Positions 1 through 64,000 of a stretch of DNA of 64,000 bases are shown one piece after another. Position 1 is the stretch's first letter. Each line of letters opens with the position of its first letter. Made by a program: the position numbers and the translations under genes. The notes beneath the pieces are model-generated. The model was not told where the DNA came from, searched no databases, and saw only the letters and a list, made by a program, of their open reading frames with translations. The stretch is from Sphingosinicella sp. LHD-64 (GTDB lineage: Bacteria; Pseudomonadota; Alphaproteobacteria; Sphingomonadales; Sphingomonadaceae): NCBI RefSeq assembly GCF_031157375.1, contig NZ_JAVIFV010000004.1, positions 62,001 to 126,000 on the forward strand, in the 5' to 3' direction.

Positions 1-1
1 C

Positions 2-325
2 ACGACCACGCTCCCGAAGGCGAAGGAGCTGCGTCCCTATGTCGAGAAGCTGATCACGCTGGCCAAGAAGGGCGGTCTTTCCAACCGCCGTCTCGCCCAC
101 GCCCGGCTGCTCGACGACGCCCAGCTGGTGAAGCTGTTCGATGTGCTGGCGACGCGCTACGCCGACCGCAACGGCGGCTACACCCGCGTGCTGAAGGCCG
201 GCCTTCGCGCCTCGGACGCGGCGCCGATGGCGATCATCGAGCTGGTCGACCGCGATCCCGACGCCAAGGGCCAGGATTCGGGCCCGGTGATGGGCGCCGA
301 CGAGGACGCGCTGCAGGCCGCCTAA
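2..325 (+). CDS. rplQ: 50S ribosomal protein L17, C-terminal part (5' truncated by window)
   Basis: The first 107 visible codons read through without a stop and match the body and tail of bacterial ribosomal protein L17: a lysine-rich helix ([19 protein letters not shown]), then [11 protein letters not shown] and the conserved GGYTRVLK loop and MAIIELVD strand. L17 is a structural protein of the large subunit near the polypeptide exit tunnel. The start codon lies before the window. The short acidic alanine-rich tail (ADEDALQAA) is typical of alphaproteobacterial versions. rplQ is normally the last gene of the rpsM-rpsK-rpoA-rplQ operon, and the intrinsic terminator at 373-395 fits this being an operon end. 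Confidence 0.96.
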
Positions 326-372
326 ATCGTCCGAAAGTGGTACTTTCGGCCGGATAGACAGATTAAGAGGAA

Positions 373-395
373 GGGTCGCTGCGGCGGCCCTTTTT
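373..395 (+). terminator. Rho-independent terminator after rplQ
   Basis: A 7-bp stem (373-379 with 384-390, one G-U pair) closes a four-base loop (380-383) and is followed directly by five T residues (391-395). It lies 48 bases past the rplQ stop, the expected place for the end of the ribosomal protein operon. Confidence 0.85.
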
Positions 396-411
396 CGTTG
401 GGGGATATGAC

Positions 412-591
412 ATGGCGGAGCGGTTCGAGCGGCACAGGCAGCCCTGGACTCAGGACGAGATCCAGAAGCTGCATCTGCTTGCCGGGAAGGGCATGGCGCT
501 GAAGGCCATTTCCAGGGCGATGACCCGCAGCGAGGAATCGATCAGGGATCGCGCCAAGGCGGACGGGCTCAAGATCTCGAAGCTGCGCTGA
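412..591 (+). CDS. Small HTH/SANT-like hypothetical protein (59 aa)
   Basis: A complete 59-codon frame starts at ATG 412 just after the rplQ terminator and ends at TGA 589-591. The product begins MAERFERHRQPWTQDEIQKL and continues with a G-x-A-L-K-A-I-S-R-A-M-T-R-S turn and a basic end. The pattern W-T-x-D-E-I-x-K-L, a glycine turn, then a helix and R-S-E-E-S-I-R-D-R-A resembles short SANT/Myb-like or GcrA-like helix-turn-helix segments, so nucleic-acid binding is plausible. That is inference: I do not recognise a named family. It stands alone between the terminator and the convergent regulator at 595-804. Confidence 0.6.
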   Translation: MAERFERHRQPWTQDEIQKLHLLAGKGMALKAISRAMTRSEESIRDRAKADGLKISKLR

Positions 592-594
592 AGC

Positions 595-804
595 TTAGGC
601 GTCGGGCTCCCAGACGAGCAGGTCGCCGGGCTGGCAGTCGAGATACTGGCAGATTTTCTCCAGCGTCTCGAAACGGATGCCCTTGACCCGGCCGGACTTG
701 AGCAGGCTCAGGTTGGTCTCGGTGATGCCGACATAAGCGGCGAGATCCTTCGACCGCGCTTTCCGGAGCGCCAGCATGACATCGAGGCGGACGGTGATCG
801 CCAT
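595..804 (-). CDS. XRE-family helix-turn-helix regulator (69 aa)
   Basis: This is a single-domain Cro/CI-type DNA-binding protein. The helix-turn-helix is visible as SKDLAAYVGITETNLSLLKS followed by RFETLEKICQYLDCQPGDLL, the usual ending of short YozG-type regulators. The frame stays open further upstream, but ATG 802-804 gives the canonical N terminus (MAITVRLDVMLALRKARS), and 804 lies 9 bases after the stop of the upstream DUF2975 gene. The two form a two-gene operon. XRE/DUF2975 pairs are a recurrent arrangement in bacteria in which the membrane partner may modulate the regulator; that role is inferred. Confidence 0.88.
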   Translation of the reverse strand: MAITVRLDVMLALRKARSKDLAAYVGITETNLSLLKSGRVKGIRFETLEKICQYLDCQPGDLLVWEPDA

Positions 805-812
805 GGCGCGCC

Positions 813-1301
813 TCAGACGATCTGGCTGGCGTCGTCGGCGACGCGCTGGGCCTCGTCGAGCAGCTTCGCGACGAAGAACAGGAGGCCGGTGACGAACAGC
901 ATCAGCGCGTCGCCGCCGCTGACCGCGAGAACGAGCCGGCGCCCGCCGAAGGCGAGGTCGAGCAGCGGCGCGAGCAGGATCGAGGCGAGCACGGCAAGGA
1001 AGAGGAAGAGGGCGAAGCCGCGGAGCGGCGCGGCCGCGAACGAGGCGCCGGCTTCGACCTGGCGCAGCATCCGCACGAGCTGGAGCAGAGCGGCGGCGAG
1101 CAGGATGCCGACCGCCAGCAGCGACAGCGCGGCCGGCCACGGTGTCAGACCTTCGGTCTCGATTCGCAGAACGCCGAGGCCATCGGCGCGGCCGGCAGCC
1201 AGAGCCCCTGCCGCCGCGATGCTGCCCCCGATAACGAGGGCGATTCCAGCCTGCGTCACATAGCGCAGGCGGCGGGCAGCCAGACGGATGTCATTCGTCA
1301 T
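813..1301 (-). CDS. DUF2975 family membrane protein
   Basis: The product has 162 residues with four predicted membrane spans, at about residues 15-37, 55-77, 95-117 and 126-148. A charged connector (LVRMLRQVEAGASF) follows the second span, as is typical of DUF2975 proteins. The biochemical function of the family is unknown. The adjacent XRE regulator on the same strand, 8 bases away, is its usual partner. The gene starts at ATG 1301 and is divergent from the protease at 1406; the AT-rich stretch around 1312-1345 is the likely promoter region for this operon. Confidence 0.82.
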   Translation of the reverse strand: MTNDIRLAARRLRYVTQAGIALVIGGSIAAAGALAAGRADGLGVLRIETEGLTPWPAALSLLAVGILLAAALLQLVRMLRQVEAGASFAAAPLRGFALFLFLAVLASILLAPLLDLAFGGRRLVLAVSGGDALMLFVTGLLFFVAKLLDEAQRVADDASQIV

Positions 1302-1405
1302 TTGACAACCTTTTCTTATCGTAATACGATAATTTATATTCGCTTGACGAGGCTAGCGTTTCGCGCGGCCCCGGGCAAGCGTCTTGACGAGAGAAAGGAA
1401 CGGGA

Positions 1406-2695
1406 ATGGCCCGATGTGTGCGTATTGGGATGGTCTTGCTGGGCGCGCTTGCGCTCGCCGACGTGGCGCGGGCGCAGAATGCGGCCGCGCTGGATGACCT
1501 GTTCGAAGCGGCCGACCGGGGCGAGATCGCGGCGGTCGCCGCAGCGGCCCGGACCGCGCCGGACGACGACGTGCGGACGCTGCTCGCGGCACGGCTGGCG
1601 GCGGCGCGGGACGATCTTGGCCCGGCCCGCCCGGACGCGCTGCGACGGCTCGCCGCCGAGGGGAACGATCCGGCGTTGCGGCGGGCGGCGCTGTCGGTGC
1701 TCAGCACCGACGCTTTCGCCCGCGGCGACTATGCCGAGGCCGAGCGCGTCACGCTTCTGCTCGAGCCGCTGGTCGCCGCGACCGGCGACACCGAGGAGCT
1801 GGCCGAGCTGCAGCGGCTGCGCGGCGTCGCCGCCCTGTTGGCCGGGCAGCCGGCGACGCGGGTCGAGGGGACGATCGCCGCCGGCAGCGCGGCGGCGCGC
1901 TACGACCGGGTCGGCCTGCCGCGCATCGACCTGGCGGTGAACGGCCAGACGCAGGAAGCCGTGTTCGACACCGGTGCGGCGCTGTCGGTCCTGTCGGCGG
2001 AGACGGCCCGGCGGCTGGGCGTCACCGTCCTCGATGCTGAAACCGAAGTGGGCAACGGCGTGCAAGGCACGGTGCCGGTGCGGGTCGGTATCGCCGACCG
2101 GCTCGACATCGCCGGCACGACGCTGCGCAACGTCGCCTTCCTGGTCATCGACGATGCCCAGCTCAGCTTCCCGCAGGTGCCGGGCGGCTATGACATCAAG
2201 GCGATCCTCGGCCTGCCGGAGATGCGCATGCTGGGGCGGCTGAGAATGGAGGAAGCAGGAAGGCTGGCGGTGCTGCCTGGCCCCGGCGCGGGCGGCGATG
2301 CCAACATGACCATCGCCGGCAACGCGATGTATGTGGACACCGAGATGGGCGGCCGGCCGGTGCCGCTACTGCTCGACACCGGCGCCAACCGCAGCGGCCT
2401 TTCCGCCCTGTTCGCCGAGGCCAATCCGGCGGTGATCGCGTCGCTCGCCACGGCGCAGACCCGTCAGGCCAGCGCGGGCGGATCGCGCGAACAGCAGGTC
2501 GCGACCTGGCGCGACGTGCCGGTCGCGGTCGGCGGGCGGACCCTCACTCTGGCTGAAGTGTCGATCGCGCTCCCGGGGCAGGGGCCGCGGCCGCGATCCT
2601 ATGGCCAGCTCGGCTCCAGTCTGCTGCGGCGGTTCGCCAGTTACACGCTCGACTTCACCGCGATGCGGTTGGAGCTGGGCGCGCCGCTGAACTGA
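1406..2695 (+). CDS. Retropepsin-like aspartic protease, two catalytic-type domains
   Basis: The product has 429 residues with a signal peptide (MARCVRIGMVLLGALALADV, cleavage probably before QN at 24-25). A helical region of about 130 residues is followed by two retroviral-type aspartyl protease folds. The first carries FDTGAALSVLS near residue 187 and the second LLLDTGANRSGLS near residue 321. D-T-G-A is the catalytic signature of retropepsins. Two copies in one chain could pair within the molecule, as in pepsins, where retroviral enzymes dimerise. The role is probably periplasmic proteolysis; the substrate is unknown. The last 55 bases overlap the convergent gene at 2641-3828. Confidence 0.85.
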   Translation: MARCVRIGMVLLGALALADVARAQNAAALDDLFEAADRGEIAAVAAAARTAPDDDVRTLLAARLAAARDDLGPARPDALRRLAAEGNDPALRRAALSVLSTDAFARGDYAEAERVTLLLEPLVAATGDTEELAELQRLRGVAALLAGQPATRVEGTIAAGSAAARYDRVGLPRIDLAVNGQTQEAVFDTGAALSVLSAETARRLGVTVLDAETEVGNGVQGTVPVRVGIADRLDIAGTTLRNVAFLVIDDAQLSFPQVPGGYDIKAILGLPEMRMLGRLRMEEAGRLAVLPGPGAGGDANMTIAGNAMYVDTEMGGRPVPLLLDTGANRSGLSALFAEANPAVIASLATAQTRQASAGGSREQQVATWRDVPVAVGGRTLTLAEVSIALPGQGPRPRSYGQLGSSLLRRFASYTLDFTAMRLELGAPLN

Positions 2696-3828
2696 ATCGG
2701 ACGAAACAGGCGGGTGCGAAGGTGGCGCTCGCCGTCCGCCTGCGCGGGTTGCACGGCGACGTCGTCCCAATCGACCGCCCTGTTCTGGCTCCGGGCAGGC
2801 AGGCCGGTCAGGCTGAGCAGGTAGCCGACGATCGCGCTGCCGCCATAGCCGACGAGCGGAGTCGGATAATTGCCGAGCGCCGCCGCGGCGATCACCGCGA
2901 GCCAGACCGCGCCGAACACCGCATAGGCGGCGCGGTTCTCCGGATCGGCGACGAGGCCGGCGATCGCGGGCACCAGCATCAGAACGGCGCCGCCGAGCAC
3001 GGCCAGGCCGGCCAGCGGATGGACCTCGAACGACGTGTAGAAGATCTGGTCGACGAACGGCATGGCCGGCGACGGGTCGGCGCGCAGCAACGTCGCCGCC
3101 AGTCCGGCAAGGATCATGGTGAGCGCGAGCAGCACGTTTCGCTCCGGGCGCATGATGGCGAGGGCGGCAACGCCGGCGGCAAGGGCGCCTGCCATCGCCC
3201 GATCCGGCTGAAGCGCCAGCGCCAGGGCGGCGACCGCGATCGCCAGCGTCGAGAGCCCGTCGCGCCGGCGCGCGAATTCGAGCGTCAGGACGGGCAGAAG
3301 GATCAGGCTTGGCTGGAGCGACAGCCCGCCGACCGAGACCCAGCGCGCGCCTCCGTCAGCGGATATGCCGAAGAGGGCGGTGAGCAACAGCACCGCACCA
3401 AGCGCAACGCTGATCCCGCCCCGTGCGAGTCGTCCGGGCGACCGGGTTCCGGAAATACCGGCCGCCAGCAACAGTCCAAGCGCCAGCGCGCCGCCGTTCA
3501 TCGCGAGGTGGCGGAGCGATGCGCCGGCCGCCCACAAATAGACGAGGCCGAGCCCGATTGCGCCGATCGCGCAGAGGACCGCCAGGCGACGGGGATCCGG
3601 GCGACCGGGTGCGGGCATAGGGTCTTTCTCCAATCCGGATGATGAGTCGGGGTGAACGAGTGCTTCGCGGAGTGCGCCTCCGAGGCAGCCGAGCGCGTAT
3701 CCCAGGGCGGCGTGATCCTGATCGATGCGATCGACTTCGACTGCCATCGCGCGGCCCCAGTCGGCGAGCTGCGGCGGCAGCAATCTGACCGCAAGCCGGA
3801 CGGCCAGCCGGGCGCTCCGGCGGATCAT
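2641..3828 (-). CDS. Multi-span membrane protein with SEDS (FtsW/RodA)-like core, PadR-linked
   Basis: I chose ATG 3828 because it overlaps the stop of the upstream PadR gene as ATGA (3825-3828), giving 395 residues. Residues 1-60 form a cytoplasmic region (LLPPQLADWGRAMAVEVD) like the domain that often follows PadR genes. About nine to ten membrane spans follow. The later part resembles SEDS glycosyltransferases: GARWVSVGGLSLQPS at 160-174, LQPD at 206-209, VDQIFYTSFE at 259-268 (compare the D-F-I-F...E-E segment of FtsW/RodA), and PTPLVGYGGS at 322-331 (compare PLPLVSYGGS). The match is clear in motif order, but the EE pair is degenerate. Whether it polymerises glycan is unknown. Confidence 0.7.
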   Translation of the reverse strand: MIRRSARLAVRLAVRLLPPQLADWGRAMAVEVDRIDQDHAALGYALGCLGGALREALVHPDSSSGLEKDPMPAPGRPDPRRLAVLCAIGAIGLGLVYLWAAGASLRHLAMNGGALALGLLLAAGISGTRSPGRLARGGISVALGAVLLLTALFGISADGGARWVSVGGLSLQPSLILLPVLTLEFARRRDGLSTLAIAVAALALALQPDRAMAGALAAGVAALAIMRPERNVLLALTMILAGLAATLLRADPSPAMPFVDQIFYTSFEVHPLAGLAVLGGAVLMLVPAIAGLVADPENRAAYAVFGAVWLAVIAAAALGNYPTPLVGYGGSAIVGYLLSLTGLPARSQNRAVDWDDVAVQPAQADGERHLRTRLFRPIQFSGAPSSNRIAVKSSV

Positions 3829-4136
3829 GCCGGCCTCCGCGACAGGCGGAGCGCACTGCTGTCCGGATGCAGCGGCGGGTTCTCGCGCGCGAGCTGCTGC
3901 CCCGCTGCGGTCAGCCGGTAGGCGTGGCGCGGCGGCCGTCCCGGCTCCCGCGCATCCTGCCACTCGGCCTGGAGATAGCCCTGCGCTTCCAGCCGGATGA
4001 GCAGCGGATAGAGCGTGCCGGACTTGATCCCCGCCTGCTGGCACAGCTCGTAGCCGTGGCTCCAGCCGCTCCCCGCCGCCGCCATCAGGGCGAGGACGTC
4101 GCGGGCAGGGCGGGAGAGGGGACGGTTTCGCATCAT
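3825..4136 (-). CDS. PadR-family transcriptional regulator
   Basis: This 103-residue winged-helix protein has the PadR hallmark order: SRPARDVLALMAA, SHGYELCQQAGIKSGTLYPL and LIRLEAQGYLQ, followed by the wing and RHAYRLTAAGQQLARE. PadR proteins are usually repressors of a neighbouring membrane or detoxification gene and respond to small molecules. It is translationally coupled (ATGA overlap) to the SEDS-like membrane protein downstream. A perfect 14-bp palindrome at 4146-4159, ten bases before the start codon, is a good autoregulatory operator candidate. Confidence 0.9.
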   Translation of the reverse strand: MMRNRPLSRPARDVLALMAAAGSGWSHGYELCQQAGIKSGTLYPLLIRLEAQGYLQAEWQDAREPGRPPRHAYRLTAAGQQLARENPPLHPDSSALRLSRRPA

Positions 4137-4145
4137 GGCAGTAAA

Positions 4146-4159
4146 TCTACCTAGGTAGA
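4146..4159. promoter_or_regulatory. Palindromic operator candidate for PadR regulator
   Basis: TCTACCTAGGTAGA is a perfect 14-bp inverted repeat immediately upstream of the PadR start at 4136. Its length and position fit PadR autorepression; binding is inferred. Confidence 0.6.
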
Positions 4160-4210
4160 CTTATAGTCAATCGGAAAGTTGCGATGATACCGTCGCCGGC
4201 CCGAACCGGG

Positions 4211-4927
4211 TCAGATCAGCAGCGGGAACGCATTGCCGAAATTGTGAAGCAGGATCGGGAGCAGCAGGCTGCCGGTCCTGAGCCGCAGCCAGACGGCGAG
4301 GAAGGACGGGATCGCGGTCAGCGCCATGGTCAGCCAGTCGAAGCTGAACTGGCCGTCCGAGAAGCCGAAGGCATGGGCCATGCCGAATAGCGCGCAGGAG
4401 AGGACCGCGCCCCAGCCCCAGTCGACGCCGAGGAACCTGACCCGGCCGGCAAAGGCACGGTCGAGCGCGAGCAGCAGGATGCCGCGGTAGAAGGGCTCTT
4501 CCTCCAATCCGGGCATGGTGAGCTGGAACGCGATCGTCTCGCCCGACGCGTCCTCGACCGGGAAGGCATAGCCGATGCCGGCGAAGAACAGGCAATAGGC
4601 GAGCGCGACGGGCACGCAGCGGACGAGGCTGCCGGGCGCCTGCGCGAGGGTAAGGCCGGACGCCCGCCAGCCGAAGACCGGCAGCGCCGCGATCGCCAGC
4701 GTCGCGGCGAGGGCGAGGAGCTTGCCCTGCCAGTTCCAGTCGCTGGCAGGGAGCAGGTCGGGTAGTAACCCGTAGCCCCGCGTCAGCAGCGCATCGTTCA
4801 GCACGACGAGCGCGGCGGCGGCGAGCAGCCAGCGGAAGGAGAAGTTGTGTCGCTGCAGGAGGCCGAGCGCGGTGCCGGCCAACAGGAGCAGCGCGAGCGT
4901 TCCGATCAATCCGATGAAACCGTTCAC
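4211..4927 (-). CDS. CPBP-family intramembrane metalloprotease (CAAX protease homologue)
   Basis: The product has 238 residues with about seven membrane spans. The CPBP/ABI catalytic motifs are all visible: motif 1 EEEPFYRG at 142-149 (general E-E-x-x-x-R), motif 2 FGMAHAFGF with His185, and motif 3 LLLPILLHNFGN with His228. These glutamates and histidines coordinate zinc in the Rce1 structure. Family members cleave within membranes or modify peptides and bacteriocins; the substrate here cannot be deduced. It stands as a single gene, with the end of the AraC gene at 4993 upstream of it on the same strand. Confidence 0.87.
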   Translation of the reverse strand: MNGFIGLIGTLALLLLAGTALGLLQRHNFSFRWLLAAAALVVLNDALLTRGYGLLPDLLPASDWNWQGKLLALAATLAIAALPVFGWRASGLTLAQAPGSLVRCVPVALAYCLFFAGIGYAFPVEDASGETIAFQLTMPGLEEEPFYRGILLLALDRAFAGRVRFLGVDWGWGAVLSCALFGMAHAFGFSDGQFSFDWLTMALTAIPSFLAVWLRLRTGSLLLPILLHNFGNAFPLLI

Positions 4928-4992
4928 CTGATGCCTTCCGAGAGAGTACCGATAGCCGTAGCGCGATAGGGCCGCCAGGCGGAACCGGCTCC

Positions 4993-6063
4993 TCAGAAGG
5001 CGGCGGATCGTTCCTCAGAACCCGCTTTCGCCGCGCGATAGGCGCTGGGCGCGCAGCCTTCCTGCCGGCGGAAGACCCGGTTGAAGCTGGCGAGGGAGGC
5101 GAAGCCGCTGTCCTGCGCGATCGCGATCAGCTTGTCGCCGGCATGGGCGGGATCGGCGAGCAAGCGGCGCGCCTCCGCCGTGCGGCAGGCATTCAGGAAG
5201 GACCGGAAATGATCGTGGCCGAGCTCGTGGTTGATGAGGCGCCGCACAATCCGCTCGGACGTCCCCATCTTCCGCACGAAGCCGGCGAAGTCGAGCTCGG
5301 GATCGAGGTGGACCTTTTCGACCTCGACGAGATCGCGCAGCCGGGCGACGAGGCCGGCATCGGCATCCGGGGCGGTTGCCGGAACCGGCGCAACCTCCGC
5401 CGGGCCGACGAAGCTCAGCCGGGCGACGTCGGCGTGGAGCAGCCGCCCGGCCAGCCAGAGGGTGAAGCCGAGGATCGCGGCATTCTGCGCCATCGCGAAC
5501 CAGCGCGGGCGCCAGTCGAAGCCGAGCAGCAGATCGACCGCGAGATCGAGCAGGAGCTGCCCGCCGAGCAGCACGACAACGAGGATGCGCGCATGGCGCC
5601 GGCTCTCGACCAGGTCGCCGGCGCGGTCGCGCAGCAGCCGCCAGGCGAGATGCGCGACCATGCCGAAGCCGATGAGGACGAGCAGGCGGGAAAGGTCGAG
5701 GCCGGCGAGCGCCGGCCCGAGCAGGCCCCGGTCGGCGCTGGCAATGATGATCCAGCCGAGCCCGACCGCAAGCACAGGCCCACGGAGTCGAAAATTGCTG
5801 TCGAAGCAGGCAAGGCAGAACCACCACAGGACTGCGGCAGCATAGCCGCTGAGGATGTGCGCGACCTCGCCCGCCGTGCCCGATATGCGCAGCGCCGGAT
5901 CGGGCGTGTTGCCGGCGAGGAAGCCGGCGAGGGCGATCGCCAGTGGCACGAAGAGCAGGCCGGGGCCCCGCCACCCGCCATCGCGCACGAGCAGGGTGGC
6001 GAGGCACAGCAAAGCCGTCGCGCCGGCGGCGCGGAACAAGATGTCGAGTTGCGACAGGTCCAT
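4993..6063 (-). CDS. Membrane-anchored AraC-family transcriptional regulator
   Basis: The product has 356 residues. About 220 N-terminal residues form roughly seven membrane spans (for example LVRDGGWRGPGLLFVPLAIA near residue 25). The C-terminal 100 residues hold a double helix-turn-helix of the AraC type: RRLINHELGHDHFRSFLNAC then IAIAQDSGFASLASFNRVFR and the P-S-A-Y-R ending. This layout, with a 7TM sensor fused to an AraC domain, is common in sphingomonads and may couple membrane signals directly to transcription. ATG 6063 was preferred because residues before it in the same frame are arginine-rich and without homologous character. The gene ends at 4993, 66 bases upstream of the CPBP protease start. 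Confidence 0.87.
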   Translation of the reverse strand: MDLSQLDILFRAAGATALLCLATLLVRDGGWRGPGLLFVPLAIALAGFLAGNTPDPALRISGTAGEVAHILSGYAAAVLWWFCLACFDSNFRLRGPVLAVGLGWIIIASADRGLLGPALAGLDLSRLLVLIGFGMVAHLAWRLLRDRAGDLVESRRHARILVVVLLGGQLLLDLAVDLLLGFDWRPRWFAMAQNAAILGFTLWLAGRLLHADVARLSFVGPAEVAPVPATAPDADAGLVARLRDLVEVEKVHLDPELDFAGFVRKMGTSERIVRRLINHELGHDHFRSFLNACRTAEARRLLADPAHAGDKLIAIAQDSGFASLASFNRVFRRQEGCAPSAYRAAKAGSEERSAAF

Positions 6064-6083
6064 CCCCGCATTGTATCGGGAGA

Positions 6084-7121
6084 TCAGCCCTGCGCGGCAA
6101 TCAGCTCCTTGCGCAGCACCACGAAAGCAAGGTCGTCGCGAAGCGGCGTGCCGAGATGGTCGGCGCCATAGGGGAAGGGGTCGACCTCGCCGGTCAGGAC
6201 ATAGCCGCGCCGCTCGTACCAGGCGGTGAGCGTGTCGCGCTGGTTCAGCACCTTGATCCGGATCGTGTGGCCGCCGCGCAGCACCGCCCAATGCTCGGCG
6301 GCGGCGAGCAGCTTGCGGCCCAGCCGGCCATTCTGCGCCCCGGGATCGATGGTCAGCGAGCCCAGATACCAGATCCCGTCGCTCTCCGGCTGCATCCAGA
6401 CGCAGCCGCGCACCCCTCCGTCCTCCGACGGCCAGACCAGCAGCCGCGCGTCGGGATTTTCGGCGAGATCGCGGCGCAGCCAGGCGTCGGTCGTGCGGTC
6501 GCCCGCGATCAGGCCATCCTCGGTGGACCAGCCCGCCTCCGGCCCCTGCCCGCGATAGGCGCGGTTCATGAGCGCGACGACGGCCGGTACGTCGGCGTCG
6601 GTGGCGATCCGGAGCCAGGGGGCGTGCGCGAGGGCGCGTGCGCTGAGCGAACGTTCGGCGAGGCGGCGCTCGATCATGGCGAGCTCGGCGAGGAAGGAGT
6701 CCGAAACGCCCTCGACGACCTCCCGCACCGCATCGCCGACGACCGGCCAGATCACCTCCTGCGAATAATCGACGACATGGGCCCCGGCCGGCGACAGGCG
6801 GACCAGCCGCTCGCGGCGATCGGCGACGCCGGGCGTGATCTCGACCATGCCCGCGTCGCGTAGCCGCTTGACGCTGTTCGTCACCACCGGCTGGCTGATC
6901 GCCAGCGCCTCGGCGATCTGCCCGATTGTCCGCGCCCCCTCGCGCGCCAGCACCGCGAGCACCGGATACTGTCCGGGCTGGGTGGCGACACCGAGACGGT
7001 GGCCGAGCCCGGCGACGTCGGCCTGCATCTGCTCCGCCAGCCGCTTCAGCCGCGAGCCGAGGAAATGATAGGAATATTCGATGATGACGTCCGTAGCGGG
7101 GATCGGAGTCGCACTTTCCAT
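6084..7121 (-). CDS. MarR-type regulator fused to GNAT acetyltransferase
   Basis: The product has 345 residues in two domains. Residues 15-150 form a MarR winged helix (TIGQIAEALAISQPVVTNSV, then KRLRDAGMVEITPGVADRRE, the typical D-x-R wing). Residues 168-340 form a GNAT fold with the acetyl-CoA loop QNGRLGRKLLAAAE near residue 264 and NQRDTLTAWYERRGYV near 296. MarR-GNAT fusions are a known class, but their acetyl acceptor is usually unknown. The gene is followed on the same strand by the AraC regulator. An 11-bp inverted repeat at 7115-7148 spans the start codon, suggesting autorepression. Confidence 0.9.
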   Translation of the reverse strand: MESATPIPATDVIIEYSYHFLGSRLKRLAEQMQADVAGLGHRLGVATQPGQYPVLAVLAREGARTIGQIAEALAISQPVVTNSVKRLRDAGMVEITPGVADRRERLVRLSPAGAHVVDYSQEVIWPVVGDAVREVVEGVSDSFLAELAMIERRLAERSLSARALAHAPWLRIATDADVPAVVALMNRAYRGQGPEAGWSTEDGLIAGDRTTDAWLRRDLAENPDARLLVWPSEDGGVRGCVWMQPESDGIWYLGSLTIDPGAQNGRLGRKLLAAAEHWAVLRGGHTIRIKVLNQRDTLTAWYERRGYVLTGEVDPFPYGADHLGTPLRDDLAFVVLRKELIAAQG

Positions 7122-7148
7122 ATTGAGATATATATGCCAATATGGAAA
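7115..7148. promoter_or_regulatory. Inverted-repeat operator spanning the MarR-GNAT start
   Basis: TTTCCATATTG (7115-7125) and CAATATGGAAA (7138-7148) are perfect 11-bp inverted arms with a 12-bp AT-rich spacer. The start codon of the MarR-GNAT gene (7119-7121) lies inside the left arm, so a bound repressor would block both transcription and initiation. Confidence 0.65.
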
Positions 7149-7182
7149 TGGCCGGCAAGCCTGGTGTTACGTCGGAGCGTCC

Positions 7183-7539
7183 CTACCAGAGGTTCCTGCC
7201 GTCCAGCACCTCGACCGGGAGACCATGGATGTCGATCTCGTCGAGAAGGTGGGCGCTGATGGCGATGCGGCGCCGGCCGGGCTCGGACCAGTCCGGCGTC
7301 TCGGAAAATGTCGCGCAGCCGCAGGTCGAGCAGAAATAGTGACGATTCTCCGGATTGGTCGGGGAATAGAGCCGGCCGGCAGCGACCGGCGTCAGCAGGC
7401 GGAACTGGTCCGGGCGCGCATAGATCCAGAGGGCGCCGCGCTTGGCGCAGAAGCTGCAGGTGCAGCGGGTCACGATTTCCGGGCGCAGGTCCGTTTCGAA
7501 CTTGGTCGCGCCGCAGTGGCAGCTGCCGGTCAGGGGCAT
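7183..7539 (-). CDS. GFA-family zinc-binding protein
   Basis: The product has 118 residues and is a member of the glutathione-dependent formaldehyde-activating (GFA/CENP-V) family. The zinc-binding cysteines are in place: SCHCG (Cys7, Cys9), CTCSFC (Cys26, Cys28, Cys31) and FCSTCGC (Cys70, Cys73). The fold binds zinc and, in Gfa, glutathione. Most homologues are not proven formaldehyde enzymes, so I give only the family name. The length is typical for the single-domain family. It is monocistronic, between the MarR-GNAT operator and the MFS gene. Confidence 0.92.
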   Translation of the reverse strand: MPLTGSCHCGATKFETDLRPEIVTRCTCSFCAKRGALWIYARPDQFRLLTPVAAGRLYSPTNPENRHYFCSTCGCATFSETPDWSEPGRRRIAISAHLLDEIDIHGLPVEVLDGRNLW

Positions 7540-7610
7540 GGGAGAGTCTCCTTCATGGGAAAGAAGCCTCTTAGCGGCGACGCCGACCCGCTTTTGTCAG
7601 CAGCCTGACG

Positions 7611-8930
7611 TCAGGTCGCTGCCTCGGCCGCGTTCGCCCCGCCGCCGGCATAGGCGGCCGACAACTGTCGATAGTAGCGCGAGTTGAACGCCACGATCGT
7701 TGCAAGCACGCCGATGAGGCCGGCGAGGGTGAAGACCAATGCGATGCCGCGCTCCGGGCCCCGGCCGTACCAGTCGCCGATCGCGTCGGCGCCCGCGCCG
7801 GTCGTCATCAACGGGATGAAGACGAACTGGGTCAACGGCGCGATCAGGAAGGCGGTGAGCGGCGAGGCGGCCTGCTCGATCGACTGGGCGAAGCCGAAGA
7901 CCCGGCCCTGCCGCTCGAACGGCACGACCTTCTGCAGCGTCGTCTGCTCCGCCGCCTCGGCATAGGGGCCGAGGAACATCCAGATGAACGCGCCGGCCGC
8001 GACCAGGACGATCGACGACTGGATGGTGAAGACCATCGCCACTGCCCAGACGGCGAGATTGACCAGCAGCAGCGTGCGCAGCGGATTGGCACCGAGGCCG
8101 GTCTTCGCGATCACGATGCCGCTCAGGATGAAGGCGCAGGAGACGAAGGCCCAGAGCAGGCCCCATGCCTCGACCGCCATCAGCGACAGGCCGTAGGCGT
8201 CCATCAGCGCCATGAACACGCCACCCAGGAAATTGTTGAAGGTCGCGAACAGAATGAGCGCGAACAGGCCGGGCACTGCGCCGACGACGCGGATCGTGCC
8301 GGCGATGTCGACGCGCTTTGGCGCATCGTGCGTCGCCTCGGGGCGCGGCTCGTCGACGTGGACGAACAGCAGCTGGAAGAAGGCGAGCACGGAAAAGACG
8401 ATCGCGAAGCCGAGCGTCGCGACCATGCCGCCCCAGGCGACGAGGAAGCCGCTGATCGCCGAGGTGGTGAGGAAGCCGATCCCGCTCACCATGCCGACGA
8501 GGCCGTTCGCCTTGTCGCGCCGGTCCTCGGGGACGAGCAGGGTGACGAGGGTCGGCAGCGCGATGCCGCGCAGGTTGCCGGCGATCACCCCGAACATCAC
8601 CACCAGCACGAACAGCCAGAGCGGCACGCCCGTGACTTCGGTCAGGCGCTCTTCCGGCACCCGCCAGCAGCCGGCCAGCGACACGGCGTAGAGGGCGAGC
8701 GAGGCGAGGCTCGATCCCATCATCACCGCCTTCTTGCGGTGGTGGTCGACCAGGCTGCCGAACCAGATGCCGAGCGCCGCGGTGAGCACGAGGTAGATGC
8801 CGGCGATCATGCCGGTCGCGAACACCGATCGGGTCTCGAGGAACGTCCAGAAGGTGAGCGCGAACCAGACGGTGAAGTTGGTGATGTTGGCGACGAGATT
8901 GTTGACGAGCAGGTGATGGAACGGGGTCAT
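7611..8930 (-). CDS. MFS transporter
   Basis: ATG 8930 gives a 439-residue product beginning MTPFHHLLVNNLVANITNFT, with about twelve membrane spans. The loop between spans 2 and 3 has the MFS signature in the form GSLVDHHRKKAVMMGSS, and a second charged loop (LVPEDRRDKANGLVG) matches the equivalent positions of the drug-efflux MFS_1/MFS_3 subfamily. A soluble loop of about 35 residues separates spans 10 and 11. It is probably an efflux pump for small molecules; the substrate cannot be inferred. Codons upstream of 8930 in the same frame are low-complexity, so the longer start is rejected. Confidence 0.85.
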   Translation of the reverse strand: MTPFHHLLVNNLVANITNFTVWFALTFWTFLETRSVFATGMIAGIYLVLTAALGIWFGSLVDHHRKKAVMMGSSLASLALYAVSLAGCWRVPEERLTEVTGVPLWLFVLVVMFGVIAGNLRGIALPTLVTLLVPEDRRDKANGLVGMVSGIGFLTTSAISGFLVAWGGMVATLGFAIVFSVLAFFQLLFVHVDEPRPEATHDAPKRVDIAGTIRVVGAVPGLFALILFATFNNFLGGVFMALMDAYGLSLMAVEAWGLLWAFVSCAFILSGIVIAKTGLGANPLRTLLLVNLAVWAVAMVFTIQSSIVLVAAGAFIWMFLGPYAEAAEQTTLQKVVPFERQGRVFGFAQSIEQAASPLTAFLIAPLTQFVFIPLMTTGAGADAIGDWYGRGPERGIALVFTLAGLIGVLATIVAFNSRYYRQLSAAYAGGGANAAEAAT

Positions 8931-9049
8931 GGGATGGGGCCTCGACACGCTGCCGTCCGTCCTCCTTGCGGCCGGGGCGGGCCGAAAAGCAAGGCCTTCG
9001 CTGCGGGCCGTCTCGCCAGTGCAACCGCGCTGCGCCATAAGCGCGGGCC

Positions 9050-9298
9050 ATGTGTATCCTCGCCTTCGCCTGGCGCGCGCATCCGCGCTGGCCGCTGATC
9101 ATGTTCGGCAACCGCGACGAACTGCACGCGCGGCCGACCGCGCCGCTTGTCCGCTGGACCGACCGGCCGGTGATCGCCGGGCGGGACCTCCTGTCAGGCG
9201 GCACCTGGCTCGGCGTGGCGGAGGCGGGGCGGTTCGCGGTGGTGACCAATTTGCGCGGCTTCGGAATGCCTGCGCCCGACCGCGCCTCGCGCGGCGCG
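9050..9298 (+). pseudogene. Truncated NRDE/TANGO2-family protein gene
   Basis: The frame opens at ATG 9050 with a textbook NRDE N terminus: MCILAFAWRAHPRWPLIMFG, NRDELHARPTAPLVRW, GGTWLGVAEAGRFAVVTNLR. Full family members are about 250 residues. Here homology stops after about 83 codons, near position 9298, and the frame runs into unrelated residues antisense to the NmrA-type gene at 9336. The remaining two thirds are absent from the window. The break marks the left edge of an apparently acquired block (9298 to about 10965). NRDE proteins carry an N-terminal cysteine (Cys2), present here, but this fragment is unlikely to be functional. Confidence 0.8.
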
Positions 9299-9335
9299 CA
9301 GGCAACTATCGACGAGGGCAGCTCGGCCCATAGCC

Positions 9336-10193
9336 TCATAGGAAATCGGCGGCGTGATCCGATGCCCAGCGATCAAAGGTCAGCGGCGGCCGGCCGGTTA
9401 TCTGATCGACGGTCGGCAGCGGCTGGCGCGGAGTGTCGACGCCCGAGGCCAGGATCTCCAGAAGCCAATCGGCGAGTTCCTCGAACTCTTCATGCGCCAT
9501 ACTCGAGGACCAATCCCCGCTGCGCCATTCTTCGCGGGCTTGGCCCGGACTGAGCTCCTCAAAGCGAATCTCGCGTTCGATCGCCCTCCCGATGGCGCGT
9601 ACCTGCTCGATCTGGGAGATCGGCTCGGGGCCGGTCAGATTGTACTTGCTGCCCGCGTGTCCGTCCTTGAGAAGCGCTTCGACGCCAACGGCGGCGATGT
9701 CGGCCTCGTGAATATAGGGGTGCGCCGATCGTCCGTACGGCGCCCGCACGATCCCATGAGCCTTGATCGACTCAGCCCAGTCGAGCGCGTTGGCCATGAA
9801 GCCGCACGGACGCAGATGCGTCCAGTCGAAGCCGCTGCGCTCGACCGCGCGCTCGACGGTCTGTTGGAAATCGCTGCCGTCATCCTCGGCCTGGTCGTCG
9901 ACTTCCATCGAGGAGAGGACGACCACGCGGCAGATGCCGGCATCGCGCATGATTTCCATGACCCGCTCGACCTCTCCCTCGAACGGGAAGAGGAAGACGC
10001 GATCGACGCCCGCGAAGGCTGTCCCGAGCGTATCGGGGTCGCGCAAGTGGCCCTTGACCATCTCGATGCCGCTCGGCAGGGCCGCCTTGGCCGGGTTGCG
10101 GGTCATCGCACGCACGCGGGCGTCCCGCGCAATAAGCTGATGAACCACTTGGCGGCCAACATTTCCTGTAGCTCCAGTCACCAGTATCGTCAC
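9336..10193 (-). CDS. NmrA-like NAD(P)-binding reductase
   Basis: The product has 285 residues of the atypical short-chain dehydrogenase type (NmrA/QOR2-like). The Rossmann loop GATGNVGRQV is at residues 7-16, followed by TRNP at about 35-38, which is typical of NADP binding, and the strand VVVLSSM near 95. The active-site Y-x-x-x-K is absent, as in most NmrA-type proteins; WTHLRPCGFMANAL matches the family. Such proteins reduce quinones or sense NADP(H). The gene is divergent from a PadR regulator, and the intergenic 20-bp palindrome suggests it is the regulated target. Confidence 0.86.
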   Translation of the reverse strand: MTILVTGATGNVGRQVVHQLIARDARVRAMTRNPAKAALPSGIEMVKGHLRDPDTLGTAFAGVDRVFLFPFEGEVERVMEIMRDAGICRVVVLSSMEVDDQAEDDGSDFQQTVERAVERSGFDWTHLRPCGFMANALDWAESIKAHGIVRAPYGRSAHPYIHEADIAAVGVEALLKDGHAGSKYNLTGPEPISQIEQVRAIGRAIEREIRFEELSPGQAREEWRSGDWSSSMAHEEFEELADWLLEILASGVDTPRQPLPTVDQITGRPPLTFDRWASDHAADFL

Positions 10194-10224
10194 CCGCCAT
10201 TCTCCTAATGCGCCGCCTCATATA

Positions 10225-10244
10225 ACTACTCAAGCTTGAGTAGT
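10225..10244. promoter_or_regulatory. 20-bp perfect palindrome between divergent NmrA-type and PadR genes
   Basis: ACTACTCAAGCTTGAGTAGT reads the same on both strands. It lies 32 bases from the reductase start and 72 bases from the PadR start, the expected place for a shared operator. Confidence 0.65.
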
Positions 10245-10269
10245 ATGGACATTAACGACGGTCAGGCCT

Positions 10270-10287
10270 CTAGTCAATGCTGACTAG
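10270..10287. promoter_or_regulatory. Second inverted repeat in the PadR leader
   Basis: CTAGTCA (10270-10276) and TGACTAG (10281-10287) form 7-bp inverted arms around ATGC, 29 bases before the PadR start. It could be a second operator or a leader hairpin. Confidence 0.4.
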
Positions 10288-10315
10288 GCCGCCGGAAGCA
10301 GAGAAGGAGAACGCC

Positions 10316-10867
10316 ATGTCTGCGGTCAGATTGCTCGTTCTCGGCATGGTACGCATGCTGGGCAGGGCCCACGGCTACGCCGTGCACCGCGAGCTGACCT
10401 CGTGGCAGATCGATACGTGGACAAGTGTAAAGCCGGCGTCGCTCTACCACGCTCTCAAGCAACTGGCGAAGGAGGGCAAGCTCCGCACGGCTGGCATGGA
10501 AAGCAGCCCGGAAGGACCCGGCAGAACTGTCTACGAGATCACGGCAGCAGGTGACGTGGAGTTCTTCGGCTATCTCGAAGGGGCGCTGCGGAGCATCGAC
10601 ATCGAGGAACTGGGAGCCGGCTTCGCCTTCATGCAGGCTCTGCCGCGCGCGCGCGTTCTCGCGTTGCTGCGCGAGCAACTGCGGCAGACGGAAGCCGTGC
10701 GGGATGATCTCAAGACCATGATGTCCGATCATCCGGTTCGGGACAAGCCGCCCTACAGCCAGGACCTGCTCGGGCTCTGGAGCCGCAGTTTCGGCGCGAA
10801 CGCCGAGTGGTCGCGCAGTCTGATCGAACGCCTGGAACGGGGCGAGTATTCTTTCACCCGGGATTGA
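10316..10867 (+). CDS. PadR-family transcriptional regulator (long form)
   Basis: ATG 10316 is preceded by a good ribosome-binding sequence (GAAGGAGA at 10303-10310). The 183-residue product has the PadR winged helix (GRAHGYAVHRELTSW, VKPASLYHALKQLAKEGKLR, GRTVYEITAAGD) and a C-terminal four-helix region (RVLALLREQLRQTEAVRDDL) typical of the longer Vir-like PadR subfamily. It probably controls the divergent reductase and itself through the palindrome at 10225-10244. Codon use contains more A/T-ending codons than its neighbours, in line with acquisition. Confidence 0.88.
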   Translation: MSAVRLLVLGMVRMLGRAHGYAVHRELTSWQIDTWTSVKPASLYHALKQLAKEGKLRTAGMESSPEGPGRTVYEITAAGDVEFFGYLEGALRSIDIEELGAGFAFMQALPRARVLALLREQLRQTEAVRDDLKTMMSDHPVRDKPPYSQDLLGLWSRSFGANAEWSRSLIERLERGEYSFTRD

Positions 10868-11144
10868 CAGCGAAGAGTGAAGCGCATGGGCGCATCCGCC
10901 GATGTCTGCCATGAGCTTGAAGCCGCCATCTCCGGTTGTTGGATACAAATAGGTTTTCGTCTGACACCATCACCCGACTCGGGTTTTGAACCCGCCCCGC
11001 CGGCTCTTTGACAAGTTCGCTTCGCCGCCCTTCGTCGCCCGAAAAGCCGGGATGCCAGCCCCCTATGGCCACTGCGAACATTGGGACATTCGCGGTCCGT
11101 CGGCCACATCGACACGCCCTTCGCGCCCGACAAACTCATCAGCT
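10868..11144. other. Intergenic stretch without a recognised gene, holding one copy of a 34-nt repeat
   Basis: This stretch of 277 bases between the PadR gene and the end of glpD holds no convincing coding sequence. Positions 10932-10965 match 44766-44799 at 30 of 34 positions in the same orientation. I see nothing else recognisable. It probably contains the right border of the acquired module. Confidence 0.5.
10932..10965 (+). repeat. 34-nt dispersed repeat, copy 1
   Basis: The core TTGTTGGATACAAATAGG is shared exactly with copy 2 at 44766-44799, and the full 34 nt differ at four positions. It lies 65 bases after the PadR stop. Confidence 0.6.
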
Positions 11145-12623
11145 TCACGCCCCGGTTGGCGTGTCGCCGGATCTGCGCTCTGTCCCCGCCGCACGCTCCA
11201 CCCACGTCGCCAGCGCCTTGTGCTCGGCGGCGGTGAGCTTCAGGCCGAGCTTGGTGCGGCGCCACAGGATGTCCTCGGCGGTGCGGGCCCATTCATGGGT
11301 CATGAGGTAATGGACCTCGGCCTCGTAGAGGTCGGCGCCGAAATAGCGACCCATGTCTCTGAGGCTCTCGACGCGGTCGAGCACGCGGTCGAGGCGGGTG
11401 CCGTAGGCGCGGGCGAGGCGGTCGAGCATCGGCGCGGGCATCCATGCGGCCAGCTCGTCCAGCCAGGCGTTGAAGCCCGGCATGATGTGGCCGCCGGGCA
11501 GCGCCGAGGTGGCGGTGAACTTGAGGCCGCCGACGCCCAATTTGTCGAGCGCCTCGATGGCGAGGTGGCGGGCGGTGGTGAGCTTGCCGCCGAACACGGA
11601 GAGCAGTTTCGCGCCGGGCGCGGGGTCCAGCTCCAGCCGGTACTCGCGCGTCACCTGGCTCGCCTCCGCGGCGCCGTCGTCATGGAGGGCGCGGATTCCG
11701 GCATAGGACCAGACGACGTCGGCGGGCGTGGTTTCTTGGGCAAAATAGCCGTTCGCGGCGACGCAGAGATAGGCGATCTCCTCCGCCGTGATCGCGGTGT
11801 CCTCCGGCGCGGCGACGGGCGTGTCGGTGGTGCCGATCAGGGTGAGCTCGCCAAAAGGCAGCGCGAAGACGATGCGGCCGTCGGGCTGCTGCAGGATATA
11901 GGCCTGGTCGCCGTCGTGAAGGCGCGGGACGGCGATGTGGCTGCCCTTGACCAGCCGCACCTCCGCCGCCGCGTCGCCGGCGAGCCGCTGGTTCAGCACT
12001 TCGGCGACCCAGGGCCCGGCCGCGTTGACGATCATCCCGGCGCGGACCTGACGGCCGCCGGAGAGGCCGGCGATCCACGCGTCGCCCTCGCGTCGGGCGG
12101 CGAGGAATTCGGTTCGCGTGGCGATTTCCGCACCCCGCTCATGGGCGTCGATGGCGTTGAGGATGACGAGCCGGGCGTCGTCGACCCAGGCGTCCCAGTA
12201 GGACATCAGCCGGAAGCCGGGCTTCAGCGGCCGGGCGGCGGGATCGTCGCGCCTCAGCCCGCGCGAGCCGGGCAGGCTCTTGCGGCCGGCGAGCAGGTCG
12301 TAGAGCAGCAGCCCGGCGCGAACCATCCACCACGGGCGGCCGGTCCTCGGGTGCGGCAGCACGAAGCGCAGGGGCCGGACGAGATGCGGTGCGGTGCGCA
12401 GCATCACCTCGCGCTCGTGGAGGGATTCGCGGACCAGCCTGAAATCGTACTGTTCGAGATAGCGGAGGCCGCCATGGATCAACTTGGACGAGGCAGAGCT
12501 GGTGTGGCTGGCGAGATCGTCCTTCTCGACCAGCAGCACGGAAAGGCCGCGCCCCGCCGCGTCACGCGCGATCGCCGCCCCGTTGATGCCGCCGCCGACG
12601 ACGAGGAGATCGAAGGAGTCCAT
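11145..12623 (-). CDS. glpD: Glycerol-3-phosphate dehydrogenase (aerobic, FAD-dependent)
   Basis: The product has 492 residues. The N-terminal FAD dinucleotide fold reads DLLVVGGGINGAAIARDAAG (residues 5-24), followed by SSASSKLIHGGLRYLEQYDF, the GlpD signature. Further marks are the G-T-T-D-T-P segment near residue 270 and SVFGGKLTTARHLAIEALDK in the substrate domain. The enzyme oxidises glycerol 3-phosphate to dihydroxyacetone phosphate at the inner membrane and passes electrons to quinone. Together with glpK (13006, divergent) it forms a glycerol-use cluster; no facilitator glpF is seen here. The length is normal. Confidence 0.95.
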   Translation of the reverse strand: MDSFDLLVVGGGINGAAIARDAAGRGLSVLLVEKDDLASHTSSASSKLIHGGLRYLEQYDFRLVRESLHEREVMLRTAPHLVRPLRFVLPHPRTGRPWWMVRAGLLLYDLLAGRKSLPGSRGLRRDDPAARPLKPGFRLMSYWDAWVDDARLVILNAIDAHERGAEIATRTEFLAARREGDAWIAGLSGGRQVRAGMIVNAAGPWVAEVLNQRLAGDAAAEVRLVKGSHIAVPRLHDGDQAYILQQPDGRIVFALPFGELTLIGTTDTPVAAPEDTAITAEEIAYLCVAANGYFAQETTPADVVWSYAGIRALHDDGAAEASQVTREYRLELDPAPGAKLLSVFGGKLTTARHLAIEALDKLGVGGLKFTATSALPGGHIMPGFNAWLDELAAWMPAPMLDRLARAYGTRLDRVLDRVESLRDMGRYFGADLYEAEVHYLMTHEWARTAEDILWRRTKLGLKLTAAEHKALATWVERAAGTERRSGDTPTGA

Positions 12624-12633
12624 GGGCCAGCGT

Positions 12634-12894
12634 TCAGTCCTCGTCGGCCGCGTCCATCATGTCCATGAAGTCGCGGGCGGCCTCGCGGTCCTCCTCGTCG
12701 GTGAAGGCGACATCGAGGTCGGGGGCGGCGCCGAGCATGTGGAGCAGGGTCCAGAGCGCGAAGCGGCGGCTGCGGTCCTTCTCGAGGCCGAATTCGACCC
12801 GCATCCGCTCGACCCCGGCCGAGATCGCGTCGGGCGAGAGGGTCTCGAGGTCGGTCGTGCCGAAGTGGCGGCGGAGCTGGTCGTCGAAGTCCAT
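12634..12894 (-). CDS. Small acidic hypothetical protein upstream of glpD
   Basis: The product has 86 residues and is strongly acidic at its end (EDREAARDFMDMMDAADED). The N terminus MDFDDQLRRHFGTTDLETLS and the segment RFALWTLLHMLGAAPD suggest a compact helical protein. There are no membrane spans or catalytic motifs and I do not recognise the family. It ends 10 bases before the glpD start on the same strand, so it is probably co-transcribed with glpD. Confidence 0.75.
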   Translation of the reverse strand: MDFDDQLRRHFGTTDLETLSPDAISAGVERMRVEFGLEKDRSRRFALWTLLHMLGAAPDLDVAFTDEEDREAARDFMDMMDAADED

Positions 12895-12907
12895 ATGACT
12901 CCGATAA

Positions 12908-12984
12908 CGTCATTCCAGCGAAAGCTGGAATCTCATTTCACCTTATCCAGAAAAAGGGAGATTCCAGCTTGCGCTGGAATGACG
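12908..12984. repeat. Palindromic repeat element, type A, copy 1
   Basis: The 77-bp element opens with CGTCATTCCAGC and closes with GCTGGAATGACG (12-bp terminal inverted repeats). Each end folds into its own hairpin. It lies between the divergent glpD operon and glpK. Type A copies recur at 16222, 17095, 33101, 34689, 37986 and 48157. Confidence 0.85.
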
Positions 12985-13005
12985 GTAAGAGGAGTGGGAG
13001 GGCCG

Positions 13006-14469
13006 ATGTCCGGAGAGCAGATCCTCGTCATCGACGAAGGGACGACGAGCACGCGGGCGATGCTGTTCGCGCCCGGCGGGGCGTGCCTGGGGAGCGCGGG
13101 GCGGGAGCTCGCGCAGCATTATCCGCGCGACGGCTGGGTCGAGCATGATCCGGAGGAGATCTGGCGCTCGACCCTGGCCTGCGCGCGGGAGATGGTCGCG
13201 AAGGCCGGCGGCGCGGGCCGGGTCGCGGCGATCGGCATCACCAACCAGCGCGAGACGATCGTGTTCTGGCGGCGCAGCACCGGCGAGGCGCTGGGCCGTG
13301 CGATCGTCTGGCAGGACCGGCGGACGGCGGAGGACTGCGCGGCGCTGAAGGCGGCCGGGCACGAGGCAGCGGTGCAGGCGAAGACCGGACTGCTGCTCGA
13401 TCCCTATTTCAGCGCATCGAAGATCGCCTGGGCGCTGGCGCACTGGCCGGAGCTGCGCGCGGCGGGCGAAGACCTGTGCGTCGGCACGGTCGAGAGCTGG
13501 CTGGTGTTCCGCCTGACCGGCGGACTGCACGTCACCGATGCCACAAATGCCTCGCGCACCCTGCTCATGGACATCCATGCGGGCCGCTGGGACGAAGGGC
13601 TTGCCGATCTGTTCGGTGTGCCCCGCGCGGCGCTCGCCGAGATCGTCGACTGCGCGGGCGCGATCGGGACGACGGACCTGTTCGGCGCGCCGATCCCGAT
13701 CTCAGGCATGGCGGGCGACCAGCAGGCGGCGGCGATCGGCCAGGCCTGCCTCGCGCCGGGCGACACCAAGGCGACCTACGGCACCGGCGCGTTCGTGCTG
13801 ACCAATACCGGCGCGGAGGCGCGGGTGTCGCGGCACCGGCTGTTGAGCACGGTGGCGTGGCAGCTCGGTGGCGCGCGCACCTACGCGCTGGAGGGTTCGG
13901 TGTTCGTCGCCGGCAGCGTGGTCAAATGGCTGCGCGACGCGCTCGGCCTGATCGCGACTTCGGCGGAGACGGAAGGCATCGCCCGCGCAGTCGAGAGCAA
14001 TGGCGGCGTCTACCTGGTCCCGGCCCATGTCGGGCTCGGCGCACCCTACTGGGCGCCGGACGCGCGCGGGGCGGTGATGGGTCTCTCCTTCGGCGCCGGG
14101 CGGGCCGAGATCGTGCGCGCGGCGCTGGAGGCGATGGCGCACCAGACGCACGACCTGATGACCGCCTTCGCGGCCGACGGCGCGACATGGTCGCGCCTTC
14201 GCATCGACGGCGGCATGGCGGCGAACGGCTGGGTGGCGCAGGACCTCGCCGACATGTTGGACGTCGAGGCCGAGCGGCCGGACTTCGTCGAGACCACCGC
14301 GCTTGGCGCGGCGATGCTGGCGGGTATGGGCGCGGGCCTCTTCGCGTCACTCGAGGAAGCGGCGACGATGCGCGGCGCGGTCCAGCGCTTCCAGCCGGCA
14401 ATGGCGGCCGACGCACGCGCCGACCGGCTGACCGGCTGGCGGAAAGCCGTCGCGGCGGTGCTCGCCTAG
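13006..14469 (+). CDS. glpK: Glycerol kinase
   Basis: ATG 13006 gives a 487-residue FGGY-family kinase. The phosphate-binding loop I reads VIDEGTTSTRAML, and the glycerol-binding region includes NQRETIVFW and IVWQDRRTAEDC. Later marks are GMAGDQQAAAIGQ, GTGAFVLTNTG and RIDGGMAANGWVAQDLADML. The enzyme phosphorylates glycerol to glycerol 3-phosphate with ATP and feeds GlpD, encoded divergently. The first Asp of the usual LDQGTT motif is kept, with Gln replaced by Glu (DEGTT). Its stop overlaps the convergent mmsB stop as CTAG (14466-14469). Confidence 0.95.
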   Translation: MSGEQILVIDEGTTSTRAMLFAPGGACLGSAGRELAQHYPRDGWVEHDPEEIWRSTLACAREMVAKAGGAGRVAAIGITNQRETIVFWRRSTGEALGRAIVWQDRRTAEDCAALKAAGHEAAVQAKTGLLLDPYFSASKIAWALAHWPELRAAGEDLCVGTVESWLVFRLTGGLHVTDATNASRTLLMDIHAGRWDEGLADLFGVPRAALAEIVDCAGAIGTTDLFGAPIPISGMAGDQQAAAIGQACLAPGDTKATYGTGAFVLTNTGAEARVSRHRLLSTVAWQLGGARTYALEGSVFVAGSVVKWLRDALGLIATSAETEGIARAVESNGGVYLVPAHVGLGAPYWAPDARGAVMGLSFGAGRAEIVRAALEAMAHQTHDLMTAFAADGATWSRLRIDGGMAANGWVAQDLADMLDVEAERPDFVETTALGAAMLAGMGAGLFASLEEAATMRGAVQRFQPAMAADARADRLTGWRKAVAAVLA

Positions 14470-15401
14470 ACCTTCGCACCGATCGGCGGGGCGGGGGCGT
14501 GTGCGCCTTCGGGCGGCACCCAGCTGTCGTCGATCATCTTGATGATGCCGGAGAAGTCCTTGCCGGCGCCGCCCAGTGCTTCGGCGAAGCGGGTGTAGAG
14601 CTCCTCAGCGCGGGCGCCCATCGGCGTGTAGGCATCAGCGGCCTGGGCCGCCTCCATCGCGAGGCGCAGGTCCTTGAGCATCAGCGCGGCCGCGAAACCC
14701 CCCTCATAATCGCGGTCGGCGGGCGTCTCGGGACCGACGCCGGGGACGGGGCAATAGCTCGTCATCGACCAGCTCTGGCCCGAGGCCTTGGAGGAGATAT
14801 CGAAGAAGGTCTGCAGGTCGAGGTCCAGCTTCTTCGCCATCGCGAAGGCCTCGCAGGTCGCGATCATCGTCGCGCCCAAGAGCATGTTGTTGCAGATCTT
14901 GGCGGCCTGCCCGGCGCCGGCGCTGCCGGCGTGGATCACCGCCTTGCCCATGCTCTCGAGCAGCGGTTGGGCGCGCTTGAACGCCTCCTCGGTGCCGCCG
15001 ACCATGAAGGTGAGCGTCCCGCCCTCGGCCGCGGCGATGCCGCCGGACACGGGCGCGTCGACCATCAGGTAGGTGGCGGCGCGCGCCTTCTCGATCTCCT
15101 CCCGAGCGGTGGCGACGTCGATCGTCGAGCAGTCGATCAGGATGGCGCTCGCCGGCGCCTTGCCGATCACGCTGGTCTCGTAGACCTCGCGGACATGCTT
15201 GCCGGCCGGGAGCATGGTGATCACCGCCTCGGCCTCGGCGACCGCTTCCTCGGCCGTCGCGACGCGCTTCGCGCCGCGGCTTTCGGCGCGAGCCAGCGCG
15301 TCCTCGGAAAGATCGAAGGCGCGCACGTCATGCCCCGCCCTGGCGAGATTCGCGGCCATGCCGCCGCCCATGTTGCCGAGCCCGATGAACGCAATCCTCA
15401 T
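14466..15401 (-). CDS. mmsB: 3-hydroxyisobutyrate dehydrogenase
   Basis: The product has 311 residues. The N-terminal Rossmann loop reads FIGLGNMGGGMAANLARAGH, followed by the substrate loop DAPVSGGIAAAEGGTLTFMV and the catalytic-lysine segment AGSAGAGQAAKICNNMLLGA, all hallmarks of 3-hydroxyisobutyrate dehydrogenases. It oxidises 3-hydroxyisobutyrate to methylmalonate semialdehyde with NAD+ in valine breakdown, the substrate of MmsA (22687-24183). It overlaps the upstream arginase-family gene by ATGA and is the last gene of the valine cluster. Confidence 0.94.
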   Translation of the reverse strand: MRIAFIGLGNMGGGMAANLARAGHDVRAFDLSEDALARAESRGAKRVATAEEAVAEAEAVITMLPAGKHVREVYETSVIGKAPASAILIDCSTIDVATAREEIEKARAATYLMVDAPVSGGIAAAEGGTLTFMVGGTEEAFKRAQPLLESMGKAVIHAGSAGAGQAAKICNNMLLGATMIATCEAFAMAKKLDLDLQTFFDISSKASGQSWSMTSYCPVPGVGPETPADRDYEGGFAAALMLKDLRLAMEAAQAADAYTPMGARAEELYTRFAEALGGAGKDFSGIIKMIDDSWVPPEGAHAPAPPIGAKV

Positions 15402-16204
15402 GACGTCTTTCCTTGCTTGCTGAGCGCCGCCTCGCAGAGCCGCGCGATGACCCGGGCCCCGTCGCGCGCATCGGCGTCGGTGGCGGGGGAGAATTCGGTG
15501 ATGGTGAGGCCGACGAGGTCGGCGCTTTGCGCGATACGGCCGACCAGGGCGACCGCCTCGTCAACGCCAAGCTTGCCGTCGGTATAGGCGAGGTGCGGGA
15601 ATTCGGCGGGGTCGAGCACGTCGAGATCGAAATGGATGTGGACGGGTCCGGTCGGCAGCGCCTCGGGATCGAGTGTGCCGAGAGCGAAGTCGCGCTGCAG
15701 CGCCCAGTCGCCCTCGTCGCCGACCTGGATACCGAAATAGTGGAAGCGCGCCGGATCCACCGGCACGCCGAGAAGCGGGCGCATCGGCTCCGGCGCGCGG
15801 CCGAGGATCGCGGCGACCGGCATGCCGTGGAAGCTGCCGCTCGGCGAGGTCTCCGGCGTGTTGCCGTCGATATGGGCGTCGATCCAGACGATGGAGAGGC
15901 CGGGATGGGTGCGGCCCAGATGGTCGATCACGGCGATGTCCACGGCGCAGTCGCCGCCGGCGGTCAGCACCCGCTGCGCGCCGGAGCGGGCGAGGATGTC
16001 CTGCGCGCTCCGGAACTGGTCGAAGAGCGCACCCCAGCGGCGGACGCCATGCGCGTCCCCGGTCCTGTCGCTCAGCGGCACATCGGCGCGCGGGGCGTAG
16101 CGGCCGCACACCTCCGCTGCCGCCGCCGCGCCACGCGGCAGATTCTGGTGCCGTCCCGACCCCTGCCATTGGGGGAAGGCGAGCGCGAGATCGAATGTTG
16201 CCAA
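15398..16204 (-). CDS. Arginase/ureohydrolase-family protein
   Basis: The product has 268 residues with the ureohydrolase fold. Metal-site motifs are DAHIDGN near residues 109-115, SFHGMP near 124-129 and HFDLDVLDP near residue 191. The usual first motif G-G-D-H is G-G-D-C here (Cys86), so one manganese ligand is altered; the family tolerates this variation, but activity is uncertain. Arginases and agmatinases hydrolyse guanidino compounds to urea. Its place between mmsB (4-bp overlap) and the enoyl-CoA hydratase is unexpected for valine breakdown and may only reflect operon capture. Confidence 0.85.
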   Translation of the reverse strand: MATFDLALAFPQWQGSGRHQNLPRGAAAAAEVCGRYAPRADVPLSDRTGDAHGVRRWGALFDQFRSAQDILARSGAQRVLTAGGDCAVDIAVIDHLGRTHPGLSIVWIDAHIDGNTPETSPSGSFHGMPVAAILGRAPEPMRPLLGVPVDPARFHYFGIQVGDEGDWALQRDFALGTLDPEALPTGPVHIHFDLDVLDPAEFPHLAYTDGKLGVDEAVALVGRIAQSADLVGLTITEFSPATDADARDGARVIARLCEAALSKQGKTS

Positions 16205-16221
16205 CGTCTTCCGTTCCTCCT

Positions 16222-16307
16222 CGTCACCCCAGCGAAGGCTGGGGTCTCAATGGGGTTGTACGCCGAGCTTTTCGCCCGTCGGGATCCCGGCCTTCGCCGG
16301 GATGACG
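16222..16307. repeat. Palindromic repeat element, type A variant, copy 2
   Basis: The ends are CGTCACCCCAGC and CGGGATGACG with two end hairpins. The element directly abuts the stop codon of the enoyl-CoA hydratase gene at 16308, inside the presumed valine operon. Confidence 0.75.
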
Positions 16308-17084
16308 CTACTTCCCCGTCCACTCCGCCGGGCGCTTCTCGACGAACGCTGCCATGCCTTCCTTCTGGTCCGCGGTGCCGAACAGGCCGTGGAACAGGCG
16401 GCGCTCGAAGAGGATGCCCTGCGCCAGATTGTTCTCGTAGGCGGCGTTGACCATCTCCTTGTTGGCGATGGCCGCGAGCGGGCCCATCGCGGCGATCGTC
16501 TCGGCGGTCTTCAGCGCCTCGGCGATGAGGTCGGCGGCGGGGACGACGCGGGCGACGAGGCCGGAACGCTCCGCCTCCTCCGCGCCCATCATCCGGCCGG
16601 TGAGGCACATCTCCATCGCCTTGGCCTTGCCGATCGCGTGGGTCAGGCGCTGCGAGCCGCCCATGCCGGGCGTGACGCCGAGCTTGATCTCGGGCTGGCC
16701 GAACTTGGCATTGTCGCCGGCGATGATGAAGTCCGCCATCATCGCGACCTCGCAGCCGCCACCCAGCGCGAAGCCGGAGACCGCGGCGATCCAGGGCTTG
16801 CGGGTGGCGGTCACCTTCTCCCAGCCGGAGAAGAAGTTGCTGCCGTACATGGCGGCGAAGCCCTGCGCCTGCATCTCCTTGATGTCGGCGCCGGCGGCGA
16901 AGGCCTTTTCCGAGCCGGTGAGGACGAGGCAGCGCTGGCTCGCGTCCGCGTCATAGGCGGCGAAGGCATGGATCAGTTCGGCGAGCACCTGGGAGTTGAG
17001 CGCGTTCAGCGCCTGCGGGCGATTCAGGGTGACGAGCGTCACCGCGCCGCGCTGTTCGACCAGGATCGTTTCGTAGGCCATCAT
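16308..17084 (-). CDS. Enoyl-CoA hydratase
   Basis: The product has 258 residues of the crotonase fold. The oxyanion-hole segments are [11 protein letters not shown] near residue 60 and [20 protein letters not shown] near residue 103, and both catalytic glutamates are retained (Glu in CEVAM; Glu in [16 protein letters not shown]). It hydrates short enoyl-CoAs; in this context methacrylyl-CoA to 3-hydroxyisobutyryl-CoA is likely. It is one of several same-strand genes for valine breakdown, separated from its neighbours by palindromic elements at 17095-17180 and 16222-16307. Confidence 0.93.
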
Positions 17085-17094
17085 TCTTTCCCAT

Positions 17095-17180
17095 CGTCAT
17101 TCCAGCGAAAGCTGGAATCTCCCTTGTTCTTTTCCCGCCTTCCGAAGGGAAGTGAGATCCCAGCCTTCGCTGGGATGACG
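17095..17180. repeat. Palindromic repeat element, type A, copy 3
   Basis: The 86-bp element begins CGTCATTCCAGC and ends GCTGGGATGACG. It lies between phaC and the enoyl-CoA hydratase gene. Confidence 0.8.
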
Positions 17181-17187
17181 GGAGTGG

Positions 17188-18939
17188 TTAGCGCATCCGC
17201 ACGTAGCTGCCGGGCGCCGGTTCGATTTCCTTCTTCGGCTTGCGGGCCTTCACCTTCGCGGCGGCGCCGACCCCGGACCCCGATCCGGGGTCACGGACCA
17301 GCCAGGCCTGCCATTCCGGCCACCAGGAGCCATCGTGACGGATGGCGCCTTCCAGCCAGGCTTCGGCGTCCGCGGGCATCTCGGCATTGGTCCAGTAGCC
17401 GTGCTTGTTGGCGGCGGGCGGGTTGATGACGCCGGCATTGTGGCCGGAGCCGCCGAGCAGGAAACGGGTCTCGCCACCCAGCAGCTTCGCGCCATCATAG
17501 GTCGCCTGCCAGGCGGAGACGTGGTCGTCCTTCAAGGAAATCACCATCGCGGGCGTGTCGAACGCCAGCGCGCCGGGCGCGGTCAGCTCGTTGCCGACCA
17601 GGATGCGCTTCGCCCAGTCGAGCAGGAAGGCCTTGGGGATATGGGCGCCGTCGGCGAACCAGTGGAGGATGTCGGAGGGTGGTGCCTGCTTGTCGAGCAG
17701 GTAATGGCTCACGACGGACGACCAGATGAGATCGTTGGCGCGGACCACCGAGAAGAGCGCCTGCATCTCGTGCGCGGCCATCACGCCTTTGGCGTCGAGA
17801 TGGCGTTCCATCGCTTCCAGCTGGGCGGATTCGCGGAAGGTCGCCCACTGGCCCATGTTCGAGAAGTCGAACATCGATCCGATCGTGGTCAGCGACGCGA
17901 TCCGGCCGGGCGCGGCGCGCTTCGCCGCCATCGCCGCGAGCGTGCCGCCCATGCAGAAGCCGAACAGGTCGACTTCGGTCTCGCCGGTCGCGGCCTCGAT
18001 CGCGTCCAGCGCGGCGAGCGGACCTTCGTCGAGATAGGCATCGAGGCCCTTGTCGGCGAGCTCCGGGCCAGGATTGACCCAGGAGATGACGAAGAGCGTG
18101 TGGCCCTGCTCCACCAGCCAACGGACCAGGCTCGACCGCGGCTGGAGGTCGAGCAGGTAGTATTTGTTGACCAGCGGCGGAACGTAGAGGAGCGGGCGCC
18201 TGTACACCTCGTCCGTCGCCGGCGCGTACTGGATGAGCTGCATCAACTCGTTCTGGAAAACGACGCTGCCGGGTGTGGCGGCGATGTCCTTGCCGAGCTC
18301 GAACTCCGCCGAGGCGCGGCGGACCGGCAGCTTCGCCTCGGTCGCGGCGTCGGCGAGCAGGTTGGCGAGGCCGGAGAGCAGGCTGATCGAGCCGGTGTCG
18401 ATTGCCCGGCGGATCGCCTCGGGATTTGTGAAGGCGAAATTGGCCGGTGACAGCGCGGCGAGATAGGCCTGCGTGTAGAATTCCGCGCGGGTCCGGGTGG
18501 CCTCGTCGACGCCCTGGGCCTTGTTCACCAGATCGGCGGCCTGTCGCGACGCGAGAAGATAGGCCTGCTTGAGGTAATCGAAGACCGGCTCCTCGCTCCA
18601 GGCCGGGTCCATGAAGCGACGGTCGCCGCGTTCCGGTGCGATGACCGGCTCGACCGCCTGACCGGTGGCGCGCCGCGCGGCGGCGGTCCAGAATTCCATC
18701 CATTCCGCCGCCGCCGCCTGGCTCGCCTGAAGAAGGGCAGCGGGATTCTGCCAGAGCTGGGCGGTGAAATCGGCCATCGCCCGGCCCGGCGCGGTGGGAT
18801 CGAAGGCGAAGGTGCCACCCGGCTGCGCGCCGGCGGTGAGCGCGGCGAGGCCGTTCTCGATCACCCGCGTCCAGGCGGCGGCGAGCGCGGCCGGATCGGG
18901 GGCGTTCTCGGGGAGCTTCCAGACGCGGTTGTCGGTCAT
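17188..18939 (-). CDS. phaC: Poly(3-hydroxyalkanoate) synthase, class I type
   Basis: ATG 18939 overlaps the upstream stop as ATGA and gives 583 residues, the usual class I length. The N-terminal PhaC domain includes FYTQAYLAALSPANF. The catalytic triad is visible: nucleophile in the lipase-like box FGFCMGGTLA, Asp in MVISLKDDHVSAW, and His in GGSGHNAGVINPP. The enzyme joins (R)-3-hydroxyacyl-CoA monomers into polyester on granules. Its place inside a valine-degradation operon links storage to CoA-ester surplus. A G+C-rich hairpin at 17269-17292 encodes DPGSGSGVG in its C-terminal tail, perhaps a repeat inserted into the gene. Confidence 0.92.
   Translation of the reverse strand: MTDNRVWKLPENAPDPAALAAAWTRVIENGLAALTAGAQPGGTFAFDPTAPGRAMADFTAQLWQNPAALLQASQAAAAEWMEFWTAAARRATGQAVEPVIAPERGDRRFMDPAWSEEPVFDYLKQAYLLASRQAADLVNKAQGVDEATRTRAEFYTQAYLAALSPANFAFTNPEAIRRAIDTGSISLLSGLANLLADAATEAKLPVRRASAEFELGKDIAATPGSVVFQNELMQLIQYAPATDEVYRRPLLYVPPLVNKYYLLDLQPRSSLVRWLVEQGHTLFVISWVNPGPELADKGLDAYLDEGPLAALDAIEAATGETEVDLFGFCMGGTLAAMAAKRAAPGRIASLTTIGSMFDFSNMGQWATFRESAQLEAMERHLDAKGVMAAHEMQALFSVVRANDLIWSSVVSHYLLDKQAPPSDILHWFADGAHIPKAFLLDWAKRILVGNELTAPGALAFDTPAMVISLKDDHVSAWQATYDGAKLLGGETRFLLGGSGHNAGVINPPAANKHGYWTNAEMPADAEAWLEGAIRHDGSWWPEWQAWLVRDPGSGSGVGAAAKVKARKPKKEIEPAPGSYVRMR
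17269..17292. repeat. Palindrome within the phaC coding tail
   Basis: GACCCCGGA (17269-17277) and TCCGGGGTC (17284-17292) are perfect 9-bp inverted arms with a 6-bp loop. The hairpin encodes the low-complexity peptide DPGSGSG just before the lysine-rich C terminus. Confidence 0.6.
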
Positions 18940-20045
18940 TGGTTGCGCACCAGCGGCAGCGGCGACCAGGCCTCGCCCGGCGGCATCGGGGCGAACAGTG
19001 CGTCGACCATGTCGTTCGTCACCTCTTCGGGCGTGGCGGGCTGCCACTTCGGCTGGTTGTCCTTGTCGATCAGCAGCGCCCGCACGCCCTCGGCGAGGTC
19101 GGGCTGGGCCGCGACATGGGCGACGAGGGCATATTCCATGCCCATCTCGCCGGCGAAGTCGCGCATCTTCGCGCCTTCCTCAAGCAGGCGCAGCGAGACC
19201 TTGCACGACATCGGCGATTTGACGCGCAGCGTCGCCAGCTCCTTCAGCGCCCAGTCCGATCCGTCGGCCTCGAGATCGGCGAGAATGCCCTCCAGCGTGT
19301 CGGCGGCGAAGAGACGGCAGATCTTGTCGCGATTCTCCTTGATCCGCGCCGGCGGCGGCGGTGCCTGGGCGAGAGCGAGATAGGCCTCGATCCGGTCGGG
19401 GTCGCGGGCGATGTCGGCCTTGAGCTGGTCGACATCCTCGTGGGCCACATAATGGGTGGCGAGGCCGAGCGCGAAGCATTCGGCGCCGTCCAGCCGCGCC
19501 CCGGTCAATGCCAGGAACTGCGGCAGCCGGCCGATCAGGCGGGAGAGATGCCAGCCGCCGCCGACGTCCGGGAACAGGCCGATCGAGGTCTCCGGCATGG
19601 CGAACATCGTGCGGTCGGTCGCGACCCGGAAGCGGCACGGGCGCGAGATGCCGACGCCGCCGCCCATCGTGACCCCGTCCATGAACACCGCGGTGGGCTT
19701 GGGATAGGTGAAGAGCAGGTGGTTGAGGCGGTATTCGTTGAAGAAGAAGTCGCGCGCCGCTTCGCCCGTGCCCTTGGCGCTCTTCGCGATGGTGACGACG
19801 TCGCCACCCGCGCAGAAGCCGCGCCCCTCTGCATGGTCGATCAGCACCGCCTCGATGTCCGGCCGGTGCAGCCATTCGATCAGCGAGGCGGTCATCTTGA
19901 GGATCATGTCGAGGTCGAGCGCGTGGAGCGCCTTCGGCCGGTTGAGGCTCAGGCGGCTGACATGGCCTTCGACCCGGTCGACGACCTTCTGTTCGGCGGG
20001 CGGCGACAAGGTCGGCCCGGCCTCGGCCTGCGCGGCACCGCTCAC
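18936..20045 (-). CDS. 3-hydroxyisobutyryl-CoA hydrolase
   Basis: The product has 369 residues, a crotonase fold with the long C-terminal extension typical of HIBYL-CoA hydrolases. Marks include GRGFCAGGDVVTIAK near residue 74, the oxyanion segment MDGVTMGGGVGISRPCRFRV, PETSIGLFPDVGGGWHLSRL near 153, and TLRVKSPMSCKVSLRLLEEG in the C-terminal part. It releases 3-hydroxyisobutyrate from its CoA thioester, protecting the cell from methacrylyl-CoA build-up. The gene overlaps its neighbours by 4 bases on each side, so the acyl-CoA dehydrogenase, hydrolase and phaC are translationally coupled. Confidence 0.93.
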   Translation of the reverse strand: MSGAAQAEAGPTLSPPAEQKVVDRVEGHVSRLSLNRPKALHALDLDMILKMTASLIEWLHRPDIEAVLIDHAEGRGFCAGGDVVTIAKSAKGTGEAARDFFFNEYRLNHLLFTYPKPTAVFMDGVTMGGGVGISRPCRFRVATDRTMFAMPETSIGLFPDVGGGWHLSRLIGRLPQFLALTGARLDGAECFALGLATHYVAHEDVDQLKADIARDPDRIEAYLALAQAPPPPARIKENRDKICRLFAADTLEGILADLEADGSDWALKELATLRVKSPMSCKVSLRLLEEGAKMRDFAGEMGMEYALVAHVAAQPDLAEGVRALLIDKDNQPKWQPATPEEVTNDMVDALFAPMPPGEAWSPLPLVRNQ

Positions 20046-21184
20046 TGGCGGGTGAGCTCGCGGCCGACGATCATGCGCATCACCTGGTTGGTCCCTTCAA
20101 GGATGGAGTGGACACGAAGATCGCGCCAGAAGCGCTCGATCGGATAGTCCATCAGATAGCCGTAGCCGCCGTGGAGCTGCAGCGCGCGGTCGACGATCGA
20201 CGAGCCCGAATCGGTGGCGAGGCGCTTGGCCATGGCAGCGAACCTAGTCTTGTCCGGCGCATTCTCGGTGACCTTCACCGCGGCGGCATAGAGCAGCATC
20301 CGCGCCGCCTGCAGCTCGGTCTCCATGTCGGCGAGCATGAACTGGGTGTTCTGGAAATCGGCGATCGCCGCGCCGAACTGCTTGCGCTCCTTGGTGTACT
20401 TCACCGCCTCGTCGAGGCAGCGCTGGGCGCCGCCGAGGCTGCAGGCGCCGATGTTGAGGCGGCCGCCGTCGAGACCCATCATCGCGATGCGGAAGCCTTC
20501 GCCCTCGCCGCCGACGAGATTCTCCGCCGGCACGCGGACCGAGTCGAAATTGACCTGCGCGGTCGGCTGCGAATGCCAGCCCAGTTTGCGCTCCTGCGCA
20601 CCGAAGCTGACGCCCGGCATGTCCTTCTCGATCACCAGACAGCTGATGCCCTTGGGCCCGTCGACGCCGGTGCGGACCATGCAGACATAGACCTCGTTCT
20701 CGCCGCCGCCGGAGATGAACTGCTTGGTGCCGGTGACGACATAGTGGTCGCCCTCCTTCACCGCGCGCGTCTTGAGGGCGGCGGCGTCGGAGCCCGAGCC
20801 GGGCTCGGTGAGGCAATAGGAGCCGATCCGCTCCATCGTCACCATCGAGGGCAGATACTTGTCCTTGACCGCCTGCGTGCCGAAGCGGTCGATCATCCAG
20901 GACGCCATATTGTGGATGGAAATGAAGGCGCTGGTCGAGGGACAGCCATAGGCCATCGCCTCCATGATCAGCGCCGCCTCCAGCCGGCCGAGGCCGATGC
21001 CGCCCGACTCCTCGGCGACATAGATGCTGCCGAAGCCGAGCTCCGCAGCGGCGCGGATCGTGTCGCGCGGGAAGATGTGCTTCTCGTCCCATTCGGCGGC
21101 ATGGGGCGTAATCGCATCGGCGGTGAACTGCTGCGCCATTTCCTGAATCTGGCGCTGCTCGTCGGTGAGGTCGAACTGGCTCAT
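20042..21184 (-). CDS. Acyl-CoA dehydrogenase, probably isobutyryl-CoA dehydrogenase
   Basis: The product has 380 residues of the flavin-dependent ACAD family. Marks are YCLTEPGSGSDAAALKTRAV (FAD/substrate binding), the hydrophobic core FDSVRVPAENLVG, QLHGGYGYLMDYPIERFWRD and the catalytic-base segment HSILEGTNQV, with Glu near residue 363. It oxidises a short branched acyl-CoA to the 2-enoyl-CoA. Placement directly before 3-hydroxyisobutyryl-CoA hydrolase points to isobutyryl-CoA from valine. It overlaps both flanking genes by ATGA. Confidence 0.93.
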   Translation of the reverse strand: MSQFDLTDEQRQIQEMAQQFTADAITPHAAEWDEKHIFPRDTIRAAAELGFGSIYVAEESGGIGLGRLEAALIMEAMAYGCPSTSAFISIHNMASWMIDRFGTQAVKDKYLPSMVTMERIGSYCLTEPGSGSDAAALKTRAVKEGDHYVVTGTKQFISGGGENEVYVCMVRTGVDGPKGISCLVIEKDMPGVSFGAQERKLGWHSQPTAQVNFDSVRVPAENLVGGEGEGFRIAMMGLDGGRLNIGACSLGGAQRCLDEAVKYTKERKQFGAAIADFQNTQFMLADMETELQAARMLLYAAAVKVTENAPDKTRFAAMAKRLATDSGSSIVDRALQLHGGYGYLMDYPIERFWRDLRVHSILEGTNQVMRMIVGRELTRQ

Positions 21185-22128
21185 GGCGATACCCTTTGGC
21201 GAAGGACGCGTTCGTTGAACAGGGCCGAGATGACGCTTTCCTCGTTCCAGCGCGGCACGAGCCCGGCGCGGGGACGGCCGCGGGCATTGGCGAGGGCGGC
21301 GATGCGGCCGCCGCCGAGGAACATCGAATCAGGCTCTTCCGTAGCGATCGGGTCGGCAAAGGCGGTGTCGGCGCTGACGATCTCCCAGCCACGGGCGCGC
21401 AGCGCCGCGACCGCATCGGCGATGTAGAGCGCGGCGAGATCGGTTTCGTGGAGGAGCATCACATGGGCCGGCGACCGGCCGAGCGTCTCGCGGGCGATGC
21501 CTTCGTTGAACTCCGCCGCGCCGACGATCATCTCGACATAGAGATCGCGCAGCGCATTGCGGTCGATCGCCGCGCCAGCCGCGGCGGCGCGGTCGACGAG
21601 CTGGTCGAGATACCAGTCGTAGCTGTCGACGGTGACATAACCGCTCTGAAGACCACGCTCGCGGAGGCCCCCGCGCAGGGCATCGCGGCGCTCCGGCGTG
21701 TCGCGGCCCTCGTCGAGGAAGGGGAAACGGTACCAGGGCCGGTAGCCGGGGCGCCCCTCCAGCCAGCGGTCGGCGCGGTCGAGATCGGCGAGATAGTCGG
21801 CGACCGGGGTGCGGGTCGCCCAGAGGTGGCTGTGCGAATGGTTGGCGATGACATGGCCGGCGGCGACATAGGCGGCGATGTGCGCTTCACCGCCGGCGCC
21901 ATCGGCGCCGTCGAGATTGCCGGTCGTGACGAAGAAGGCCGCCTGCGGCACACGCGCCTCGCGCAGCGCGGTGATCAGCCGCTCGGTGCGCTCGTCCGGG
22001 GTCAGGAAGGAATCGCGGGCGCGGGGGACGTCGTCGAAGGTGAGCGCGATGCGCTTCTGGGCCGCGGCGGGGTAAGCGACGAGCAGGCATGTCGCGAGGA
22101 AGGTGAGAAGGATGCACGAAAAGCTCAC
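21181..22128 (-). CDS. Secreted polysaccharide deacetylase-family protein
   Basis: The product has 315 residues with a signal peptide (MSFSCILLTFLATCLLVAYP, cleavage near residue 23). The NodB-type deacetylase motifs follow: LTFDDVP (catalytic Asp and metal Asp) near residue 29, NHSHSH (metal His) near 95, and YRFPFLDEG. Family members remove N- or O-acetyl groups from chitin, peptidoglycan or other glycans in the periplasm. It is the first gene of the coupled run into the valine genes and overlaps the acyl-CoA dehydrogenase by 4 bases, although it has no obvious link to valine breakdown. Confidence 0.88.
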   Translation of the reverse strand: MSFSCILLTFLATCLLVAYPAAAQKRIALTFDDVPRARDSFLTPDERTERLITALREARVPQAAFFVTTGNLDGADGAGGEAHIAAYVAAGHVIANHSHSHLWATRTPVADYLADLDRADRWLEGRPGYRPWYRFPFLDEGRDTPERRDALRGGLRERGLQSGYVTVDSYDWYLDQLVDRAAAAGAAIDRNALRDLYVEMIVGAAEFNEGIARETLGRSPAHVMLLHETDLAALYIADAVAALRARGWEIVSADTAFADPIATEEPDSMFLGGGRIAALANARGRPRAGLVPRWNEESVISALFNERVLRQRVSP

Positions 22129-22141
22129 GCTTGGCCTCTAC

Positions 22142-22234
22142 CGTCATGCTGAACTTGATTCAGCATCCATGAACGCTGTGTTGTCATGCTCGACCAATCC
22201 GTGTTCATAGATCCTGACTTTCGTCAGGATGACG
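22142..22234. repeat. Palindromic repeat element, type B, left copy flanking the GIY-YIG gene
   Basis: The element is exactly 93 bp, from CGTCATGCTGAA to TCAGGATGACG. The left hairpin is ATGCTGAA/TTCAGCAT around CTTGA and the right hairpin TCCTGA/TCAGGA. It is paired with 22569-22661 in the same orientation. Confidence 0.85.
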
Positions 22235-22243
22235 GAGTGGGGG

Positions 22244-22585
22244 ATGTCCCGAGAACCTTGCGTCTATATACTCGCCAGCCGGCGGCATGGGACGATCTAC
22301 ATTGGCGTGACTTCGGACTTGATGGGGCGGTTGCACCGGCATCGGACCGGATCGACGCCCGGCTTTACGTCGCAGTACGTGGTTCACCGGCTCGTCCATT
22401 TCGAGATGTTCGGCGACATGGGCGCGGCTATTGCTCGCGAGAAGCAACTCAAGGCGTGGCGGCGTGCCTGGAAGGTCGCGCTGATCGAGGAGGGTAATCC
22501 GTTCTGGGAAGATCGGGCTGTGGAACTCGGCTTCGATCCGGTGAAACCACATCCGTCGACGCTGAAGCCGTCATCCCGAACTTGA
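22244..22585 (+). CDS. GIY-YIG endonuclease-domain protein embedded in palindromic repeats
   Basis: The product has 113 residues. The GIY-YIG nuclease core is complete: CVYILAS (the G-I-Y strand variant), TIYIGVTSDL (Y-I-G), the arginine in GRLHRHR, and the catalytic Glu in AIAREKQLKAWRRAWK, then NPFWEDRA. Small proteins of this UvrC/UPF0213-like class are single-strand or structure-dependent nucleases. ATG 22244 follows GGAGTGGGGG; an alternative ATG at 22229 lies inside the left repeat. The last codons and the TGA stop (22583-22585) lie in the left hairpin of the right repeat. The gene is thus precisely bounded by two 93-bp elements, suggesting a mobile or repeat-maintaining unit. Confidence 0.9.
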   Translation: MSREPCVYILASRRHGTIYIGVTSDLMGRLHRHRTGSTPGFTSQYVVHRLVHFEMFGDMGAAIAREKQLKAWRRAWKVALIEEGNPFWEDRAVELGFDPVKPHPSTLKPSSRT

Positions 22586-22661
22586 TTCGGGATCCATGAA
22601 CACGGATTGTGCGAACTCGCGGGCTCTGTGTTCATGGGTCCTGACTTTCGTCAGGATGACG
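22569..22661. repeat. Palindromic repeat element, type B, right copy flanking the GIY-YIG gene
   Basis: The element is 93 bp, from CGTCATCCCGAA to TCAGGATGACG. The left hairpin (ATCCCGAA/TTCGGGAT) differs from the left copy by compensating changes on both arms. An inner pair CCATGAACAC/GTGTTCATGG is also present. It contains the GIY-YIG stop codon. Confidence 0.85.
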
Positions 22662-22686
22662 TAGCGAACTTACCAGCACCTACGCC

Positions 22687-24183
22687 TCATCCCATGGTCG
22701 GGATGACGAACGCATTCTCACCCGTCGCGCTGCCGTCGGGCCAGCGCTGGGTGATCTTCTTGTTCTTGGTCCAGAAGCGCACGCCCTCCGGGCCGTGCTG
22801 GTCGATGTCGCCGAAGCCCGAGCGCTTCCAGCCGCCGAACGTGTGGTAGGCGACCGGCACCGGGATCGGCACGTTGATGCCGACCATGCCGACATTCACG
22901 CGCGCCGCGAACTCGCGCGCCGCATGGCCATTGCGGGTGAAGATGGCGACGCCGTTGCCGTAATCGTGCTCGCTCGGGAGCTTCAGCGCGCTCTCGAAAT
23001 CCGGCGCGCGGACCATCTGGAGGACGGGGCCGAAAATCTCTTCCCGATAGGAGCGGAAGGTCGGCTTCACATGGTCGAAGAAGGTCGGGCCGATGAAGAA
23101 GCCCTCCTCATGGCCCTGCAATGAGAAGCCGCGGCCGTCGATCACCAGCTCGCCGCCCTCATCGGCGCACATCTGGATATAGCTTTCGATCTTCGCCTTG
23201 TGGGCGGCGTTGACCACCGGGCCGTAATGGGCATCGGGATCGGTCGAGACGCCGACGCGCAGGCCCTCGATCGCGGGAATGAGCTTGGCGCGCAGGGCAT
23301 TGGCGGTCTTGTCGCCGACCGGCACGACCACCGGGAGCGCCATGCAGCGCTCGCCCGCCGAGCCGAAGGCCGCGCCGGCGAGGTCGTTGACCACCTGGTC
23401 GAGGTCCGCGTCCGGCATCACGATGCCGTGATTCTTGGCGCCGCCGAAGGCCTGCACGCGCTTGTTGTTCGCGGTGCCGCGCGAATAGATGTACTGCGCG
23501 ATGTCGGAGGAGCCGACGAAGCTGATCGCCCTGATGTCGTCATGGTCGAGGATCGCGTCGACCATCTCCTTGTCGCCATGGACGACGTTGAGGACGCCGT
23601 CCGGCAGGCCGGCTTCCTTCATCAGCTCGGCGAGGCGCACCGGCACCGAGGGGTCGCGCTCCGACGGCTTCAGGATGAAGGTGTTGCCGCAGGCGATGGC
23701 GACGCCGAACATCCACATCGGGATCATCGCCGGGAAGTTGAACGGGGTGATGCCCGCGACGACGCCGAGCGGCTGGCGCATCGAATAGACGTCGATGCCG
23801 GGGCCGGCGCCGATCGTATATTCGCCCTTCAGCGCGTGCGGGATGCCGCAGGCATATTCGATGACCTCGAGCCCGCGCTGCACGTCGCCCTTGGCGTCGG
23901 CGACGACCTTGCCATGCTCGGAGGCGAGCAGCAGCGCGAGATCGTCGATATTGGCTTCGACCAGCGCCTTGAAGTTGAACATCACCCGGGCGCGGCGCTG
24001 CGGATTGGTCGCGGCCCAGCCGGGAAAGGCCTCGCGGGCGGCGGCGACCGCCTTTTCGAGATCGGCGGCGCTGCCGAAGCGGACCTGCGCCTGGACGGCG
24101 CCCTCGCTCGGATTGAACACGTCGCCCTGACGCTCGCCCGAGGCGAAGGGCAGGCCGGCGATGAAATGGTCGATGTTGCGCAT
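22687..24183 (-). CDS. mmsA: Methylmalonate-semialdehyde dehydrogenase (CoA-acylating)
   Basis: ATG 24183 gives 498 residues, the normal MmsA length. Marks are GITPFNFPAMIPMWMFGVAI, ILKPSERDPSVP, FVGSSDIAQYIYSRG and the catalytic cysteine in GSAGERCMALPVVVPVG, with the C-terminal KNKKITQRWP typical of MmsA. The enzyme converts (methyl)malonate semialdehyde with CoA and NAD+ to propionyl-CoA or acetyl-CoA and CO2, the last step of valine breakdown. It is divergent from the LysR regulator at 24277 and separated from the rest of the valine genes by the GIY-YIG unit. Confidence 0.95.
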   Translation of the reverse strand: MRNIDHFIAGLPFASGERQGDVFNPSEGAVQAQVRFGSAADLEKAVAAAREAFPGWAATNPQRRARVMFNFKALVEANIDDLALLLASEHGKVVADAKGDVQRGLEVIEYACGIPHALKGEYTIGAGPGIDVYSMRQPLGVVAGITPFNFPAMIPMWMFGVAIACGNTFILKPSERDPSVPVRLAELMKEAGLPDGVLNVVHGDKEMVDAILDHDDIRAISFVGSSDIAQYIYSRGTANNKRVQAFGGAKNHGIVMPDADLDQVVNDLAGAAFGSAGERCMALPVVVPVGDKTANALRAKLIPAIEGLRVGVSTDPDAHYGPVVNAAHKAKIESYIQMCADEGGELVIDGRGFSLQGHEEGFFIGPTFFDHVKPTFRSYREEIFGPVLQMVRAPDFESALKLPSEHDYGNGVAIFTRNGHAAREFAARVNVGMVGINVPIPVPVAYHTFGGWKRSGFGDIDQHGPEGVRFWTKNKKITQRWPDGSATGENAFVIPTMG

Positions 24184-24258
24184 GGGGGAGTCTCCTGATC
24201 GCGCGCCGCTATGCGCCCGCGCATGCGTGCAGGCAACAGGTAGACCTGCAGGCCGAAG

Positions 24259-24272
24259 CTGCATATTTGCAG
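24259..24272. promoter_or_regulatory. Inverted repeat in the mmsA-LysR intergenic region
   Basis: CTGCA (24259-24263) and TGCAG (24268-24272) flank TATT. Further TGCAG words occur nearby on both sides, making this a plausible LysR-type binding region shared by mmsA and its divergent regulator. Confidence 0.4.
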
Positions 24273-24276
24273 GCGG

Positions 24277-25164
24277 ATGCAGTGGGACGATCTCAGGCAC
24301 TTTCTGGCCGTCGCGCGGGCGGGGCAACTCGCCCGGGCGGCGGCGCAGCTCGGCGTCGATGCCACCACGGTGGGGCGGCGCCTCAGGCGGCTGGAGACGG
24401 CGCTCGGCCAGACCCTGTTCGAGCAGACCAAGGACGGCCAGGCGCTGACCGAGGCCGGCGAGCGCCTCGCCGAACGGGCCGAGGCGATGGAGCGGCAGAT
24501 CCGCGAGATCGAGGTCGGTGAGGAGGGCGGTCCGGACCTTTCCGGCTCCGTCCGGGTCAGCGTCTCCGAAGGCTTCGGCAGCTGGTTCGTCGCCCGGCAC
24601 CTGCCCGGCTTCGCCGCCGCGCATCCGCGGCTCACCGTCGATCTCGTCGCCTCGTCGGGCTTCCTCAACCCCTCGCGGCGCGAGGCGGACGTGGCGATCC
24701 TGCTCGATCGGCCGCGTAAGGGGCCGCTCTTCACCCGCAAGCTCACAGACTATCGCCTGCGCCTCTATGCCGCGCGCGACTGGCTGGCGGCGCACGGGCC
24801 GGTCGCCAGCCGTGCCGACCTGAAGCGTCACCGACTGATCGGCTACGTCCCCGACCTGCTTTACGCGCCGGAACTGCGTTATCTCGCCGAGATCGCGCCC
24901 GGGCTGGAGCCGCGCCTGCGCAGCACCAGCATCAATGCCCAGCACAATCTGGTCGCAGCCGGGGCGGGGATTGCGGTGCTGCCCTGCTTCATCGGCGACG
25001 CCGATCGGGCGCTGGTGCGCCTGCTCGACGATGTCGCGGTGACGCGCTCCTTCTGGCTGGTCACCCATGCCGACACGCGGCGATCGGCGCGGGTCGGGGC
25101 GTTCGTCGACTGGCTGGCCGGTGTCGTCGCGGCGGGGCAAGGTCAATTGCTGGGCGGGGATTGA
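24277..25164 (+). CDS. LysR-family regulator, probably of mmsA
   Basis: The product has 295 residues. The N-terminal winged helix reads MQWDDLRHFLAVARAGQLAR, then AAAQLGVDATTVGRRLRRLE, the typical LysR recognition helix, followed by a periplasmic-binding-type effector domain (GSVRVSVSEGFGSWFVARHL). It is divergent from mmsA with a 93-bp shared intergenic region, the classic LysR arrangement, so it most likely regulates valine catabolism. The downstream FAH-family gene begins 31 bases after its stop on the same strand and may be co-transcribed. Confidence 0.9.
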   Translation: MQWDDLRHFLAVARAGQLARAAAQLGVDATTVGRRLRRLETALGQTLFEQTKDGQALTEAGERLAERAEAMERQIREIEVGEEGGPDLSGSVRVSVSEGFGSWFVARHLPGFAAAHPRLTVDLVASSGFLNPSRREADVAILLDRPRKGPLFTRKLTDYRLRLYAARDWLAAHGPVASRADLKRHRLIGYVPDLLYAPELRYLAEIAPGLEPRLRSTSINAQHNLVAAGAGIAVLPCFIGDADRALVRLLDDVAVTRSFWLVTHADTRRSARVGAFVDWLAGVVAAGQGQLLGGD

Positions 25165-25195
25165 TCTTCGGCCGCCCAGCGCGGATGAGGCTTTC

Positions 25196-26203
25196 ATGAA
25201 GCTCGCATCGATGAAGCAGGGCCGCGACGGGCGGCTGGTGGTGGTGTCTGACGATCTCGCCTGGTGCGCGGACGCCACCCACATCGCGCCGACCCTCCAG
25301 GCCGCGCTCGACAACTGGGGCTGGGCGGAGGCGCAGCTGAGGCTGCTCGCCACCGATCTCGCCCATGATGTCATCCCCAAGGAGCGGTTCCACGAACGCG
25401 ACGCCGATGCGCCGCTGCCGCGCGCCTACCAATGGGCGGACGGCTCGGCCTATGTGAACCATGTCGAGCTGGTGCGGAAGGCGCGCGGCGCCGAGATGCC
25501 GGAGAGCTTCTGGACCGACCCGCTCATGTATCAGGGCGGCTCGGACGAGATGCTGGCCGCGCGCGATCCGATCCCGCTCGCCGACGAAAGCTGGGGCTGC
25601 GACCTCGAGGCGGAGATCGTGGTGGTGACCGACGATGTGCCGCGCGGCGTGTCGCGCGAGGAGGCACTGGCGCACATCAAGCTCGTCGGCCTCGTCAACG
25701 ACGTGTCCCTGCGCAATCTGATCCCGGCTGAACTCGCCAAGGGTTTTGGATTCCTCCAGTCCAAGCCCGCCTCGGCGCTGTCGCCGGTGTTCGTGACCCC
25801 CGATGCGCTGGCCGAAGCCTGGGCGGACGGCAAGCTCTCGGGCGTGCTGAAGGTCGATCTCAACGGCCGGCCCTTCGGACGGGCCGATGCGGGCGTGGAC
25901 ATGACCTTCGATTTCGGCACGCTCGTCGCCCACCTCGCCAAGACCCGGAATCTGGGCGCTGGCACAGTCGTCGGCTCGGGCACTGTCTCCAACCGCGACG
26001 CGGACGGCGGCCCCGGCAAGCCCGTCGACCGCGGCGGCAAGGGCTATTCCTGCCTGGCCGAGGTCCGCACCGTGGAGACGATCCTCGACGGCAAGCCGGC
26101 GACGCCCTTCCTCAAGGCCGGCGACACCGTCCGCATCTGGATGGACGACGCGCGCGGGCATCCGATCTTCGGCGTGATCGAGCAGACGGTCGCAGCGGGC
26201 TAG
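25196..26203 (+). CDS. Fumarylacetoacetate hydrolase-family protein
   Basis: ATG 25196 starts a 335-residue product, MKLASMKQGRDGRLVVVSDD. The FAH fold is evident: metal ligands in CDLEAEIVVVTDDVP, LVGLVNDVSLRNLIPAELAK, then the C-terminal substrate region VGSGTVSNRD and FLKAGDTVRIWMDDARGHPI. Two-domain members of this length resemble true fumarylacetoacetases or the UPF-type 2-keto-hydrolases of aromatic catabolism. Fumarylacetoacetate from tyrosine breakdown is the leading candidate, but no hmgA or hppD is near. Its stop overlaps the convergent LysR stop as CTAG (26200-26203). Confidence 0.87.
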   Translation: MKLASMKQGRDGRLVVVSDDLAWCADATHIAPTLQAALDNWGWAEAQLRLLATDLAHDVIPKERFHERDADAPLPRAYQWADGSAYVNHVELVRKARGAEMPESFWTDPLMYQGGSDEMLAARDPIPLADESWGCDLEAEIVVVTDDVPRGVSREEALAHIKLVGLVNDVSLRNLIPAELAKGFGFLQSKPASALSPVFVTPDALAEAWADGKLSGVLKVDLNGRPFGRADAGVDMTFDFGTLVAHLAKTRNLGAGTVVGSGTVSNRDADGGPGKPVDRGGKGYSCLAEVRTVETILDGKPATPFLKAGDTVRIWMDDARGHPIFGVIEQTVAAG

Positions 26204-27048
26204 GCGCCCGCTTCCGCCAGAATCCAGTCGCCGAAGCTCAAGAGGGCTGGCCGGTCGTCGCCGGCGCGACGCAGCAGATAATAATGATCCGGGCCGTCGA
26301 GGGTCAGCGGGAACGGCTGAACGAGACGGCCCTCGCTAATCAGCGCACCATACAGGTTCGGCGGCAGCAGCGCCGCGCCCGCACCAGCCAGCGCCGCGGC
26401 GGCGTCGATTTCGTAGGTGGGATAGCCGTCAGCGTCGCTCTGCCCTGGTGGCGGGTCGATACCCGCTGCGGCGAACCAGCGCGGCCAGTCCGGATGCGGG
26501 ATGAGCGGCATCCGGGTGAGATCCGCCGGCGTCGCAATCTCCGCCGCCAGCGCCGGGCACAGCATCGCTGTCGCCTGGACGGGCAGGAGCGGGATGGCGT
26601 CGAAACCGGGCCAGCCGCCGCGGCCGGTCCGGATCGCCAGATCGAACGTCGCGGGATCGCGCAGGTCGGTCGCGACGTCGAGGACGATCTCCGCCGCACC
26701 CGGCAGCGCCCGATAGCGCGCGAGGCGGGGCGCCAGCCAGCGCTGGGCGAAGGAGGGCGGGGCGGTGACCCGCAAGACAGGCGTTGCGCGGCTCCTGCCG
26801 ACCGCCGCGTGCATCAGTCGCAATGCGTCGGCAACCTCTGCCGCCAGCGCGGCGGCCGTCCCGGTGGGGACGATCCTCGGCCCGTGGCGCGCGAACAACG
26901 CGGTCCCGAGATCGGCTTCGAGGTTGCGCATCCGCGCACTCACTGCGGCCGGCGTCACGCCCAGCTCCGTCGCCGCCCTCGTGAAGCTGGCATGGCGCAC
27001 GCAGGCTTCCAGAACGCGCAGCGATTCGACGGGCGGGTGACGGGGCAC
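26200..27048 (-). CDS. LysR-family regulator, GcvA-like
   Basis: The product has 282 residues. The winged helix reads VESLRVLEACVRHASFTRAA, then TELGVTPAAVSARMRNLEAD; the effector domain includes LRVTAPPSFAQRWLAPRLAR and FDLAIRTGRGGWPGFDA, the pattern of GcvA/AmpR-type LysR proteins. It is divergent from the DUF3237 gene at 27147, with a 9-bp inverted repeat at 27052-27076 next to its start, so DUF3237 is its likely target. Its stop overlaps that of the FAH gene. Confidence 0.9.
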   Translation of the reverse strand: MPRHPPVESLRVLEACVRHASFTRAATELGVTPAAVSARMRNLEADLGTALFARHGPRIVPTGTAAALAAEVADALRLMHAAVGRSRATPVLRVTAPPSFAQRWLAPRLARYRALPGAAEIVLDVATDLRDPATFDLAIRTGRGGWPGFDAIPLLPVQATAMLCPALAAEIATPADLTRMPLIPHPDWPRWFAAAGIDPPPGQSDADGYPTYEIDAAAALAGAGAALLPPNLYGALISEGRLVQPFPLTLDGPDHYYLLRRAGDDRPALLSFGDWILAEAGA

Positions 27049-27051
27049 AGG

Positions 27052-27076
27052 TCATTTCAAACACAGGTTGAAATGA
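27052..27076. promoter_or_regulatory. LysR operator candidate (9-bp inverted repeat)
   Basis: TCATTTCAA (27052-27060) and TTGAAATGA (27068-27076) are perfect inverted arms with a 7-bp spacer, four bases upstream of the LysR start and facing the divergent DUF3237 gene. T-TTCAA-N7-TTGAA-A is a typical LysR binding layout. Confidence 0.65.
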
Positions 27077-27146
27077 GGCGAAAGACGTTTCGTTTTCCGG
27101 CCGGGGCGCTTGCCCGTAATTGCCCGCCCGGAAGGAGCAAAAATCC

Positions 27147-27608
27147 ATGACGATACTGCCCTCGCGCCACCTCTTCACCCTGTCGATCGACCTCCACCCG
27201 ACGATCGAGCTTGGCGCCACGCCGGCAGGTGAACGGCGGGTCTTTCCGGTTTCGGGCGGCGCATTCCATGGCGAGCGGATTGCCGGCGAGGTCCTGCCGC
27301 TGGGCGGGGCGGATTATCTGTTGGCGCGGGCGGACGGCTCGGCCCAGCAGGACGTGCGGTTGCTGCTGCGCGCCGCGGACGGTGATCTGATCGCGATGAC
27401 CTATCGCGGCGTTCGAACCTGCACCGCCGAGGTCGCTGCTCGGCTCGCCGCCGGCGATGCGGTGGCGCCGGACGAATATTATCTGCGCACCGCGCCCTTC
27501 TTCGAGACGGCGTCGCTGACCTACGCCTGGCTCAACGGCATCGTCTCGGTCGGAATGGGCGCGCGGCGGCCGGGCGGGGTCACCTACGAGCTGTTCGAGG
27601 TCCTATAG
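27147..27608 (+). CDS. DUF3237 domain protein
   Basis: The product has 153 residues with a good Shine-Dalgarno (GAAGGAG at 27131-27137). It shows the DUF3237 pattern: LFTLSIDLHPTIELGATPAG near the start, the GGADYLLARADGSAQQDVRL strand pair, AMTYRGVRT, and APFFETASLTYAWLNGIVSV, ending GVTYELFEVL. The family forms a beta-barrel of unknown catalytic role and is often found with aromatic or fumarylacetoacetate metabolism. The divergent LysR gene is the probable regulator. Confidence 0.88.
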   Translation: MTILPSRHLFTLSIDLHPTIELGATPAGERRVFPVSGGAFHGERIAGEVLPLGGADYLLARADGSAQQDVRLLLRAADGDLIAMTYRGVRTCTAEVAARLAAGDAVAPDEYYLRTAPFFETASLTYAWLNGIVSVGMGARRPGGVTYELFEVL

Positions 27609-27727
27609 CCGCGCCGCGACTTGCCGTTTGTCGCGCCCGGGTTCATGCGCGGGGAATGAGTCACCTCCCGGCCCGCGATCTGCCTCTCGCTTTCGGAACG
27701 CCGGTCGGCCTGCGGGTTTCGGCCTAG

Positions 27728-30034
27728 ATGGCCAGACGAATCGTCAAAGGCGGCCTGCCGACCCGCGACGAGGTGCTCGACTTCATCCAGTCGTCGGACG
27801 CGCCGGCGGGGAAGCGGGAGATCGCGAAGGCGTTCGGGCTGAAAGGCGCGGACAAGATCGCGCTGAAGGCGCTGCTCAAGGACATGGGCGACGAGGGGCT
27901 GATCGACGCCGGGCCGGGTCGGGCCTTCCACAAGATGGGCGGCATTCCCAAGGTGACGGTGCTGCGCGTCGTCGACGTGGACGATGGCGGGCGTGCGTTT
28001 GCGGTCCCGGAGCGCTGGGAGGCGGAGGGAAATCCGCCGCGCCTCAGGGTGATGGAGCGCAAGGGACGCGGGGCGCCCGCTCTGGGCGTCGGCGACCGCA
28101 TCCTGTCCCGGACGGAAGAGGGCCGGGACGGCTGGATCGCCCATCCGATGAAGAAGCTGCTGAAGGACAGCGAGCTGGTCCTTGGCGTGGTCCATAAGGA
28201 GGGCGAGCGGCACTGGCTGCGGCCGGTCGAGAAGAAGGAGCGGCGCGAGCTCGCCATCTCCGATCTCGGCGAGGCGCGGGTCGGCGATCTGGTGCTGGCC
28301 GAGAAGACCGGGCGGCCGCCGCGCCTGTCCGCGCGGGTCGACACGATCCTCGGCGACCCCTTCGCGCCGCGCAGCTTCAGCCTGATTGCGATCCACAAGC
28401 ACGAGATTCCGCACGTCTTCCCCGACGCGGTGCTGGCCGAGGCCGAGCGGATGGCGAAGCAGCCGCTGGGCGAGCGCGAGGACCTGACGCACATTCCGAT
28501 CGTCGCGATCGACCCGGCCGACGCGCGCGACCATGACGACGCGGTCTGGGCGGCGGCGGACGACGATCCGGGCAATGAAGGCGGCTGGAAGGCGATCGTC
28601 GCGATCGCCGATGTCAGCTTCTACGTCCGGCCCGGTTCGGCGCTGGACAAGGAGGCACGGAGGCGCGGCAACAGCGTCTACTTCCCGGACCGGGTCGTGC
28701 CGATGCTGCCCGAGACGCTCAGCGCCGACGTCTGCTCGCTCAAGGAAGGCGAAGATCGGGCGGCGCTCGCCTGCCATCTGCAGGTGAGCAAGGCGGGGGC
28801 GCTCAAATCCTGGCGCTTCACCCGGGCGCGGGTCCGCATCGCCGCCAATATCGCCTATGAAGATGCGCAGGCGGCGATCGATGCGGAGAAGGGGCAGGAC
28901 CGGATCGAGGTCAGTTCGCCGACCTGTTCGATGCCGGAAATCGAAAGCGACGGCCCGGTGCCGCGGGCGCTGGTTCAGGCCACGCTGAAGCCGCTCTGGG
29001 CGTGCTGGCAGGCGCTCTATAAGGCGCGGGATAAAAGGGCGCCGCTGGAGCTGGATCTTCCGGAACGGCGGGTGATGCTCGACGAGAAGGGACGCATCCT
29101 CTCGGTCGCCCCGCGCGAGCGGCTCGACGCGCACAAGCTGATCGAGGATTACATGATCGCCGCGAATGTCGCGGCCGCCAAGGCGCTGGAGGCGAGGCGC
29201 GGACCGGTCATGTATCGCGTCCACGAGCCGCCGGCGCGCGAGAAGCTGGTCGCGCTCAAGGACTATCTCAAGACCTTCGGCATCGAGTTCGCGCTGGGCC
29301 AGGTGATCCGTCCGGAGACGTTCAACCGGATCATCGACCGCCTCGGCGAGGCCGAGTTCCGGCCGCAGGTAATGGAGCAGATCCTGCGCACCCAGACCCA
29401 GGCCTATTACGCCCCGCGCAACCAGGGCCATTTCGGTCTCGCGCTCGGCTCCTACGCCCATTTCACCTCGCCGATCCGCCGCTATGCGGACCTCCTCGTC
29501 CATCGCTCGCTGGTCGCGAGCTACCGGCTCGGTGAAGGCGGCCTCGCCGCCGACGAGGAGGCATCGATGGAGGTGACCGGCGAACTCATCTCGAACCTCG
29601 AGCGCCGCGCCATGGTCGCCGAGCGCGAGACGCTGGACCGTTATGTCGCCGCCTATCTCTCCGATCATGTCGGGCAGGTGATGGACTGCCGGATCACCGG
29701 CGTGCAGCCGTTCGGCTTCTTCGCCACGGTCGAGGCGCTGGGCGGTGACGGACTGGTGCCGGCGGCGATCCTCGGCAGCGAATATTTCCGCTACGACGAG
29801 TCCAGCCTCAGCCTCACCGGCGAGGAGAGCGGCGAGCGCTATACCCTCGGCCAGCGGCTGAAGCTGCGCCTCGTCGAAGCCGATCCGGTGAGCGGCAACC
29901 TGCGGTTCGAGCTGCCGGAAGGTGCAAAAGGTGGCGAACGGCCGTCGCGTCCCCGTGGTCCGCGTCGCGACGGGGCCGGGCATATGGTCGGCCGCCGGGG
30001 ACGGCCGGGGAATATCCGCCACCGGTCCCGTTAA
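27728..30034 (+). CDS. rnr: Ribonuclease R
   Basis: The product has 768 residues with full RNase R architecture: an N-terminal winged helix (PAGKREIAKAFGLKGADKIA), cold-shock-like domains to about residue 240, the RNB catalytic domain with the magnesium-binding motif IDPADARDHDDAVWAA near 260-275, SPIRRYADLLVHRSLVASYR near 580, and a C-terminal S1 domain (DCRITGVQPFGFFATVEALG) with a basic tail. It is a processive 3'-5' exoribonuclease that degrades structured RNA, including rRNA and tmRNA targets. ATG 27728 starts a typical N terminus (MARRIVKGGLPTRDEVLDFI). Confidence 0.95.
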   Translation: MARRIVKGGLPTRDEVLDFIQSSDAPAGKREIAKAFGLKGADKIALKALLKDMGDEGLIDAGPGRAFHKMGGIPKVTVLRVVDVDDGGRAFAVPERWEAEGNPPRLRVMERKGRGAPALGVGDRILSRTEEGRDGWIAHPMKKLLKDSELVLGVVHKEGERHWLRPVEKKERRELAISDLGEARVGDLVLAEKTGRPPRLSARVDTILGDPFAPRSFSLIAIHKHEIPHVFPDAVLAEAERMAKQPLGEREDLTHIPIVAIDPADARDHDDAVWAAADDDPGNEGGWKAIVAIADVSFYVRPGSALDKEARRRGNSVYFPDRVVPMLPETLSADVCSLKEGEDRAALACHLQVSKAGALKSWRFTRARVRIAANIAYEDAQAAIDAEKGQDRIEVSSPTCSMPEIESDGPVPRALVQATLKPLWACWQALYKARDKRAPLELDLPERRVMLDEKGRILSVAPRERLDAHKLIEDYMIAANVAAAKALEARRGPVMYRVHEPPAREKLVALKDYLKTFGIEFALGQVIRPETFNRIIDRLGEAEFRPQVMEQILRTQTQAYYAPRNQGHFGLALGSYAHFTSPIRRYADLLVHRSLVASYRLGEGGLAADEEASMEVTGELISNLERRAMVAERETLDRYVAAYLSDHVGQVMDCRITGVQPFGFFATVEALGGDGLVPAAILGSEYFRYDESSLSLTGEESGERYTLGQRLKLRLVEADPVSGNLRFELPEGAKGGERPSRPRGPRRDGAGHMVGRRGRPGNIRHRSR

Positions 30035-30130
30035 TCTTTTTGCACTCGCGCGTCACAAAAGCGCAATTTCTGGCAAAGTCCGCATTAACCATTCGCCCCT
30101 AGAGCCCGCCGCGACAGGGAGCGACGGGCA

Positions 30131-31462
30131 ATGGCATTCAGTCTGGCGGAAGAGGCGAAACGGGCCGGGACGGAGCGGCACGAAGCCGCCCGCGACGTCG
30201 CCGCATTCGCCATGGCGGCCGATGCGATCCCGTCCGATCTGCCGCTCGCGAAGGCGATGGAGATGTTCCGCCGCTTCCCGAAGGCGCGCTTCCTCGCCGT
30301 GGTCGACGCGCAGGGCCGCCCGGTGGGCGCGCTGCACGAGCAGGTGGTGCGCGATCTGCTGTTCAGCCCGTTCGGCCACGCGCTGCTCGCCAATCCCGGC
30401 TGCCGCTGGACCCTGGCCGAGATGGTCCGGCCCTGTCCGGTCGCCGAGATCGATGCGAGTGTCGAGTCCCTGATCGCCGCGCATGGCGACGGCGACGGGA
30501 TCGAGGGAATGATCCTGACCCGACGCGGTCGTTATGCCGCGCTGCTGCCGAGCCAGGCGCTGGTCCGTCTCGCGGCGCGGCGCGAGCTGGACGAGGCCGA
30601 GGCGGCGATCGCGCGCAGCCAGGCATTGAAGCGGTCGTTCGATCGGTTCCGGGCCGATGCGGCGGAGTTCGTTGCCGCGCTCGGAGTAGCGGCCGAGGAG
30701 ATTCGCGGCACCGCCACCGGTGTCGCCGAGCGCGCGGCGCAGAACGGCGCCCAAGCGACCGCCGTCGCGGCCGCGTCCAGCCAGGGCGCCGACGGGATCG
30801 CCGAGGTCGCCAGCTCGAGTGCCGAGCTGGCCCGTCAGGGCGGGATGATCGAGCGGCGCGTGATCGAGGCCGAGCAGGCGGTGGCGGCGGCGGTCGGCCA
30901 TGTCGCGGCGGGTGCCGAAAAGGCGACGCGGCTGGCCGAGGCGGCTGATGCGATCGGCAGCATCGTCCACCTGATCACCGAGATTTCGGGCAAGGTGAAC
31001 ATGCTCGCGATCAACGCGACGATCGAGGCGGCGCGCGCCGGCGTGGCGGGCCGCTCGTTCGCGGTTGTCGCAGGCGAGGTGAAGAACCTCGCGAACCAGG
31101 CGGGCGCCGCGGCGCGCGGCATCGAGGCGCAGGTCGCCGCCGTGCGCGCCGCCGTGACCGACAGCACCGGCGTCAATCTCGCGATCGCCGAGATCGTCGC
31201 CCAGGTTGAGAGCGCGACCGCCCAGATCCGCGAATCGGTGCTGGAGCAATCCATGGCGACGACGATGATCGCCGCGACGGTTGAGCAATGCGCGGTCGCC
31301 AGTGCCCAGATTTCGAGCCATGTCGGCGAAATGGGAAGCCGCGCCGCGACCGCCGGCGACATGGCGCTGCGCCTCGGCGGCGTCGCCGAAGGGCTCGGCG
31401 TCCGCGCCGAGGCGTTGCGCGATCGCGTCGATGGCTTCCTCGCGGAGATCAGGGCCGCCTGA
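30131..31462 (+). CDS. Soluble methyl-accepting chemotaxis-type protein with CBS-like N terminus
   Basis: The product has 443 residues without membrane spans. Residues 25-155 resemble a CBS-domain pair ([40 protein letters not shown], then a second half-motif around [13 protein letters not shown]). The rest is alanine-rich coiled coil with an MCP signalling tip, [20 protein letters not shown], near residues 290-310, and [13 protein letters not shown]. It would signal to CheA from the cytoplasm, perhaps sensing nucleotides through the CBS pair; the ligand is inferred. No che genes are nearby. Confidence 0.85.
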
Positions 31463-31560
31463 TCGCCGCCTTCGTCGCGCCCATCGTCACGCCCGTCGAT
31501 GCCTGCGGGCGATCGTGAACGGACCGCGCCATCGGCGCTCCTCCGGAATCGGGGGAAGAG

Positions 31561-32421
31561 ATGACACGGATGTTTCGTTGGATCGGTTATGGTCTCGCCA
31601 TTATGGCAGTGCTGGCACTGGGGTTCGCAGCTTGGGTGTGGTTGGCCTCGGCGCGGGTGCTCGGCCGGACGCATGAGGCGGCGCCAGAGCGGCTGGTGCA
31701 ACCGAGCGCGGCGCAGCTCGCCGACGCGCCGCGGCAGGCGCGCATCCTCGGCTGCCTCAGCTGCCATGCCGAGGGGCTGCGCGGTCGGATGATGTTCGAG
31801 GCGCCCAATGTCGTGAAGGTCTGGGCGCCCAACCTCACCGAACTCGCCGCGCGCGCCACCGACCAGCAGCTCGCCCAGGCGATCCGCCAGGGTATCGGCC
31901 AGGATGGCCGGCCGCTCTTCGTCATGCCCTCGCCGATGTATTCGCATCTGAGCGACCAGGAGGTCGCCGCGCTGATCGTCTTCATGCGCAGCCTGCCGCG
32001 CGCCGGAGCGCAAACGCCGAGGATCGAATGGGGACCGATCGGCCGCTTCGCGCTGGCGACCGGCCGGTTCCCGGACGCGGTCGGGCGGGTCGAGGAGTTC
32101 CGCGTGCGCCAGCCGTTCGATCTCGGCCCGGCCACCGCGGCCGGCCGGCGGATCGCGATGACGGGTTGCACCGAATGCCATGGCGCCGACCTGTCGGGCG
32201 GCCGGCCGACGCCGGACATCACCGCGCCCGATCTCGCCATCGCCGGCGCCTATGACCGGGAGCAGTTTCGCCGGATGCTCCGGACCGGCCGCCCGCCCAG
32301 CGGGCGCGACCTCGGCCTGATGGGCAAGATCGCGCGCGACGACACGCGCCATCTCACCGATACGGAGATCGACCAGCTCCACGCCTATCTGCAGGAAAGG
32401 GCGCAGCGCATCGCGCGGTAG
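31561..32421 (+). CDS. Membrane-anchored diheme c-type cytochrome
   Basis: The product has 286 residues. An uncleaved N-terminal anchor (about residues 8-30) is followed by two heme-c domains with attachment motifs CLSCH (65-69) and CTECH (203-207). The methionine ligand of the first heme is probably in FVMPSPMYSHLSDQEVAAL, the usual M-P-x-x-x-x-x-L-S-D-x-E pattern. It should transfer electrons at the periplasmic side of the inner membrane, as in alcohol or sugar dehydrogenase cytochrome subunits; the partner is not in the neighbourhood. Confidence 0.9.
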   Translation: MTRMFRWIGYGLAIMAVLALGFAAWVWLASARVLGRTHEAAPERLVQPSAAQLADAPRQARILGCLSCHAEGLRGRMMFEAPNVVKVWAPNLTELAARATDQQLAQAIRQGIGQDGRPLFVMPSPMYSHLSDQEVAALIVFMRSLPRAGAQTPRIEWGPIGRFALATGRFPDAVGRVEEFRVRQPFDLGPATAAGRRIAMTGCTECHGADLSGGRPTPDITAPDLAIAGAYDREQFRRMLRTGRPPSGRDLGLMGKIARDDTRHLTDTEIDQLHAYLQERAQRIAR

Positions 32422-32498
32422 CAAGGCCCGGATATCCGCTGACCCGAATCGGGGCGTTGGCGCTATGGCGGGAGCGGACACAGTACAGGAGCCCGCTC

Positions 32499-33095
32499 AT
32501 GCCCCAGCCCCGCACCGTCGCCGTGATCGTCGGCAGCCTTCGCCGCGACTCGCTCAATCGCAAGGTGGCGCTGGAGCTGGCGCGGCTGGCGCCACCGCAT
32601 CTTACTCTTGAGATCGTCGAGATCGGCGATCTGCCGCTCTACAATCAGGATCTCGAGACGGAGTCGCCGCCGCCCGCCTGGACGGCATTTCGCGGGAAGG
32701 TCGCCCCGGCGGACGGCGTGCTGTTCGTGACGCCCGAATATAACCGGTCGATGCCCGCGCCGATCAAGAATGCGATTGACGTGGGCTCGCGGCCCTACGG
32801 CCGTTCGGTCTGGCCGAAAAAGCCCGGCGCGGTGATCAGCGCCTCGCCCGGCGCCTATGGCGGGTTCGGCGCCAACCACCATCTGCGCCAGTGCACGGTG
32901 TTCCTCGACATCCCGCTGATGCAGCAGCCGGAGGCCTATCTGGCAAAGGTTGGCGACTGGTTCGGCGCGGACGGGCAGGTCGCCGACGAGAAGCACCGCA
33001 CCTACCTCGCCGATTTCGTCGCGGCCTATGCCGACTGGATCGAGAAGATCCTGCGCGGGCCGGGCGAGCTCGCCGACGACGCGGCGAAGGGCTAG
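32499..33095 (+). CDS. NADPH-dependent FMN reductase
   Basis: ATG 32499 gives a 198-residue flavodoxin-like enzyme. The FMN phosphate loop is GSLRRDSLNRK near residues 12-22 and the second loop TPEYNRSMPAPIKNAIDVGS near residue 84, both standard for the ArsH/ChrR/YieF group. It reduces FMN or quinones with NAD(P)H and may protect against redox-cycling compounds. It is monocistronic; a type A palindromic element follows its stop at 33101. Confidence 0.92.
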   Translation: MPQPRTVAVIVGSLRRDSLNRKVALELARLAPPHLTLEIVEIGDLPLYNQDLETESPPPAWTAFRGKVAPADGVLFVTPEYNRSMPAPIKNAIDVGSRPYGRSVWPKKPGAVISASPGAYGGFGANHHLRQCTVFLDIPLMQQPEAYLAKVGDWFGADGQVADEKHRTYLADFVAAYADWIEKILRGPGELADDAAKG

Positions 33096-33100
33096 CTATT

Positions 33101-33169
33101 CGTCATTCCAGCGAAAGCTGGAATCTCATTGCCTTAAGAAGGGAGATCCCAGCTTTCGCTGGGATGACG
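33101..33169. repeat. Palindromic repeat element, type A, copy 4
   Basis: The 69-bp element runs from CGTCATTCCAGC to GCTGGGATGACG, between the convergent FMN reductase and dcd genes, where it could also act as a bidirectional terminator. Confidence 0.8.
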
Positions 33170-33186
33170 GGAGAACGTGCGGCCCG

Positions 33187-33741
33187 TCAGAGCTTCGGCA
33201 GCGTCACGCCGCGCTGGCCCATATATTTGCCGGCGCGGTCGGCGTAGCTCACCTCGCAGGGCTCGTTGCCCTGCAGGAAGAGGAACTGGCAGGCGCCCTC
33301 GTTCGCGTAGACCTTGGCCGGGAGCGGCGTGGTGTTGCTGAATTCCAGCGTCACATGGCCTTCCCAGCCGGGCTCCAGCGGCGTCACGTTCACGATGATG
33401 CCGCAGCGCGCATAGGTCGATTTGCCGAGGCAGATCACCAGCACGTCGCGGGGAATGCGGAAATATTCGACCGTCCGGGCGAGCGCGAAGCTGTTCGGCG
33501 GGATGATGCAGCAATCGGTCTTGCGGTCGACGAAGCTGTTGGCGGCGAAATCCTTGGGATCGACCACCGCATTGTCGACATTGGTGAAAATCTTGAACTC
33601 GTCGGCGACCCGCGCGTCATAGCCATAGGAGGAAAGGCCGTAGCTGATGCAGTTCTCGCGCCGCTGCCCCTCGACGAACGGCTCGATCATGCCTTCGCCC
33701 AGCGCCTTCTCGCGAATCCAGCGGTCGGAGAGTATCGCCAT
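33187..33741 (-). CDS. dcd: dCTP deaminase
   Basis: The product has 184 residues. It begins [20 protein letters not shown] and carries the family motifs [29 protein letters not shown] (phosphate binding) and the active-site segment [18 protein letters not shown] with the catalytic glutamate. The trimeric enzyme deaminates dCTP to dUTP for thymidylate synthesis. It begins directly after the stop of the lipoprotein gene on the same strand, forming a three-gene run UPF0262-lipoprotein-dcd. Confidence 0.95.
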
Positions 33742-34122
33742 CTAGTTTCGCTCCCCGAGCAGCCGCCCGCCGCAACCGATGAGTCCGTGGCCGCTGAGAC
33801 GGACCGTCACCCGATCCTCGAACCGCCGCTCCCGGGCATTGATGCACGGGCCGGGCCGGGCCTCGACCGTGATGACGCCCGTGCCATCGCCCGACTGCCA
33901 GGTGCGCACGCCGTCGACGGTGCGTGGGAGGGTGCGTGGCCAGACTGCGTCCTGCCCGGCGTCGGCCATGCGCAGGACGATCCGGTCGTCGCCGATGTTG
34001 AGCAGCCAGAACGGCTCCTCGCCAACCGCTGAGTAACGGACATTGTCGACCGGGGCATAGGGCTGCTGCGTCGTCTCGCAGCCGGCCAGCAGCAGGAGCG
34101 GCAGGAAAAGAGCGATCCTCAT
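33742..34122 (-). CDS. Small lipoprotein (COG3650-like)
   Basis: The product has 126 residues with a lipoprotein signal peptide, MRIALFLPLLLLAGCETT, and lipobox Cys15. The mature part begins with the segment VRYSAVGEEPFWLLNIGDDR, resembling the Y-x-A-x-G-x-E-P-F-W motif of COG3650-type lipoproteins, and contains two further cysteines that may pair. No enzymatic role is known. It overlaps UPF0262 by ATGA (34119-34122) and is immediately followed by dcd. Confidence 0.85.
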   Translation of the reverse strand: MRIALFLPLLLLAGCETTQQPYAPVDNVRYSAVGEEPFWLLNIGDDRIVLRMADAGQDAVWPRTLPRTVDGVRTWQSGDGTGVITVEARPGPCINARERRFEDRVTVRLSGHGLIGCGGRLLGERN

Positions 34123-34637
34123 GCCGCGTGGGATGCGTGTCCGCCCCCATGCGAGTCAACTGCCGTCGTCGAGGCCTTGATGTGGAGCACGCAGATCAGG
34201 GTGAACAGGCGCCGGGCGGTGTCGAAATCCATGTCGACCTTGCCGGCGAGGCATTCCTTGAGCAGCTCCGCCGCCTCGTTGTGGAGGCCGCGGCGGGCCA
34301 TGTCGATCGCCTCGATGCCGTGCGGCCGGTCCGATCGGACCGCCTTGAAATAGGATTCGCAGATCTGGAAATAGTCGCGGATCGGGCGACGCAGGCGCGC
34401 CAGGCCCATGCGGATCGTGTCGAGCGGGGCGTCGGCCTCGTCCTTGACGTCGATGGCGAGGCGGCCTTCCTCGACGTGGAGCGTGACCCGGAACGGCCCC
34501 TCATGGCCGGCGACGTCGAAATGATTGCCCTCGAGCAGGTCGAAAATGGCGATTCGACGCTCCTGCTCGATGTCCGCGTTGCGGCGCAGGATCGATCGCT
34601 CGTCCAGGTCGATGGCGATGATGCGCGGCGTGCCCAT
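34119..34637 (-). CDS. UPF0262 family protein
   Basis: The product has 172 residues and matches the alphaproteobacterial UPF0262 family: RIIAIDLDERSILRRNADIE near the start, ERRIAIFDLLEGNHF, and RRPIRDYFQICESYFKAVRS followed by IEAIDMARRGLHNEAAELL. No biochemical function is established. The histidine-rich C-terminal tail (SHGGGHASHAA) is an extension beyond the usual core and might bind metal. It is the first gene of the coupled run with the lipoprotein and dcd. Confidence 0.88.
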   Translation of the reverse strand: MGTPRIIAIDLDERSILRRNADIEQERRIAIFDLLEGNHFDVAGHEGPFRVTLHVEEGRLAIDVKDEADAPLDTIRMGLARLRRPIRDYFQICESYFKAVRSDRPHGIEAIDMARRGLHNEAAELLKECLAGKVDMDFDTARRLFTLICVLHIKASTTAVDSHGGGHASHAA

Positions 34638-34688
34638 GCGTACCTGTTAGCGGGTGCAGCATTTCGGCGCCAGCCTTTAGCCATTTCT

Positions 34689-34769
34689 CGTCACCCCCGC
34701 GAAAGCGGGGGGTCCAGCTTTCCTGGAGCGTCAGAAAGAAGCTGGATACCCGCTTTCGCGGGAATGACG
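34689..34769. repeat. Palindromic repeat element, type A variant, copy 5
   Basis: The ends are CGTCACCCCCGC and CGCGGGAATGACG with hairpin arms at both ends. It lies between the divergent UPF0262 operon and dnaB. Confidence 0.75.
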
Positions 34770-34833
34770 CGATGGGGTCTAAACCACAGCCTGTCCACAG
34801 ATCGCTCCCCTGGAGAATTCCGCAGACTTCCGG

Positions 34834-34851
34834 AGACTTCCAGAGAAGTCT
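34834..34851. promoter_or_regulatory. Hairpin/inverted repeat in the dnaB leader
   Basis: AGACTTC (34834-34840) and GAAGTCT (34845-34851) form 7-bp inverted arms, and GACTTCC is also directly repeated just before. It lies 35 bases upstream of the dnaB start; the role is unknown. Confidence 0.35.
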
Positions 34852-34885
34852 TGGGAGCATCGAATGTTCGGCGTAGGGTCGCGCC

Positions 34886-36397
34886 ATGGCCCATCCGCTG
34901 ACCGTTATCGAGAATTCCGAACCCGCGACCCAGACGCTGCCGCACAATGTCGAGGCCGAGGCGGCCTTGCTCGGCGCGCTGATGATCGACAACCGGCTCG
35001 CCGAGGACGTGCAGCTGAAGCTCCGTTCCGAGCATTTCTTCGAGCCGCTGCACGGGCGGATCTACGACCAGATCCTGCGCCTGCTCGACAAGAACATGAT
35101 CGCGAGTCCGGTGACCTTGAGGCCCCTGTTCGAGGCGGACGAGGACATGAAGGAGGTCGGCGGTCCGGCCTATCTCGCCCAGCTCACCGGCTCCGGAGCC
35201 GCGATCATCGGTGCCCGCGATTTCGCCGGGCAAATCTACGATCTCGCCTTGCTGCGGGCGCTGGTCGGGGTCGGGCGCGAGATGGTCGAGCAGGCGCTCG
35301 ACACGTCGGACGAGGTCGATCCCAAGGGCCAGATCGAGAGCGCCGAGGCGGCACTCTACCGGGTCGCGGAAGAGGGCGGCGGCGAGGGCTCGGTCAAGAG
35401 CTTCGGCGTCGCGACCCGCATGGCCGTGCAGATGGCGGAAAAGGCGCTGAACTCGGGCGGAGGCCTCTCCGGCCTCACCACGGGCCTCGAGACGATCAAC
35501 GCCAAGACCGGCGGCCTGCACAACAGCGACCTCGTCATCCTCGCCGGCCGCCCCGGCATGGGCAAGACGGCGCTCGCGACCAACATCGCGTTCAACACGG
35601 CGCGCCGCTTCCTGCAGGACATCGAGGACGGGATCGCGCCGGAGAAGTCGGCCGGCGCTGGTGTCGCCTTCTTCAGCCTCGAAATGTCGGCCGACCAGCT
35701 CGCGACGCGTATCCTCGCCGAGAACAGCGGGATCAGCTCGGAAGCGCTGCGCATGGGCAAGATCAGCCAGCACGACTTCCGCAACCTTGCCCGCGCGGCG
35801 GCCGAGCTGGAGACGCTGCCGCTCTATATCGACGACACGCCCGGCCTCACCATCGCGGCGCTCAGGACTCGGGCGCGGCGCTTGAAGCGGCAGAAGGGGA
35901 TCGGCTTCGTCGTGGTCGACTATCTCCAGTTGCTCCAGGGCGCCGGCAAGAACAGCAACGACAACCGCGTCCAGGAGATTTCGGAAATCTCGCGAGGTTT
36001 GAAGACGCTCGCCAAGGAATTGAGCGTGCCGGTGCTCGCGCTCTCCCAGCTCAGCCGCGCCGTCGAGCAGCGCGAGGACAAGCGGCCGCAGCTGTCGGAC
36101 CTGCGCGAATCCGGCTCGATCGAGCAGGACGCCGACATGGTCTGGTTCGTCTATCGCGAGGAATATTACGTCCAGTCGCGCGAGCCGAAGCGGCCGATCG
36201 AAGGCGACGACGCCAAGGTCTGGGAAGACCATGAGAAGTGGAAGCTCGACATGGAACGGGTCTACGGCCTCGCCGAATGCATCGTCGCCAAGCAGCGCCA
36301 CGGCGCGACCGGCAAGGTGCGCATGAAGTTCGACGCCAAGATCACCAAGTTCAGCGACCATATCGACGCCGATCATCTGCCGGAGATGCGGGGGTAA
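34886..36397 (+). CDS. dnaB: Replicative DNA helicase DnaB
   Basis: The product has 503 residues. The N-terminal domain contains HNVEAEAALLGALMIDNRLA and the primase-interacting region; the C-terminal RecA-like ATPase has Walker A AGRPGMGKTALA near residue 220, Walker B IGFVVVDYLQLL near 340, then SVPVLALSQLSRAVEQRE and the SDLRESGSIEQDADMVWFVY segment. It unwinds DNA at the replication fork as a hexamer. No intein is visible. The length is normal for the family. Confidence 0.96.
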   Translation: MAHPLTVIENSEPATQTLPHNVEAEAALLGALMIDNRLAEDVQLKLRSEHFFEPLHGRIYDQILRLLDKNMIASPVTLRPLFEADEDMKEVGGPAYLAQLTGSGAAIIGARDFAGQIYDLALLRALVGVGREMVEQALDTSDEVDPKGQIESAEAALYRVAEEGGGEGSVKSFGVATRMAVQMAEKALNSGGGLSGLTTGLETINAKTGGLHNSDLVILAGRPGMGKTALATNIAFNTARRFLQDIEDGIAPEKSAGAGVAFFSLEMSADQLATRILAENSGISSEALRMGKISQHDFRNLARAAAELETLPLYIDDTPGLTIAALRTRARRLKRQKGIGFVVVDYLQLLQGAGKNSNDNRVQEISEISRGLKTLAKELSVPVLALSQLSRAVEQREDKRPQLSDLRESGSIEQDADMVWFVYREEYYVQSREPKRPIEGDDAKVWEDHEKWKLDMERVYGLAECIVAKQRHGATGKVRMKFDAKITKFSDHIDADHLPEMRG

Positions 36398-36403
36398 ACT
36401 TTT

Positions 36404-36527
36404 CCTCCCCGGCATTTGCCGGGGAGGGGGACCGCCCGAAGGGCGGTGGAGGGGCTCTTCAGCCCTGAAAAGCGCCCCTCCACCATGCTGTGCATGGTCC
36501 CCCTCCCCGCGAAATCGCGTGGAGGAA
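36404..36527. repeat. G+C-rich palindromic element (type C) between dnaB and astD
   Basis: CCTCCCCGGCATTTGCCGGG opens a set of nested inverted repeats (for example CCGCCCGAAGGGCGG and ACCATGCTGTGCATGGT) closing with a CCTCCCCGCG...GCGTGGAGG half. It fills the gap between the convergent stops of dnaB and astD, so it may end both transcripts. It belongs to a different family from the CGTCAT elements. Confidence 0.7.
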
Positions 36528-36529
36528 GT

Positions 36530-37930
36530 TCAGGCCAGCCCGATGCCGATCGTCGCGCGCGCTGTCTCGGCCTCCGAGCTGGTGACCGGATAGGCGCAAT
36601 AATCCGCCGCATACCACGCGCTCGGGCGGTGATTGCCGGAAAGGCCGATCCCGCCGAACGGCGCGGTCGAGGGGGCGCCGTTGGTCGGGTTGTTCCAGTT
36701 GATCACGCCGGCGCGGGCATTGGCCCAGAAGCGATCGTAAAGCTCCGGGCTGCCGCCGACGAGGCTGGCCGAGAGGCCGTAGCGCGTCGCATTCGCCTCG
36801 GTGATGGCGGCGTCGAAATCGTCGACGCGGACCATCTGGAGGAGCGGCCCGAACAATTCGGCATCGGTACGCCGCTCGACCTCGGTGACGTCGATGAGGG
36901 CGGGGGTCAGGAAGGGCTTGTCGGGGTCGCGCCGGTCCATCCGGCGGATCGGCTTGGCGCCGCGGCCGAGCAGTTCGAGGAAGCCGGCCTGCAACTGGTC
37001 GGCCGCGTCATTGTCGATCACCGGGCCCATGAACGGCGCGGGGTCGGCATGCGGGTGATCGAGGATCAGCCGGTCCATCAGCCTGGTGATCGACTCGACC
37101 AGCGGCTCGTGGTCGCCGTCGCGCACGATCAGGCGGCGGGCGCAGGTGCAGCGCTGGCCGGCGCTGAGGAAGGCGGACTGGACCGCGATGGTCGCGGCCG
37201 TCTGGACGTCCCTGGCATCCCAGATGACGAGCGGGTTGTTGCCGCCCATTTCGAGCGCGAGCATCTTGCCCGGCGTCTCGGCGAACTGGCGGCTCAGGGC
37301 CGCGCCGGCGCGGGCCGAGCCGGTGAAGAGCAGGCCGTCGAGACCGGGGTGGGCGGCGAGTGCCTTGCCGATGTCGGGCCCGCCCTGAACGCAGCGGATC
37401 ACGTCCTCGGGCACGCCGGCCTCGTGATAGAGCGCGGTCAGGAAGGCGCCGACCGCCGGCGTCTTCTCGCTCGGCTTGAACACGATCGCATTGCCGGCGA
37501 TCAGCGCGGGCACGATGTGGCCGTTGGGCAGGTGCGCCGGGAAATTGTACGGGCCCAGGACGGCGAGCACGCCGTGCGGCTTGTGGCGGACCGAGACGCG
37601 CGCTCCCATCGCGCCCTCCAGCCGGCGCTGCGAGGTGCGCTCGGCATAGGCCGAGACCGAGATGTCGACCTTCTTGATGACGATCTCGACTTCGCTGCGC
37701 GCCTCCCAGAGCGGCTTGCCGGTCTCGCGCGCGATCAGGTCGGCGAACGGCTCGAGCTTGGCGCGCGCGACATTGGCGAAGCGGCGCAGCGTCTCGACGC
37801 GGAAGGCGAAGGGCCTGGCGGCCCAGCCGGCCCAGGCGCCGCGGGCGGTTGCCACCTCGGCGTCGACGTCGCCGATCGCGCCGGTCCAGAGGGTGGCGCC
37901 GGTGGCGGGCTCGAAGGATGTGAGGGTCAT
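36530..37930 (-). CDS. astD: Succinylglutamate-semialdehyde dehydrogenase
   Basis: The product has 466 residues of the aldehyde dehydrogenase superfamily and matches AstD best: LAVLGPYNFPAHLPNGHIVP, IVFKPSEKTPAVGAFL, FTGSARAGAALSRQFAETPG, catalytic Glu in LALEMGGNNPLVI, catalytic Cys in SAGQRCTCARRLIV, and the terminal APFGGIGLSGNHRPSAWYAA typical of AstD. It oxidises N-succinylglutamate semialdehyde in the AST arginine pathway. The other ast genes are not adjacent in this window. Confidence 0.9.
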   Translation of the reverse strand: MTLTSFEPATGATLWTGAIGDVDAEVATARGAWAGWAARPFAFRVETLRRFANVARAKLEPFADLIARETGKPLWEARSEVEIVIKKVDISVSAYAERTSQRRLEGAMGARVSVRHKPHGVLAVLGPYNFPAHLPNGHIVPALIAGNAIVFKPSEKTPAVGAFLTALYHEAGVPEDVIRCVQGGPDIGKALAAHPGLDGLLFTGSARAGAALSRQFAETPGKMLALEMGGNNPLVIWDARDVQTAATIAVQSAFLSAGQRCTCARRLIVRDGDHEPLVESITRLMDRLILDHPHADPAPFMGPVIDNDAADQLQAGFLELLGRGAKPIRRMDRRDPDKPFLTPALIDVTEVERRTDAELFGPLLQMVRVDDFDAAITEANATRYGLSASLVGGSPELYDRFWANARAGVINWNNPTNGAPSTAPFGGIGLSGNHRPSAWYAADYCAYPVTSSEAETARATIGIGLA

Positions 37931-37985
37931 GCCGTTCTCTTGGGGAGTTCCGGCGATTTTTCAAGCGCAGGCTGGCCAACTTCCC

Positions 37986-38070
37986 CGTCATTCCAGCGAA
38001 AGCTGGAATCTCCTTTCCTAAACTGCGGCGCCAGAAAGGCAGGGAGATTCCAGCTTTCGCTGGAATGACG
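37986..38070. repeat. Palindromic repeat element, type A, copy 6
   Basis: The 85-bp element has perfect 12-bp ends CGTCATTCCAGC and GCTGGAATGACG, between astD and the same-strand SelO gene. Confidence 0.85.
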
Positions 38071-38071
38071 A

Positions 38072-39463
38072 TCAGGGCGGGCGTCGCAGCGCCTCGCCCA
38101 TGCGGCGGACGGCGGCGACCTTGTCGTGGAGCGCCGACCAGTCGTCGTCCGCGTCGATCCGCGCCCAAATCGCTTCGACCTCGTCGATGTGCATCGCGCA
38201 CGGTTCCGGGTCGGACCAATAGGGATGGTCGAGCGCCCCCGGCACCGCCTCGTGGCGGGCGAGGAGGGCGGCAAGGTCGGCGAAGCCGTCATAGGCGTCG
38301 GACGGATTACGCAAGGCGCCGCCGCGCCAGTCGAAGAAGAAGCGGTCGATGGTGATGGTCTTGCGGCCCAGCGCCTCCTCGATCGCGACGACGACGGCCA
38401 TGTCGCCTTCGAGGTCGCCGGGCACGATGCCGAACCGCGCGAACAGGGCGTCGCGCAGCGCCTCGCGGAAGAGATAGGGGAATTTCTCCAGCTCGGGCGT
38501 CAGCACGTCCGCCGCGGCCACCTGCCGCAGCGACAGCGCGAGCTGGACGAGATCCCAGTGGATCGCCTCGGGCTGGCGGGCGAAGGCGTAGAGCCCTGCA
38601 TGATCGAAATAAGCCGCGGTGAACGCGCCGTCCCAATAAGGCGTCCAGCGCCACGGGCCGTAGTCGAAGCTCTCGGCCGTCACGTTGATATTGTCGGAAT
38701 TGAGCACGCCATGGACGAACCCGGCGGCAATGTAGGATGCCGCCAGTCGCGCGGTGCCGGCTGTGACGCGGCGCAGCAGCCGCACTGGCGCATCCTCGCC
38801 GCCGCCTTCGTTGAAGAAGTGGGCGAGGCAATGATCGGCGAGCTTCAGGATGTTCGCCGTCTCGCCCAGCGCGGCGAGCCGCTGGAAGGTGCCGATGCGG
38901 ATATGGCCGTGGCTGAGGCGGACGAGCACCGCCGAGCGGGTGGGGGAGGGCTCGTCGCCGCGCTCCAGCGCCTCGCCGGTCTCGATCAGCGAGAAGGTCC
39001 GGCTGGTCTCGACGCCCAGCGCCTCCAGCATCTCGGTGGCGAGGATCTCGCGCACGCCGCCCTTCAAGGTGAGGCGGCCGTCGCCGAAGCGGCTGTACGG
39101 GGTCTGGCCGGAGCCCTTGGTGCCGAGATCGAGCAGCCGGCCATGGCCGTCACGCAGCTGCGCGAACAGGAAGCCGCGCCCGTCGCCGATGTCCGGATTG
39201 TACACCCGGAACTGATGGCCGTGATAGCGCAGCGCCAGCGGCTCGCGCAGATTGTCGGGCAGCGGCGCGAAACAACCGAAATGACGGATCCAGTCCGCGT
39301 CGGTCAGGCTGTCGAGGCCGACCGCCGCCGCCGCGCGGTCGTTGCGGAAGCGCAGGATCGTCTGCGGGAAATCGGCCGCCTCGACGACGACGTAGAAGTC
39401 GTCGCCGAGGGCGAGGATCGCGGGGTCGGGCCGGTACGCCCCGGGTTGCGGAAGGACCGTCAT
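38072..39463 (-). CDS. selO: SelO/YdiU-family protein adenylyltransferase
   Basis: ATG 39463 gives a 463-residue product. The pseudokinase-fold motifs of SelO are present: LALRYHGHQFRVYNPDIGDG, LDLGTKGSGQTPYSRFGDGR, LTLKGGVREILATEMLEALG, and FVHGVLNSDNINVTAESFDY (the H-G-V-x-N-x-D-N motif equivalent to the catalytic and metal loop). SelO transfers AMP to protein Ser/Thr/Tyr residues and affects redox homeostasis. Most SelO proteins end with a C-terminal Cys (C-x-x-C or selenocysteine); here the tail is EALRRPP without one, consistent with a shorter form. Confidence 0.92.
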   Translation of the reverse strand: MTVLPQPGAYRPDPAILALGDDFYVVVEAADFPQTILRFRNDRAAAAVGLDSLTDADWIRHFGCFAPLPDNLREPLALRYHGHQFRVYNPDIGDGRGFLFAQLRDGHGRLLDLGTKGSGQTPYSRFGDGRLTLKGGVREILATEMLEALGVETSRTFSLIETGEALERGDEPSPTRSAVLVRLSHGHIRIGTFQRLAALGETANILKLADHCLAHFFNEGGGEDAPVRLLRRVTAGTARLAASYIAAGFVHGVLNSDNINVTAESFDYGPWRWTPYWDGAFTAAYFDHAGLYAFARQPEAIHWDLVQLALSLRQVAAADVLTPELEKFPYLFREALRDALFARFGIVPGDLEGDMAVVVAIEEALGRKTITIDRFFFDWRGGALRNPSDAYDGFADLAALLARHEAVPGALDHPYWSDPEPCAMHIDEVEAIWARIDADDDWSALHDKVAAVRRMGEALRRPP

Positions 39464-39499
39464 CGGACGATAGGGAGGGAAGGTTGCAAGGGGCACGGC

Positions 39500-40393
39500 A
39501 TGGCGGATTGGTCCGATGGCTATTGGTGGTCGAACGATGGCCTCAGGCTCCACTATCGCGACTATGCCGGCGATGCGAGCCGTCCGCCGATCCTGTGCAT
39601 TCCCGGCCTGACCCGCAACGCGCGCGACTTCGAAGGGGTTGCAGCCCGGCTCGCCGGCGACTGGCGGCTGATCTGCGTCGATCTCCGCGGTCGTGGCGAG
39701 AGCGCCTATGCCAAGGACCCGATGACCTATGTGCCGCTCACCTATCTCCAGGATCTCGAGGCGCTGATCGCGGAGTTGAAGCTGGAGCGGTTCATCCTAT
39801 TCGGTACGTCGCTCGGCGGGATCATGACGATGCTGCTCACCATGGCCGGCAATGCGCGGATCGTCGCGGCCCTGCTCAACGACATCGGGCCGGAGCTGGA
39901 GCCGCGCGGCATCGAGCATATCCGCTCCTATGTCGGCCGGCCGCAGAACTGGCCGACCTGGCTCCATGCCGCCCGTGCCATCGCCGAGGCGCAGGCGGAC
40001 CGCTATCCCGACTGGAAGCTCGACGAGTGGCTCGTCTATGCCAAGCGCCTCGGCAAGCTGACCCAGAGCGGACGGATCGCGTTCGACTATGATATGCGCA
40101 TCGCCGAGCCGTTCAAGCTGCCGGGCGGCGAGGCGGGGTTCGACATGTGGCCGGCCTTCCGGGCGCTGAAGGGCCGGCCGACGCTGCTGCTGCGCGGCGA
40201 ACTCTCCGACCTGCTCAGCGCCGAGAGCGCCGGGCGGATGCGGGCCGAGCATCCGGAGCTGACGCTGGTCACGGTGCCGCGCATTGGCCATGCGCCGACG
40301 CTCGACGAGCCGGAAGCCGCGGCGGCGATCGACGCGCTGCTCAAGAAGGCGCGGGCGCCCCGCAAGCCGTCGGCGGCGCCCGCCGCTTCCTAG
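39500..40393 (+). CDS. Alpha/beta hydrolase
   Basis: ATG 39500 gives 297 residues with the alpha/beta-hydrolase fold. The oxyanion region is ILCIPGLTRNARDFEGVA, the nucleophile elbow FGTSLGGIMTMLL (Ser near residue 101), the acid is probably in LRGELSDLLSAES and the histidine in VPRIGHAPTLDEPEA. It is divergent from selO by 36 bases. The substrate is unknown; esters or lactones are typical for the family. Its stop overlaps the convergent esterase stop as CTAG (40390-40393). Confidence 0.9.
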   Translation: MADWSDGYWWSNDGLRLHYRDYAGDASRPPILCIPGLTRNARDFEGVAARLAGDWRLICVDLRGRGESAYAKDPMTYVPLTYLQDLEALIAELKLERFILFGTSLGGIMTMLLTMAGNARIVAALLNDIGPELEPRGIEHIRSYVGRPQNWPTWLHAARAIAEAQADRYPDWKLDEWLVYAKRLGKLTQSGRIAFDYDMRIAEPFKLPGGEAGFDMWPAFRALKGRPTLLLRGELSDLLSAESAGRMRAEHPELTLVTVPRIGHAPTLDEPEAAAAIDALLKKARAPRKPSAAPAAS

Positions 40394-42204
40394 AGGCTCA
40401 GCCGCAGCGCCAGGAAACCGTACAGGTCGTTGCCCTCGTCCTGGGCGATCGATGTCGAGCCCTGGAGCTGGAGGCTGGCCGCGTCGCCGAGGCTGAGGTT
40501 CACGCCGGCGGCGATCCGGCCATAGATGTCGTCCGAGCGCTCGGGAATGACCCAGCGGTTGACGATCTCCGGCGCGGCGGTGAGCGCATAGAGCACCGTG
40601 CGCCCGTCGCCGTCGAACTCGCGCTCCAGTGTCGCGGCGGCGTAGGGCCGCACGGCGAGCCCGCCGACGTCCAGCTCGCCGCGCGCCTCGATGCCGGCGC
40701 TGCCGATCAGGCTCTGCAGCTCCTGGTCGCCGACATCGAGGGTCAGCGCCGGATCGCCGGTTTCGGTATAGGCATCGATCTCGGCCTTGGCATATCTGAG
40801 GCCGACCACCGGACCGACGCGCATTCCGCCGACGCCGAACAGATAGCCCGCCTGTGCGCCGGCGGTGATTGCCGTGCCGCCCGGATCGGCGGCGATCGAA
40901 TCGATCACGGCGTCGCGGTCGATCTCGTAGTCGAGCCAGCCGTAGCTCGCCTGACCCTGGATGAAGAGCCCGCCGCTGGCCCAGCCGCCATAGAGGCCGA
41001 CCTGCCAGGCTTTGGTCTTCGCCCGGCCGGTGGCGGTGTCCATGTCCGCCTCGCCGCGGGTGTAGTTGACCGCGGCGCCGAACACCGCCCCCGCGCCGGT
41101 GTCATATTCGGCGCCGAGCGTACCGCCGAACGTGTTCATGTCATAGCCCAGGCTGGCCGGCGCGGCGTCCCGGCCGAGGCTGCTCGTATTGCCGCTGGCG
41201 AAGAGGTTGAAGCCGCGCTCCGAGCCGGCGCCGAAACGGCTGTTCGACAGGTCGAGGCGGCCCGAGAGGGTGTTGCCGAACGAGGTGGCGGTGAGCAGGC
41301 CGATGTCGGCCTGCGCCTGGAGATGGAGCGGCGCCTCGAGCTGGCGCACCGCATAGCGGCCGACGATCGCGAAACCGGCCGAGCTCAGATGGACATTGTC
41401 GGCATAGAAGAGGAAATTGTCGGCCCGACCGGCCGCAACGTCGGCCGAGGTCGATGCTCCGGCGCTCTGCAGGCCGAACGCGGCGAGATTGGCCTGGACC
41501 CGATCACCCACCAGGTTGAGATCGAGATAGTTCACGATCACGCCCTGATTGGCATAGCCGGCGAGCGTCGTGCGTATTCCCTGGTTGAATGCACCGGAGA
41601 AGGCGGTGCCGGCCGGCGCGCTGGGCTGGCCGATTGCCTCCGGAAGGCGGCCGACGTCGCCGGCGAGGAAGGTGATGTTGCGGGCGCCGGCACCCACGAG
41701 CGCGTTCAGCCCCGTCGTGGCCTGGGTGACGCTGACAGCGGCCGCGGCCGGCGCACCGGCCACCGTGCCGCCGCCGATCCGATAGGCGCGGGCATCGTTG
41801 CCCCCGATCGAGACGACCAGCAGATCATTTGGAGCGAAGCGCCCGTCGGTGCGCGGAAAGGCCGCCGGGCCACCGCCGGCGAGAAAGGATTGCCATTCGG
41901 TCGCGAAACCCGGGAGGCCGGGATTGACGTTGCCGTTGCCGGCCTGCGCACCGCCGATGCCGAAATTCTGGATGGGCACGTTCAGAATCTGGCCCATCGT
42001 GTCGACGAAATTGGTGCCGTTGCTGAAACGGCCGTTGGGGTAGGCGGCCGGCGGCGTGATCCCTGCGAGCTGGAAGGCGTTGCCGTCGTCGACATAGGAA
42101 TCGCCGAACGCGACGATCCGGTCGACGCGCTGGGCCGAGGCCGGGGCCGCGATGGCGAGGGCCGAGGCGGCCGCCAGATAGACCGCGTGACGCATGGACT
42201 TCAT
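40390..42204 (-). CDS. GDSL esterase with autotransporter beta-barrel (EstA-like)
   Basis: The product has 604 residues with a signal peptide (MKSMRHAVYLAAASALAIAA, cleavage after ASA). The SGNH/GDSL esterase domain occupies about 25-310: block I FGDSYVDDGNAF, the oxyanion Gly in GIGGAQAGNG, block III SIGGNDARAY, and the Asp-His pair in YADNVHLSSAG. The C-terminal 270 residues form the autotransporter barrel, ending in LYGFLALRLSL with a terminal aromatic/Leu pattern. It is a surface-anchored lipase/esterase. It is monocistronic and convergent with the hydrolase at 39500. Confidence 0.92.
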   Translation of the reverse strand: MKSMRHAVYLAAASALAIAAPASAQRVDRIVAFGDSYVDDGNAFQLAGITPPAAYPNGRFSNGTNFVDTMGQILNVPIQNFGIGGAQAGNGNVNPGLPGFATEWQSFLAGGGPAAFPRTDGRFAPNDLLVVSIGGNDARAYRIGGGTVAGAPAAAAVSVTQATTGLNALVGAGARNITFLAGDVGRLPEAIGQPSAPAGTAFSGAFNQGIRTTLAGYANQGVIVNYLDLNLVGDRVQANLAAFGLQSAGASTSADVAAGRADNFLFYADNVHLSSAGFAIVGRYAVRQLEAPLHLQAQADIGLLTATSFGNTLSGRLDLSNSRFGAGSERGFNLFASGNTSSLGRDAAPASLGYDMNTFGGTLGAEYDTGAGAVFGAAVNYTRGEADMDTATGRAKTKAWQVGLYGGWASGGLFIQGQASYGWLDYEIDRDAVIDSIAADPGGTAITAGAQAGYLFGVGGMRVGPVVGLRYAKAEIDAYTETGDPALTLDVGDQELQSLIGSAGIEARGELDVGGLAVRPYAAATLEREFDGDGRTVLYALTAAPEIVNRWVIPERSDDIYGRIAAGVNLSLGDAASLQLQGSTSIAQDEGNDLYGFLALRLSL

Positions 42205-42426
42205 TTTCCTCTCCTGACCGTCATCATTATGTCACGGGAGGTGCCCGCGATCCGCGTTGCTGACAAGAGTGAAGGTTAAAGGGGCGCTCCGAATGCCAAC
42301 GGCTTGTCACTGAAAAGCCTCACCTTTCCCCTTTTCGTCGCGGCTCCGGAACACTCCGGCTCCGCCCTCTTGCGGGGTGTCACCAACTTGACCCCAATCA
42401 CTCGCGACGGCTGGGAGGGCCTCATC

Positions 42427-42969
42427 GTGCTGCGTGAAGAGGTGCGGGGATTACCCGATGTCGAAACCGGCAGGGACGGCGCGACCGCGGCCGACCTCGT
42501 CCGCGGCCTCACCTTCCTGCGCGCCAGCAACATGCAGGTGATGCGCCTCCACCTCGCCCAGGAGCAGGATGACCGGCGCGGCATGATGGCGGCGCTCGAC
42601 GAGCTGGTCGGGCTCGACCGCGAGCTCGCGCGCTTCGTCGAGACCATGCCCGATCCGGCGCTCGCCGACGTCGGCGAGGCGATCGACGCGCAGCGGCAGG
42701 ACCTGCTGGAGCAGCGGATGGTACTGGCGCGCGGCAAGCTCGGCCCGGCGCTGACTCCCGTCCCCGCCTACGAGCCGGAGCCCGAGGCGATCGCGGCGGA
42801 CGCGCCGATGCTCCGCGAAGACGTTTACGAGGAGGAGGCACCCCGCCGCCGCTGGCCCTGGGTCATGCTCGGCCTGCTGATCCTCGCCGCTGCCGCCGTT
42901 GCCGCCTGGCTCTATCTCGACGCCGCCGCCCTTCCGACCCTCATCTCCTGGTGGGAGAGACTTGCATGA
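42427..42969 (+). CDS. Hypothetical protein with C-terminal membrane anchor
   Basis: The frame is open from TTG 42304, but I prefer GTG 42427, which follows GGGAGGG and begins a charged, conserved-looking N terminus (VLREEVRGLPDVETGRD), giving 180 residues. A helical region (FLRASNMQVMRLHLAQEQDD, then MMAALDELVGLDRELARFVE) is followed by an acidic linker and one strong span near the C terminus (WPWVMLGLLILAAAAVAAWL), then ISWWERLA. I do not recognise the family. It overlaps the next small gene by ATGA (42966-42969), so the two are coupled. Confidence 0.65.
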   Translation: MLREEVRGLPDVETGRDGATAADLVRGLTFLRASNMQVMRLHLAQEQDDRRGMMAALDELVGLDRELARFVETMPDPALADVGEAIDAQRQDLLEQRMVLARGKLGPALTPVPAYEPEPEAIAADAPMLREDVYEEEAPRRRWPWVMLGLLILAAAAVAAWLYLDAAALPTLISWWERLA

Positions 42970-43241
42970 ATGCCCACGCCCCGGTCCTTGACGCCGACAC
43001 GAAGGAGCATCTGGCGCGCGCCGACGCGCTCGCCGCGTTCGAGGCGATCCCCTCGCTCGACGATCATGGCGAGATCGCCCGGCTGATCCTCGCCGAGGTG
43101 TCGCTCCTGACCCGCAAATACCGATGCATCCGCCGCCACGACGTGCCGCACATCGCCGAGCTTACCGGCCTGCTCGACGCTTTCTGGCAGGAGGTGAAGG
43201 AAGTGGAGATCCAGTCCGCGCGGATGCCGCACGAGGTTTAG
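42966..43241 (+). CDS. Small hypothetical protein, coupled to the upstream membrane protein
   Basis: The product has 91 residues starting at ATG 42966 in an ATGA overlap. It is soluble and helical: HLARADALAAFEAIPSLDDH, then GEIARLILAEVSLLTRKYRC and ELTGLLDAFWQEVKEVEIQS. There are no known motifs. The tight coupling to the anchored protein at 42427-42969 suggests that the two act together. Confidence 0.7.
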   Translation: MNAHAPVLDADTKEHLARADALAAFEAIPSLDDHGEIARLILAEVSLLTRKYRCIRRHDVPHIAELTGLLDAFWQEVKEVEIQSARMPHEV

Positions 43242-43450
43242 GACGGATACACACGCCCACGCCATTTGTCTGCAACGCTGATCTGATTCCCCTTCCCTGC
43301 AAGGGAGGGGAGGATGAGACGGCCGCGATATCGCTAAATGACCGCCATGGGTGGAAATCGGGAATTGCGGGTTCGACCGAAGACTGACCTTCGCGCGTCC
43401 CGCAGGCAGCGCTAAGTCTTCGTAAATACCTAGCGATGGAATGTGGCGCG
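43242..43450. other. Intergenic region before the serpin gene
   Basis: There is no coding sequence I can support. CCCCTTCCCTGCAAGGGAGGGG at 43289-43310 can fold imperfectly (TCCC/GGGA stem) and may serve as a terminator for the two small genes upstream. Confidence 0.4.
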
Positions 43451-44692
43451 ATGAAGATAGCGCGCCTCCAGCTGCTTGCTGCCCTCGCCGCCGTGGGCAT
43501 TGCCGCCGCGGCGCCAGCGCCAGCCCAGCGAAGAGATTCGCAGGTGATAACTGCAGCTAGCGTCGCGGGCGGAACTCGCGATTTCGCGCTGCGTCTCTAT
43601 CGAGAACTGGCGCGAGAAGAACGAGATAATATCTTCTTTTCGCCCGTCAGCATCGCGCTGGCGATCACGCCACTCGCGTCGGGAGCGGACGGCGAAACGC
43701 GTACAGGCATCCAACGCGCGTTGTCGTTACCTGAGGTGGGGCCGGAGCTGTCGTCTGCCTTGGGCTCGCTACAAAGGGCGCTGGAGCGGGACCGCGATAG
43801 GACCCAGGTCAGTATTGCCAACGCAATCTGGCTGAATCGCGAAAACCGGTTGCGACCGGAGTTTCTGGAAACCGCGCGGACGCATTTCGAAGCGACTGCC
43901 GAAATGCTCGACTTCGGGGGCGATCCCCGAGGCGCGGCGGCGCGCATCAATCGCTGGGCCGATACCGAGACACGCGGGCGCATCCCATCTGTGGTGGCTC
44001 CGGGCCAGTTCAATGAGCACACACGGCTTGTCATTACCAATGCCGTATACTTCCTGGCCGACTGGCAAACGCCTTTCGAGCCGGAAAGTCGCGCCGCGCC
44101 GTTCACGCTGGCGGATGGGCGACGGATCGATGTTCCAACGATGGAGCAACTCGGCGAGTTTCGCCATCATCGGAGGCGCGGATTTGCCGCGCTCGACCTC
44201 CCATATCGTGACGAGCGGCTGGTGATGACCGTGCTTTTGCCCGATTCCCCGACCGGGCTGGCGGCGCTGGAGCGATCCCTTACACCCAGCCTGCTTAACC
44301 GTACGCTGCGATCGCTCGACCGGAGCGAGCCTGTGCGCGTCGATTTGACGCTGCCACGATTCACATTGCAGGACAGCTATCTGCTCAACATACCGCTGGC
44401 GCAGCTCGGCATGGGCACCGCGTTTGCCCTGGAGGCCGATTTCCGGGGCGTCAGCGCGGAGCCCCTGCGAATCAGCCGGGTCACTCACTCCACCTTCCTT
44501 CGCGTTGACGAGCAGGGCACCGAAGCGGCGGCGGTTACGGTGGTGGATTCCGTCATCATCACCGGCTCGCGCCCGATGCCTCCGCCGATCCCGTTCCACG
44601 CCGACCGGGCATTCATGTTCATGCTGCGCGACCGAGACAGCGGGGCGATTCTGTTCTTCGGCCGGATAATGCGCCCGAGTGAAGTAGAATGA
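43451..44692 (+). CDS. Secreted serpin-family protease inhibitor
   Basis: ATG 43451 gives 413 residues with a signal peptide (MKIARLQLLAALAAVGIAAA, cleavage near PAQ). The serpin fold is clear: NIFFSPVSIALAITPLASGA, NAIWLNRENRLRPEF, VITNAVYFLADWQTPFEPES, TMEQLGEFRHHRRRGFAALD, and the hinge FLRVDEQGTEAAAVTVVDS, ending AFMFMLRDRDSGAILFFGRI. The small-residue hinge (G-T-E-A-A-A) indicates an inhibitory, loop-inserting serpin. Counting from the hinge, P1 is Ile; counting back from the C-terminal anchor it is Arg in GSRP, as the loop is about four residues longer than in antitrypsin. Codon use is less G+C-biased than in the neighbours, suggesting transfer. Confidence 0.9.
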   Translation: MKIARLQLLAALAAVGIAAAAPAPAQRRDSQVITAASVAGGTRDFALRLYRELAREERDNIFFSPVSIALAITPLASGADGETRTGIQRALSLPEVGPELSSALGSLQRALERDRDRTQVSIANAIWLNRENRLRPEFLETARTHFEATAEMLDFGGDPRGAAARINRWADTETRGRIPSVVAPGQFNEHTRLVITNAVYFLADWQTPFEPESRAAPFTLADGRRIDVPTMEQLGEFRHHRRRGFAALDLPYRDERLVMTVLLPDSPTGLAALERSLTPSLLNRTLRSLDRSEPVRVDLTLPRFTLQDSYLLNIPLAQLGMGTAFALEADFRGVSAEPLRISRVTHSTFLRVDEQGTEAAAVTVVDSVIITGSRPMPPPIPFHADRAFMFMLRDRDSGAILFFGRIMRPSEVE

Positions 44693-45045
44693 GTAGCCGC
44701 CGGCGCGCCGGAACGAGGTTGAGTACCGGATCGTGAATGTCCGCATGGGTCGAAGGCAGATATTACCGATTGTTGGATACAAATAGGATTTCTTCTGATC
44801 CAAACTGACGGATGGAACAGCATCCTGGCCCTTTATTTCGGATACCCGCACATTTCATTCCGCTCCCGGCCTTTCGCCGGATGCTGGCCGCTGCCTCGAA
44901 CATCGTTGGAGGGGAAGATCACGGAGCTACGCGAGATCGTGAACTTCGTGAACTTCACCAGAGGGAAGGTCCGAAGCGGGTCCAAGGCGCGCAGCCTCTC
45001 GAACCGGCCGCTGGCCCTCGCAGCGCCGGTGCGCGATAAGCGCGC
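44693..45045. other. Intergenic stretch without a recognised gene, holding copy 2 of the 34-nt repeat
   Basis: These 353 bases separate the serpin gene from the glycosyltransferase gene. Apart from the 34-nt repeat at 44766-44799 and a short direct repeat GTGAACTTC near 44940-44957, I see no structure and no supportable gene. Confidence 0.45.
44766..44799 (+). repeat. 34-nt dispersed repeat, copy 2
   Basis: It matches 10932-10965 at 30 of 34 positions, same orientation, with an 18-base exact core TTGTTGGATACAAATAGG. It lies 74 bases after the serpin stop. Confidence 0.6.
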
Positions 45046-46188
45046 ATGGCCGGGGCGGCGCGCATTCTTCATTGCCATTCCACCTTCTCGCTGGGGGGCA
45101 AGGAGGCGCGCGCCGTCCGGCTGATGAATGCGTTCGGCGACGCGGCGGTCCACACGGTGCTGAGCGCGATGCCGGACCGGCTCAGGGCGCGGGCGGCGAT
45201 CGACCGGGGCATCGCGGTCGATTTCCCCGCTGACGCCCCGTCGCTGACCGGGCGGCCGACGCCGGGCCGGCTGCGGCGGCTGGCCCGCTACATGCGCGGC
45301 TTCGATCTCGTCCTCACCTACAATTGGGGTGCGTTCGATGCGGTGATGGCGCGGCGGTTATTTGGCGGTCCTCCACTCATTCACCACGAGGACGGGTTTA
45401 ACGAGGACGAGGCGAAGAAGCTGAAGCCTGCCCGCAACCTCTATCGCCGGCTGGGGCTGCCGGCTGTCTACCGACTCGTCGTGCCCTCGGAGCGGCTCGA
45501 GGACGTCGCGGTCTGGGACTGGGTGCAGCCGCACGCACGGGTGCTGCGCATCCCGAACGGGATCCCGGTCGATCGTTTCCGCAAGGCACCGGAACCGGGC
45601 GCGATCCCCGGCTTCGAGCGGCGGTCGGGGGAGGTCGTGATCGGCACGGTGGCCGGCCTGCGCGCGGTCAAGAATCTGCCCCGTCTCGTCCGCGCCTTCG
45701 CCGGCATGACCCACAAGGCGGCGCGGCTCGTCATCGTCGGCGAGGGGCCGGAGAGTGAGGCGATCGCCGCCGAAGCGCGGGCCGAGGGCGTCGCCGATCG
45801 CGTGCTGATGCCGGGCTTCCTTGCCGATCCCGCCCGCTGGATCGGTCATTTCGACATCTTCGCCTTGTCGTCGGACAGCGAGCAGTTCCCGATTTCGCTG
45901 GTCGAGGCGATGGCGGCGGCGCGGCCCGCGGTCGCGACCCTGGTGGGCGACGTGCCGCACATGGTGGCGGAGGACAACAAGCCGTTGATCGTCGATCCCG
46001 CCGACGAGGACGCCTTCTCGGCCGCGCTCGACACGCTCGCCGACCGCCACGACCTTCGCCGCGCGATCGGTCTCGCCAATGCCGAAAAGGCCCGGTCCCG
46101 ATATGACGAGGCGGCGATGATTTCGGCCTATGCGCAGCTCTATGGCGCCGCTATCGGGCGCCCCGGGGCATTTACCATTCCCGCATGA
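45046..46188 (+). CDS. Glycosyltransferase family 4 protein
   Basis: The product has 380 residues with the GT-B fold. The N-terminal half has ILHCHSTFSLGGKEARAVRL (the glycine loop) and LIHHEDGFNEDEAKK. The C-terminal half carries GTVAGLRAVKNLPRLVRAFA, LVIVGEGPESEAIA, and the nucleotide-sugar glutamate region ALSSDSEQFPISLVEAMAAA (E-x7-E). It should transfer a sugar from a nucleotide donor to a surface glycan or lipid; the acceptor is not indicated by its neighbours. It is a single gene. Confidence 0.92.
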   Translation: MAGAARILHCHSTFSLGGKEARAVRLMNAFGDAAVHTVLSAMPDRLRARAAIDRGIAVDFPADAPSLTGRPTPGRLRRLARYMRGFDLVLTYNWGAFDAVMARRLFGGPPLIHHEDGFNEDEAKKLKPARNLYRRLGLPAVYRLVVPSERLEDVAVWDWVQPHARVLRIPNGIPVDRFRKAPEPGAIPGFERRSGEVVIGTVAGLRAVKNLPRLVRAFAGMTHKAARLVIVGEGPESEAIAAEARAEGVADRVLMPGFLADPARWIGHFDIFALSSDSEQFPISLVEAMAAARPAVATLVGDVPHMVAEDNKPLIVDPADEDAFSAALDTLADRHDLRRAIGLANAEKARSRYDEAAMISAYAQLYGAAIGRPGAFTIPA

Positions 46189-46248
46189 CCTTTTGCCTGA
46201 GGCGCGCAAAGCGCCTATAGGCGGGGCTGGGGTTTATCCGGAGGTTTG

Positions 46249-47655
46249 ATGTTCAAGGGTGTCAAGCCGATCCTCTATGCGGGGCGCGAGGTGCTCCCGC
46301 TGATCGAGGGCGGCAAGGGTGTGTCGGCGACCAACCATATGAGTTCGGGCGCCTGGGCCGCCGCCGGGGGGATTGGCACCGTGTCGGCCGTCAATGCCGA
46401 CAGCTACGACGCCGAAGGGCGCATCATCCCCCAGATCTATCACGCGCTGACCCGCCGCGAGCGGCACGACGAGCTGATCCGCTACGCGATCGACGGCGCC
46501 GTCCAGCAGGTCCAGAAGGCCTATGACATCGCCTCGGGCCGGGGCGCGATCAACATCAACGTGCTCTGGGAAATGGGTGGCGCGCAGAGCGTGCTGCACG
46601 GCGTGCTCGAGAAGACCAAGGGGCTGGTCGCGGGCGTCACCTGCGGCGCGGGCATGCCCTACAAGCTCTCCGAGATCGCTTCTTCCTATGGCGTGAGCTA
46701 CCTGCCGATCGTCAGCTCGGCGCGCGCCTTCTCGGCGCTGTGGAAGCGGGCCTATTCCAAGGCGGCGGAGTGGCTGGGCGCGGTGGTCTACGAGGATCCC
46801 TGGCTCGCCGGCGGCCATAACGGCCTCTCCAATGCCGAGGACCCGCTCCAGCCGCAGGACCCCTATCCGCGCGTCAAGGCGCTCCGGGAGACGATGCGCA
46901 GCGGCGGCATTGCGGACAGCGTGCCGATCGTGATGGCCGGCGGCGTCTGGAATCTCAAGGAATGGGAGCACTGGATCGACAATGAGGAGCTGGGGCAGAT
47001 CGCCTTCCAGTTCGGCACCCGTCCGCTGCTCACCAAGGAGAGCCCGATCCCGGACGGGTGGAAGCAGCGCCTGATGACGCTGGAGGAGGGCGATGTCCTT
47101 CTGCACCGCTTCTCGCCGACCGGCTTCTACAGCTCGGCGGTGCGCAATCCGTTCCTGCGCAATCTCGAGGCCCGCTCGCACCGCCAGATCGCCTTCACCA
47201 AGGAGGAGATCGGCGACCACAAGTTCCAGCTCGACGTCGGCGTGCTCGGCAAGAAGAATTACTGGGTGACCAAGGGCGATCTGCTCCACGCCCGCGGATG
47301 GTATGCGCAGGGCTTTACCGAGGCGCTGAAGACGCCGGACGAGACGCTGGTCTTCGTGACGCCCGAGGAGAAGAAGGTCATCCGCAAGGACCAGGCCGAC
47401 TGCATGGGCTGCCTCAGCCAGTGCCAGTTCTCGTCCTGGGCGGACACTGAGAAGAACACGACCGGCCGGCTCGCCGACCCGCGCAGCTTCTGCATCCAGA
47501 AGACCCTGCAGGATATCGCCCATGGCGGCCCGACCGAGGAGAACCTCATGTTCGCCGGCCACGCGGCGTTCCGGTTCAAGCGCGACCCGTTCTATTCGAA
47601 CGGCTTCGTGCCGACGGTCAAGCAGCTCATGGAGCGGATCCAGGCGGGGGACTGA
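46249..47655 (+). CDS. Nitronate monooxygenase-family flavoprotein with cysteine cluster
   Basis: ATG 46249 follows GGAGG and gives a 468-residue product. The TIM-barrel FMN fold of the nitronate monooxygenase/2-nitropropane dioxygenase family is seen in GGKGVSATNHMSSGAWAAAG, AGVTCGAGMPYKLSEIASSY, VYEDPWLAGGHNG and IVMAGGVWNLKEWE. The protein is about 100 residues longer than typical NMOs. The extra C-terminal part has Cys385, Cys388, Cys392 (CMGCLSQC) and Cys415, resembling the C-x2-C-x3-C Fe-S motif of dienoyl-CoA-reductase-type enzymes. An Fe-S cluster is therefore possible but unproven. The substrate is unknown. Confidence 0.87.
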   Translation: MFKGVKPILYAGREVLPLIEGGKGVSATNHMSSGAWAAAGGIGTVSAVNADSYDAEGRIIPQIYHALTRRERHDELIRYAIDGAVQQVQKAYDIASGRGAININVLWEMGGAQSVLHGVLEKTKGLVAGVTCGAGMPYKLSEIASSYGVSYLPIVSSARAFSALWKRAYSKAAEWLGAVVYEDPWLAGGHNGLSNAEDPLQPQDPYPRVKALRETMRSGGIADSVPIVMAGGVWNLKEWEHWIDNEELGQIAFQFGTRPLLTKESPIPDGWKQRLMTLEEGDVLLHRFSPTGFYSSAVRNPFLRNLEARSHRQIAFTKEEIGDHKFQLDVGVLGKKNYWVTKGDLLHARGWYAQGFTEALKTPDETLVFVTPEEKKVIRKDQADCMGCLSQCQFSSWADTEKNTTGRLADPRSFCIQKTLQDIAHGGPTEENLMFAGHAAFRFKRDPFYSNGFVPTVKQLMERIQAGD

Positions 47656-47657
47656 AG

Positions 47658-48140
47658 ATGAAGCGCATTGCCGCGCTGCTGCTGGTCGTCTTCGGGATCG
47701 CTTCGCTGAGCGCCGCCGCACAGCCGCGCCGCGAGACGCCCTACTGGGCGTCGATCGCTTCGGGCGAGGCGATGATGCGACGGGGACCGGGGCGCAACTA
47801 TCCGGGCGAATGGCTCTATGTGCGCCGCGACCTGCCGATCCGCGTCGTCGAAGTCTATCAGGAATGGCGCAAGATCGAGGATCCGGGCGGGACGCAGGGA
47901 TGGATGCTCTCCAGCCTGCTGAGCGACACCCGCACCGCGATCGTCCGCGGCAACGGCCCGCAGCCGCTGCACGAGCGGGCGGACGCCGCTTCGCCGGCTC
48001 GCTTCCGCGCTGAGCCCGGCGTGGTCGGGCGGATCTCGCGCTGCGCTGGCGGCTGGTGCCGGCTCGACGTCGGCAACCGCGGCGGCTTCATCCGCGCCGA
48101 CCAGATCTGGGGGGTGAACCCCGGCGAGACCATGGACTGA
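47658..48140 (+). CDS. Secreted SH3-like domain protein
   Basis: The product has 160 residues with a signal peptide (MKRIAALLLVVFGIASLSAA). Two bacterial SH3-like repeats follow: EAMMRRGPGRNYPGEWLYVR with YQEWRKIEDPGGTQGWMLSS, and a second copy ending CAGGWCRLDVGNRGGFIRAD. Such domains bind cell-wall peptides or act as assembly modules in the periplasm. Two cysteines flanking the second copy may pair. It begins two bases after the preceding stop, so it is co-transcribed with the nitronate-monooxygenase-like gene. Confidence 0.9.
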   Translation: MKRIAALLLVVFGIASLSAAAQPRRETPYWASIASGEAMMRRGPGRNYPGEWLYVRRDLPIRVVEVYQEWRKIEDPGGTQGWMLSSLLSDTRTAIVRGNGPQPLHERADAASPARFRAEPGVVGRISRCAGGWCRLDVGNRGGFIRADQIWGVNPGETMD

Positions 48141-48156
48141 AGGGTCCACTCCTCCA

Positions 48157-48224
48157 TCATTCCAGCGAAAGCTGGAATCTCACTTCTTGAAGGCAAAGGG
48201 ATTCCAGCTTTCGCTGGAATGACG
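48157..48224. repeat. Palindromic repeat element, type A, copy 7
   Basis: The element runs from TCATTCCAGC to GCTGGAATGACG (68 bp; the first CG of the left end is altered). It lies between the SH3-like gene and otsB. Confidence 0.8.
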
Positions 48225-48249
48225 GGCCTGGCTTGGCATAACGGCGCGC

Positions 48250-48978
48250 ATGACGCTCCTGCCGCCTCCGGACAGCCTGCTCGACAACGCCGCATTGTTC
48301 CTCGATTTCGACGGGACTCTGGTCGAGCTCGCCGACACGCCCCATGCGATCCGGGTGTCGCCGGCACTGGCGCCGATGCTGGAGCGGCTGCGGCTGCGGC
48401 TGGAGGGGCGGCTCGCCATCGTCAGCGGGCGCTCGCTCGAGGATCTGAAGCGACACGTGCCGCTCCACGACATCGCCTTTTCGGGCTCGCACGGGCTGGA
48501 GCTGCAGCTCGCCGACGGCACGCATCTGCCGCTCAGCATCCCGATCGGGCTGGACGACACGCGCGCCGCAATCGAGGCGTTCGCCGCGGCGACCGACGGC
48601 CTGCTTGTCGAGGAGAAGCCGGCGAGCATCGCGCTCCACTATCGCGGCGCGCCGGACGCGGCGGCGCGGGTGGAGGCGTTCATGACCGCGCTTGCCAAGG
48701 CGCGGGGGTTCACCTTGCAGGCCGGACAGATGGTGATCGAATTGAGGCCCGACGGCGCCAACAAGGGCGACGCGGTGAAGGCCTTCATGACCGACCCGGC
48801 CTTTGCCGGCGCGACGCCGGTCTTCATCGGCGACGACCTCACCGACGAGCACGCCTTTGCCGCCGTCGCGGCGCTGGGCGGGGCAGGCGTGCTCGTCGGT
48901 CCGGCCCGTGCCACCGCCGCGACCTACCGGCTGGAGTCGGTCGCGGCGGTGGCGGCCTGGCTTGGCGCGATCCGCTAG
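48250..48978 (+). CDS. otsB: Trehalose-6-phosphate phosphatase
   Basis: The product has 242 residues of the HAD superfamily. Motif I LFLDFDGTLVELAD (nucleophile Asp near residue 19), IVSGRSLEDLKRHVP, FSGSHGLELQL, KPASIALHYRGAP (T6PP-specific lid), and the magnesium motif FIGDDLTDEHAFAAV identify OtsB. It removes phosphate from trehalose 6-phosphate made by OtsA (52894-54315). The ABC exporter is inserted on the opposite strand between them, and the two stops overlap as CTAG (48975-48978). Confidence 0.95.
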   Translation: MTLLPPPDSLLDNAALFLDFDGTLVELADTPHAIRVSPALAPMLERLRLRLEGRLAIVSGRSLEDLKRHVPLHDIAFSGSHGLELQLADGTHLPLSIPIGLDDTRAAIEAFAAATDGLLVEEKPASIALHYRGAPDAAARVEAFMTALAKARGFTLQAGQMVIELRPDGANKGDAVKAFMTDPAFAGATPVFIGDDLTDEHAFAAVAALGGAGVLVGPARATAATYRLESVAAVAAWLGAIR

Positions 48979-50774
48979 GCGTCGATGAACACCGGTTCTT
49001 CGTCCACGATCGCCCCGGACTGCCGGTCGAACAGCCGGCGATAGTGCCCGTCCGGGTTCGCGAGCAGCGCCTCGTGGTTCCCGTCCTCGACCACCCGGCC
49101 CTGTTCGAACACGAGGATGCGGTCGAGGGTGCGGACCGTCGACAGCCGGTGCGCGATGACGATCGCGGTGCGGCCGCGCATCAGCCGGTCCATCGCCTGC
49201 TGGATCGACGCCTCGCTCTCCGAATCCAGGCTCGACGTCGCCTCGTCGAGGATCAGGATCGGCGCGTCCGCCAGGAAGGCCCGCGCCAGCGCGACGCGTT
49301 GCCGCTCGCCGCCCGACAGCTTGACGCCGCGTTCGCCGACCAAGGTCGCATAGCCGCGCGGCAGCTTCGCGATGAAGTCGTGCGCGTTGGCGAGCCGCGC
49401 CGCGTTCTCGATCTCCTGCTGATTCGCACCCGGACGGGCATAAGCGATGTTGTCGGCGAGGCTGCGGTGGAACAGGATCGGCTCCTGCTGCACGATCGCG
49501 ATCTGCGAGCGCAGCGACTGCTGCGTCGCATGCGCGACGTCCTGCCCGTCGATCGTCACCCGGCCGTCGGTCACGTCATAGAGGCGCTGGATGAGCTTGA
49601 CGAAGGTCGTCTTGCCCGATCCCGAATGGCCGACCAGGCCGATCCGCTCGCCGCCTTGGATCGTGACGTCGAGATGATCGTAGAGCGGCGTCTCGTGCCC
49701 GCCATAGCGGAAGGTGACGTCCTCGAAGCGCACCGCGCCGAGCTCGATCCGGATCGGCACCGCATCCGCGCGGTCGTCGATGCCGAGGGGTTGATCGTGA
49801 AGTTCGACCAGTTCCTCCATTTCGTTCACCGCGCGCTGGAAGTGGTGGATGTGGAAGCCGACGTCGAACAGATAGCCGTGGACGACGAAATAGCTCGCCA
49901 GAACAAACGTGACGTCGCCCGGGGTTGCGCGGCCGGTCCACCAGAGCCAGATCGCCGTGCCGGTGATCGCGCTGCGCACCATCCAGAGCAAAGCGACCTG
50001 GATGGTGCCCGCCCAGGTGTAGCGCCGCCAGGTGCGGCTGGTGCGCTTGGCCCATTTGGCGAGCAGCCAATCGAGCTTCTGCTCCTCGCGTTCCTCGGCG
50101 CCGAACGCCTTGACCACTGCGTTGGAGCCGATCGCGTCCGCGAGCAGCCCGCCCATCTTCGTGTCCCAGGCGTTGGACAGCGTCGCCGCCGGCGCCGCCC
50201 AGCGCGAGGCGAGGATGACGGTCAACGCCACATAGGCGATCGTGCCGATCGCCATGACCAGGCCCAGCACCGGCCAGTGCCAGCCGAGCAGCAGCATCGT
50301 GCCGATCAGCACCACCAGTGACGGAAGGAGCTGGAGCAGCAGCACGTCATTGAGCGTGTCGAACGCCCACATGCCGCGGGTGATCTTGCGCACGATCGAG
50401 CCGGCGAAGCTGTTGGCGTGCCAGTCGGTCGAGAAGCGCTGCACGCGGTGGAAGGCGTCGTGGGTCACGTCCTGCATCGTGCGCAGCGTGAACGGCACGA
50501 TGCCGTGCCAGGCGAAATGGCGCAGCACCACCATGACGAGGCCGAGCGCGGCCATCGCGGCGAACAGCATGAGGGCGGTGTCGCGCGCGCCGGCGGCGAG
50601 CGCGTCGATCAGCCGGCCGGCGAAGACCGGCACGAACACCTCGACGGCGGTGGCCGCCGTGATCGACAGGGCGATGGCGAGCGCAAGGGGGCGCTGCGCA
50701 CGCCAGTGGGCGAACGTGAAGGCGAGGACGGCGCGGATCGAGTCCGCGCGGCGTTTGCCGCGTGAGTGAGTCAT
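48975..50774 (-). CDS. ABC exporter, fused membrane and ATPase domains
   Basis: ATG 50774 gives 599 residues. Six membrane spans lie in residues 20-320 and the nucleotide-binding domain in 345-590: Walker A GLVGHSGSGKTTFVKLIQRL, Q-loop IAIVQQEPILFHRSLADNIA, signature VKLSGGERQRVALARAFLAD, Walker B ILILDEATSSLDSESEASIQ and the H-loop IVIAHRLSTVRTLD. It is a type IV (MsbA/LmrA-like) exporter for lipids or drugs. Its position among trehalose genes on the opposite strand does not by itself indicate trehalose transport. An alternative start at 50792 adds six residues. Confidence 0.92.
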   Translation of the reverse strand: MTHSRGKRRADSIRAVLAFTFAHWRAQRPLALAIALSITAATAVEVFVPVFAGRLIDALAAGARDTALMLFAAMAALGLVMVVLRHFAWHGIVPFTLRTMQDVTHDAFHRVQRFSTDWHANSFAGSIVRKITRGMWAFDTLNDVLLLQLLPSLVVLIGTMLLLGWHWPVLGLVMAIGTIAYVALTVILASRWAAPAATLSNAWDTKMGGLLADAIGSNAVVKAFGAEEREEQKLDWLLAKWAKRTSRTWRRYTWAGTIQVALLWMVRSAITGTAIWLWWTGRATPGDVTFVLASYFVVHGYLFDVGFHIHHFQRAVNEMEELVELHDQPLGIDDRADAVPIRIELGAVRFEDVTFRYGGHETPLYDHLDVTIQGGERIGLVGHSGSGKTTFVKLIQRLYDVTDGRVTIDGQDVAHATQQSLRSQIAIVQQEPILFHRSLADNIAYARPGANQQEIENAARLANAHDFIAKLPRGYATLVGERGVKLSGGERQRVALARAFLADAPILILDEATSSLDSESEASIQQAMDRLMRGRTAIVIAHRLSTVRTLDRILVFEQGRVVEDGNHEALLANPDGHYRRLFDRQSGAIVDEEPVFIDA

Positions 50775-51106
50775 GTAACTGAACGGCGCCAAGGCGCCGC
50801 CTCCAAAGCGATATCGATGTCGGGTGAAGCGGGCGTCAGGCCCGGATCACGGTGGCTTCAGGACCTAGTGGCGGTGACGCCCGATGGTCCGGAACCTGCC
50901 GATGAGGGGGAATGTGGACACTGCTGTCATCAAAGACCCTCCCGGCTTCGCGTTGGAACAGGACGGCGCCAATAGCATCGCGAAACGGACCGCACAACCC
51001 GGCGATTCATGACGGAACCGGAGCGGACCTGACGAGTCCTGTTCCTTATGCGAGATCAGGGATTGACGGGCGCGCCGCCGGCCGGTGTGGCGCGGAAGGG
51101 CGGCAG
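50775..51106. other. Intergenic region between the ABC exporter and the GH15 gene
   Basis: These 332 bases carry the divergent promoters but no supportable gene. A hairpin with arms 50784-50790 and 50793-50799 (CGGCGCC/GGCGCCG) lies just upstream of the exporter start. Nothing else is recognised. Confidence 0.45.
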
Positions 51107-52897
51107 ATGAGCGGGCTCGATCTGTGGCCAATCGGCAATTGCCAGGTGAGCGCGCTGGTCGACGATGCGGCCGGATTCATCTGGGGCTGCCAGCCGCGCG
51201 TCGACGGCGATCCTTTGTTTTGCGCATTGCTCGAGCCGAAGGACCAGGACACGGCACCGCGCGGCCTGTGGCGCATCTCGCTGGAGACTCAGAACTCCGC
51301 CAGCGCCCGCTACATCAAGAACACGCCGATCCTCGTCACGCGGCTGACCGATGCTGACGGTGCCGCCATCGACGTCTACGACTTCTGCCCGCGCTTCGAA
51401 CGCTCGGGGCGAATGTATCGCCCGGTCGCGTTCGTGCGGGTCGTCCGGCCGGTGTCCGGTGCGCCGCGCCTCAAGGTCGATCTCGACCCTGCCACCGACT
51501 GGGGGGCGGCAGCCGCCGAGCGGACCAGCGGCACCAACCATATCCGTTACCTGCTGAAGCCCCAGCCGCTCAGGCTCACCACCGACGCGCCCATCATCCA
51601 CCTGCTCGAAGGGCGCAGCTTCCGGATCGAGAAGGACCTGCATTTCTTCCTCGGGCCGGACGAGCCCTTCGTCGGCAATGTGACGCAGGTGCTGGCGACG
51701 ATGCTGCACCAGACCGCGGACCATTGGCGCGACTGGGTGCGCGGCCTCGCCATCCCGCTGGAATGGCAGCGCACCGTGATCCGAGCCGCGATCACGCTGA
51801 AGCTGTGCCAGCACGAGGAGACCGGCGCGATCGTCGCCGCGCTCACCACCTCGATCCCCGAGGCGGCCAATTCGGGGCGCAACTGGGACTATCGCTACTG
51901 CTGGATCCGCGACGCCTATTATACCGTGCAGGCGCTGAACCGGCTCGGCGCGCTCGACGTGCTGGAGGGCTATCTCTCGTACCTGCGCAACATCGTCGAC
52001 GAGGCGCGGGGCGGGCACATCCAGCCGCTCTATGCCGTATCCGGCGAGCCGAAGCTGGAAGAGAGGATTGCCGAGCGGCTGACCGGCTATCGCGGCATGG
52101 GGCCAGTCCGGATCGGCAACGCCGCCTACACCCAGGTCCAGCACGACGCCTACGGCCAGATCGTCCTTTCCAACACCCACGCCTTCTTCGACGAGCGGCT
52201 GCTGCGCAAGGCGACGGCGGAGGATTTCGTCTCGCTGGAGCGGGTCGGCGAGCGGGCATGGGAAACCTATGACCAGCCCGATGCCGGCCTGTGGGAGTTC
52301 CGTACGCGTACCTCGGTCCATACCTATTCCTCGGTGATGAGCTGGGCCGCGTGCGACCGGCTCGCCAACATTGCTCGGGAGCTGGGCATCGGCGAGCGCG
52401 AGGCGGTCTGGCGCGAACGCGCCGACGCGGTCCGCGCGTCGATCGAGGAGAAGGCCTGGCTGCCCGACGCGCAGCGCTTTGCCGCGACCTTCGGCGGTGG
52501 TGAGCTCGATGCGAGTCTGCTGCAACTTCTCGACATGCGTTTCCTCGCCGCCGACGATCCCCGGTTCGTCGCCACGTTCGAAGCGGTCGAGAACGGCCTG
52601 AGGCGCGGCGAGCATATGCTGCGCTACGCCAGCGAAGACGATTTCGGCCTGCCGGAGACCGCGTTCAACTTCTGCACCTTCTGGCTGATCGAGGCGCTGC
52701 ATCTCGTCGGGCGGGGCGACGAGGCGCGCGCCCTTTACGGCAAGATGCTGGAACGGCTGACGCCCGCAGGCCTCCTTTCGGAGGACACCGACTTCGAAAC
52801 CGGCGAGCTTTGGGGGAACTACCCGCAGACCTATTCGCTTGTTGGCATCATCAATTGCGCGGGGCTTCTGTCCCGTCCCTGGACTGCTGTCAGATGA
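51107..52897 (+). CDS. Glycoside hydrolase family 15 protein (possible trehalase)
   Basis: ATG 51107 gives 596 residues. An N-terminal beta-sandwich (about 1-240) precedes the (alpha/alpha)6 barrel with GH15 motifs: ATTSIPEAANSGRNWDYRYC, WIRDAYYTVQALNRLG, GHIQPLYAVSGEPKLEER (catalytic acid region), and EDTDFETGELWGNYPQTYSL (catalytic base Glu). GH15 contains glucoamylases and bacterial trehalases. Coupling by ATGA to otsA and proximity to otsB favour trehalose or a related glucoside as substrate; this is inference from context. There is no signal peptide, so it acts in the cytoplasm. Confidence 0.9.
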   Translation: MSGLDLWPIGNCQVSALVDDAAGFIWGCQPRVDGDPLFCALLEPKDQDTAPRGLWRISLETQNSASARYIKNTPILVTRLTDADGAAIDVYDFCPRFERSGRMYRPVAFVRVVRPVSGAPRLKVDLDPATDWGAAAAERTSGTNHIRYLLKPQPLRLTTDAPIIHLLEGRSFRIEKDLHFFLGPDEPFVGNVTQVLATMLHQTADHWRDWVRGLAIPLEWQRTVIRAAITLKLCQHEETGAIVAALTTSIPEAANSGRNWDYRYCWIRDAYYTVQALNRLGALDVLEGYLSYLRNIVDEARGGHIQPLYAVSGEPKLEERIAERLTGYRGMGPVRIGNAAYTQVQHDAYGQIVLSNTHAFFDERLLRKATAEDFVSLERVGERAWETYDQPDAGLWEFRTRTSVHTYSSVMSWAACDRLANIARELGIGEREAVWRERADAVRASIEEKAWLPDAQRFAATFGGGELDASLLQLLDMRFLAADDPRFVATFEAVENGLRRGEHMLRYASEDDFGLPETAFNFCTFWLIEALHLVGRGDEARALYGKMLERLTPAGLLSEDTDFETGELWGNYPQTYSLVGIINCAGLLSRPWTAVR

Positions 52898-54315
52898 GCC
52901 GCCTGATCGTCATCTCCAACCGCGTCTCGACGCCCAAGCCGCGCAGCGCGGGTGCGCAGGGCGGGCTCGCCGTCGCGCTGTCGGCCGCCTTGCGCGAATA
53001 TCGCGGCATCTGGTTCGGCTGGTCGGGCGGGAAGACCGACGAATTCACCGGCCAGATCAACCTCCACCGCGAGGACGGCGTCACCACCGCGACGATCGAC
53101 CTCGAGGAGCAGGACGTCGACGAATATTATAACGGCTACGCCAACCGGACGCTCTGGCCGCTCTTCCATTACCGGATCGACCTCGCCGAATATGATCGCA
53201 GCTTCGGCAGCGGCTACGAGCGGGTCAACGAGCGGTTCGCGGAGACCGTCACGCCGCTGGTCGAGCCCGACGACCTCGTCTGGGTGCACGACTATCACCT
53301 GATCCCCCTCGGCCAGCAGCTCCGCCAGCGCGGGCTCAGGAACCGGATCGGCTTCTTCCTCCACATCCCCTGGCCGCCGCACCGGTTGATGGTGTCGCTG
53401 CCCTTCCATCAGCGGCTGGTCCGCTCGATGCTCGCCTACGATCTGATCGGCTTCCAGTGTGCCGAATGGCTGGAGAGCTTCCACCATTATATCACCCGCG
53501 AACTGGGCGGGACGGTCTTCGACGACGGCATGATCGAGGTCGACGGGCGCCGCGTTCAGACGGCCGCCTTCCCGATCGGCGTCGACGTGGCCGAGTTCGA
53601 GGCCGCGATGGAGACGCAGGACGCGCGCAACGCGTTCGAGACGCTGAAGCGCAGCCTCGAAGACAAGAAGGTCGTGATCGGGGTCGACCGGCTCGATTAT
53701 TCGAAGGGGATCGAGGAGCGGTTCCTCGGCTATCGCCGCTTCCTCGAGGAGAATCCCGACTGGCACGGCAAGGTGTCGCTGCTCCAGATCGCGCCGCCGT
53801 CGCGCGGGGAGGTCCACACCTACGAGACGATCCGCGACACGCTCGACGGCCTGTCGGGGCGGATCAACGGCGAGTTCGCCCATGTCGACTGGGTGCCGAT
53901 CCGCTACGTCAACCAGGGCTATCCGCGCGAGGGCCTCGCCGGTTTCTATCGCGCCTCGGACGTGGCGCTGGTGACGCCGCTCAGGGACGGAATGAACCTC
54001 GTCGCCAAGGAATATGTTGCGGCGCAGGATCCCGCCGATCCCGGCGTCCTCATCCTCTCGCGCTTCGCCGGGGCTGCGCACCAGCTGGGCGAGGCGATCC
54101 TGATCAACCCCTACAGCAAGGACGAGGTCTCGGACGCGATCCGCAGCGCGCTCACCATGCCCAAGGCCGAGCGGCGGCGGCGCTGGGAGGCGTTGATCGA
54201 CAATGTCCGGCGCGAGGATGTGCTGTCGTGGCGCCACGCCTTCGTTGCTGCGCTGGCGGGCGACCAGGTCGAGACGCCGGAGCCCGAGCCGGAGACGGGA
54301 GAAGTGGCGGTTTAG
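52894..54315 (+). CDS. otsA: Alpha,alpha-trehalose-phosphate synthase (UDP/GDP-forming)
   Basis: The product has 473 residues of the GT20 family. It begins MSRLIVISNRVSTPKPRSAG with the G-G-L-A loop after it, then VWVHDYHLIPLGQQLRQRG, FFLHIPWPPHRLMVSLPFHQ, the phosphate-binding GVDRLDYSKGIEERFLGY and VTPLRDGMNLVAKEYVAAQD, all catalytic OtsA signatures. It joins UDP-glucose (or GDP-glucose) and glucose 6-phosphate to trehalose 6-phosphate for osmo- and desiccation protection. It is translationally coupled to the GH15 gene (52894-52897), and its stop overlaps that of the convergent M24 peptidase. Confidence 0.96.
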   Translation: MSRLIVISNRVSTPKPRSAGAQGGLAVALSAALREYRGIWFGWSGGKTDEFTGQINLHREDGVTTATIDLEEQDVDEYYNGYANRTLWPLFHYRIDLAEYDRSFGSGYERVNERFAETVTPLVEPDDLVWVHDYHLIPLGQQLRQRGLRNRIGFFLHIPWPPHRLMVSLPFHQRLVRSMLAYDLIGFQCAEWLESFHHYITRELGGTVFDDGMIEVDGRRVQTAAFPIGVDVAEFEAAMETQDARNAFETLKRSLEDKKVVIGVDRLDYSKGIEERFLGYRRFLEENPDWHGKVSLLQIAPPSRGEVHTYETIRDTLDGLSGRINGEFAHVDWVPIRYVNQGYPREGLAGFYRASDVALVTPLRDGMNLVAKEYVAAQDPADPGVLILSRFAGAAHQLGEAILINPYSKDEVSDAIRSALTMPKAERRRRWEALIDNVRREDVLSWRHAFVAALAGDQVETPEPEPETGEVAV

Positions 54316-55511
54316 CCGAAGGGCTCGTCGATCGAGGGCGAAGGCCGGGTGAACCAGGCGGCGCCGTCCTCGGTCACGTGGAGATGGTCCTCGAGGCGGA
54401 TGCCGAAGCGATCGGGGACTACGATCATCGGCTCGTTCGAGAAGCACATGCCGGGCGCGAGCGGCGTCCTGTCGCCGCGCACCAGGTAGGCGGGCTCGTG
54501 GATCGAGAGGCCGATGCCGTGGCCGGTGCGGTGCGGCAGGCCCGGCAGCTGATAGTCGGGGCCGAGGCCGGCGCGTTCCAGAACGCGGCGGGCGGCGGCG
54601 TCGACCGCCTCGCACGGAAGGCCCGGCTCGACCGCGTCGAAGGCGGCCTGCTGCGCTTCCTGCTCCAGGGACCAGATCGACCGCTGCTCGTCGCTCGCCC
54701 GGCCGAAGACATAGGTGCGGGTGATGTCGCTGTGATAGCCCTCGATCGTGCAGCCGGTGTCGATCAGCACGACATCGCCCGCGGCCAGCGCGGCATCGCC
54801 GGGGAGGCCGTGCGGGAAAGCGGTGGAGCGGCCAAACTGCACGATGCAGAAGCTGGAGCCGGCGGCGCCGAGCGCGCGATGCGCCTCGTCGATGAAGCGA
54901 CGCACCTCGCTCTGGCGGATGCCCTCGTGGAGGATGCGCGCGGCACGGCGTTGCACCTCCAGCGTCATCGCCTTGGCCTGGCGCATAAGGGCGAGCTCGG
55001 CCGGCGATTTCGTCATCCGGCAGCCGTCGATCACGGCGGATCCCTCGATGATCTCCACGTGCGGCGCGGCGCGGCGGATGCGGTCGACGAAGAGGAAGGC
55101 CAGCGCGGGGTCGACCGCAAGGCGGGTCGCGCCGAGATCGCGCAGGGCGCCCGCGACCAGCCCGGACGGGCTCTCGTCCTCCTGCCAGAGACGGATGTCG
55201 GCGTCGATGTGAAGATCGGCCTCGAGGCTGCCGAGCTCGAAATGCGGGCAGACGAGGATGGGTTCGCCCGTCACCGGGAGCAGCAGCGCGACAAGGCGCT
55301 CGCTCGCGCCCCAAGGTACGCCGGCGAAGTAGCGCAGGCTCATGCCCGCCCCGACGAGGAGTGCCTCGGCGCCCGTGTCGCGCGTGAGGCGGCGGGCTTT
55401 TTCGAGCCGCGCCAGCCGCTCTTCGCGGCCGATGGACTGGGCGGGCTCCGTCCAGGGTCGGAGACCGGCGAGCTGTTCCCTTGCGGTCGAGCCGCCGATC
55501 CCCTTCGTCAT
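54312..55511 (-). CDS. M24-family Xaa-Pro peptidase
   Basis: The product has 399 residues with a creatinase/prolidase fold. The N-terminal domain ends near residue 170; the pita-bread catalytic domain has the five metal ligands in DTGCTIEGYHSDITRTYVFG (two Asp), LPHRTGHGIGLSIHEPAYLV (His), CFSNEPMIVV (Glu) and GIRLEDHLHVTEDG (Glu). It cleaves N-terminal residues next to proline. There is no signal peptide, so it is cytoplasmic. It follows the glycine-zipper gene on the same strand with only 16 bases between, a likely operon. Confidence 0.94.
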   Translation of the reverse strand: MTKGIGGSTAREQLAGLRPWTEPAQSIGREERLARLEKARRLTRDTGAEALLVGAGMSLRYFAGVPWGASERLVALLLPVTGEPILVCPHFELGSLEADLHIDADIRLWQEDESPSGLVAGALRDLGATRLAVDPALAFLFVDRIRRAAPHVEIIEGSAVIDGCRMTKSPAELALMRQAKAMTLEVQRRAARILHEGIRQSEVRRFIDEAHRALGAAGSSFCIVQFGRSTAFPHGLPGDAALAAGDVVLIDTGCTIEGYHSDITRTYVFGRASDEQRSIWSLEQEAQQAAFDAVEPGLPCEAVDAAARRVLERAGLGPDYQLPGLPHRTGHGIGLSIHEPAYLVRGDRTPLAPGMCFSNEPMIVVPDRFGIRLEDHLHVTEDGAAWFTRPSPSIDEPFG

Positions 55512-55527
55512 TGATCTACCTCAAGCG

Positions 55528-56043
55528 TCAGCGGCAGCGGACCTGGCTCTGCTGCTGCTCGACGGTGCGGCCGAGCAGCGCGCCGAGCACGCCGCCGACG
55601 ATCGTTCCGCCGGCCCGGCTGCGGCCGCCGTCGATCGCGCGGCCGATCAGCGCGCCGGCGCCGGCGCCGATGACGAGGCCGGTCGTGCCGTCGCTGCGGC
55701 GGCAATAATAGCGCCCGTCCGAACCGCGATAGACATGGTCGTTCTCGCTCAGCACCCGCTCCTGATAGCGCGGATCGTCGCGATAATAGCGGGACGCGTC
55801 ATAGTCGCGGACATAGGCGTCGTCGCCATAGCGGTCGTTGTAGCGATAGTCGTCGCGATACTGGCCCCGGCGGACCGCGTCGTCATAGCGCTGGCGCTCG
55901 CGCTCGTAGAGATCCTGCTCGGCGTCGAAGCGGCGCTGCGCCTGATCCCAGCGGGCCTGCTCCGCCCGGGTCTGGGCCAGAGCGGGGGTGGAAAGCGCGG
56001 AAGCCGAAATGGCCAGCGCCAGTGCAATCTTGGTGATCTTCAT
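55528..56043 (-). CDS. Glycine-zipper 2TM domain envelope protein
   Basis: The product has 171 residues with a signal peptide (MKITKIALALAISASALSTP, cleavage after LA). The middle is an Arg/Tyr/Asp-rich helix (DLYERERQRYDDAVRRGQYR). The C terminus holds a glycine-zipper hairpin, GLVIGAGAGALIGRAIDGGR then GGTIVGGVLGALLGRTVEQQ, as in the 17-kDa surface-antigen (Rick_17kDa_Anti) family. It probably inserts in or spans the outer membrane and supports envelope integrity. A CRR...RCR cysteine pair may close the hairpin. Confidence 0.88.
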   Translation of the reverse strand: MKITKIALALAISASALSTPALAQTRAEQARWDQAQRRFDAEQDLYERERQRYDDAVRRGQYRDDYRYNDRYGDDAYVRDYDASRYYRDDPRYQERVLSENDHVYRGSDGRYYCRRSDGTTGLVIGAGAGALIGRAIDGGRSRAGGTIVGGVLGALLGRTVEQQQSQVRCR

Positions 56044-56172
56044 CCCCGTGTCTCCTTACGCTACCGTCACATCATTCTCGCATGCCGGCGGTGCAAAGCC
56101 AAGCTGCGAGGCCCTCTTATACCCTAGCGCGCGACCGGCCGGGCGGTTCCGGGCGCGCGCTTCACGAAGCCC

Positions 56173-56622
56173 CTAGCCGCAATGCTGAAAGAAGCGGGCG
56201 ATCCGGTCGCGCTGCGGCTGCGTGGCGTTCATCCGCTCGACCGCGCCATCAGCGGTCAGCGCCAGCTCTCCGGTCGCGAGGAAGCGCTTCAGCACCCGAT
56301 CCTGCGAGGACACGATGGTGCTGAGATAGGGAAGCTCGTCCGTCCGCAGGGTTCCGGAATAGGTGGCGTCGATCGGTCCCGACGACAGGCGGAATTCGGG
56401 CCGGGCATCGGCGGGCGGAATGCGCCAGAGGGTGATCCGGCCCGATCCGCGATCGCAGGTCATGCCGAGATGCACGGCGTCGGTGTCCGGAAGTTCGAAG
56501 GCGAGGGTCATCGACTCGTCATCGCCGCGAATATTCCATTCGAGTCCGTCGCCGTTCTGGGCAGCCAGCGGTGCCGCGAGGCCGAAGGCGGCCGTGATGA
56601 GCAGAGGGGACCAACAACGCAT
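56173..56622 (-). CDS. Small secreted hypothetical protein
   Basis: ATG 56622 gives a 149-residue protein with a signal peptide (MRCWSPLLITAAFGLAAPLA, then AQN). The mature chain reads LEWNIRGDDESMTLAFELPD and HLGMTCDRGSGRITLWRIPP, then ends with an alpha-helical tail and a final Cys (FFQHCG); two cysteines could pair. The fold may be a beta-sandwich of the lipoprotein or invasion-associated type, but I recognise no family. An upstream in-frame ATG at 56706 would add a basic, non-signal-like stretch and is rejected. Confidence 0.72.
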   Translation of the reverse strand: MRCWSPLLITAAFGLAAPLAAQNGDGLEWNIRGDDESMTLAFELPDTDAVHLGMTCDRGSGRITLWRIPPADARPEFRLSSGPIDATYSGTLRTDELPYLSTIVSSQDRVLKRFLATGELALTADGAVERMNATQPQRDRIARFFQHCG

Positions 56623-56708
56623 CACAAATTCTCCGCCGCGCCGCCGCTCTCTAGGCCGGACCCTGCTTTCGCGGGGCTGAACGATGTGCGCGCCCGGCAG
56701 TGTCATCG

Positions 56709-56753
56709 TGGCGCGCCCGGCAGGATTCGAACCTGCGACCCCAAGCTTAGAAG
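56709..56753 (-). other. 3' half of tRNA-Arg(TCT): integration site (att) of the adjacent element
   Basis: Read on the minus strand, 45 bases give the anticodon loop CTTCTAA (anticodon TCT), the 3' anticodon strand, a T-arm (GCAGG-TTCGAAT-CCTGC), the acceptor strand CGGGCGC, discriminator G and encoded CCA (56709-56711). The 5' half is missing: bases beyond 56753 cannot pair with the anticodon stem. The break in the anticodon loop next to a tyrosine integrase is typical of an attL/attR site, so the intact tRNA gene should lie at the far end of the element, outside this window. Confidence 0.85.
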
Positions 56754-56767
56754 TGGCGACGGTTTAC

Positions 56768-56792
56768 TTTCGCCTACTTTCGGCTAGTTTCA
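56768..56792 (+). repeat. Arm-like direct repeat near att, copy 1
   Basis: 25 bases beginning TTTCGCCTACTTTCGGCTAG match 57021-57045 at 23 of 25 positions. It lies 15 bases inside the element from the tRNA break and may be an integrase or excisionase arm site. Confidence 0.6.
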
Positions 56793-57149
56793 ATGAGCTT
56801 CGGAAATCAAAGCCTTAGCCATTTTGAACTTTCAGGTATATTCGGTGAGTTTCGGGTAGATGTATCTAAGCTGCTTACTTTCTGATTACTCAGCCGACAG
56901 GTTTGTCTCGATGGTATCGCCCCGGACTAACACCGGATGCGACTCGGATCTGATGATCCAAATATGCCAAGCCTCATCACGATTCGACCAGGCCGGGAAA
57001 CTCGATCACACGGACCCATCTTTCGCCTACGTTCGGCTAGCTTCACCTAGCGTCAGGTAGGTTCCAAAATAATTGTTATCTATCAATGCCTTGGGTGGCA
57101 TAAACATTGTCTCCATTGTCTGAGTCGCTCAGAATGAACGTTAGCCGAT
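56793..57149. other. attP-like non-coding region of the island
   Basis: No gene is supportable between the tRNA half and the integrase. The region is more A+T-rich than the rest of the window, carries the repeated TTTCGCCTAC/TTCGGCTAG words, and ends with the promoter and start of the integrase gene. Confidence 0.5.
57021..57045 (+). repeat. Arm-like direct repeat near att, copy 2
   Basis: 25 bases beginning TTTCGCCTACGTTCGGCTAG, a direct copy of 56768-56792, 105 bases upstream of the integrase start. Degenerate relatives (for example GTGAGTTTCGGGTAG near 56845) lie between them. Confidence 0.6.
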
Positions 57150-58493
57150 ATGCCAACCATCAAGGTCTCTAAGCGGACTGTCGAAGCGGCGCCGATCCCG
57201 GTTGGGAAAGACGCCTTCTACTGGGACAGCAAAATCTCTGGCTTTGGCATCCGCGTGACGCCCCGTGGGGTCCGAAGCTACGTCGTCCAGTATCGACTTC
57301 CCGGCCAGAATTCTCGCCGGCTGACGCTGGGAAGGCACAACAGTCCTTGGACACCAGATCAGGCCCGCACCTACGCCATCGATCTGCTCACGGAGGTTCG
57401 CAAGGGGGTCGATCCCCTTCAGGTGCGGCGCGACCGTGCCCGCGCGGCCAAGGAGATGCGCTTCGACCGCTATGTCGAGGATTTCTGCGACAAGTATCTC
57501 AAGGCGGGGTGGCCCGATTCCTGGAGCCTCGCGAAGCGTCGCCTCGACATGTACGCGGTGCCGGTTTTGAGATCGAAGCCATTGCCCGAGATCTCCAAGC
57601 GCGACATCGTGGCAATCATAGATGCCATCCGTGAGCAGCGAGCGTTGGCACGCAACACCCACGCGGTGCTGCGGATGCTGTTCAACTGGGCGGTCGACCG
57701 CGATGACCTCGACCGGTCGCCGATGCATGGTTTGAAGGCGCCGCCGGCGCCGAAAGCGCGACGTCGAGTGTTGAGCCCCGACGAGATTTTGGCGCTCTGG
57801 CTGGCCTCCTACGAACTCAACCCACCGTTCGACACGTTCATTCGGCTTCTCATCTGCACGTTGCAGCGTCGTCAGGAGGTTGCGGCCTTGCCGTGGCTTG
57901 AGCTCAATCAGGATCGGCATTTGTGGCAGCTGGATGGAAGTCGCGCCAAGAATGGAACCTCCCATCTCGTGCCGCTCAACGGCCTGGCGATGGCAGAGCT
58001 CAAACGGCTGGGCTGGAAGAATCATGGGCTGGTTCTGACCACCACGGGCGAAACGCCGATCAGCGGCTTCAGCAAGCAGAAGGCCAGGCTGGACAAGCTC
58101 TTCGCCAGCCATCTCCAGCGAATTGCCGATGCGCGCGCATCGCTTGAGGACGAAGAGCCGCGCCCGGTCGAGATTGCCCCCTGGGTGCTGCACGACATTC
58201 GTCGCACCGGAACGACGCAATTGCAGGCGCTGGGCATCCCGATCGAAGTCACCGAGCGCTGCATCAACCATGTCGGCACCGAGGTTGCGGGCATCCGCGG
58301 CGTCTACAATCGCTACGATTATCTGGCCGAGAAAAGCCAGGCCTTTCGGGCCTGCGGTGGATTTCTTCAGCGTCTGCTCAACGATAATCCGCTTATCGCC
58401 TTGGCCGAACGGGAGAGACAGGGCCGGGCCACCCAAAAGAATGGCAACGTGGTCTATCTGTCCGAAATGAGGTCCGCAGAACGAAGAGCATGA
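57150..58493 (+). CDS. int: Tyrosine-type site-specific integrase (P4-like)
   Basis: The product has 447 residues with the N-terminal DUF4102-type arm-binding domain (DSKISGFGIRVTPRGVRSYV, LGRHNSPWTPDQARTYAIDL), a core-binding domain (about 105-195) and the catalytic domain. Active-site residues are Arg240/241 (LICTLQRRQEVAAL), Lys267 (SRAKNGTSHLVPL), His348-x-x-Arg351 (LHDIRRTG), His374 (CINHVG) and the nucleophile Tyr386 (GVYNRYDY). It should integrate and excise the element at the tRNA-Arg gene whose 3' half lies at 56709-56753. It appears intact. Confidence 0.95.
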   Translation: MPTIKVSKRTVEAAPIPVGKDAFYWDSKISGFGIRVTPRGVRSYVVQYRLPGQNSRRLTLGRHNSPWTPDQARTYAIDLLTEVRKGVDPLQVRRDRARAAKEMRFDRYVEDFCDKYLKAGWPDSWSLAKRRLDMYAVPVLRSKPLPEISKRDIVAIIDAIREQRALARNTHAVLRMLFNWAVDRDDLDRSPMHGLKAPPAPKARRRVLSPDEILALWLASYELNPPFDTFIRLLICTLQRRQEVAALPWLELNQDRHLWQLDGSRAKNGTSHLVPLNGLAMAELKRLGWKNHGLVLTTTGETPISGFSKQKARLDKLFASHLQRIADARASLEDEEPRPVEIAPWVLHDIRRTGTTQLQALGIPIEVTERCINHVGTEVAGIRGVYNRYDYLAEKSQAFRACGGFLQRLLNDNPLIALAERERQGRATQKNGNVVYLSEMRSAERRA

Positions 58494-58977
58494 TCGTGAT
58501 CAGCCCGTTCAGGGAGTCCGATTTGCGCCCATTGCTGACGCCTTGACCATGATGCCAATTCCTCAAAAGCGGACATGACAAAGGTGATGCGCCGCGACCA
58601 GGCAGTTCGGTCCCTCCTGAGGCATCGCACGCGCGAACTCGGGATCGGTAGCAGCTCGGAGGTGGATAGCTTGCCTGGCACTGCTTGGTGGCTTTCTGAT
58701 AGCGGCCATCGCGAGCGATCTTTGATCCGGCTCCGATGCCCGCCGTCCGGCATTCCCTCAATCGCCCACGGCAGCAACGAAATATCTCGCCGCGCGCGAT
58801 GCCTGGGGCCGGCGGATGAGTCACGACCTGGCGACCGCCATCCGGCTTTCGAGGAGGTGATGGCGGAGGAACCGGACTTTGCTCCGGCGAGAGTCGGCTT
58901 GGCAGATCATTCGCGAATATCGCGACATCTGGGCGCATTGCTGCCGAACGCCTAGCGAGCGGTCCCACCCGCACGCC
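58494..58977. other. Region between the integrase and LuxR-type genes, no intact gene
   Basis: These 484 bases contain only short, uncharacteristic frames. One plus-strand frame reads PAFEEVMAEEPDFAPARVGL near 58848-58908, which resembles a TPR-type repeat, but its surroundings do not, so an eroded gene fragment is possible. I see no RNA gene or repeat. Confidence 0.4.
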
Positions 58978-60075
58978 CTACCGTTGAAGAAGCCTAGCCA
59001 ACATCGATACGAGCTCCACTTCCCGGCCAACACCCAGCTTGGCGAAGGCGATTTTGAGCTGCGTGCGCACGGTATCCAGACTTACCCGCCGTTGTGCAGC
59101 GATGGTTGCGCGGTCTTCGCCATTGGCGAGACGAAGCGCAACGTCGGCTTCGGCGGTAGACAGGCCGTAGAGTTGTTGAAGTATCGGCCCTGCCTGGCCA
59201 TGCCAACGCTGAACCGAGCGAGCGATGACCAGAAGCTGCGGCTCGAAGCGGAAGTGCCATGAGCCACGTGGTGCCGGGCAGATGTCGAGGATCAACGGCA
59301 GCGATCCCAACTCGCCGTGAATCACTACGGTCTCCAGCAGGCGGTTGCCATGGCCATGCTGGACCAGTGCAGCGCGCAGCAGGGCTGCGTCGCGCGGATG
59401 GGGAACGTCAAGCCGGCCATTGATCAGGCGGAGTTGCCCGTTCGTCAGCAACGCCGTTGCCGCGCCAGTCATGGCCGCCACCCTGGCGCCGGCGTCACAG
59501 ACGAAAACCGCCGCTCCCACCGCCTCGAGCGCACCGCTAACAAGCTGGGCGCCGGCATTCTCCAGCGCGATCTGGGTGCGCACCGCGCTGCGTACGAACG
59601 GCGCGATGGTGGAGAACAGAGCACGATCGGCGGCACTGGTGTGCCCGTCGCGCTCCCCGCGCAAGACGGCCAAGCCGACGATTCCGCCGGCATTCTCCCA
59701 AAGCTTGGCCTGACAGCCATGCCGGATATCATTGTCTCGCGCGAAATCGGCGTAGACATCGTCGGTTATCATGGGGGCAGCCGCCAGATAGTGGGCTTCG
59801 CTGCGTAACGCCAGCACCGGGGCATGCACGGACACTGCGACACGCGGATTGATTTCGGGGCTTCCGCCGTTGATCGCGACGAAATCACGCAGCGCCTTCT
59901 CCGAGAGGCCGGTGACCAGATTGAACGGCACGGTCGATGTCGCGCCGATACCGATCAACTGACCATGCGAGGATCGGGTGGCGTCGGCAAGCGCCGCCAA
60001 TGCCGGTTGCCATTGCGCGCTGTCGACAGCGGCCGAGGCAAAGCGATCGGCTAGATCCAGCAGCGTCGCGTCCAC
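58978..60075 (-). CDS. LuxR-type HTH transcriptional regulator
   Basis: The product has 365 residues from GTG 60075, preceded by GGGGGAAA. The N-terminal 290 residues lack an identifiable domain; segments such as LLDLADRFASAAVDSAQWQP and NDIRHGCQAKLWENAGG are the type seen in sphingomonad LuxR orphans. The C-terminal 65 residues form the GerE/LuxR helix-turn-helix: LYGLSTAEADVALRLANGED, RATIAAQRRVSLDTVRTQLK, then AFAKLGVGREVELVSML. The gene is divergent from the large autotransporter, 186 bases away, and is its probable regulator. The frame stays open further upstream, so the start is uncertain. Confidence 0.83.
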   Translation of the reverse strand: MDATLLDLADRFASAAVDSAQWQPALAALADATRSSHGQLIGIGATSTVPFNLVTGLSEKALRDFVAINGGSPEINPRVAVSVHAPVLALRSEAHYLAAAPMITDDVYADFARDNDIRHGCQAKLWENAGGIVGLAVLRGERDGHTSAADRALFSTIAPFVRSAVRTQIALENAGAQLVSGALEAVGAAVFVCDAGARVAAMTGAATALLTNGQLRLINGRLDVPHPRDAALLRAALVQHGHGNRLLETVVIHGELGSLPLILDICPAPRGSWHFRFEPQLLVIARSVQRWHGQAGPILQQLYGLSTAEADVALRLANGEDRATIAAQRRVSLDTVRTQLKIAFAKLGVGREVELVSMLARLLQR

Positions 60076-60261
60076 CTCGAGCCGTTTCCCCCATCGCTGG
60101 CAGTCCCGCTGGCCGAGCCCGCATGTGCTTGCGCGCGGGAGGCAGCAACTACGTAGCAAAACGCACCGAACCAATCGCCATACCCTAATTGCGGGATGCG
60201 GGGCGTTCGACCCCCGGATAGCCGATGACCCATTGATGGGGAATGGAAATTGGGGGGTGAG

Positions 60262-63200
60262 ATGATCGGCACGTTTTCGACACGCGCGGCGTTGCGTCGC
60301 AGCTTGGGCCTGGGCGCAAGCGCGTTCGCGATGTCCATTGCCGGCCCGGCGATGGCACAGACCGAATGCACCGACAGCGTCTCGGCGACCCTGTGCGAGA
60401 TCGTCAATGAGGGGGACAGCGGCCAGCTGACGATCGCCTCGCGCGTCCGAGTGATCAACACCGGCAGCATCACCGGCGCGCCGGCGATCATCGGCACGAT
60501 CCCTGTCCCTCCGACCGGGGTTCCCACCCTGATCACGCTGATCATCGAGAATCGTGCGGGAGCAACCATTATCGGCACCGGCGGGGTGTCGGTGAACTCG
60601 CCCGGCGCGCTGATCAACGCGGGCACGATCACCGGCAATGTGACCGGCCTCACCCAATATGTCGCGGACGGCGGCACGCTGAACGGCAATCTCACGCTCG
60701 GCACCGGCGCGCCGACGGATTTCAACCCCCAGATCTTCGTCCAACGCGGCGCGACCCCCGGGGTAACGGGGACGATCTCGGCCGGATCGGGTATCGACTA
60801 TTACGTGCAGTCCTATGCCGCATCGGAGACCTTGCCCATCCTCCTGGGCGGCGGCCTGCCGGCGACCTTCGAGGTGGAGGGGGTCGAGGTGCGCGGCGCG
60901 GCCACGACCGTGACGCTGGCGTCGCTGCCCGGCGAGACCATCGGCGGCCTGGGTCTGATGGGCGACGGCCACATCGTCAGCACCGCGACCATCGGCGTGT
61001 CTAACACCGTCGGCGCGGGCTTTCCGCCGGGCTTCCCGCTCTTCACCACCGCAGTCAGCTATCTCGGATCGCCCGAGGCGACGTCCTTTCTCACGCTGCG
61101 CATCCAGACGAGCCCGCCGGGCGCGCCGCTCCAGTTCGCGACCTATCAGACGGGCATCGGCGCGGCGCTGGGTAGCCTCACAAATGAGGGCACGATCAAC
61201 GGCGATCTGCGCCTGACCACCGCCGGCTTCGCCAACAACGGCACGATCAACCTCGTGACCCGGGCGACCGGCACGCTCATCGCCAATGCGGAGGCCGCCG
61301 ACTTCAGCTTCTCGAACAGCGGCACGATCTCCTATGTCGACAACGGCGCGCGTGCCGGCCTCGCGGCGATCGAGGGGCAGTATCTGGGGGATGGGGATGC
61401 CGGCTATGCGGTCCGCCTCCGGTCCATCGAGGGGGTCGGCGCGCAGGGCGTGACCATCGCCAACAGCGGCACGCTCGAGGGCGGGCTCGGCGGCGCGCTC
61501 ATCGCCGACACCTTGTCGTTCGAGAACAGCGGCGACATCTCGGGAATCGAGAGCGCCAACGCCCTCGCCCACGGCGTCAACCTCACCATCGGCAGCGTGC
61601 GCCGGCTCGACGGTTCCGAAGCGGGTCGCATCGCCGACAATGTGACGATCGCCAACACCGCCACCGGCACCATCAACGACGGCCTTCGCGTCTCCGCGGC
61701 CACGACCAGCCTCAGCTTCACCAACGCCGGCGCGATCACCGGCCGCAGCGACGACAATCGCGCGGTCAGCATCGATCACGAAGGCGGTGAGGGCCTCTCG
61801 TTCGGCAACAGCGGTACGATCGCGGGCGATCTGTTGGTGGGCACCGATGCCGCACAGATCGATGTGGTCAACAGCGGCAGCATCGTCATGCCGGTCGTGG
61901 CCGGCTTCGACCCCAATAGCGGGAGCCGGGAAGCGGTGGAGATCGGCCTCTCCGCGACAGGCAACCAGGACGTCGAATTCACCAATTCCGGCGGGATCGA
62001 GCAGCGCAATCGCGGCGGCGCCGCAGTCTCGATCGAGCTTGAGGAAAATCAGACGGCGACGATCGATATCGCCAACAGTGGCGCGATACGTTCCGATGCC
62101 GGCGCCTCGGTCATCGACGGGACGCTGGTCGGCCTGGAGGAGGGCACGCAGGCGGTGAATGTCAGCGTCGGGCTGGCGGTATCGGCGGGCGAAGGCGGGC
62201 GGGCCGATATCACGATCGACAACCGCGCGGGCGGGACAATCTCGGCATCGGGCGCATATGCCTTCGCCTCGGCGGACGGGGAGACCCCGGCGCCGGGCGG
62301 CAGCACCGCCTACTCCACCGCGCTGCTGGTGGACGCGGATTCGCTCACCCTGACCAACGCCGGCACGATCAGCGGCGGGGAGGGGGCGACGCTTCCCGAC
62401 GGCTATGTCCTGACCAGAGACTTCGCCCTGCCCGACAATTATCTCGCCGGCGCGATCCAGACCGGCGCATCGGTCGATCGTGTGACCAACACCGAAACCG
62501 GGGAGATCACCGGATCGGTCGACCTCGGCGCGGGGGACGACAGCTTCGCCAACTATGGCACGATCACCGGCGACATCTTCCTGCGCAACGGCAACGACAG
62601 CTACATCCATCTGCTCGCCGCGAGCTTCACCGGCACCGCCGATGGCGGCGCGGGCGAGGATTCGCTGGCGATCGACCTGACCGGCAGCGACGGCGTGGTC
62701 AGCAACGCGCTCTACGAACAGTTCATCAATTTCGAGCTCTTCTCGCTGATCAGCAACGGCACGGGCATCGTCCTCGAAGACGGCGGCACGCTCGATCTGG
62801 GCGAGGACTCGCGCATCGACACGCCGGGGGAGACCGCCATCCAGGGCGGCGACCAAGGCGACACGGTCAGCAACAGCGGCACGATCAACGGCAATGTCGA
62901 TCTGGGCGGCGGGGGCAACACATTCACCAACAACGGCACGATCACCGGCAACATCGCGACCGGCGCGGGCAACGACAGGTTCAGCAACACCGCCGGCGGC
63001 ACTATCACCGGCAATGTCGATCTGGGCGATGGCGACGACAGCTTCGCCAACGCGGGCGAGATCATCGGCGATGTCGCACTGGGCGGCGGCGCCGATACCT
63101 ACGAGCTCGGCGCGGGGAGCGTCAGCGGCGTGGTCGACCTCGGCCAGGGCGACGATCGCCTGACGCTCGGTTCCGGCGCGAGCTTTGGGGGGGCGGTGAG

Positions 63201-64000
63201 TGGAGGGGCGGGCACCGATGTGCTCGGCCTCGCCACCGCTGGCACGGCCGCAGCGCCCTATGAGTTCAATGCCGCCGGATTCACAGATTTCGAACGCCTG
63301 ACCAATGTGTCCGGGACTGCGGCGATCTCCGGCACGGTGAGTTTTGGTCAGATCGAAGTCGCCGCCGGCCGGCTGATCGGCCGCGCGGGATCGGTGCTGA
63401 CCGGCAATGTCGCGGTCGCGAACGGCGCGACCTTCGGCAGCGCGGGTACCGTCAACGGCAACGTCACGGTCGCCTCGGGCGGCACCTTGTCGCCGGGCGC
63501 CTCGCCGGGGGTGATGACGGTGAACGGCAATGTCTCGCTCGCCGGCGGAACGACGACGATATTCGAATTCCAGCCGTCGCCGCTGCAGAGCGATCAACTG
63601 CTGATTTCCGGCACGCTTACCATCGCCGGCGGCACCACGCTCCGCCTGACCGGCGACCGCCCGCTCACCCCGGGCGTGGCCTATGACCTGATCGTCGCGA
63701 CCGGCGGGATCACCGGGACCTTCACCACGGTCGACCAGGCGGCGACAGTGCTCGGTTTCCTGCGCTATTCGGCCGATCGCCTGCAGCTGCTCGGCACCTT
63801 CCAGGCGGGCGCGGGCGTCTCGCCGCAGGTGGCCGCGTCGATCGACTATGTCAACGCGGTGCTGGTCGCCGGCGCCAGCACGGACCTGCTCGCCGCGGTG
63901 CCCGCGCTGCTGGCGAGCGACGGCACGGCCAATGCCGCGGCTTTCGCGCTGATCGGACCCGAAGCTTATGCGAGCGCGTCCGAGCTGGGATCGGAGCGCG
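60262..64000 (+). CDS. Large autotransporter adhesin (3' end beyond the window)
   Basis: The frame is open from ATG 60262 (GGGGGGTGAG upstream) through the window end, 1246 codons. A signal peptide (about residues 1-33, ending GPAMAQ) precedes a long beta-helix passenger built of repeated N-x-G-T-I-x-G turns, for example NSGTINGNVDLGGGGNTFTN, ITGNIATGAGNDRFSNTAGG and NVDLGDGDDSFANAGE near residues 870-935. Near residue 1080 the passenger-closing TVNGNVSLAGGTTTIFEF appears, and the visible end (ALIGPEAYASASELGSER) matches the linker before the barrel. It should be a surface-exposed, monomeric (type Va) autotransporter, probably for adhesion. The barrel lies outside the window. Confidence 0.92.
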   Translation, partial: MIGTFSTRAALRRSLGLGASAFAMSIAGPAMAQTECTDSVSATLCEIVNEGDSGQLTIASRVRVINTGSITGAPAIIGTIPVPPTGVPTLITLIIENRAGATIIGTGGVSVNSPGALINAGTITGNVTGLTQYVADGGTLNGNLTLGTGAPTDFNPQIFVQRGATPGVTGTISAGSGIDYYVQSYAASETLPILLGGGLPATFEVEGVEVRGAATTVTLASLPGETIGGLGLMGDGHIVSTATIGVSNTVGAGFPPGFPLFTTAVSYLGSPEATSFLTLRIQTSPPGAPLQFATYQTGIGAALGSLTNEGTINGDLRLTTAGFANNGTINLVTRATGTLIANAEAADFSFSNSGTISYVDNGARAGLAAIEGQYLGDGDAGYAVRLRSIEGVGAQGVTIANSGTLEGGLGGALIADTLSFENSGDISGIESANALAHGVNLTIGSVRRLDGSEAGRIADNVTIANTATGTINDGLRVSAATTSLSFTNAGAITGRSDDNRAVSIDHEGGEGLSFGNSGTIAGDLLVGTDAAQIDVVNSGSIVMPVVAGFDPNSGSREAVEIGLSATGNQDVEFTNSGGIEQRNRGGAAVSIELEENQTATIDIANSGAIRSDAGASVIDGTLVGLEEGTQAVNVSVGLAVSAGEGGRADITIDNRAGGTISASGAYAFASADGETPAPGGSTAYSTALLVDADSLTLTNAGTISGGEGATLPDGYVLTRDFALPDNYLAGAIQTGASVDRVTNTETGEITGSVDLGAGDDSFANYGTITGDIFLRNGNDSYIHLLAASFTGTADGGAGEDSLAIDLTGSDGVVSNALYEQFINFELFSLISNGTGIVLEDGGTLDLGEDSRIDTPGETAIQGGDQGDTVSNSGTINGNVDLGGGGNTFTNNGTITGNIATGAGNDRFSNTAGGTITGNVDLGDGDDSFANAGEIIGDVALGGGADTYELGAGSVSGVVDLGQGDDRLTLGSGASFGGAVSGGAGTDVLGLATAGTAAAPYEFNAAGFTDFERLTNVSGTAAISGTVSFGQIEVAAGRLIGRAGSVLTGNVAVANGATFGSAGTVNGNVTVASGGTLSPGASPGVMTVNGNVSLAGGTTTIFEFQPSPLQSDQLLISGTLTIAGGTTLRLTGDRPLTPGVAYDLIVATGGITGTFTTVDQAATVLGFLRYSADRLQLLGTFQAGAGVSPQVAASIDYVNAVLVAGASTDLLAAVPALLASDGTANAAAFALIGPEAYASASELGSER

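Follow-up and report, generated by a model that had tools for sequence, protein, structure and literature searches.

The closest known kind of system to the one described here is, as we assume, the pair formed by the Ssn nucleases and their Neisseria repeat. According to a paper of 2025, a GIY-YIG nuclease of N. meningitidis reportedly acts on repeats as a single-strand nuclease and modulates transformation; the same kind of nuclease-repeat pair is said to be present in Neisseria, where the Ssn repeat is called NTS. The CGTC-tagged REPs are characterized, in the passages devoted to them, by a CGTC tag, a stem of 8 bp starting from AT, loops of 4-5, a CCA tail and an arrangement in inverted pairs (Di Nocera et al., 2013; PMC3733652). 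They are found mainly in alpha-Proteobacteria and include neisserial dRS3, i.e., CGTC-1, and the same passages state that they "apparently lack a dedicated transposase" (PMC3733652). In excerpts of a REP survey from 2025, no word beginning with 'nuclease' or 'transposase' occurs (PMC12306157). A search of a limited collection of papers, judged partly by titles and abstract openings, yielded no report in which GIY-YIG proteins are paired with REP-type repeats.

The window, i.e., a stretch of 64,000 nucleotides from Sphingosinicella sp. LHD-64, contains a cassette in which an intact GIY-YIG nuclease gene is located between two repeats (Table 1). An earlier note had described two 93-bp elements that flank a complete gene in the same orientation and start with CGTCAT, and this description is confirmed by the coordinates, by the identity of the two elements at 71 of 93 positions and by the match of the protein to PF01541. 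Both elements close with TCAGGATGACG, and the sequences immediately outside them are unrelated. The position of the first ATG of the ORF inside the left element and of its stop codon inside the right one also agrees with that note. A second ATG, at position 22244, matches the family start better and is the likely start of the nuclease, which would then count 113 aa. The right neighbor of the cassette was identified by eye as a methylmalonate-semialdehyde dehydrogenase gene.

Table 1. The cassette and its neighboring genes, with positions as counted in the window.
Feature	Positions	Strand	Remarks
Left neighbor: polysaccharide deacetylase family gene (PF01522)	21181..22128	-	Host gene, outside the unit
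Whole cassette (element - nuclease - element), 520 bp	22142..22661	+	
Left element, 93 bp	22142..22234	+	CGTC-tagged hairpin (loop CTTGA) followed by inverted CGTC-tagged hairpin (loop TTTC)
GIY-YIG nuclease ORF, 118 aa from first ATG	22229..22585	+	Pfam PF01541, E 6e-13
Right element, 93 bp	22569..22661	+	Make-up and orientation as in the left element; compensated stem changes
Right neighbor: aldehyde dehydrogenase family gene (PF00171)	22687..24183	-	Start estimated; host gene, outside the unit

Within each element, two different hairpins follow each other in a fixed order and in inverted orientation, with CGTC at each outer end and an inner stem CATGAAC/GTTCATG. The hairpins display an unpaired CGTC end, a stem of 8-9 bp from AT, a loop of 4-5 and a CCA-like tail, which reads CTA in one of the four hairpins of the window. 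Dispersal in mostly inverted pairs, a second feature of CGTC-tagged REPs, is found as well, with the window's own type present in few copies. When folded as single-stranded DNA, the left element reached -18.0 kcal/mol (z -3.3 relative to shuffles) and the right element -28.6 kcal/mol (z -7.0). The earlier note had read the stem differences between the left hairpins of the two elements as compensated, which was borne out when 13 distinct hairpins with this type of loop were compared: 21 stem cells were changed on both sides vs. 6.1 in shuffles, six of the eight stem pairs were affected by such double changes, and 96.2% of the stem cells were paired vs. 76.5% in shuffles. One of five measures of compensation in these 13 hairpins, i.e., further pair types, did not exceed the shuffles (425/500), and four of the hairpins have an unpaired outermost stem pair. 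A search of Rfam gave no meaningful match near the locus.

The window protein contains Y8, Y19, G21, R29, H33, and E66 (numbering of the 113-aa form), which we take to be the core positions of GIY-YIG domains, and all six residues are invariant in 63 of 63 proteins of the clade to which it belongs (clade A, see below). Its predicted structure, with a mean pLDDT of 87.6, was matched by Foldseek to the GIY-YIG structures of Slx1, UPF0213, and UvrC (best E 3.7e-3, for Slx1); among solved structures, no close relative was detected (best phmmer E 0.016). In domain searches, the GIY-YIG domain was the only one identified, and no HUH motif, catalytic tyrosine or transposase domain was found. Searches of PHROGs and NCBIfam yielded no family and PADLOC gave partial matches only (best E 0.008), and, on these results, a phage or defense origin of the nuclease is unsupported. 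The closest named relatives of the nuclease among the matches listed come from sphingomonads.

How general the framing is was evaluated in 119 genomes of the family, 118 of which have some PF01541 match. A first set comprised 80 loci from among those best by E-value in the family listing, which is not a random draw. An inverted repeat pair frames the gene at 64 of these 80 loci vs. 9 of 6292 sliding windows, where the loci took the better of two geometries and the windows one geometry. A second, named set consisted of the best 80 of at least 584 confirmed loci, one of which (L225) lies at a contig edge, and has no locus in common with the family set. Here, a framing pair was found at 52 of 79 loci vs. 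1 of 2948 windows, and at 31 of the 47 loci whose records are not titled as sphingomonads; titles of framed records include Neisseria, Methylomonas, Gallionella, Chloroflexi, Bacteroidetes, Elusimicrobia, and Uhrbacteria. With both sets pooled, 107 of 155 loci are framed, as compared with 6 of 1353 neighboring ORFs and, among control ORFs of 80-150 aa, 2 of 251; a strong inverted pair is absent at 48 of the 155. The earlier note had asked whether homologs are consistently flanked by hairpins; at most loci examined, they are flanked rather than standing alone. A homolog from a Neisseria sp. MAG (L201), 60% identical to the window protein, lies inside a dRS3-like repeat array, as judged by the dRS3 pattern given in PMC3898611. 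A further locus (L310 in genome G141) repeats the window's full arrangement of dimer - nuclease - dimer; its stems are different ones, and its tag is GAGTCAT.

With protein profiles, 63 loci were assigned to clade A and 49 to clade B, 20 of the latter in longer ORFs; L129 was placed in neither clade (score 48), and L071, which has a stop codon within the domain, was used in a shortened version. The tags differ by clade. Of 53 clade-A arms, 39 have CGTCA(T/C), which none of 36 clade-B arms has; a tag of the CGTTCG/CGCTCA type occurs in 27 of these clade-B arms and in one of the clade-A arms. A loose T3 pattern was excluded from the counts. Tagged hairpins occur on both sides at 41 of 63 clade-A loci vs. 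9 of 586 other ORFs, and at 56 of 79 loci of the named set vs. 6 of 450. The tag points outward in 37 of the 53 clade-A arms, inward in two and both ways in one, and its direction is unclear in 13. A strictly tagged hairpin is absent at 10 of the 63 clade-A loci; eight of these keep an inverted pair with a score of at least 13, and in several the tag is altered. A subclade of clade A (L066, L069, L091, L109, and L115) has flanking hairpins with an altered tag, GAGTCCCCGCG..GGGGACCTC or similar. Nucleases with a KAGSR motif (L140, L141, and L148) cluster together; L148 is framed by CGTCATTGCGAGCGAAGCGAAGCAATC, and only short matching pieces were found at L140 and L141.

Repeats and nucleases have diverged together. 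On the nuclease tree, in which 52 of 109 inner branches are open and three clade-B rows are typed T2 or T3, taken as a fault of the regular expression, element type takes 29 changes vs. 61 when shuffled, and none of 200 shuffles was as low. Protein identity is correlated with element similarity (Mantel r 0.45 for clade A and 0.39 for clade B, with none of 2000 permutations as high). When the T2 class is taken by itself, the better element is that of the nearest nuclease in just 8 of 18 cases. Judged from the sequences compared, element sequence tracks nuclease phylogeny. The hairpins could also be mere bystanders, i.e., terminators or generic REPs that lie by chance beside a small gene. REPs are indeed described as common between genes in passages of PMC3733652, and one-sided tagged hairpins are frequent by other ORFs (106/586 and 130/450). 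However, chance neighborhood is very improbable given the difference in framing between the 155 nuclease loci and the control ORFs, including those of 80-150 aa, and given that tags and stems follow the nuclease phylogeny; it was therefore rejected.

The 3.89-Mb genome from which the window derives has six PF01541 matches. Five of these loci comprise four open genes (L001-L004) and a broken gene of clade A (L006); each of the five is flanked on either side by hairpin repeats, whose sequences differ between the loci; the sixth match (L005) is an open frame of 650 aa. The element that frames the second nuclease (L002) is GTCATGCCAGCG. L006 (G000:C3:168747-169028) is broken near its N-terminus, lies within a long open frame and is still framed by CGTC-1-like hairpins. 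At L001, a SpoU-family methyltransferase (PF00588, E 1e-22) follows the GIY-YIG domain in the same open frame, and the repeat between the two would code for a linker. In L044, L045, L047, and others of clade B, the GIY-YIG frame likewise reads across the repeat and forms part of a longer ORF.

For sister element families of this genome, dimers of near-constant length are dispersed genome-wide. There are 31 exact T2 units, 22 of which form 11 inverted pairs that span 82-83 bp and have unrelated flanks. The hairpin framing L002 is present in 67 exact units, and in 139 units within two mismatches, a count that admits other stems too. A blastn search with the 93-bp element of the window itself gave only seven rows, which fall on six places: both window copies, two further full copies, one partial copy and one fragment. 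Seven of 26 congeneric genomes have the window hairpin, whose occurrence does not track the closest nucleases. The window nuclease is assigned to the T2 type by score (169.7 vs. 132.8 bits), which makes the T2 pairs its possible targets. The window contains further CGTC-tagged hairpins at 12909-12983, 16223-16306, 17096-17179, 33102-33168, 34690-34768, 37987-38069, and 48223; six of these seven sites are inverted pairs, and most belong to the CCAGCG...CTGG type found on both sides of L002. In another genome, three T2 hairpins lie exactly 253 bp apart (G118:C6:81455, 81708, and 81961), likely as a tandem array.

Copy numbers were compared between genomes with and without the nuclease, in counts and tests that ignore kinship and with types assigned among the matches listed. 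A clade-A nuclease is present in 79 of the 119 genomes. T2 elements total 560 copies in these 79 genomes vs. 18 in the 40 negative ones, and at least five copies are present in 31 of the 79 vs. 1 of the 40; for CGTC-1, the totals are 397 vs. 40 copies, and five or more copies are found in 23 of 79 vs. 4 of 40. The 30 genomes with a T2-type nuclease have a median of 9.5 T2 copies vs. 0 in the 49 without (p 3e-7), and no significant association was found between T2-type nucleases and CGTC-1 copies (p 0.09). CGTC-1-type nucleases were not significantly associated with CGTC-1 copies (p 0.059, n = 13 genomes; p 0.029, n = 12, without the qualifying genome G065) or with T2 copies (p 0.7). The expectation in the earlier note that elements are missing where the nuclease is missing holds in part: 8 of the 40 clade-A-negative genomes contain three or more copies, with two element types counted, and these numbers are low, as those of remnants would be.

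The history of the locus was followed in 18 congeners with informative sequence beside the dehydrogenase gene. The earlier note had suggested looking for empty sites in sister strains; 17 of the 18 congeners have no nuclease at this position. The remaining one, G137, has element - nuclease - element beside the orthologous dehydrogenase gene, with a nuclease that is 73% identical. In the two empty sites that were read base by base (L278 and L283), the neighboring genes nearly abut, and neither hairpin nor dimer is present. Elsewhere in the family, the sister species G001/G095 and G004/G098 have both nuclease and locus in common, and G031 and G114 share a locus where the nuclease genes are 68% and the flanks 77-79% identical; in this last pair, CGTC hairpins frame the gene in one genome (L112), and none were detected in the other (L146). 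Because sister species share the locus and congeners vary, the nuclease-repeat pair appears to be mostly vertically inherited, with gain and loss.

That one locus holds the cassette in some genomes and lacks it in others, together with the position of the gene between hairpins whose tags point outward in 37 of 53 clade-A arms, as if in the spacer of a dimer, would also suit a homing-like selfish gene, for which the dimer would be the target and which would be copied into an unoccupied dimer by repair after cleavage. However, the window has a whole dimer on each side rather than one split dimer, the empty sites L278 and L283 contain no dimer, and the genome has many unoccupied dimers and few nuclease genes, which makes such an origin unlikely. 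Movement of the dimers themselves was searched for in 400 kb each of G001 and G095, which are from one other genus; 296 kb could be aligned. Five of 13 larger indels inspected (out of 20) involve tagged or CGAGC-type hairpins, and in three of the 13 a hairpin pair lies within the extra piece. One such piece, the best empty dimer site, is a T2 dimer edged by a 6-bp direct repeat, which deletion explains equally well. An insertion with clear ends was not found in the aligned 296 kb; whole-dimer transposition with clean target duplication is unsupported by these indels, and mobility is not established. Thus, of the proposal in the earlier note that the nuclease moves the elements, the presence or absence of the cassette among congeners was found, but insertions with clear ends were not.

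The locus is best explained, with moderate confidence, as a cognate pair, i.e., a GIY-YIG nuclease with CGTC-tagged hairpin repeats as its putative recognition elements and with its gene between two dimers. It is the T2 copy test and the co-divergence that carry our confidence in this reading. The nuclease would recognize tag and hairpin in single-stranded DNA, either on the lagging strand or in DNA from transformation, and would cut beside the tag; repair of the cut with another copy of the element as the template would then copy or preserve the dimers and the gene between them. Recognition is suggested by the co-divergence of nuclease and element, cutting by the conserved core and the reported work on Ssn, and copying by the dispersal of the elements, and by dispersal only. 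The system may thus represent a GIY-YIG counterpart of TnpA-REP (RAYT), mostly vertically inherited with occasional gain and loss. In the earlier note, the likeness to RAYTs with an unrelated catalytic domain was already drawn; it holds for anatomy, framing, dispersal and co-variation, whereas movement or maintenance of the elements by the nuclease is what we infer.

Another explanation, which is possible but clearly less probable than a cognate pair with copying, is a function as reported for Ssn that involves no mobility. The nuclease would cut single-stranded incoming or exposed DNA at the repeats, thereby tuning transformation and recombination, and the repeats would spread by other means and be kept as cutting sites. 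The Neisseria sp. homolog in its dRS3-like array, the vertical inheritance of the nuclease in sister species and the single-strand activity and role in transformation that Ssn is said to have would all be consistent with this. Such a function alone, however, leaves unexplained why several different pairs exist in one genome, why the span of the dimers is near-constant and why the nuclease gene itself is framed.

If the pair is cognate, its implications extend beyond this locus. A widespread class of repeats in bacteria was left without an enzyme, and this nuclease family is its likely partner; the CGTC-tagged REPs, to which the relevant passages assigned none in 2013 (PMC3733652), gain a candidate. 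The broader proposal appears about evenly balanced between right and wrong: the CGTC-tagged REPs of many phyla would form, beside the RAYTs and independently of them, a second REP-type replicator system, with single-domain GIY-YIG nucleases as dedicated enzymes and with several mutually private pairs possible in one genome; a sister clade, in part fused to a SpoU-family methyltransferase, would serve the distinct CGTTCG/CGCTCA-tagged superfamily. REP-type systems would then have arisen with two unrelated catalytic domains, and the repeats of sphingomonads would be linked to neisserial dRS3. The data predict pair by pair which nuclease recognizes which hairpin, which can be tested with short oligonucleotides.

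Compared with known systems, the window protein is a single-domain GIY-YIG nuclease, as Ssn is reported to be. Ssn is also said to have a cognate repeat with many genomic copies, in Neisseria among others; in the window's genome, the 93-bp element itself has few copies, and sister families reach 31 T2 units and 67 exact units. The ordered hairpin dimers, the several pairs per genome and the second clade with another tag may set the present system apart from Ssn. The GIY-YIG fold is common to UPF0213, UvrC, Slx1 and the predicted model of the window protein. A GIY-YIG homing endonuclease gene sits at its own cut site, and alleles without the gene carry the target; the window cassette is intergenic, and the two empty sites read base by base are devoid of a dimer. 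An insertion sequence would have a transposase, defined ends and a target duplication; no transposase domain was found in the window unit, and the 6-bp repeat at one polymorphic dimer is ambiguous. The TnpA-REP/RAYT systems, as portrayed in passages of PMC8266576 and PMC3733652, likewise comprise a small nuclease gene between tagged hairpins, dispersed inverted pairs and specificity between element and enzyme. However, RAYTs are HUH tyrosine enzymes with GTAG tags, for which single-strand cleavage has been demonstrated, whereas the window system, known here from its sequence, combines a GIY-YIG enzyme with CGTC tags. In the passages on neisserial dRS3/NIME arrays, these arrays are linked to a phage integrase (PMC3898611), whereas the dRS3-like array around the Neisseria sp. 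homolog holds a GIY-YIG nuclease. Finally, the window elements share tag, stem, loops, tail and inverted pairing with the CGTC-tagged REPs; in the passages on those repeats, no transposase gene is associated with them (PMC3733652), whereas here they frame a GIY-YIG gene.
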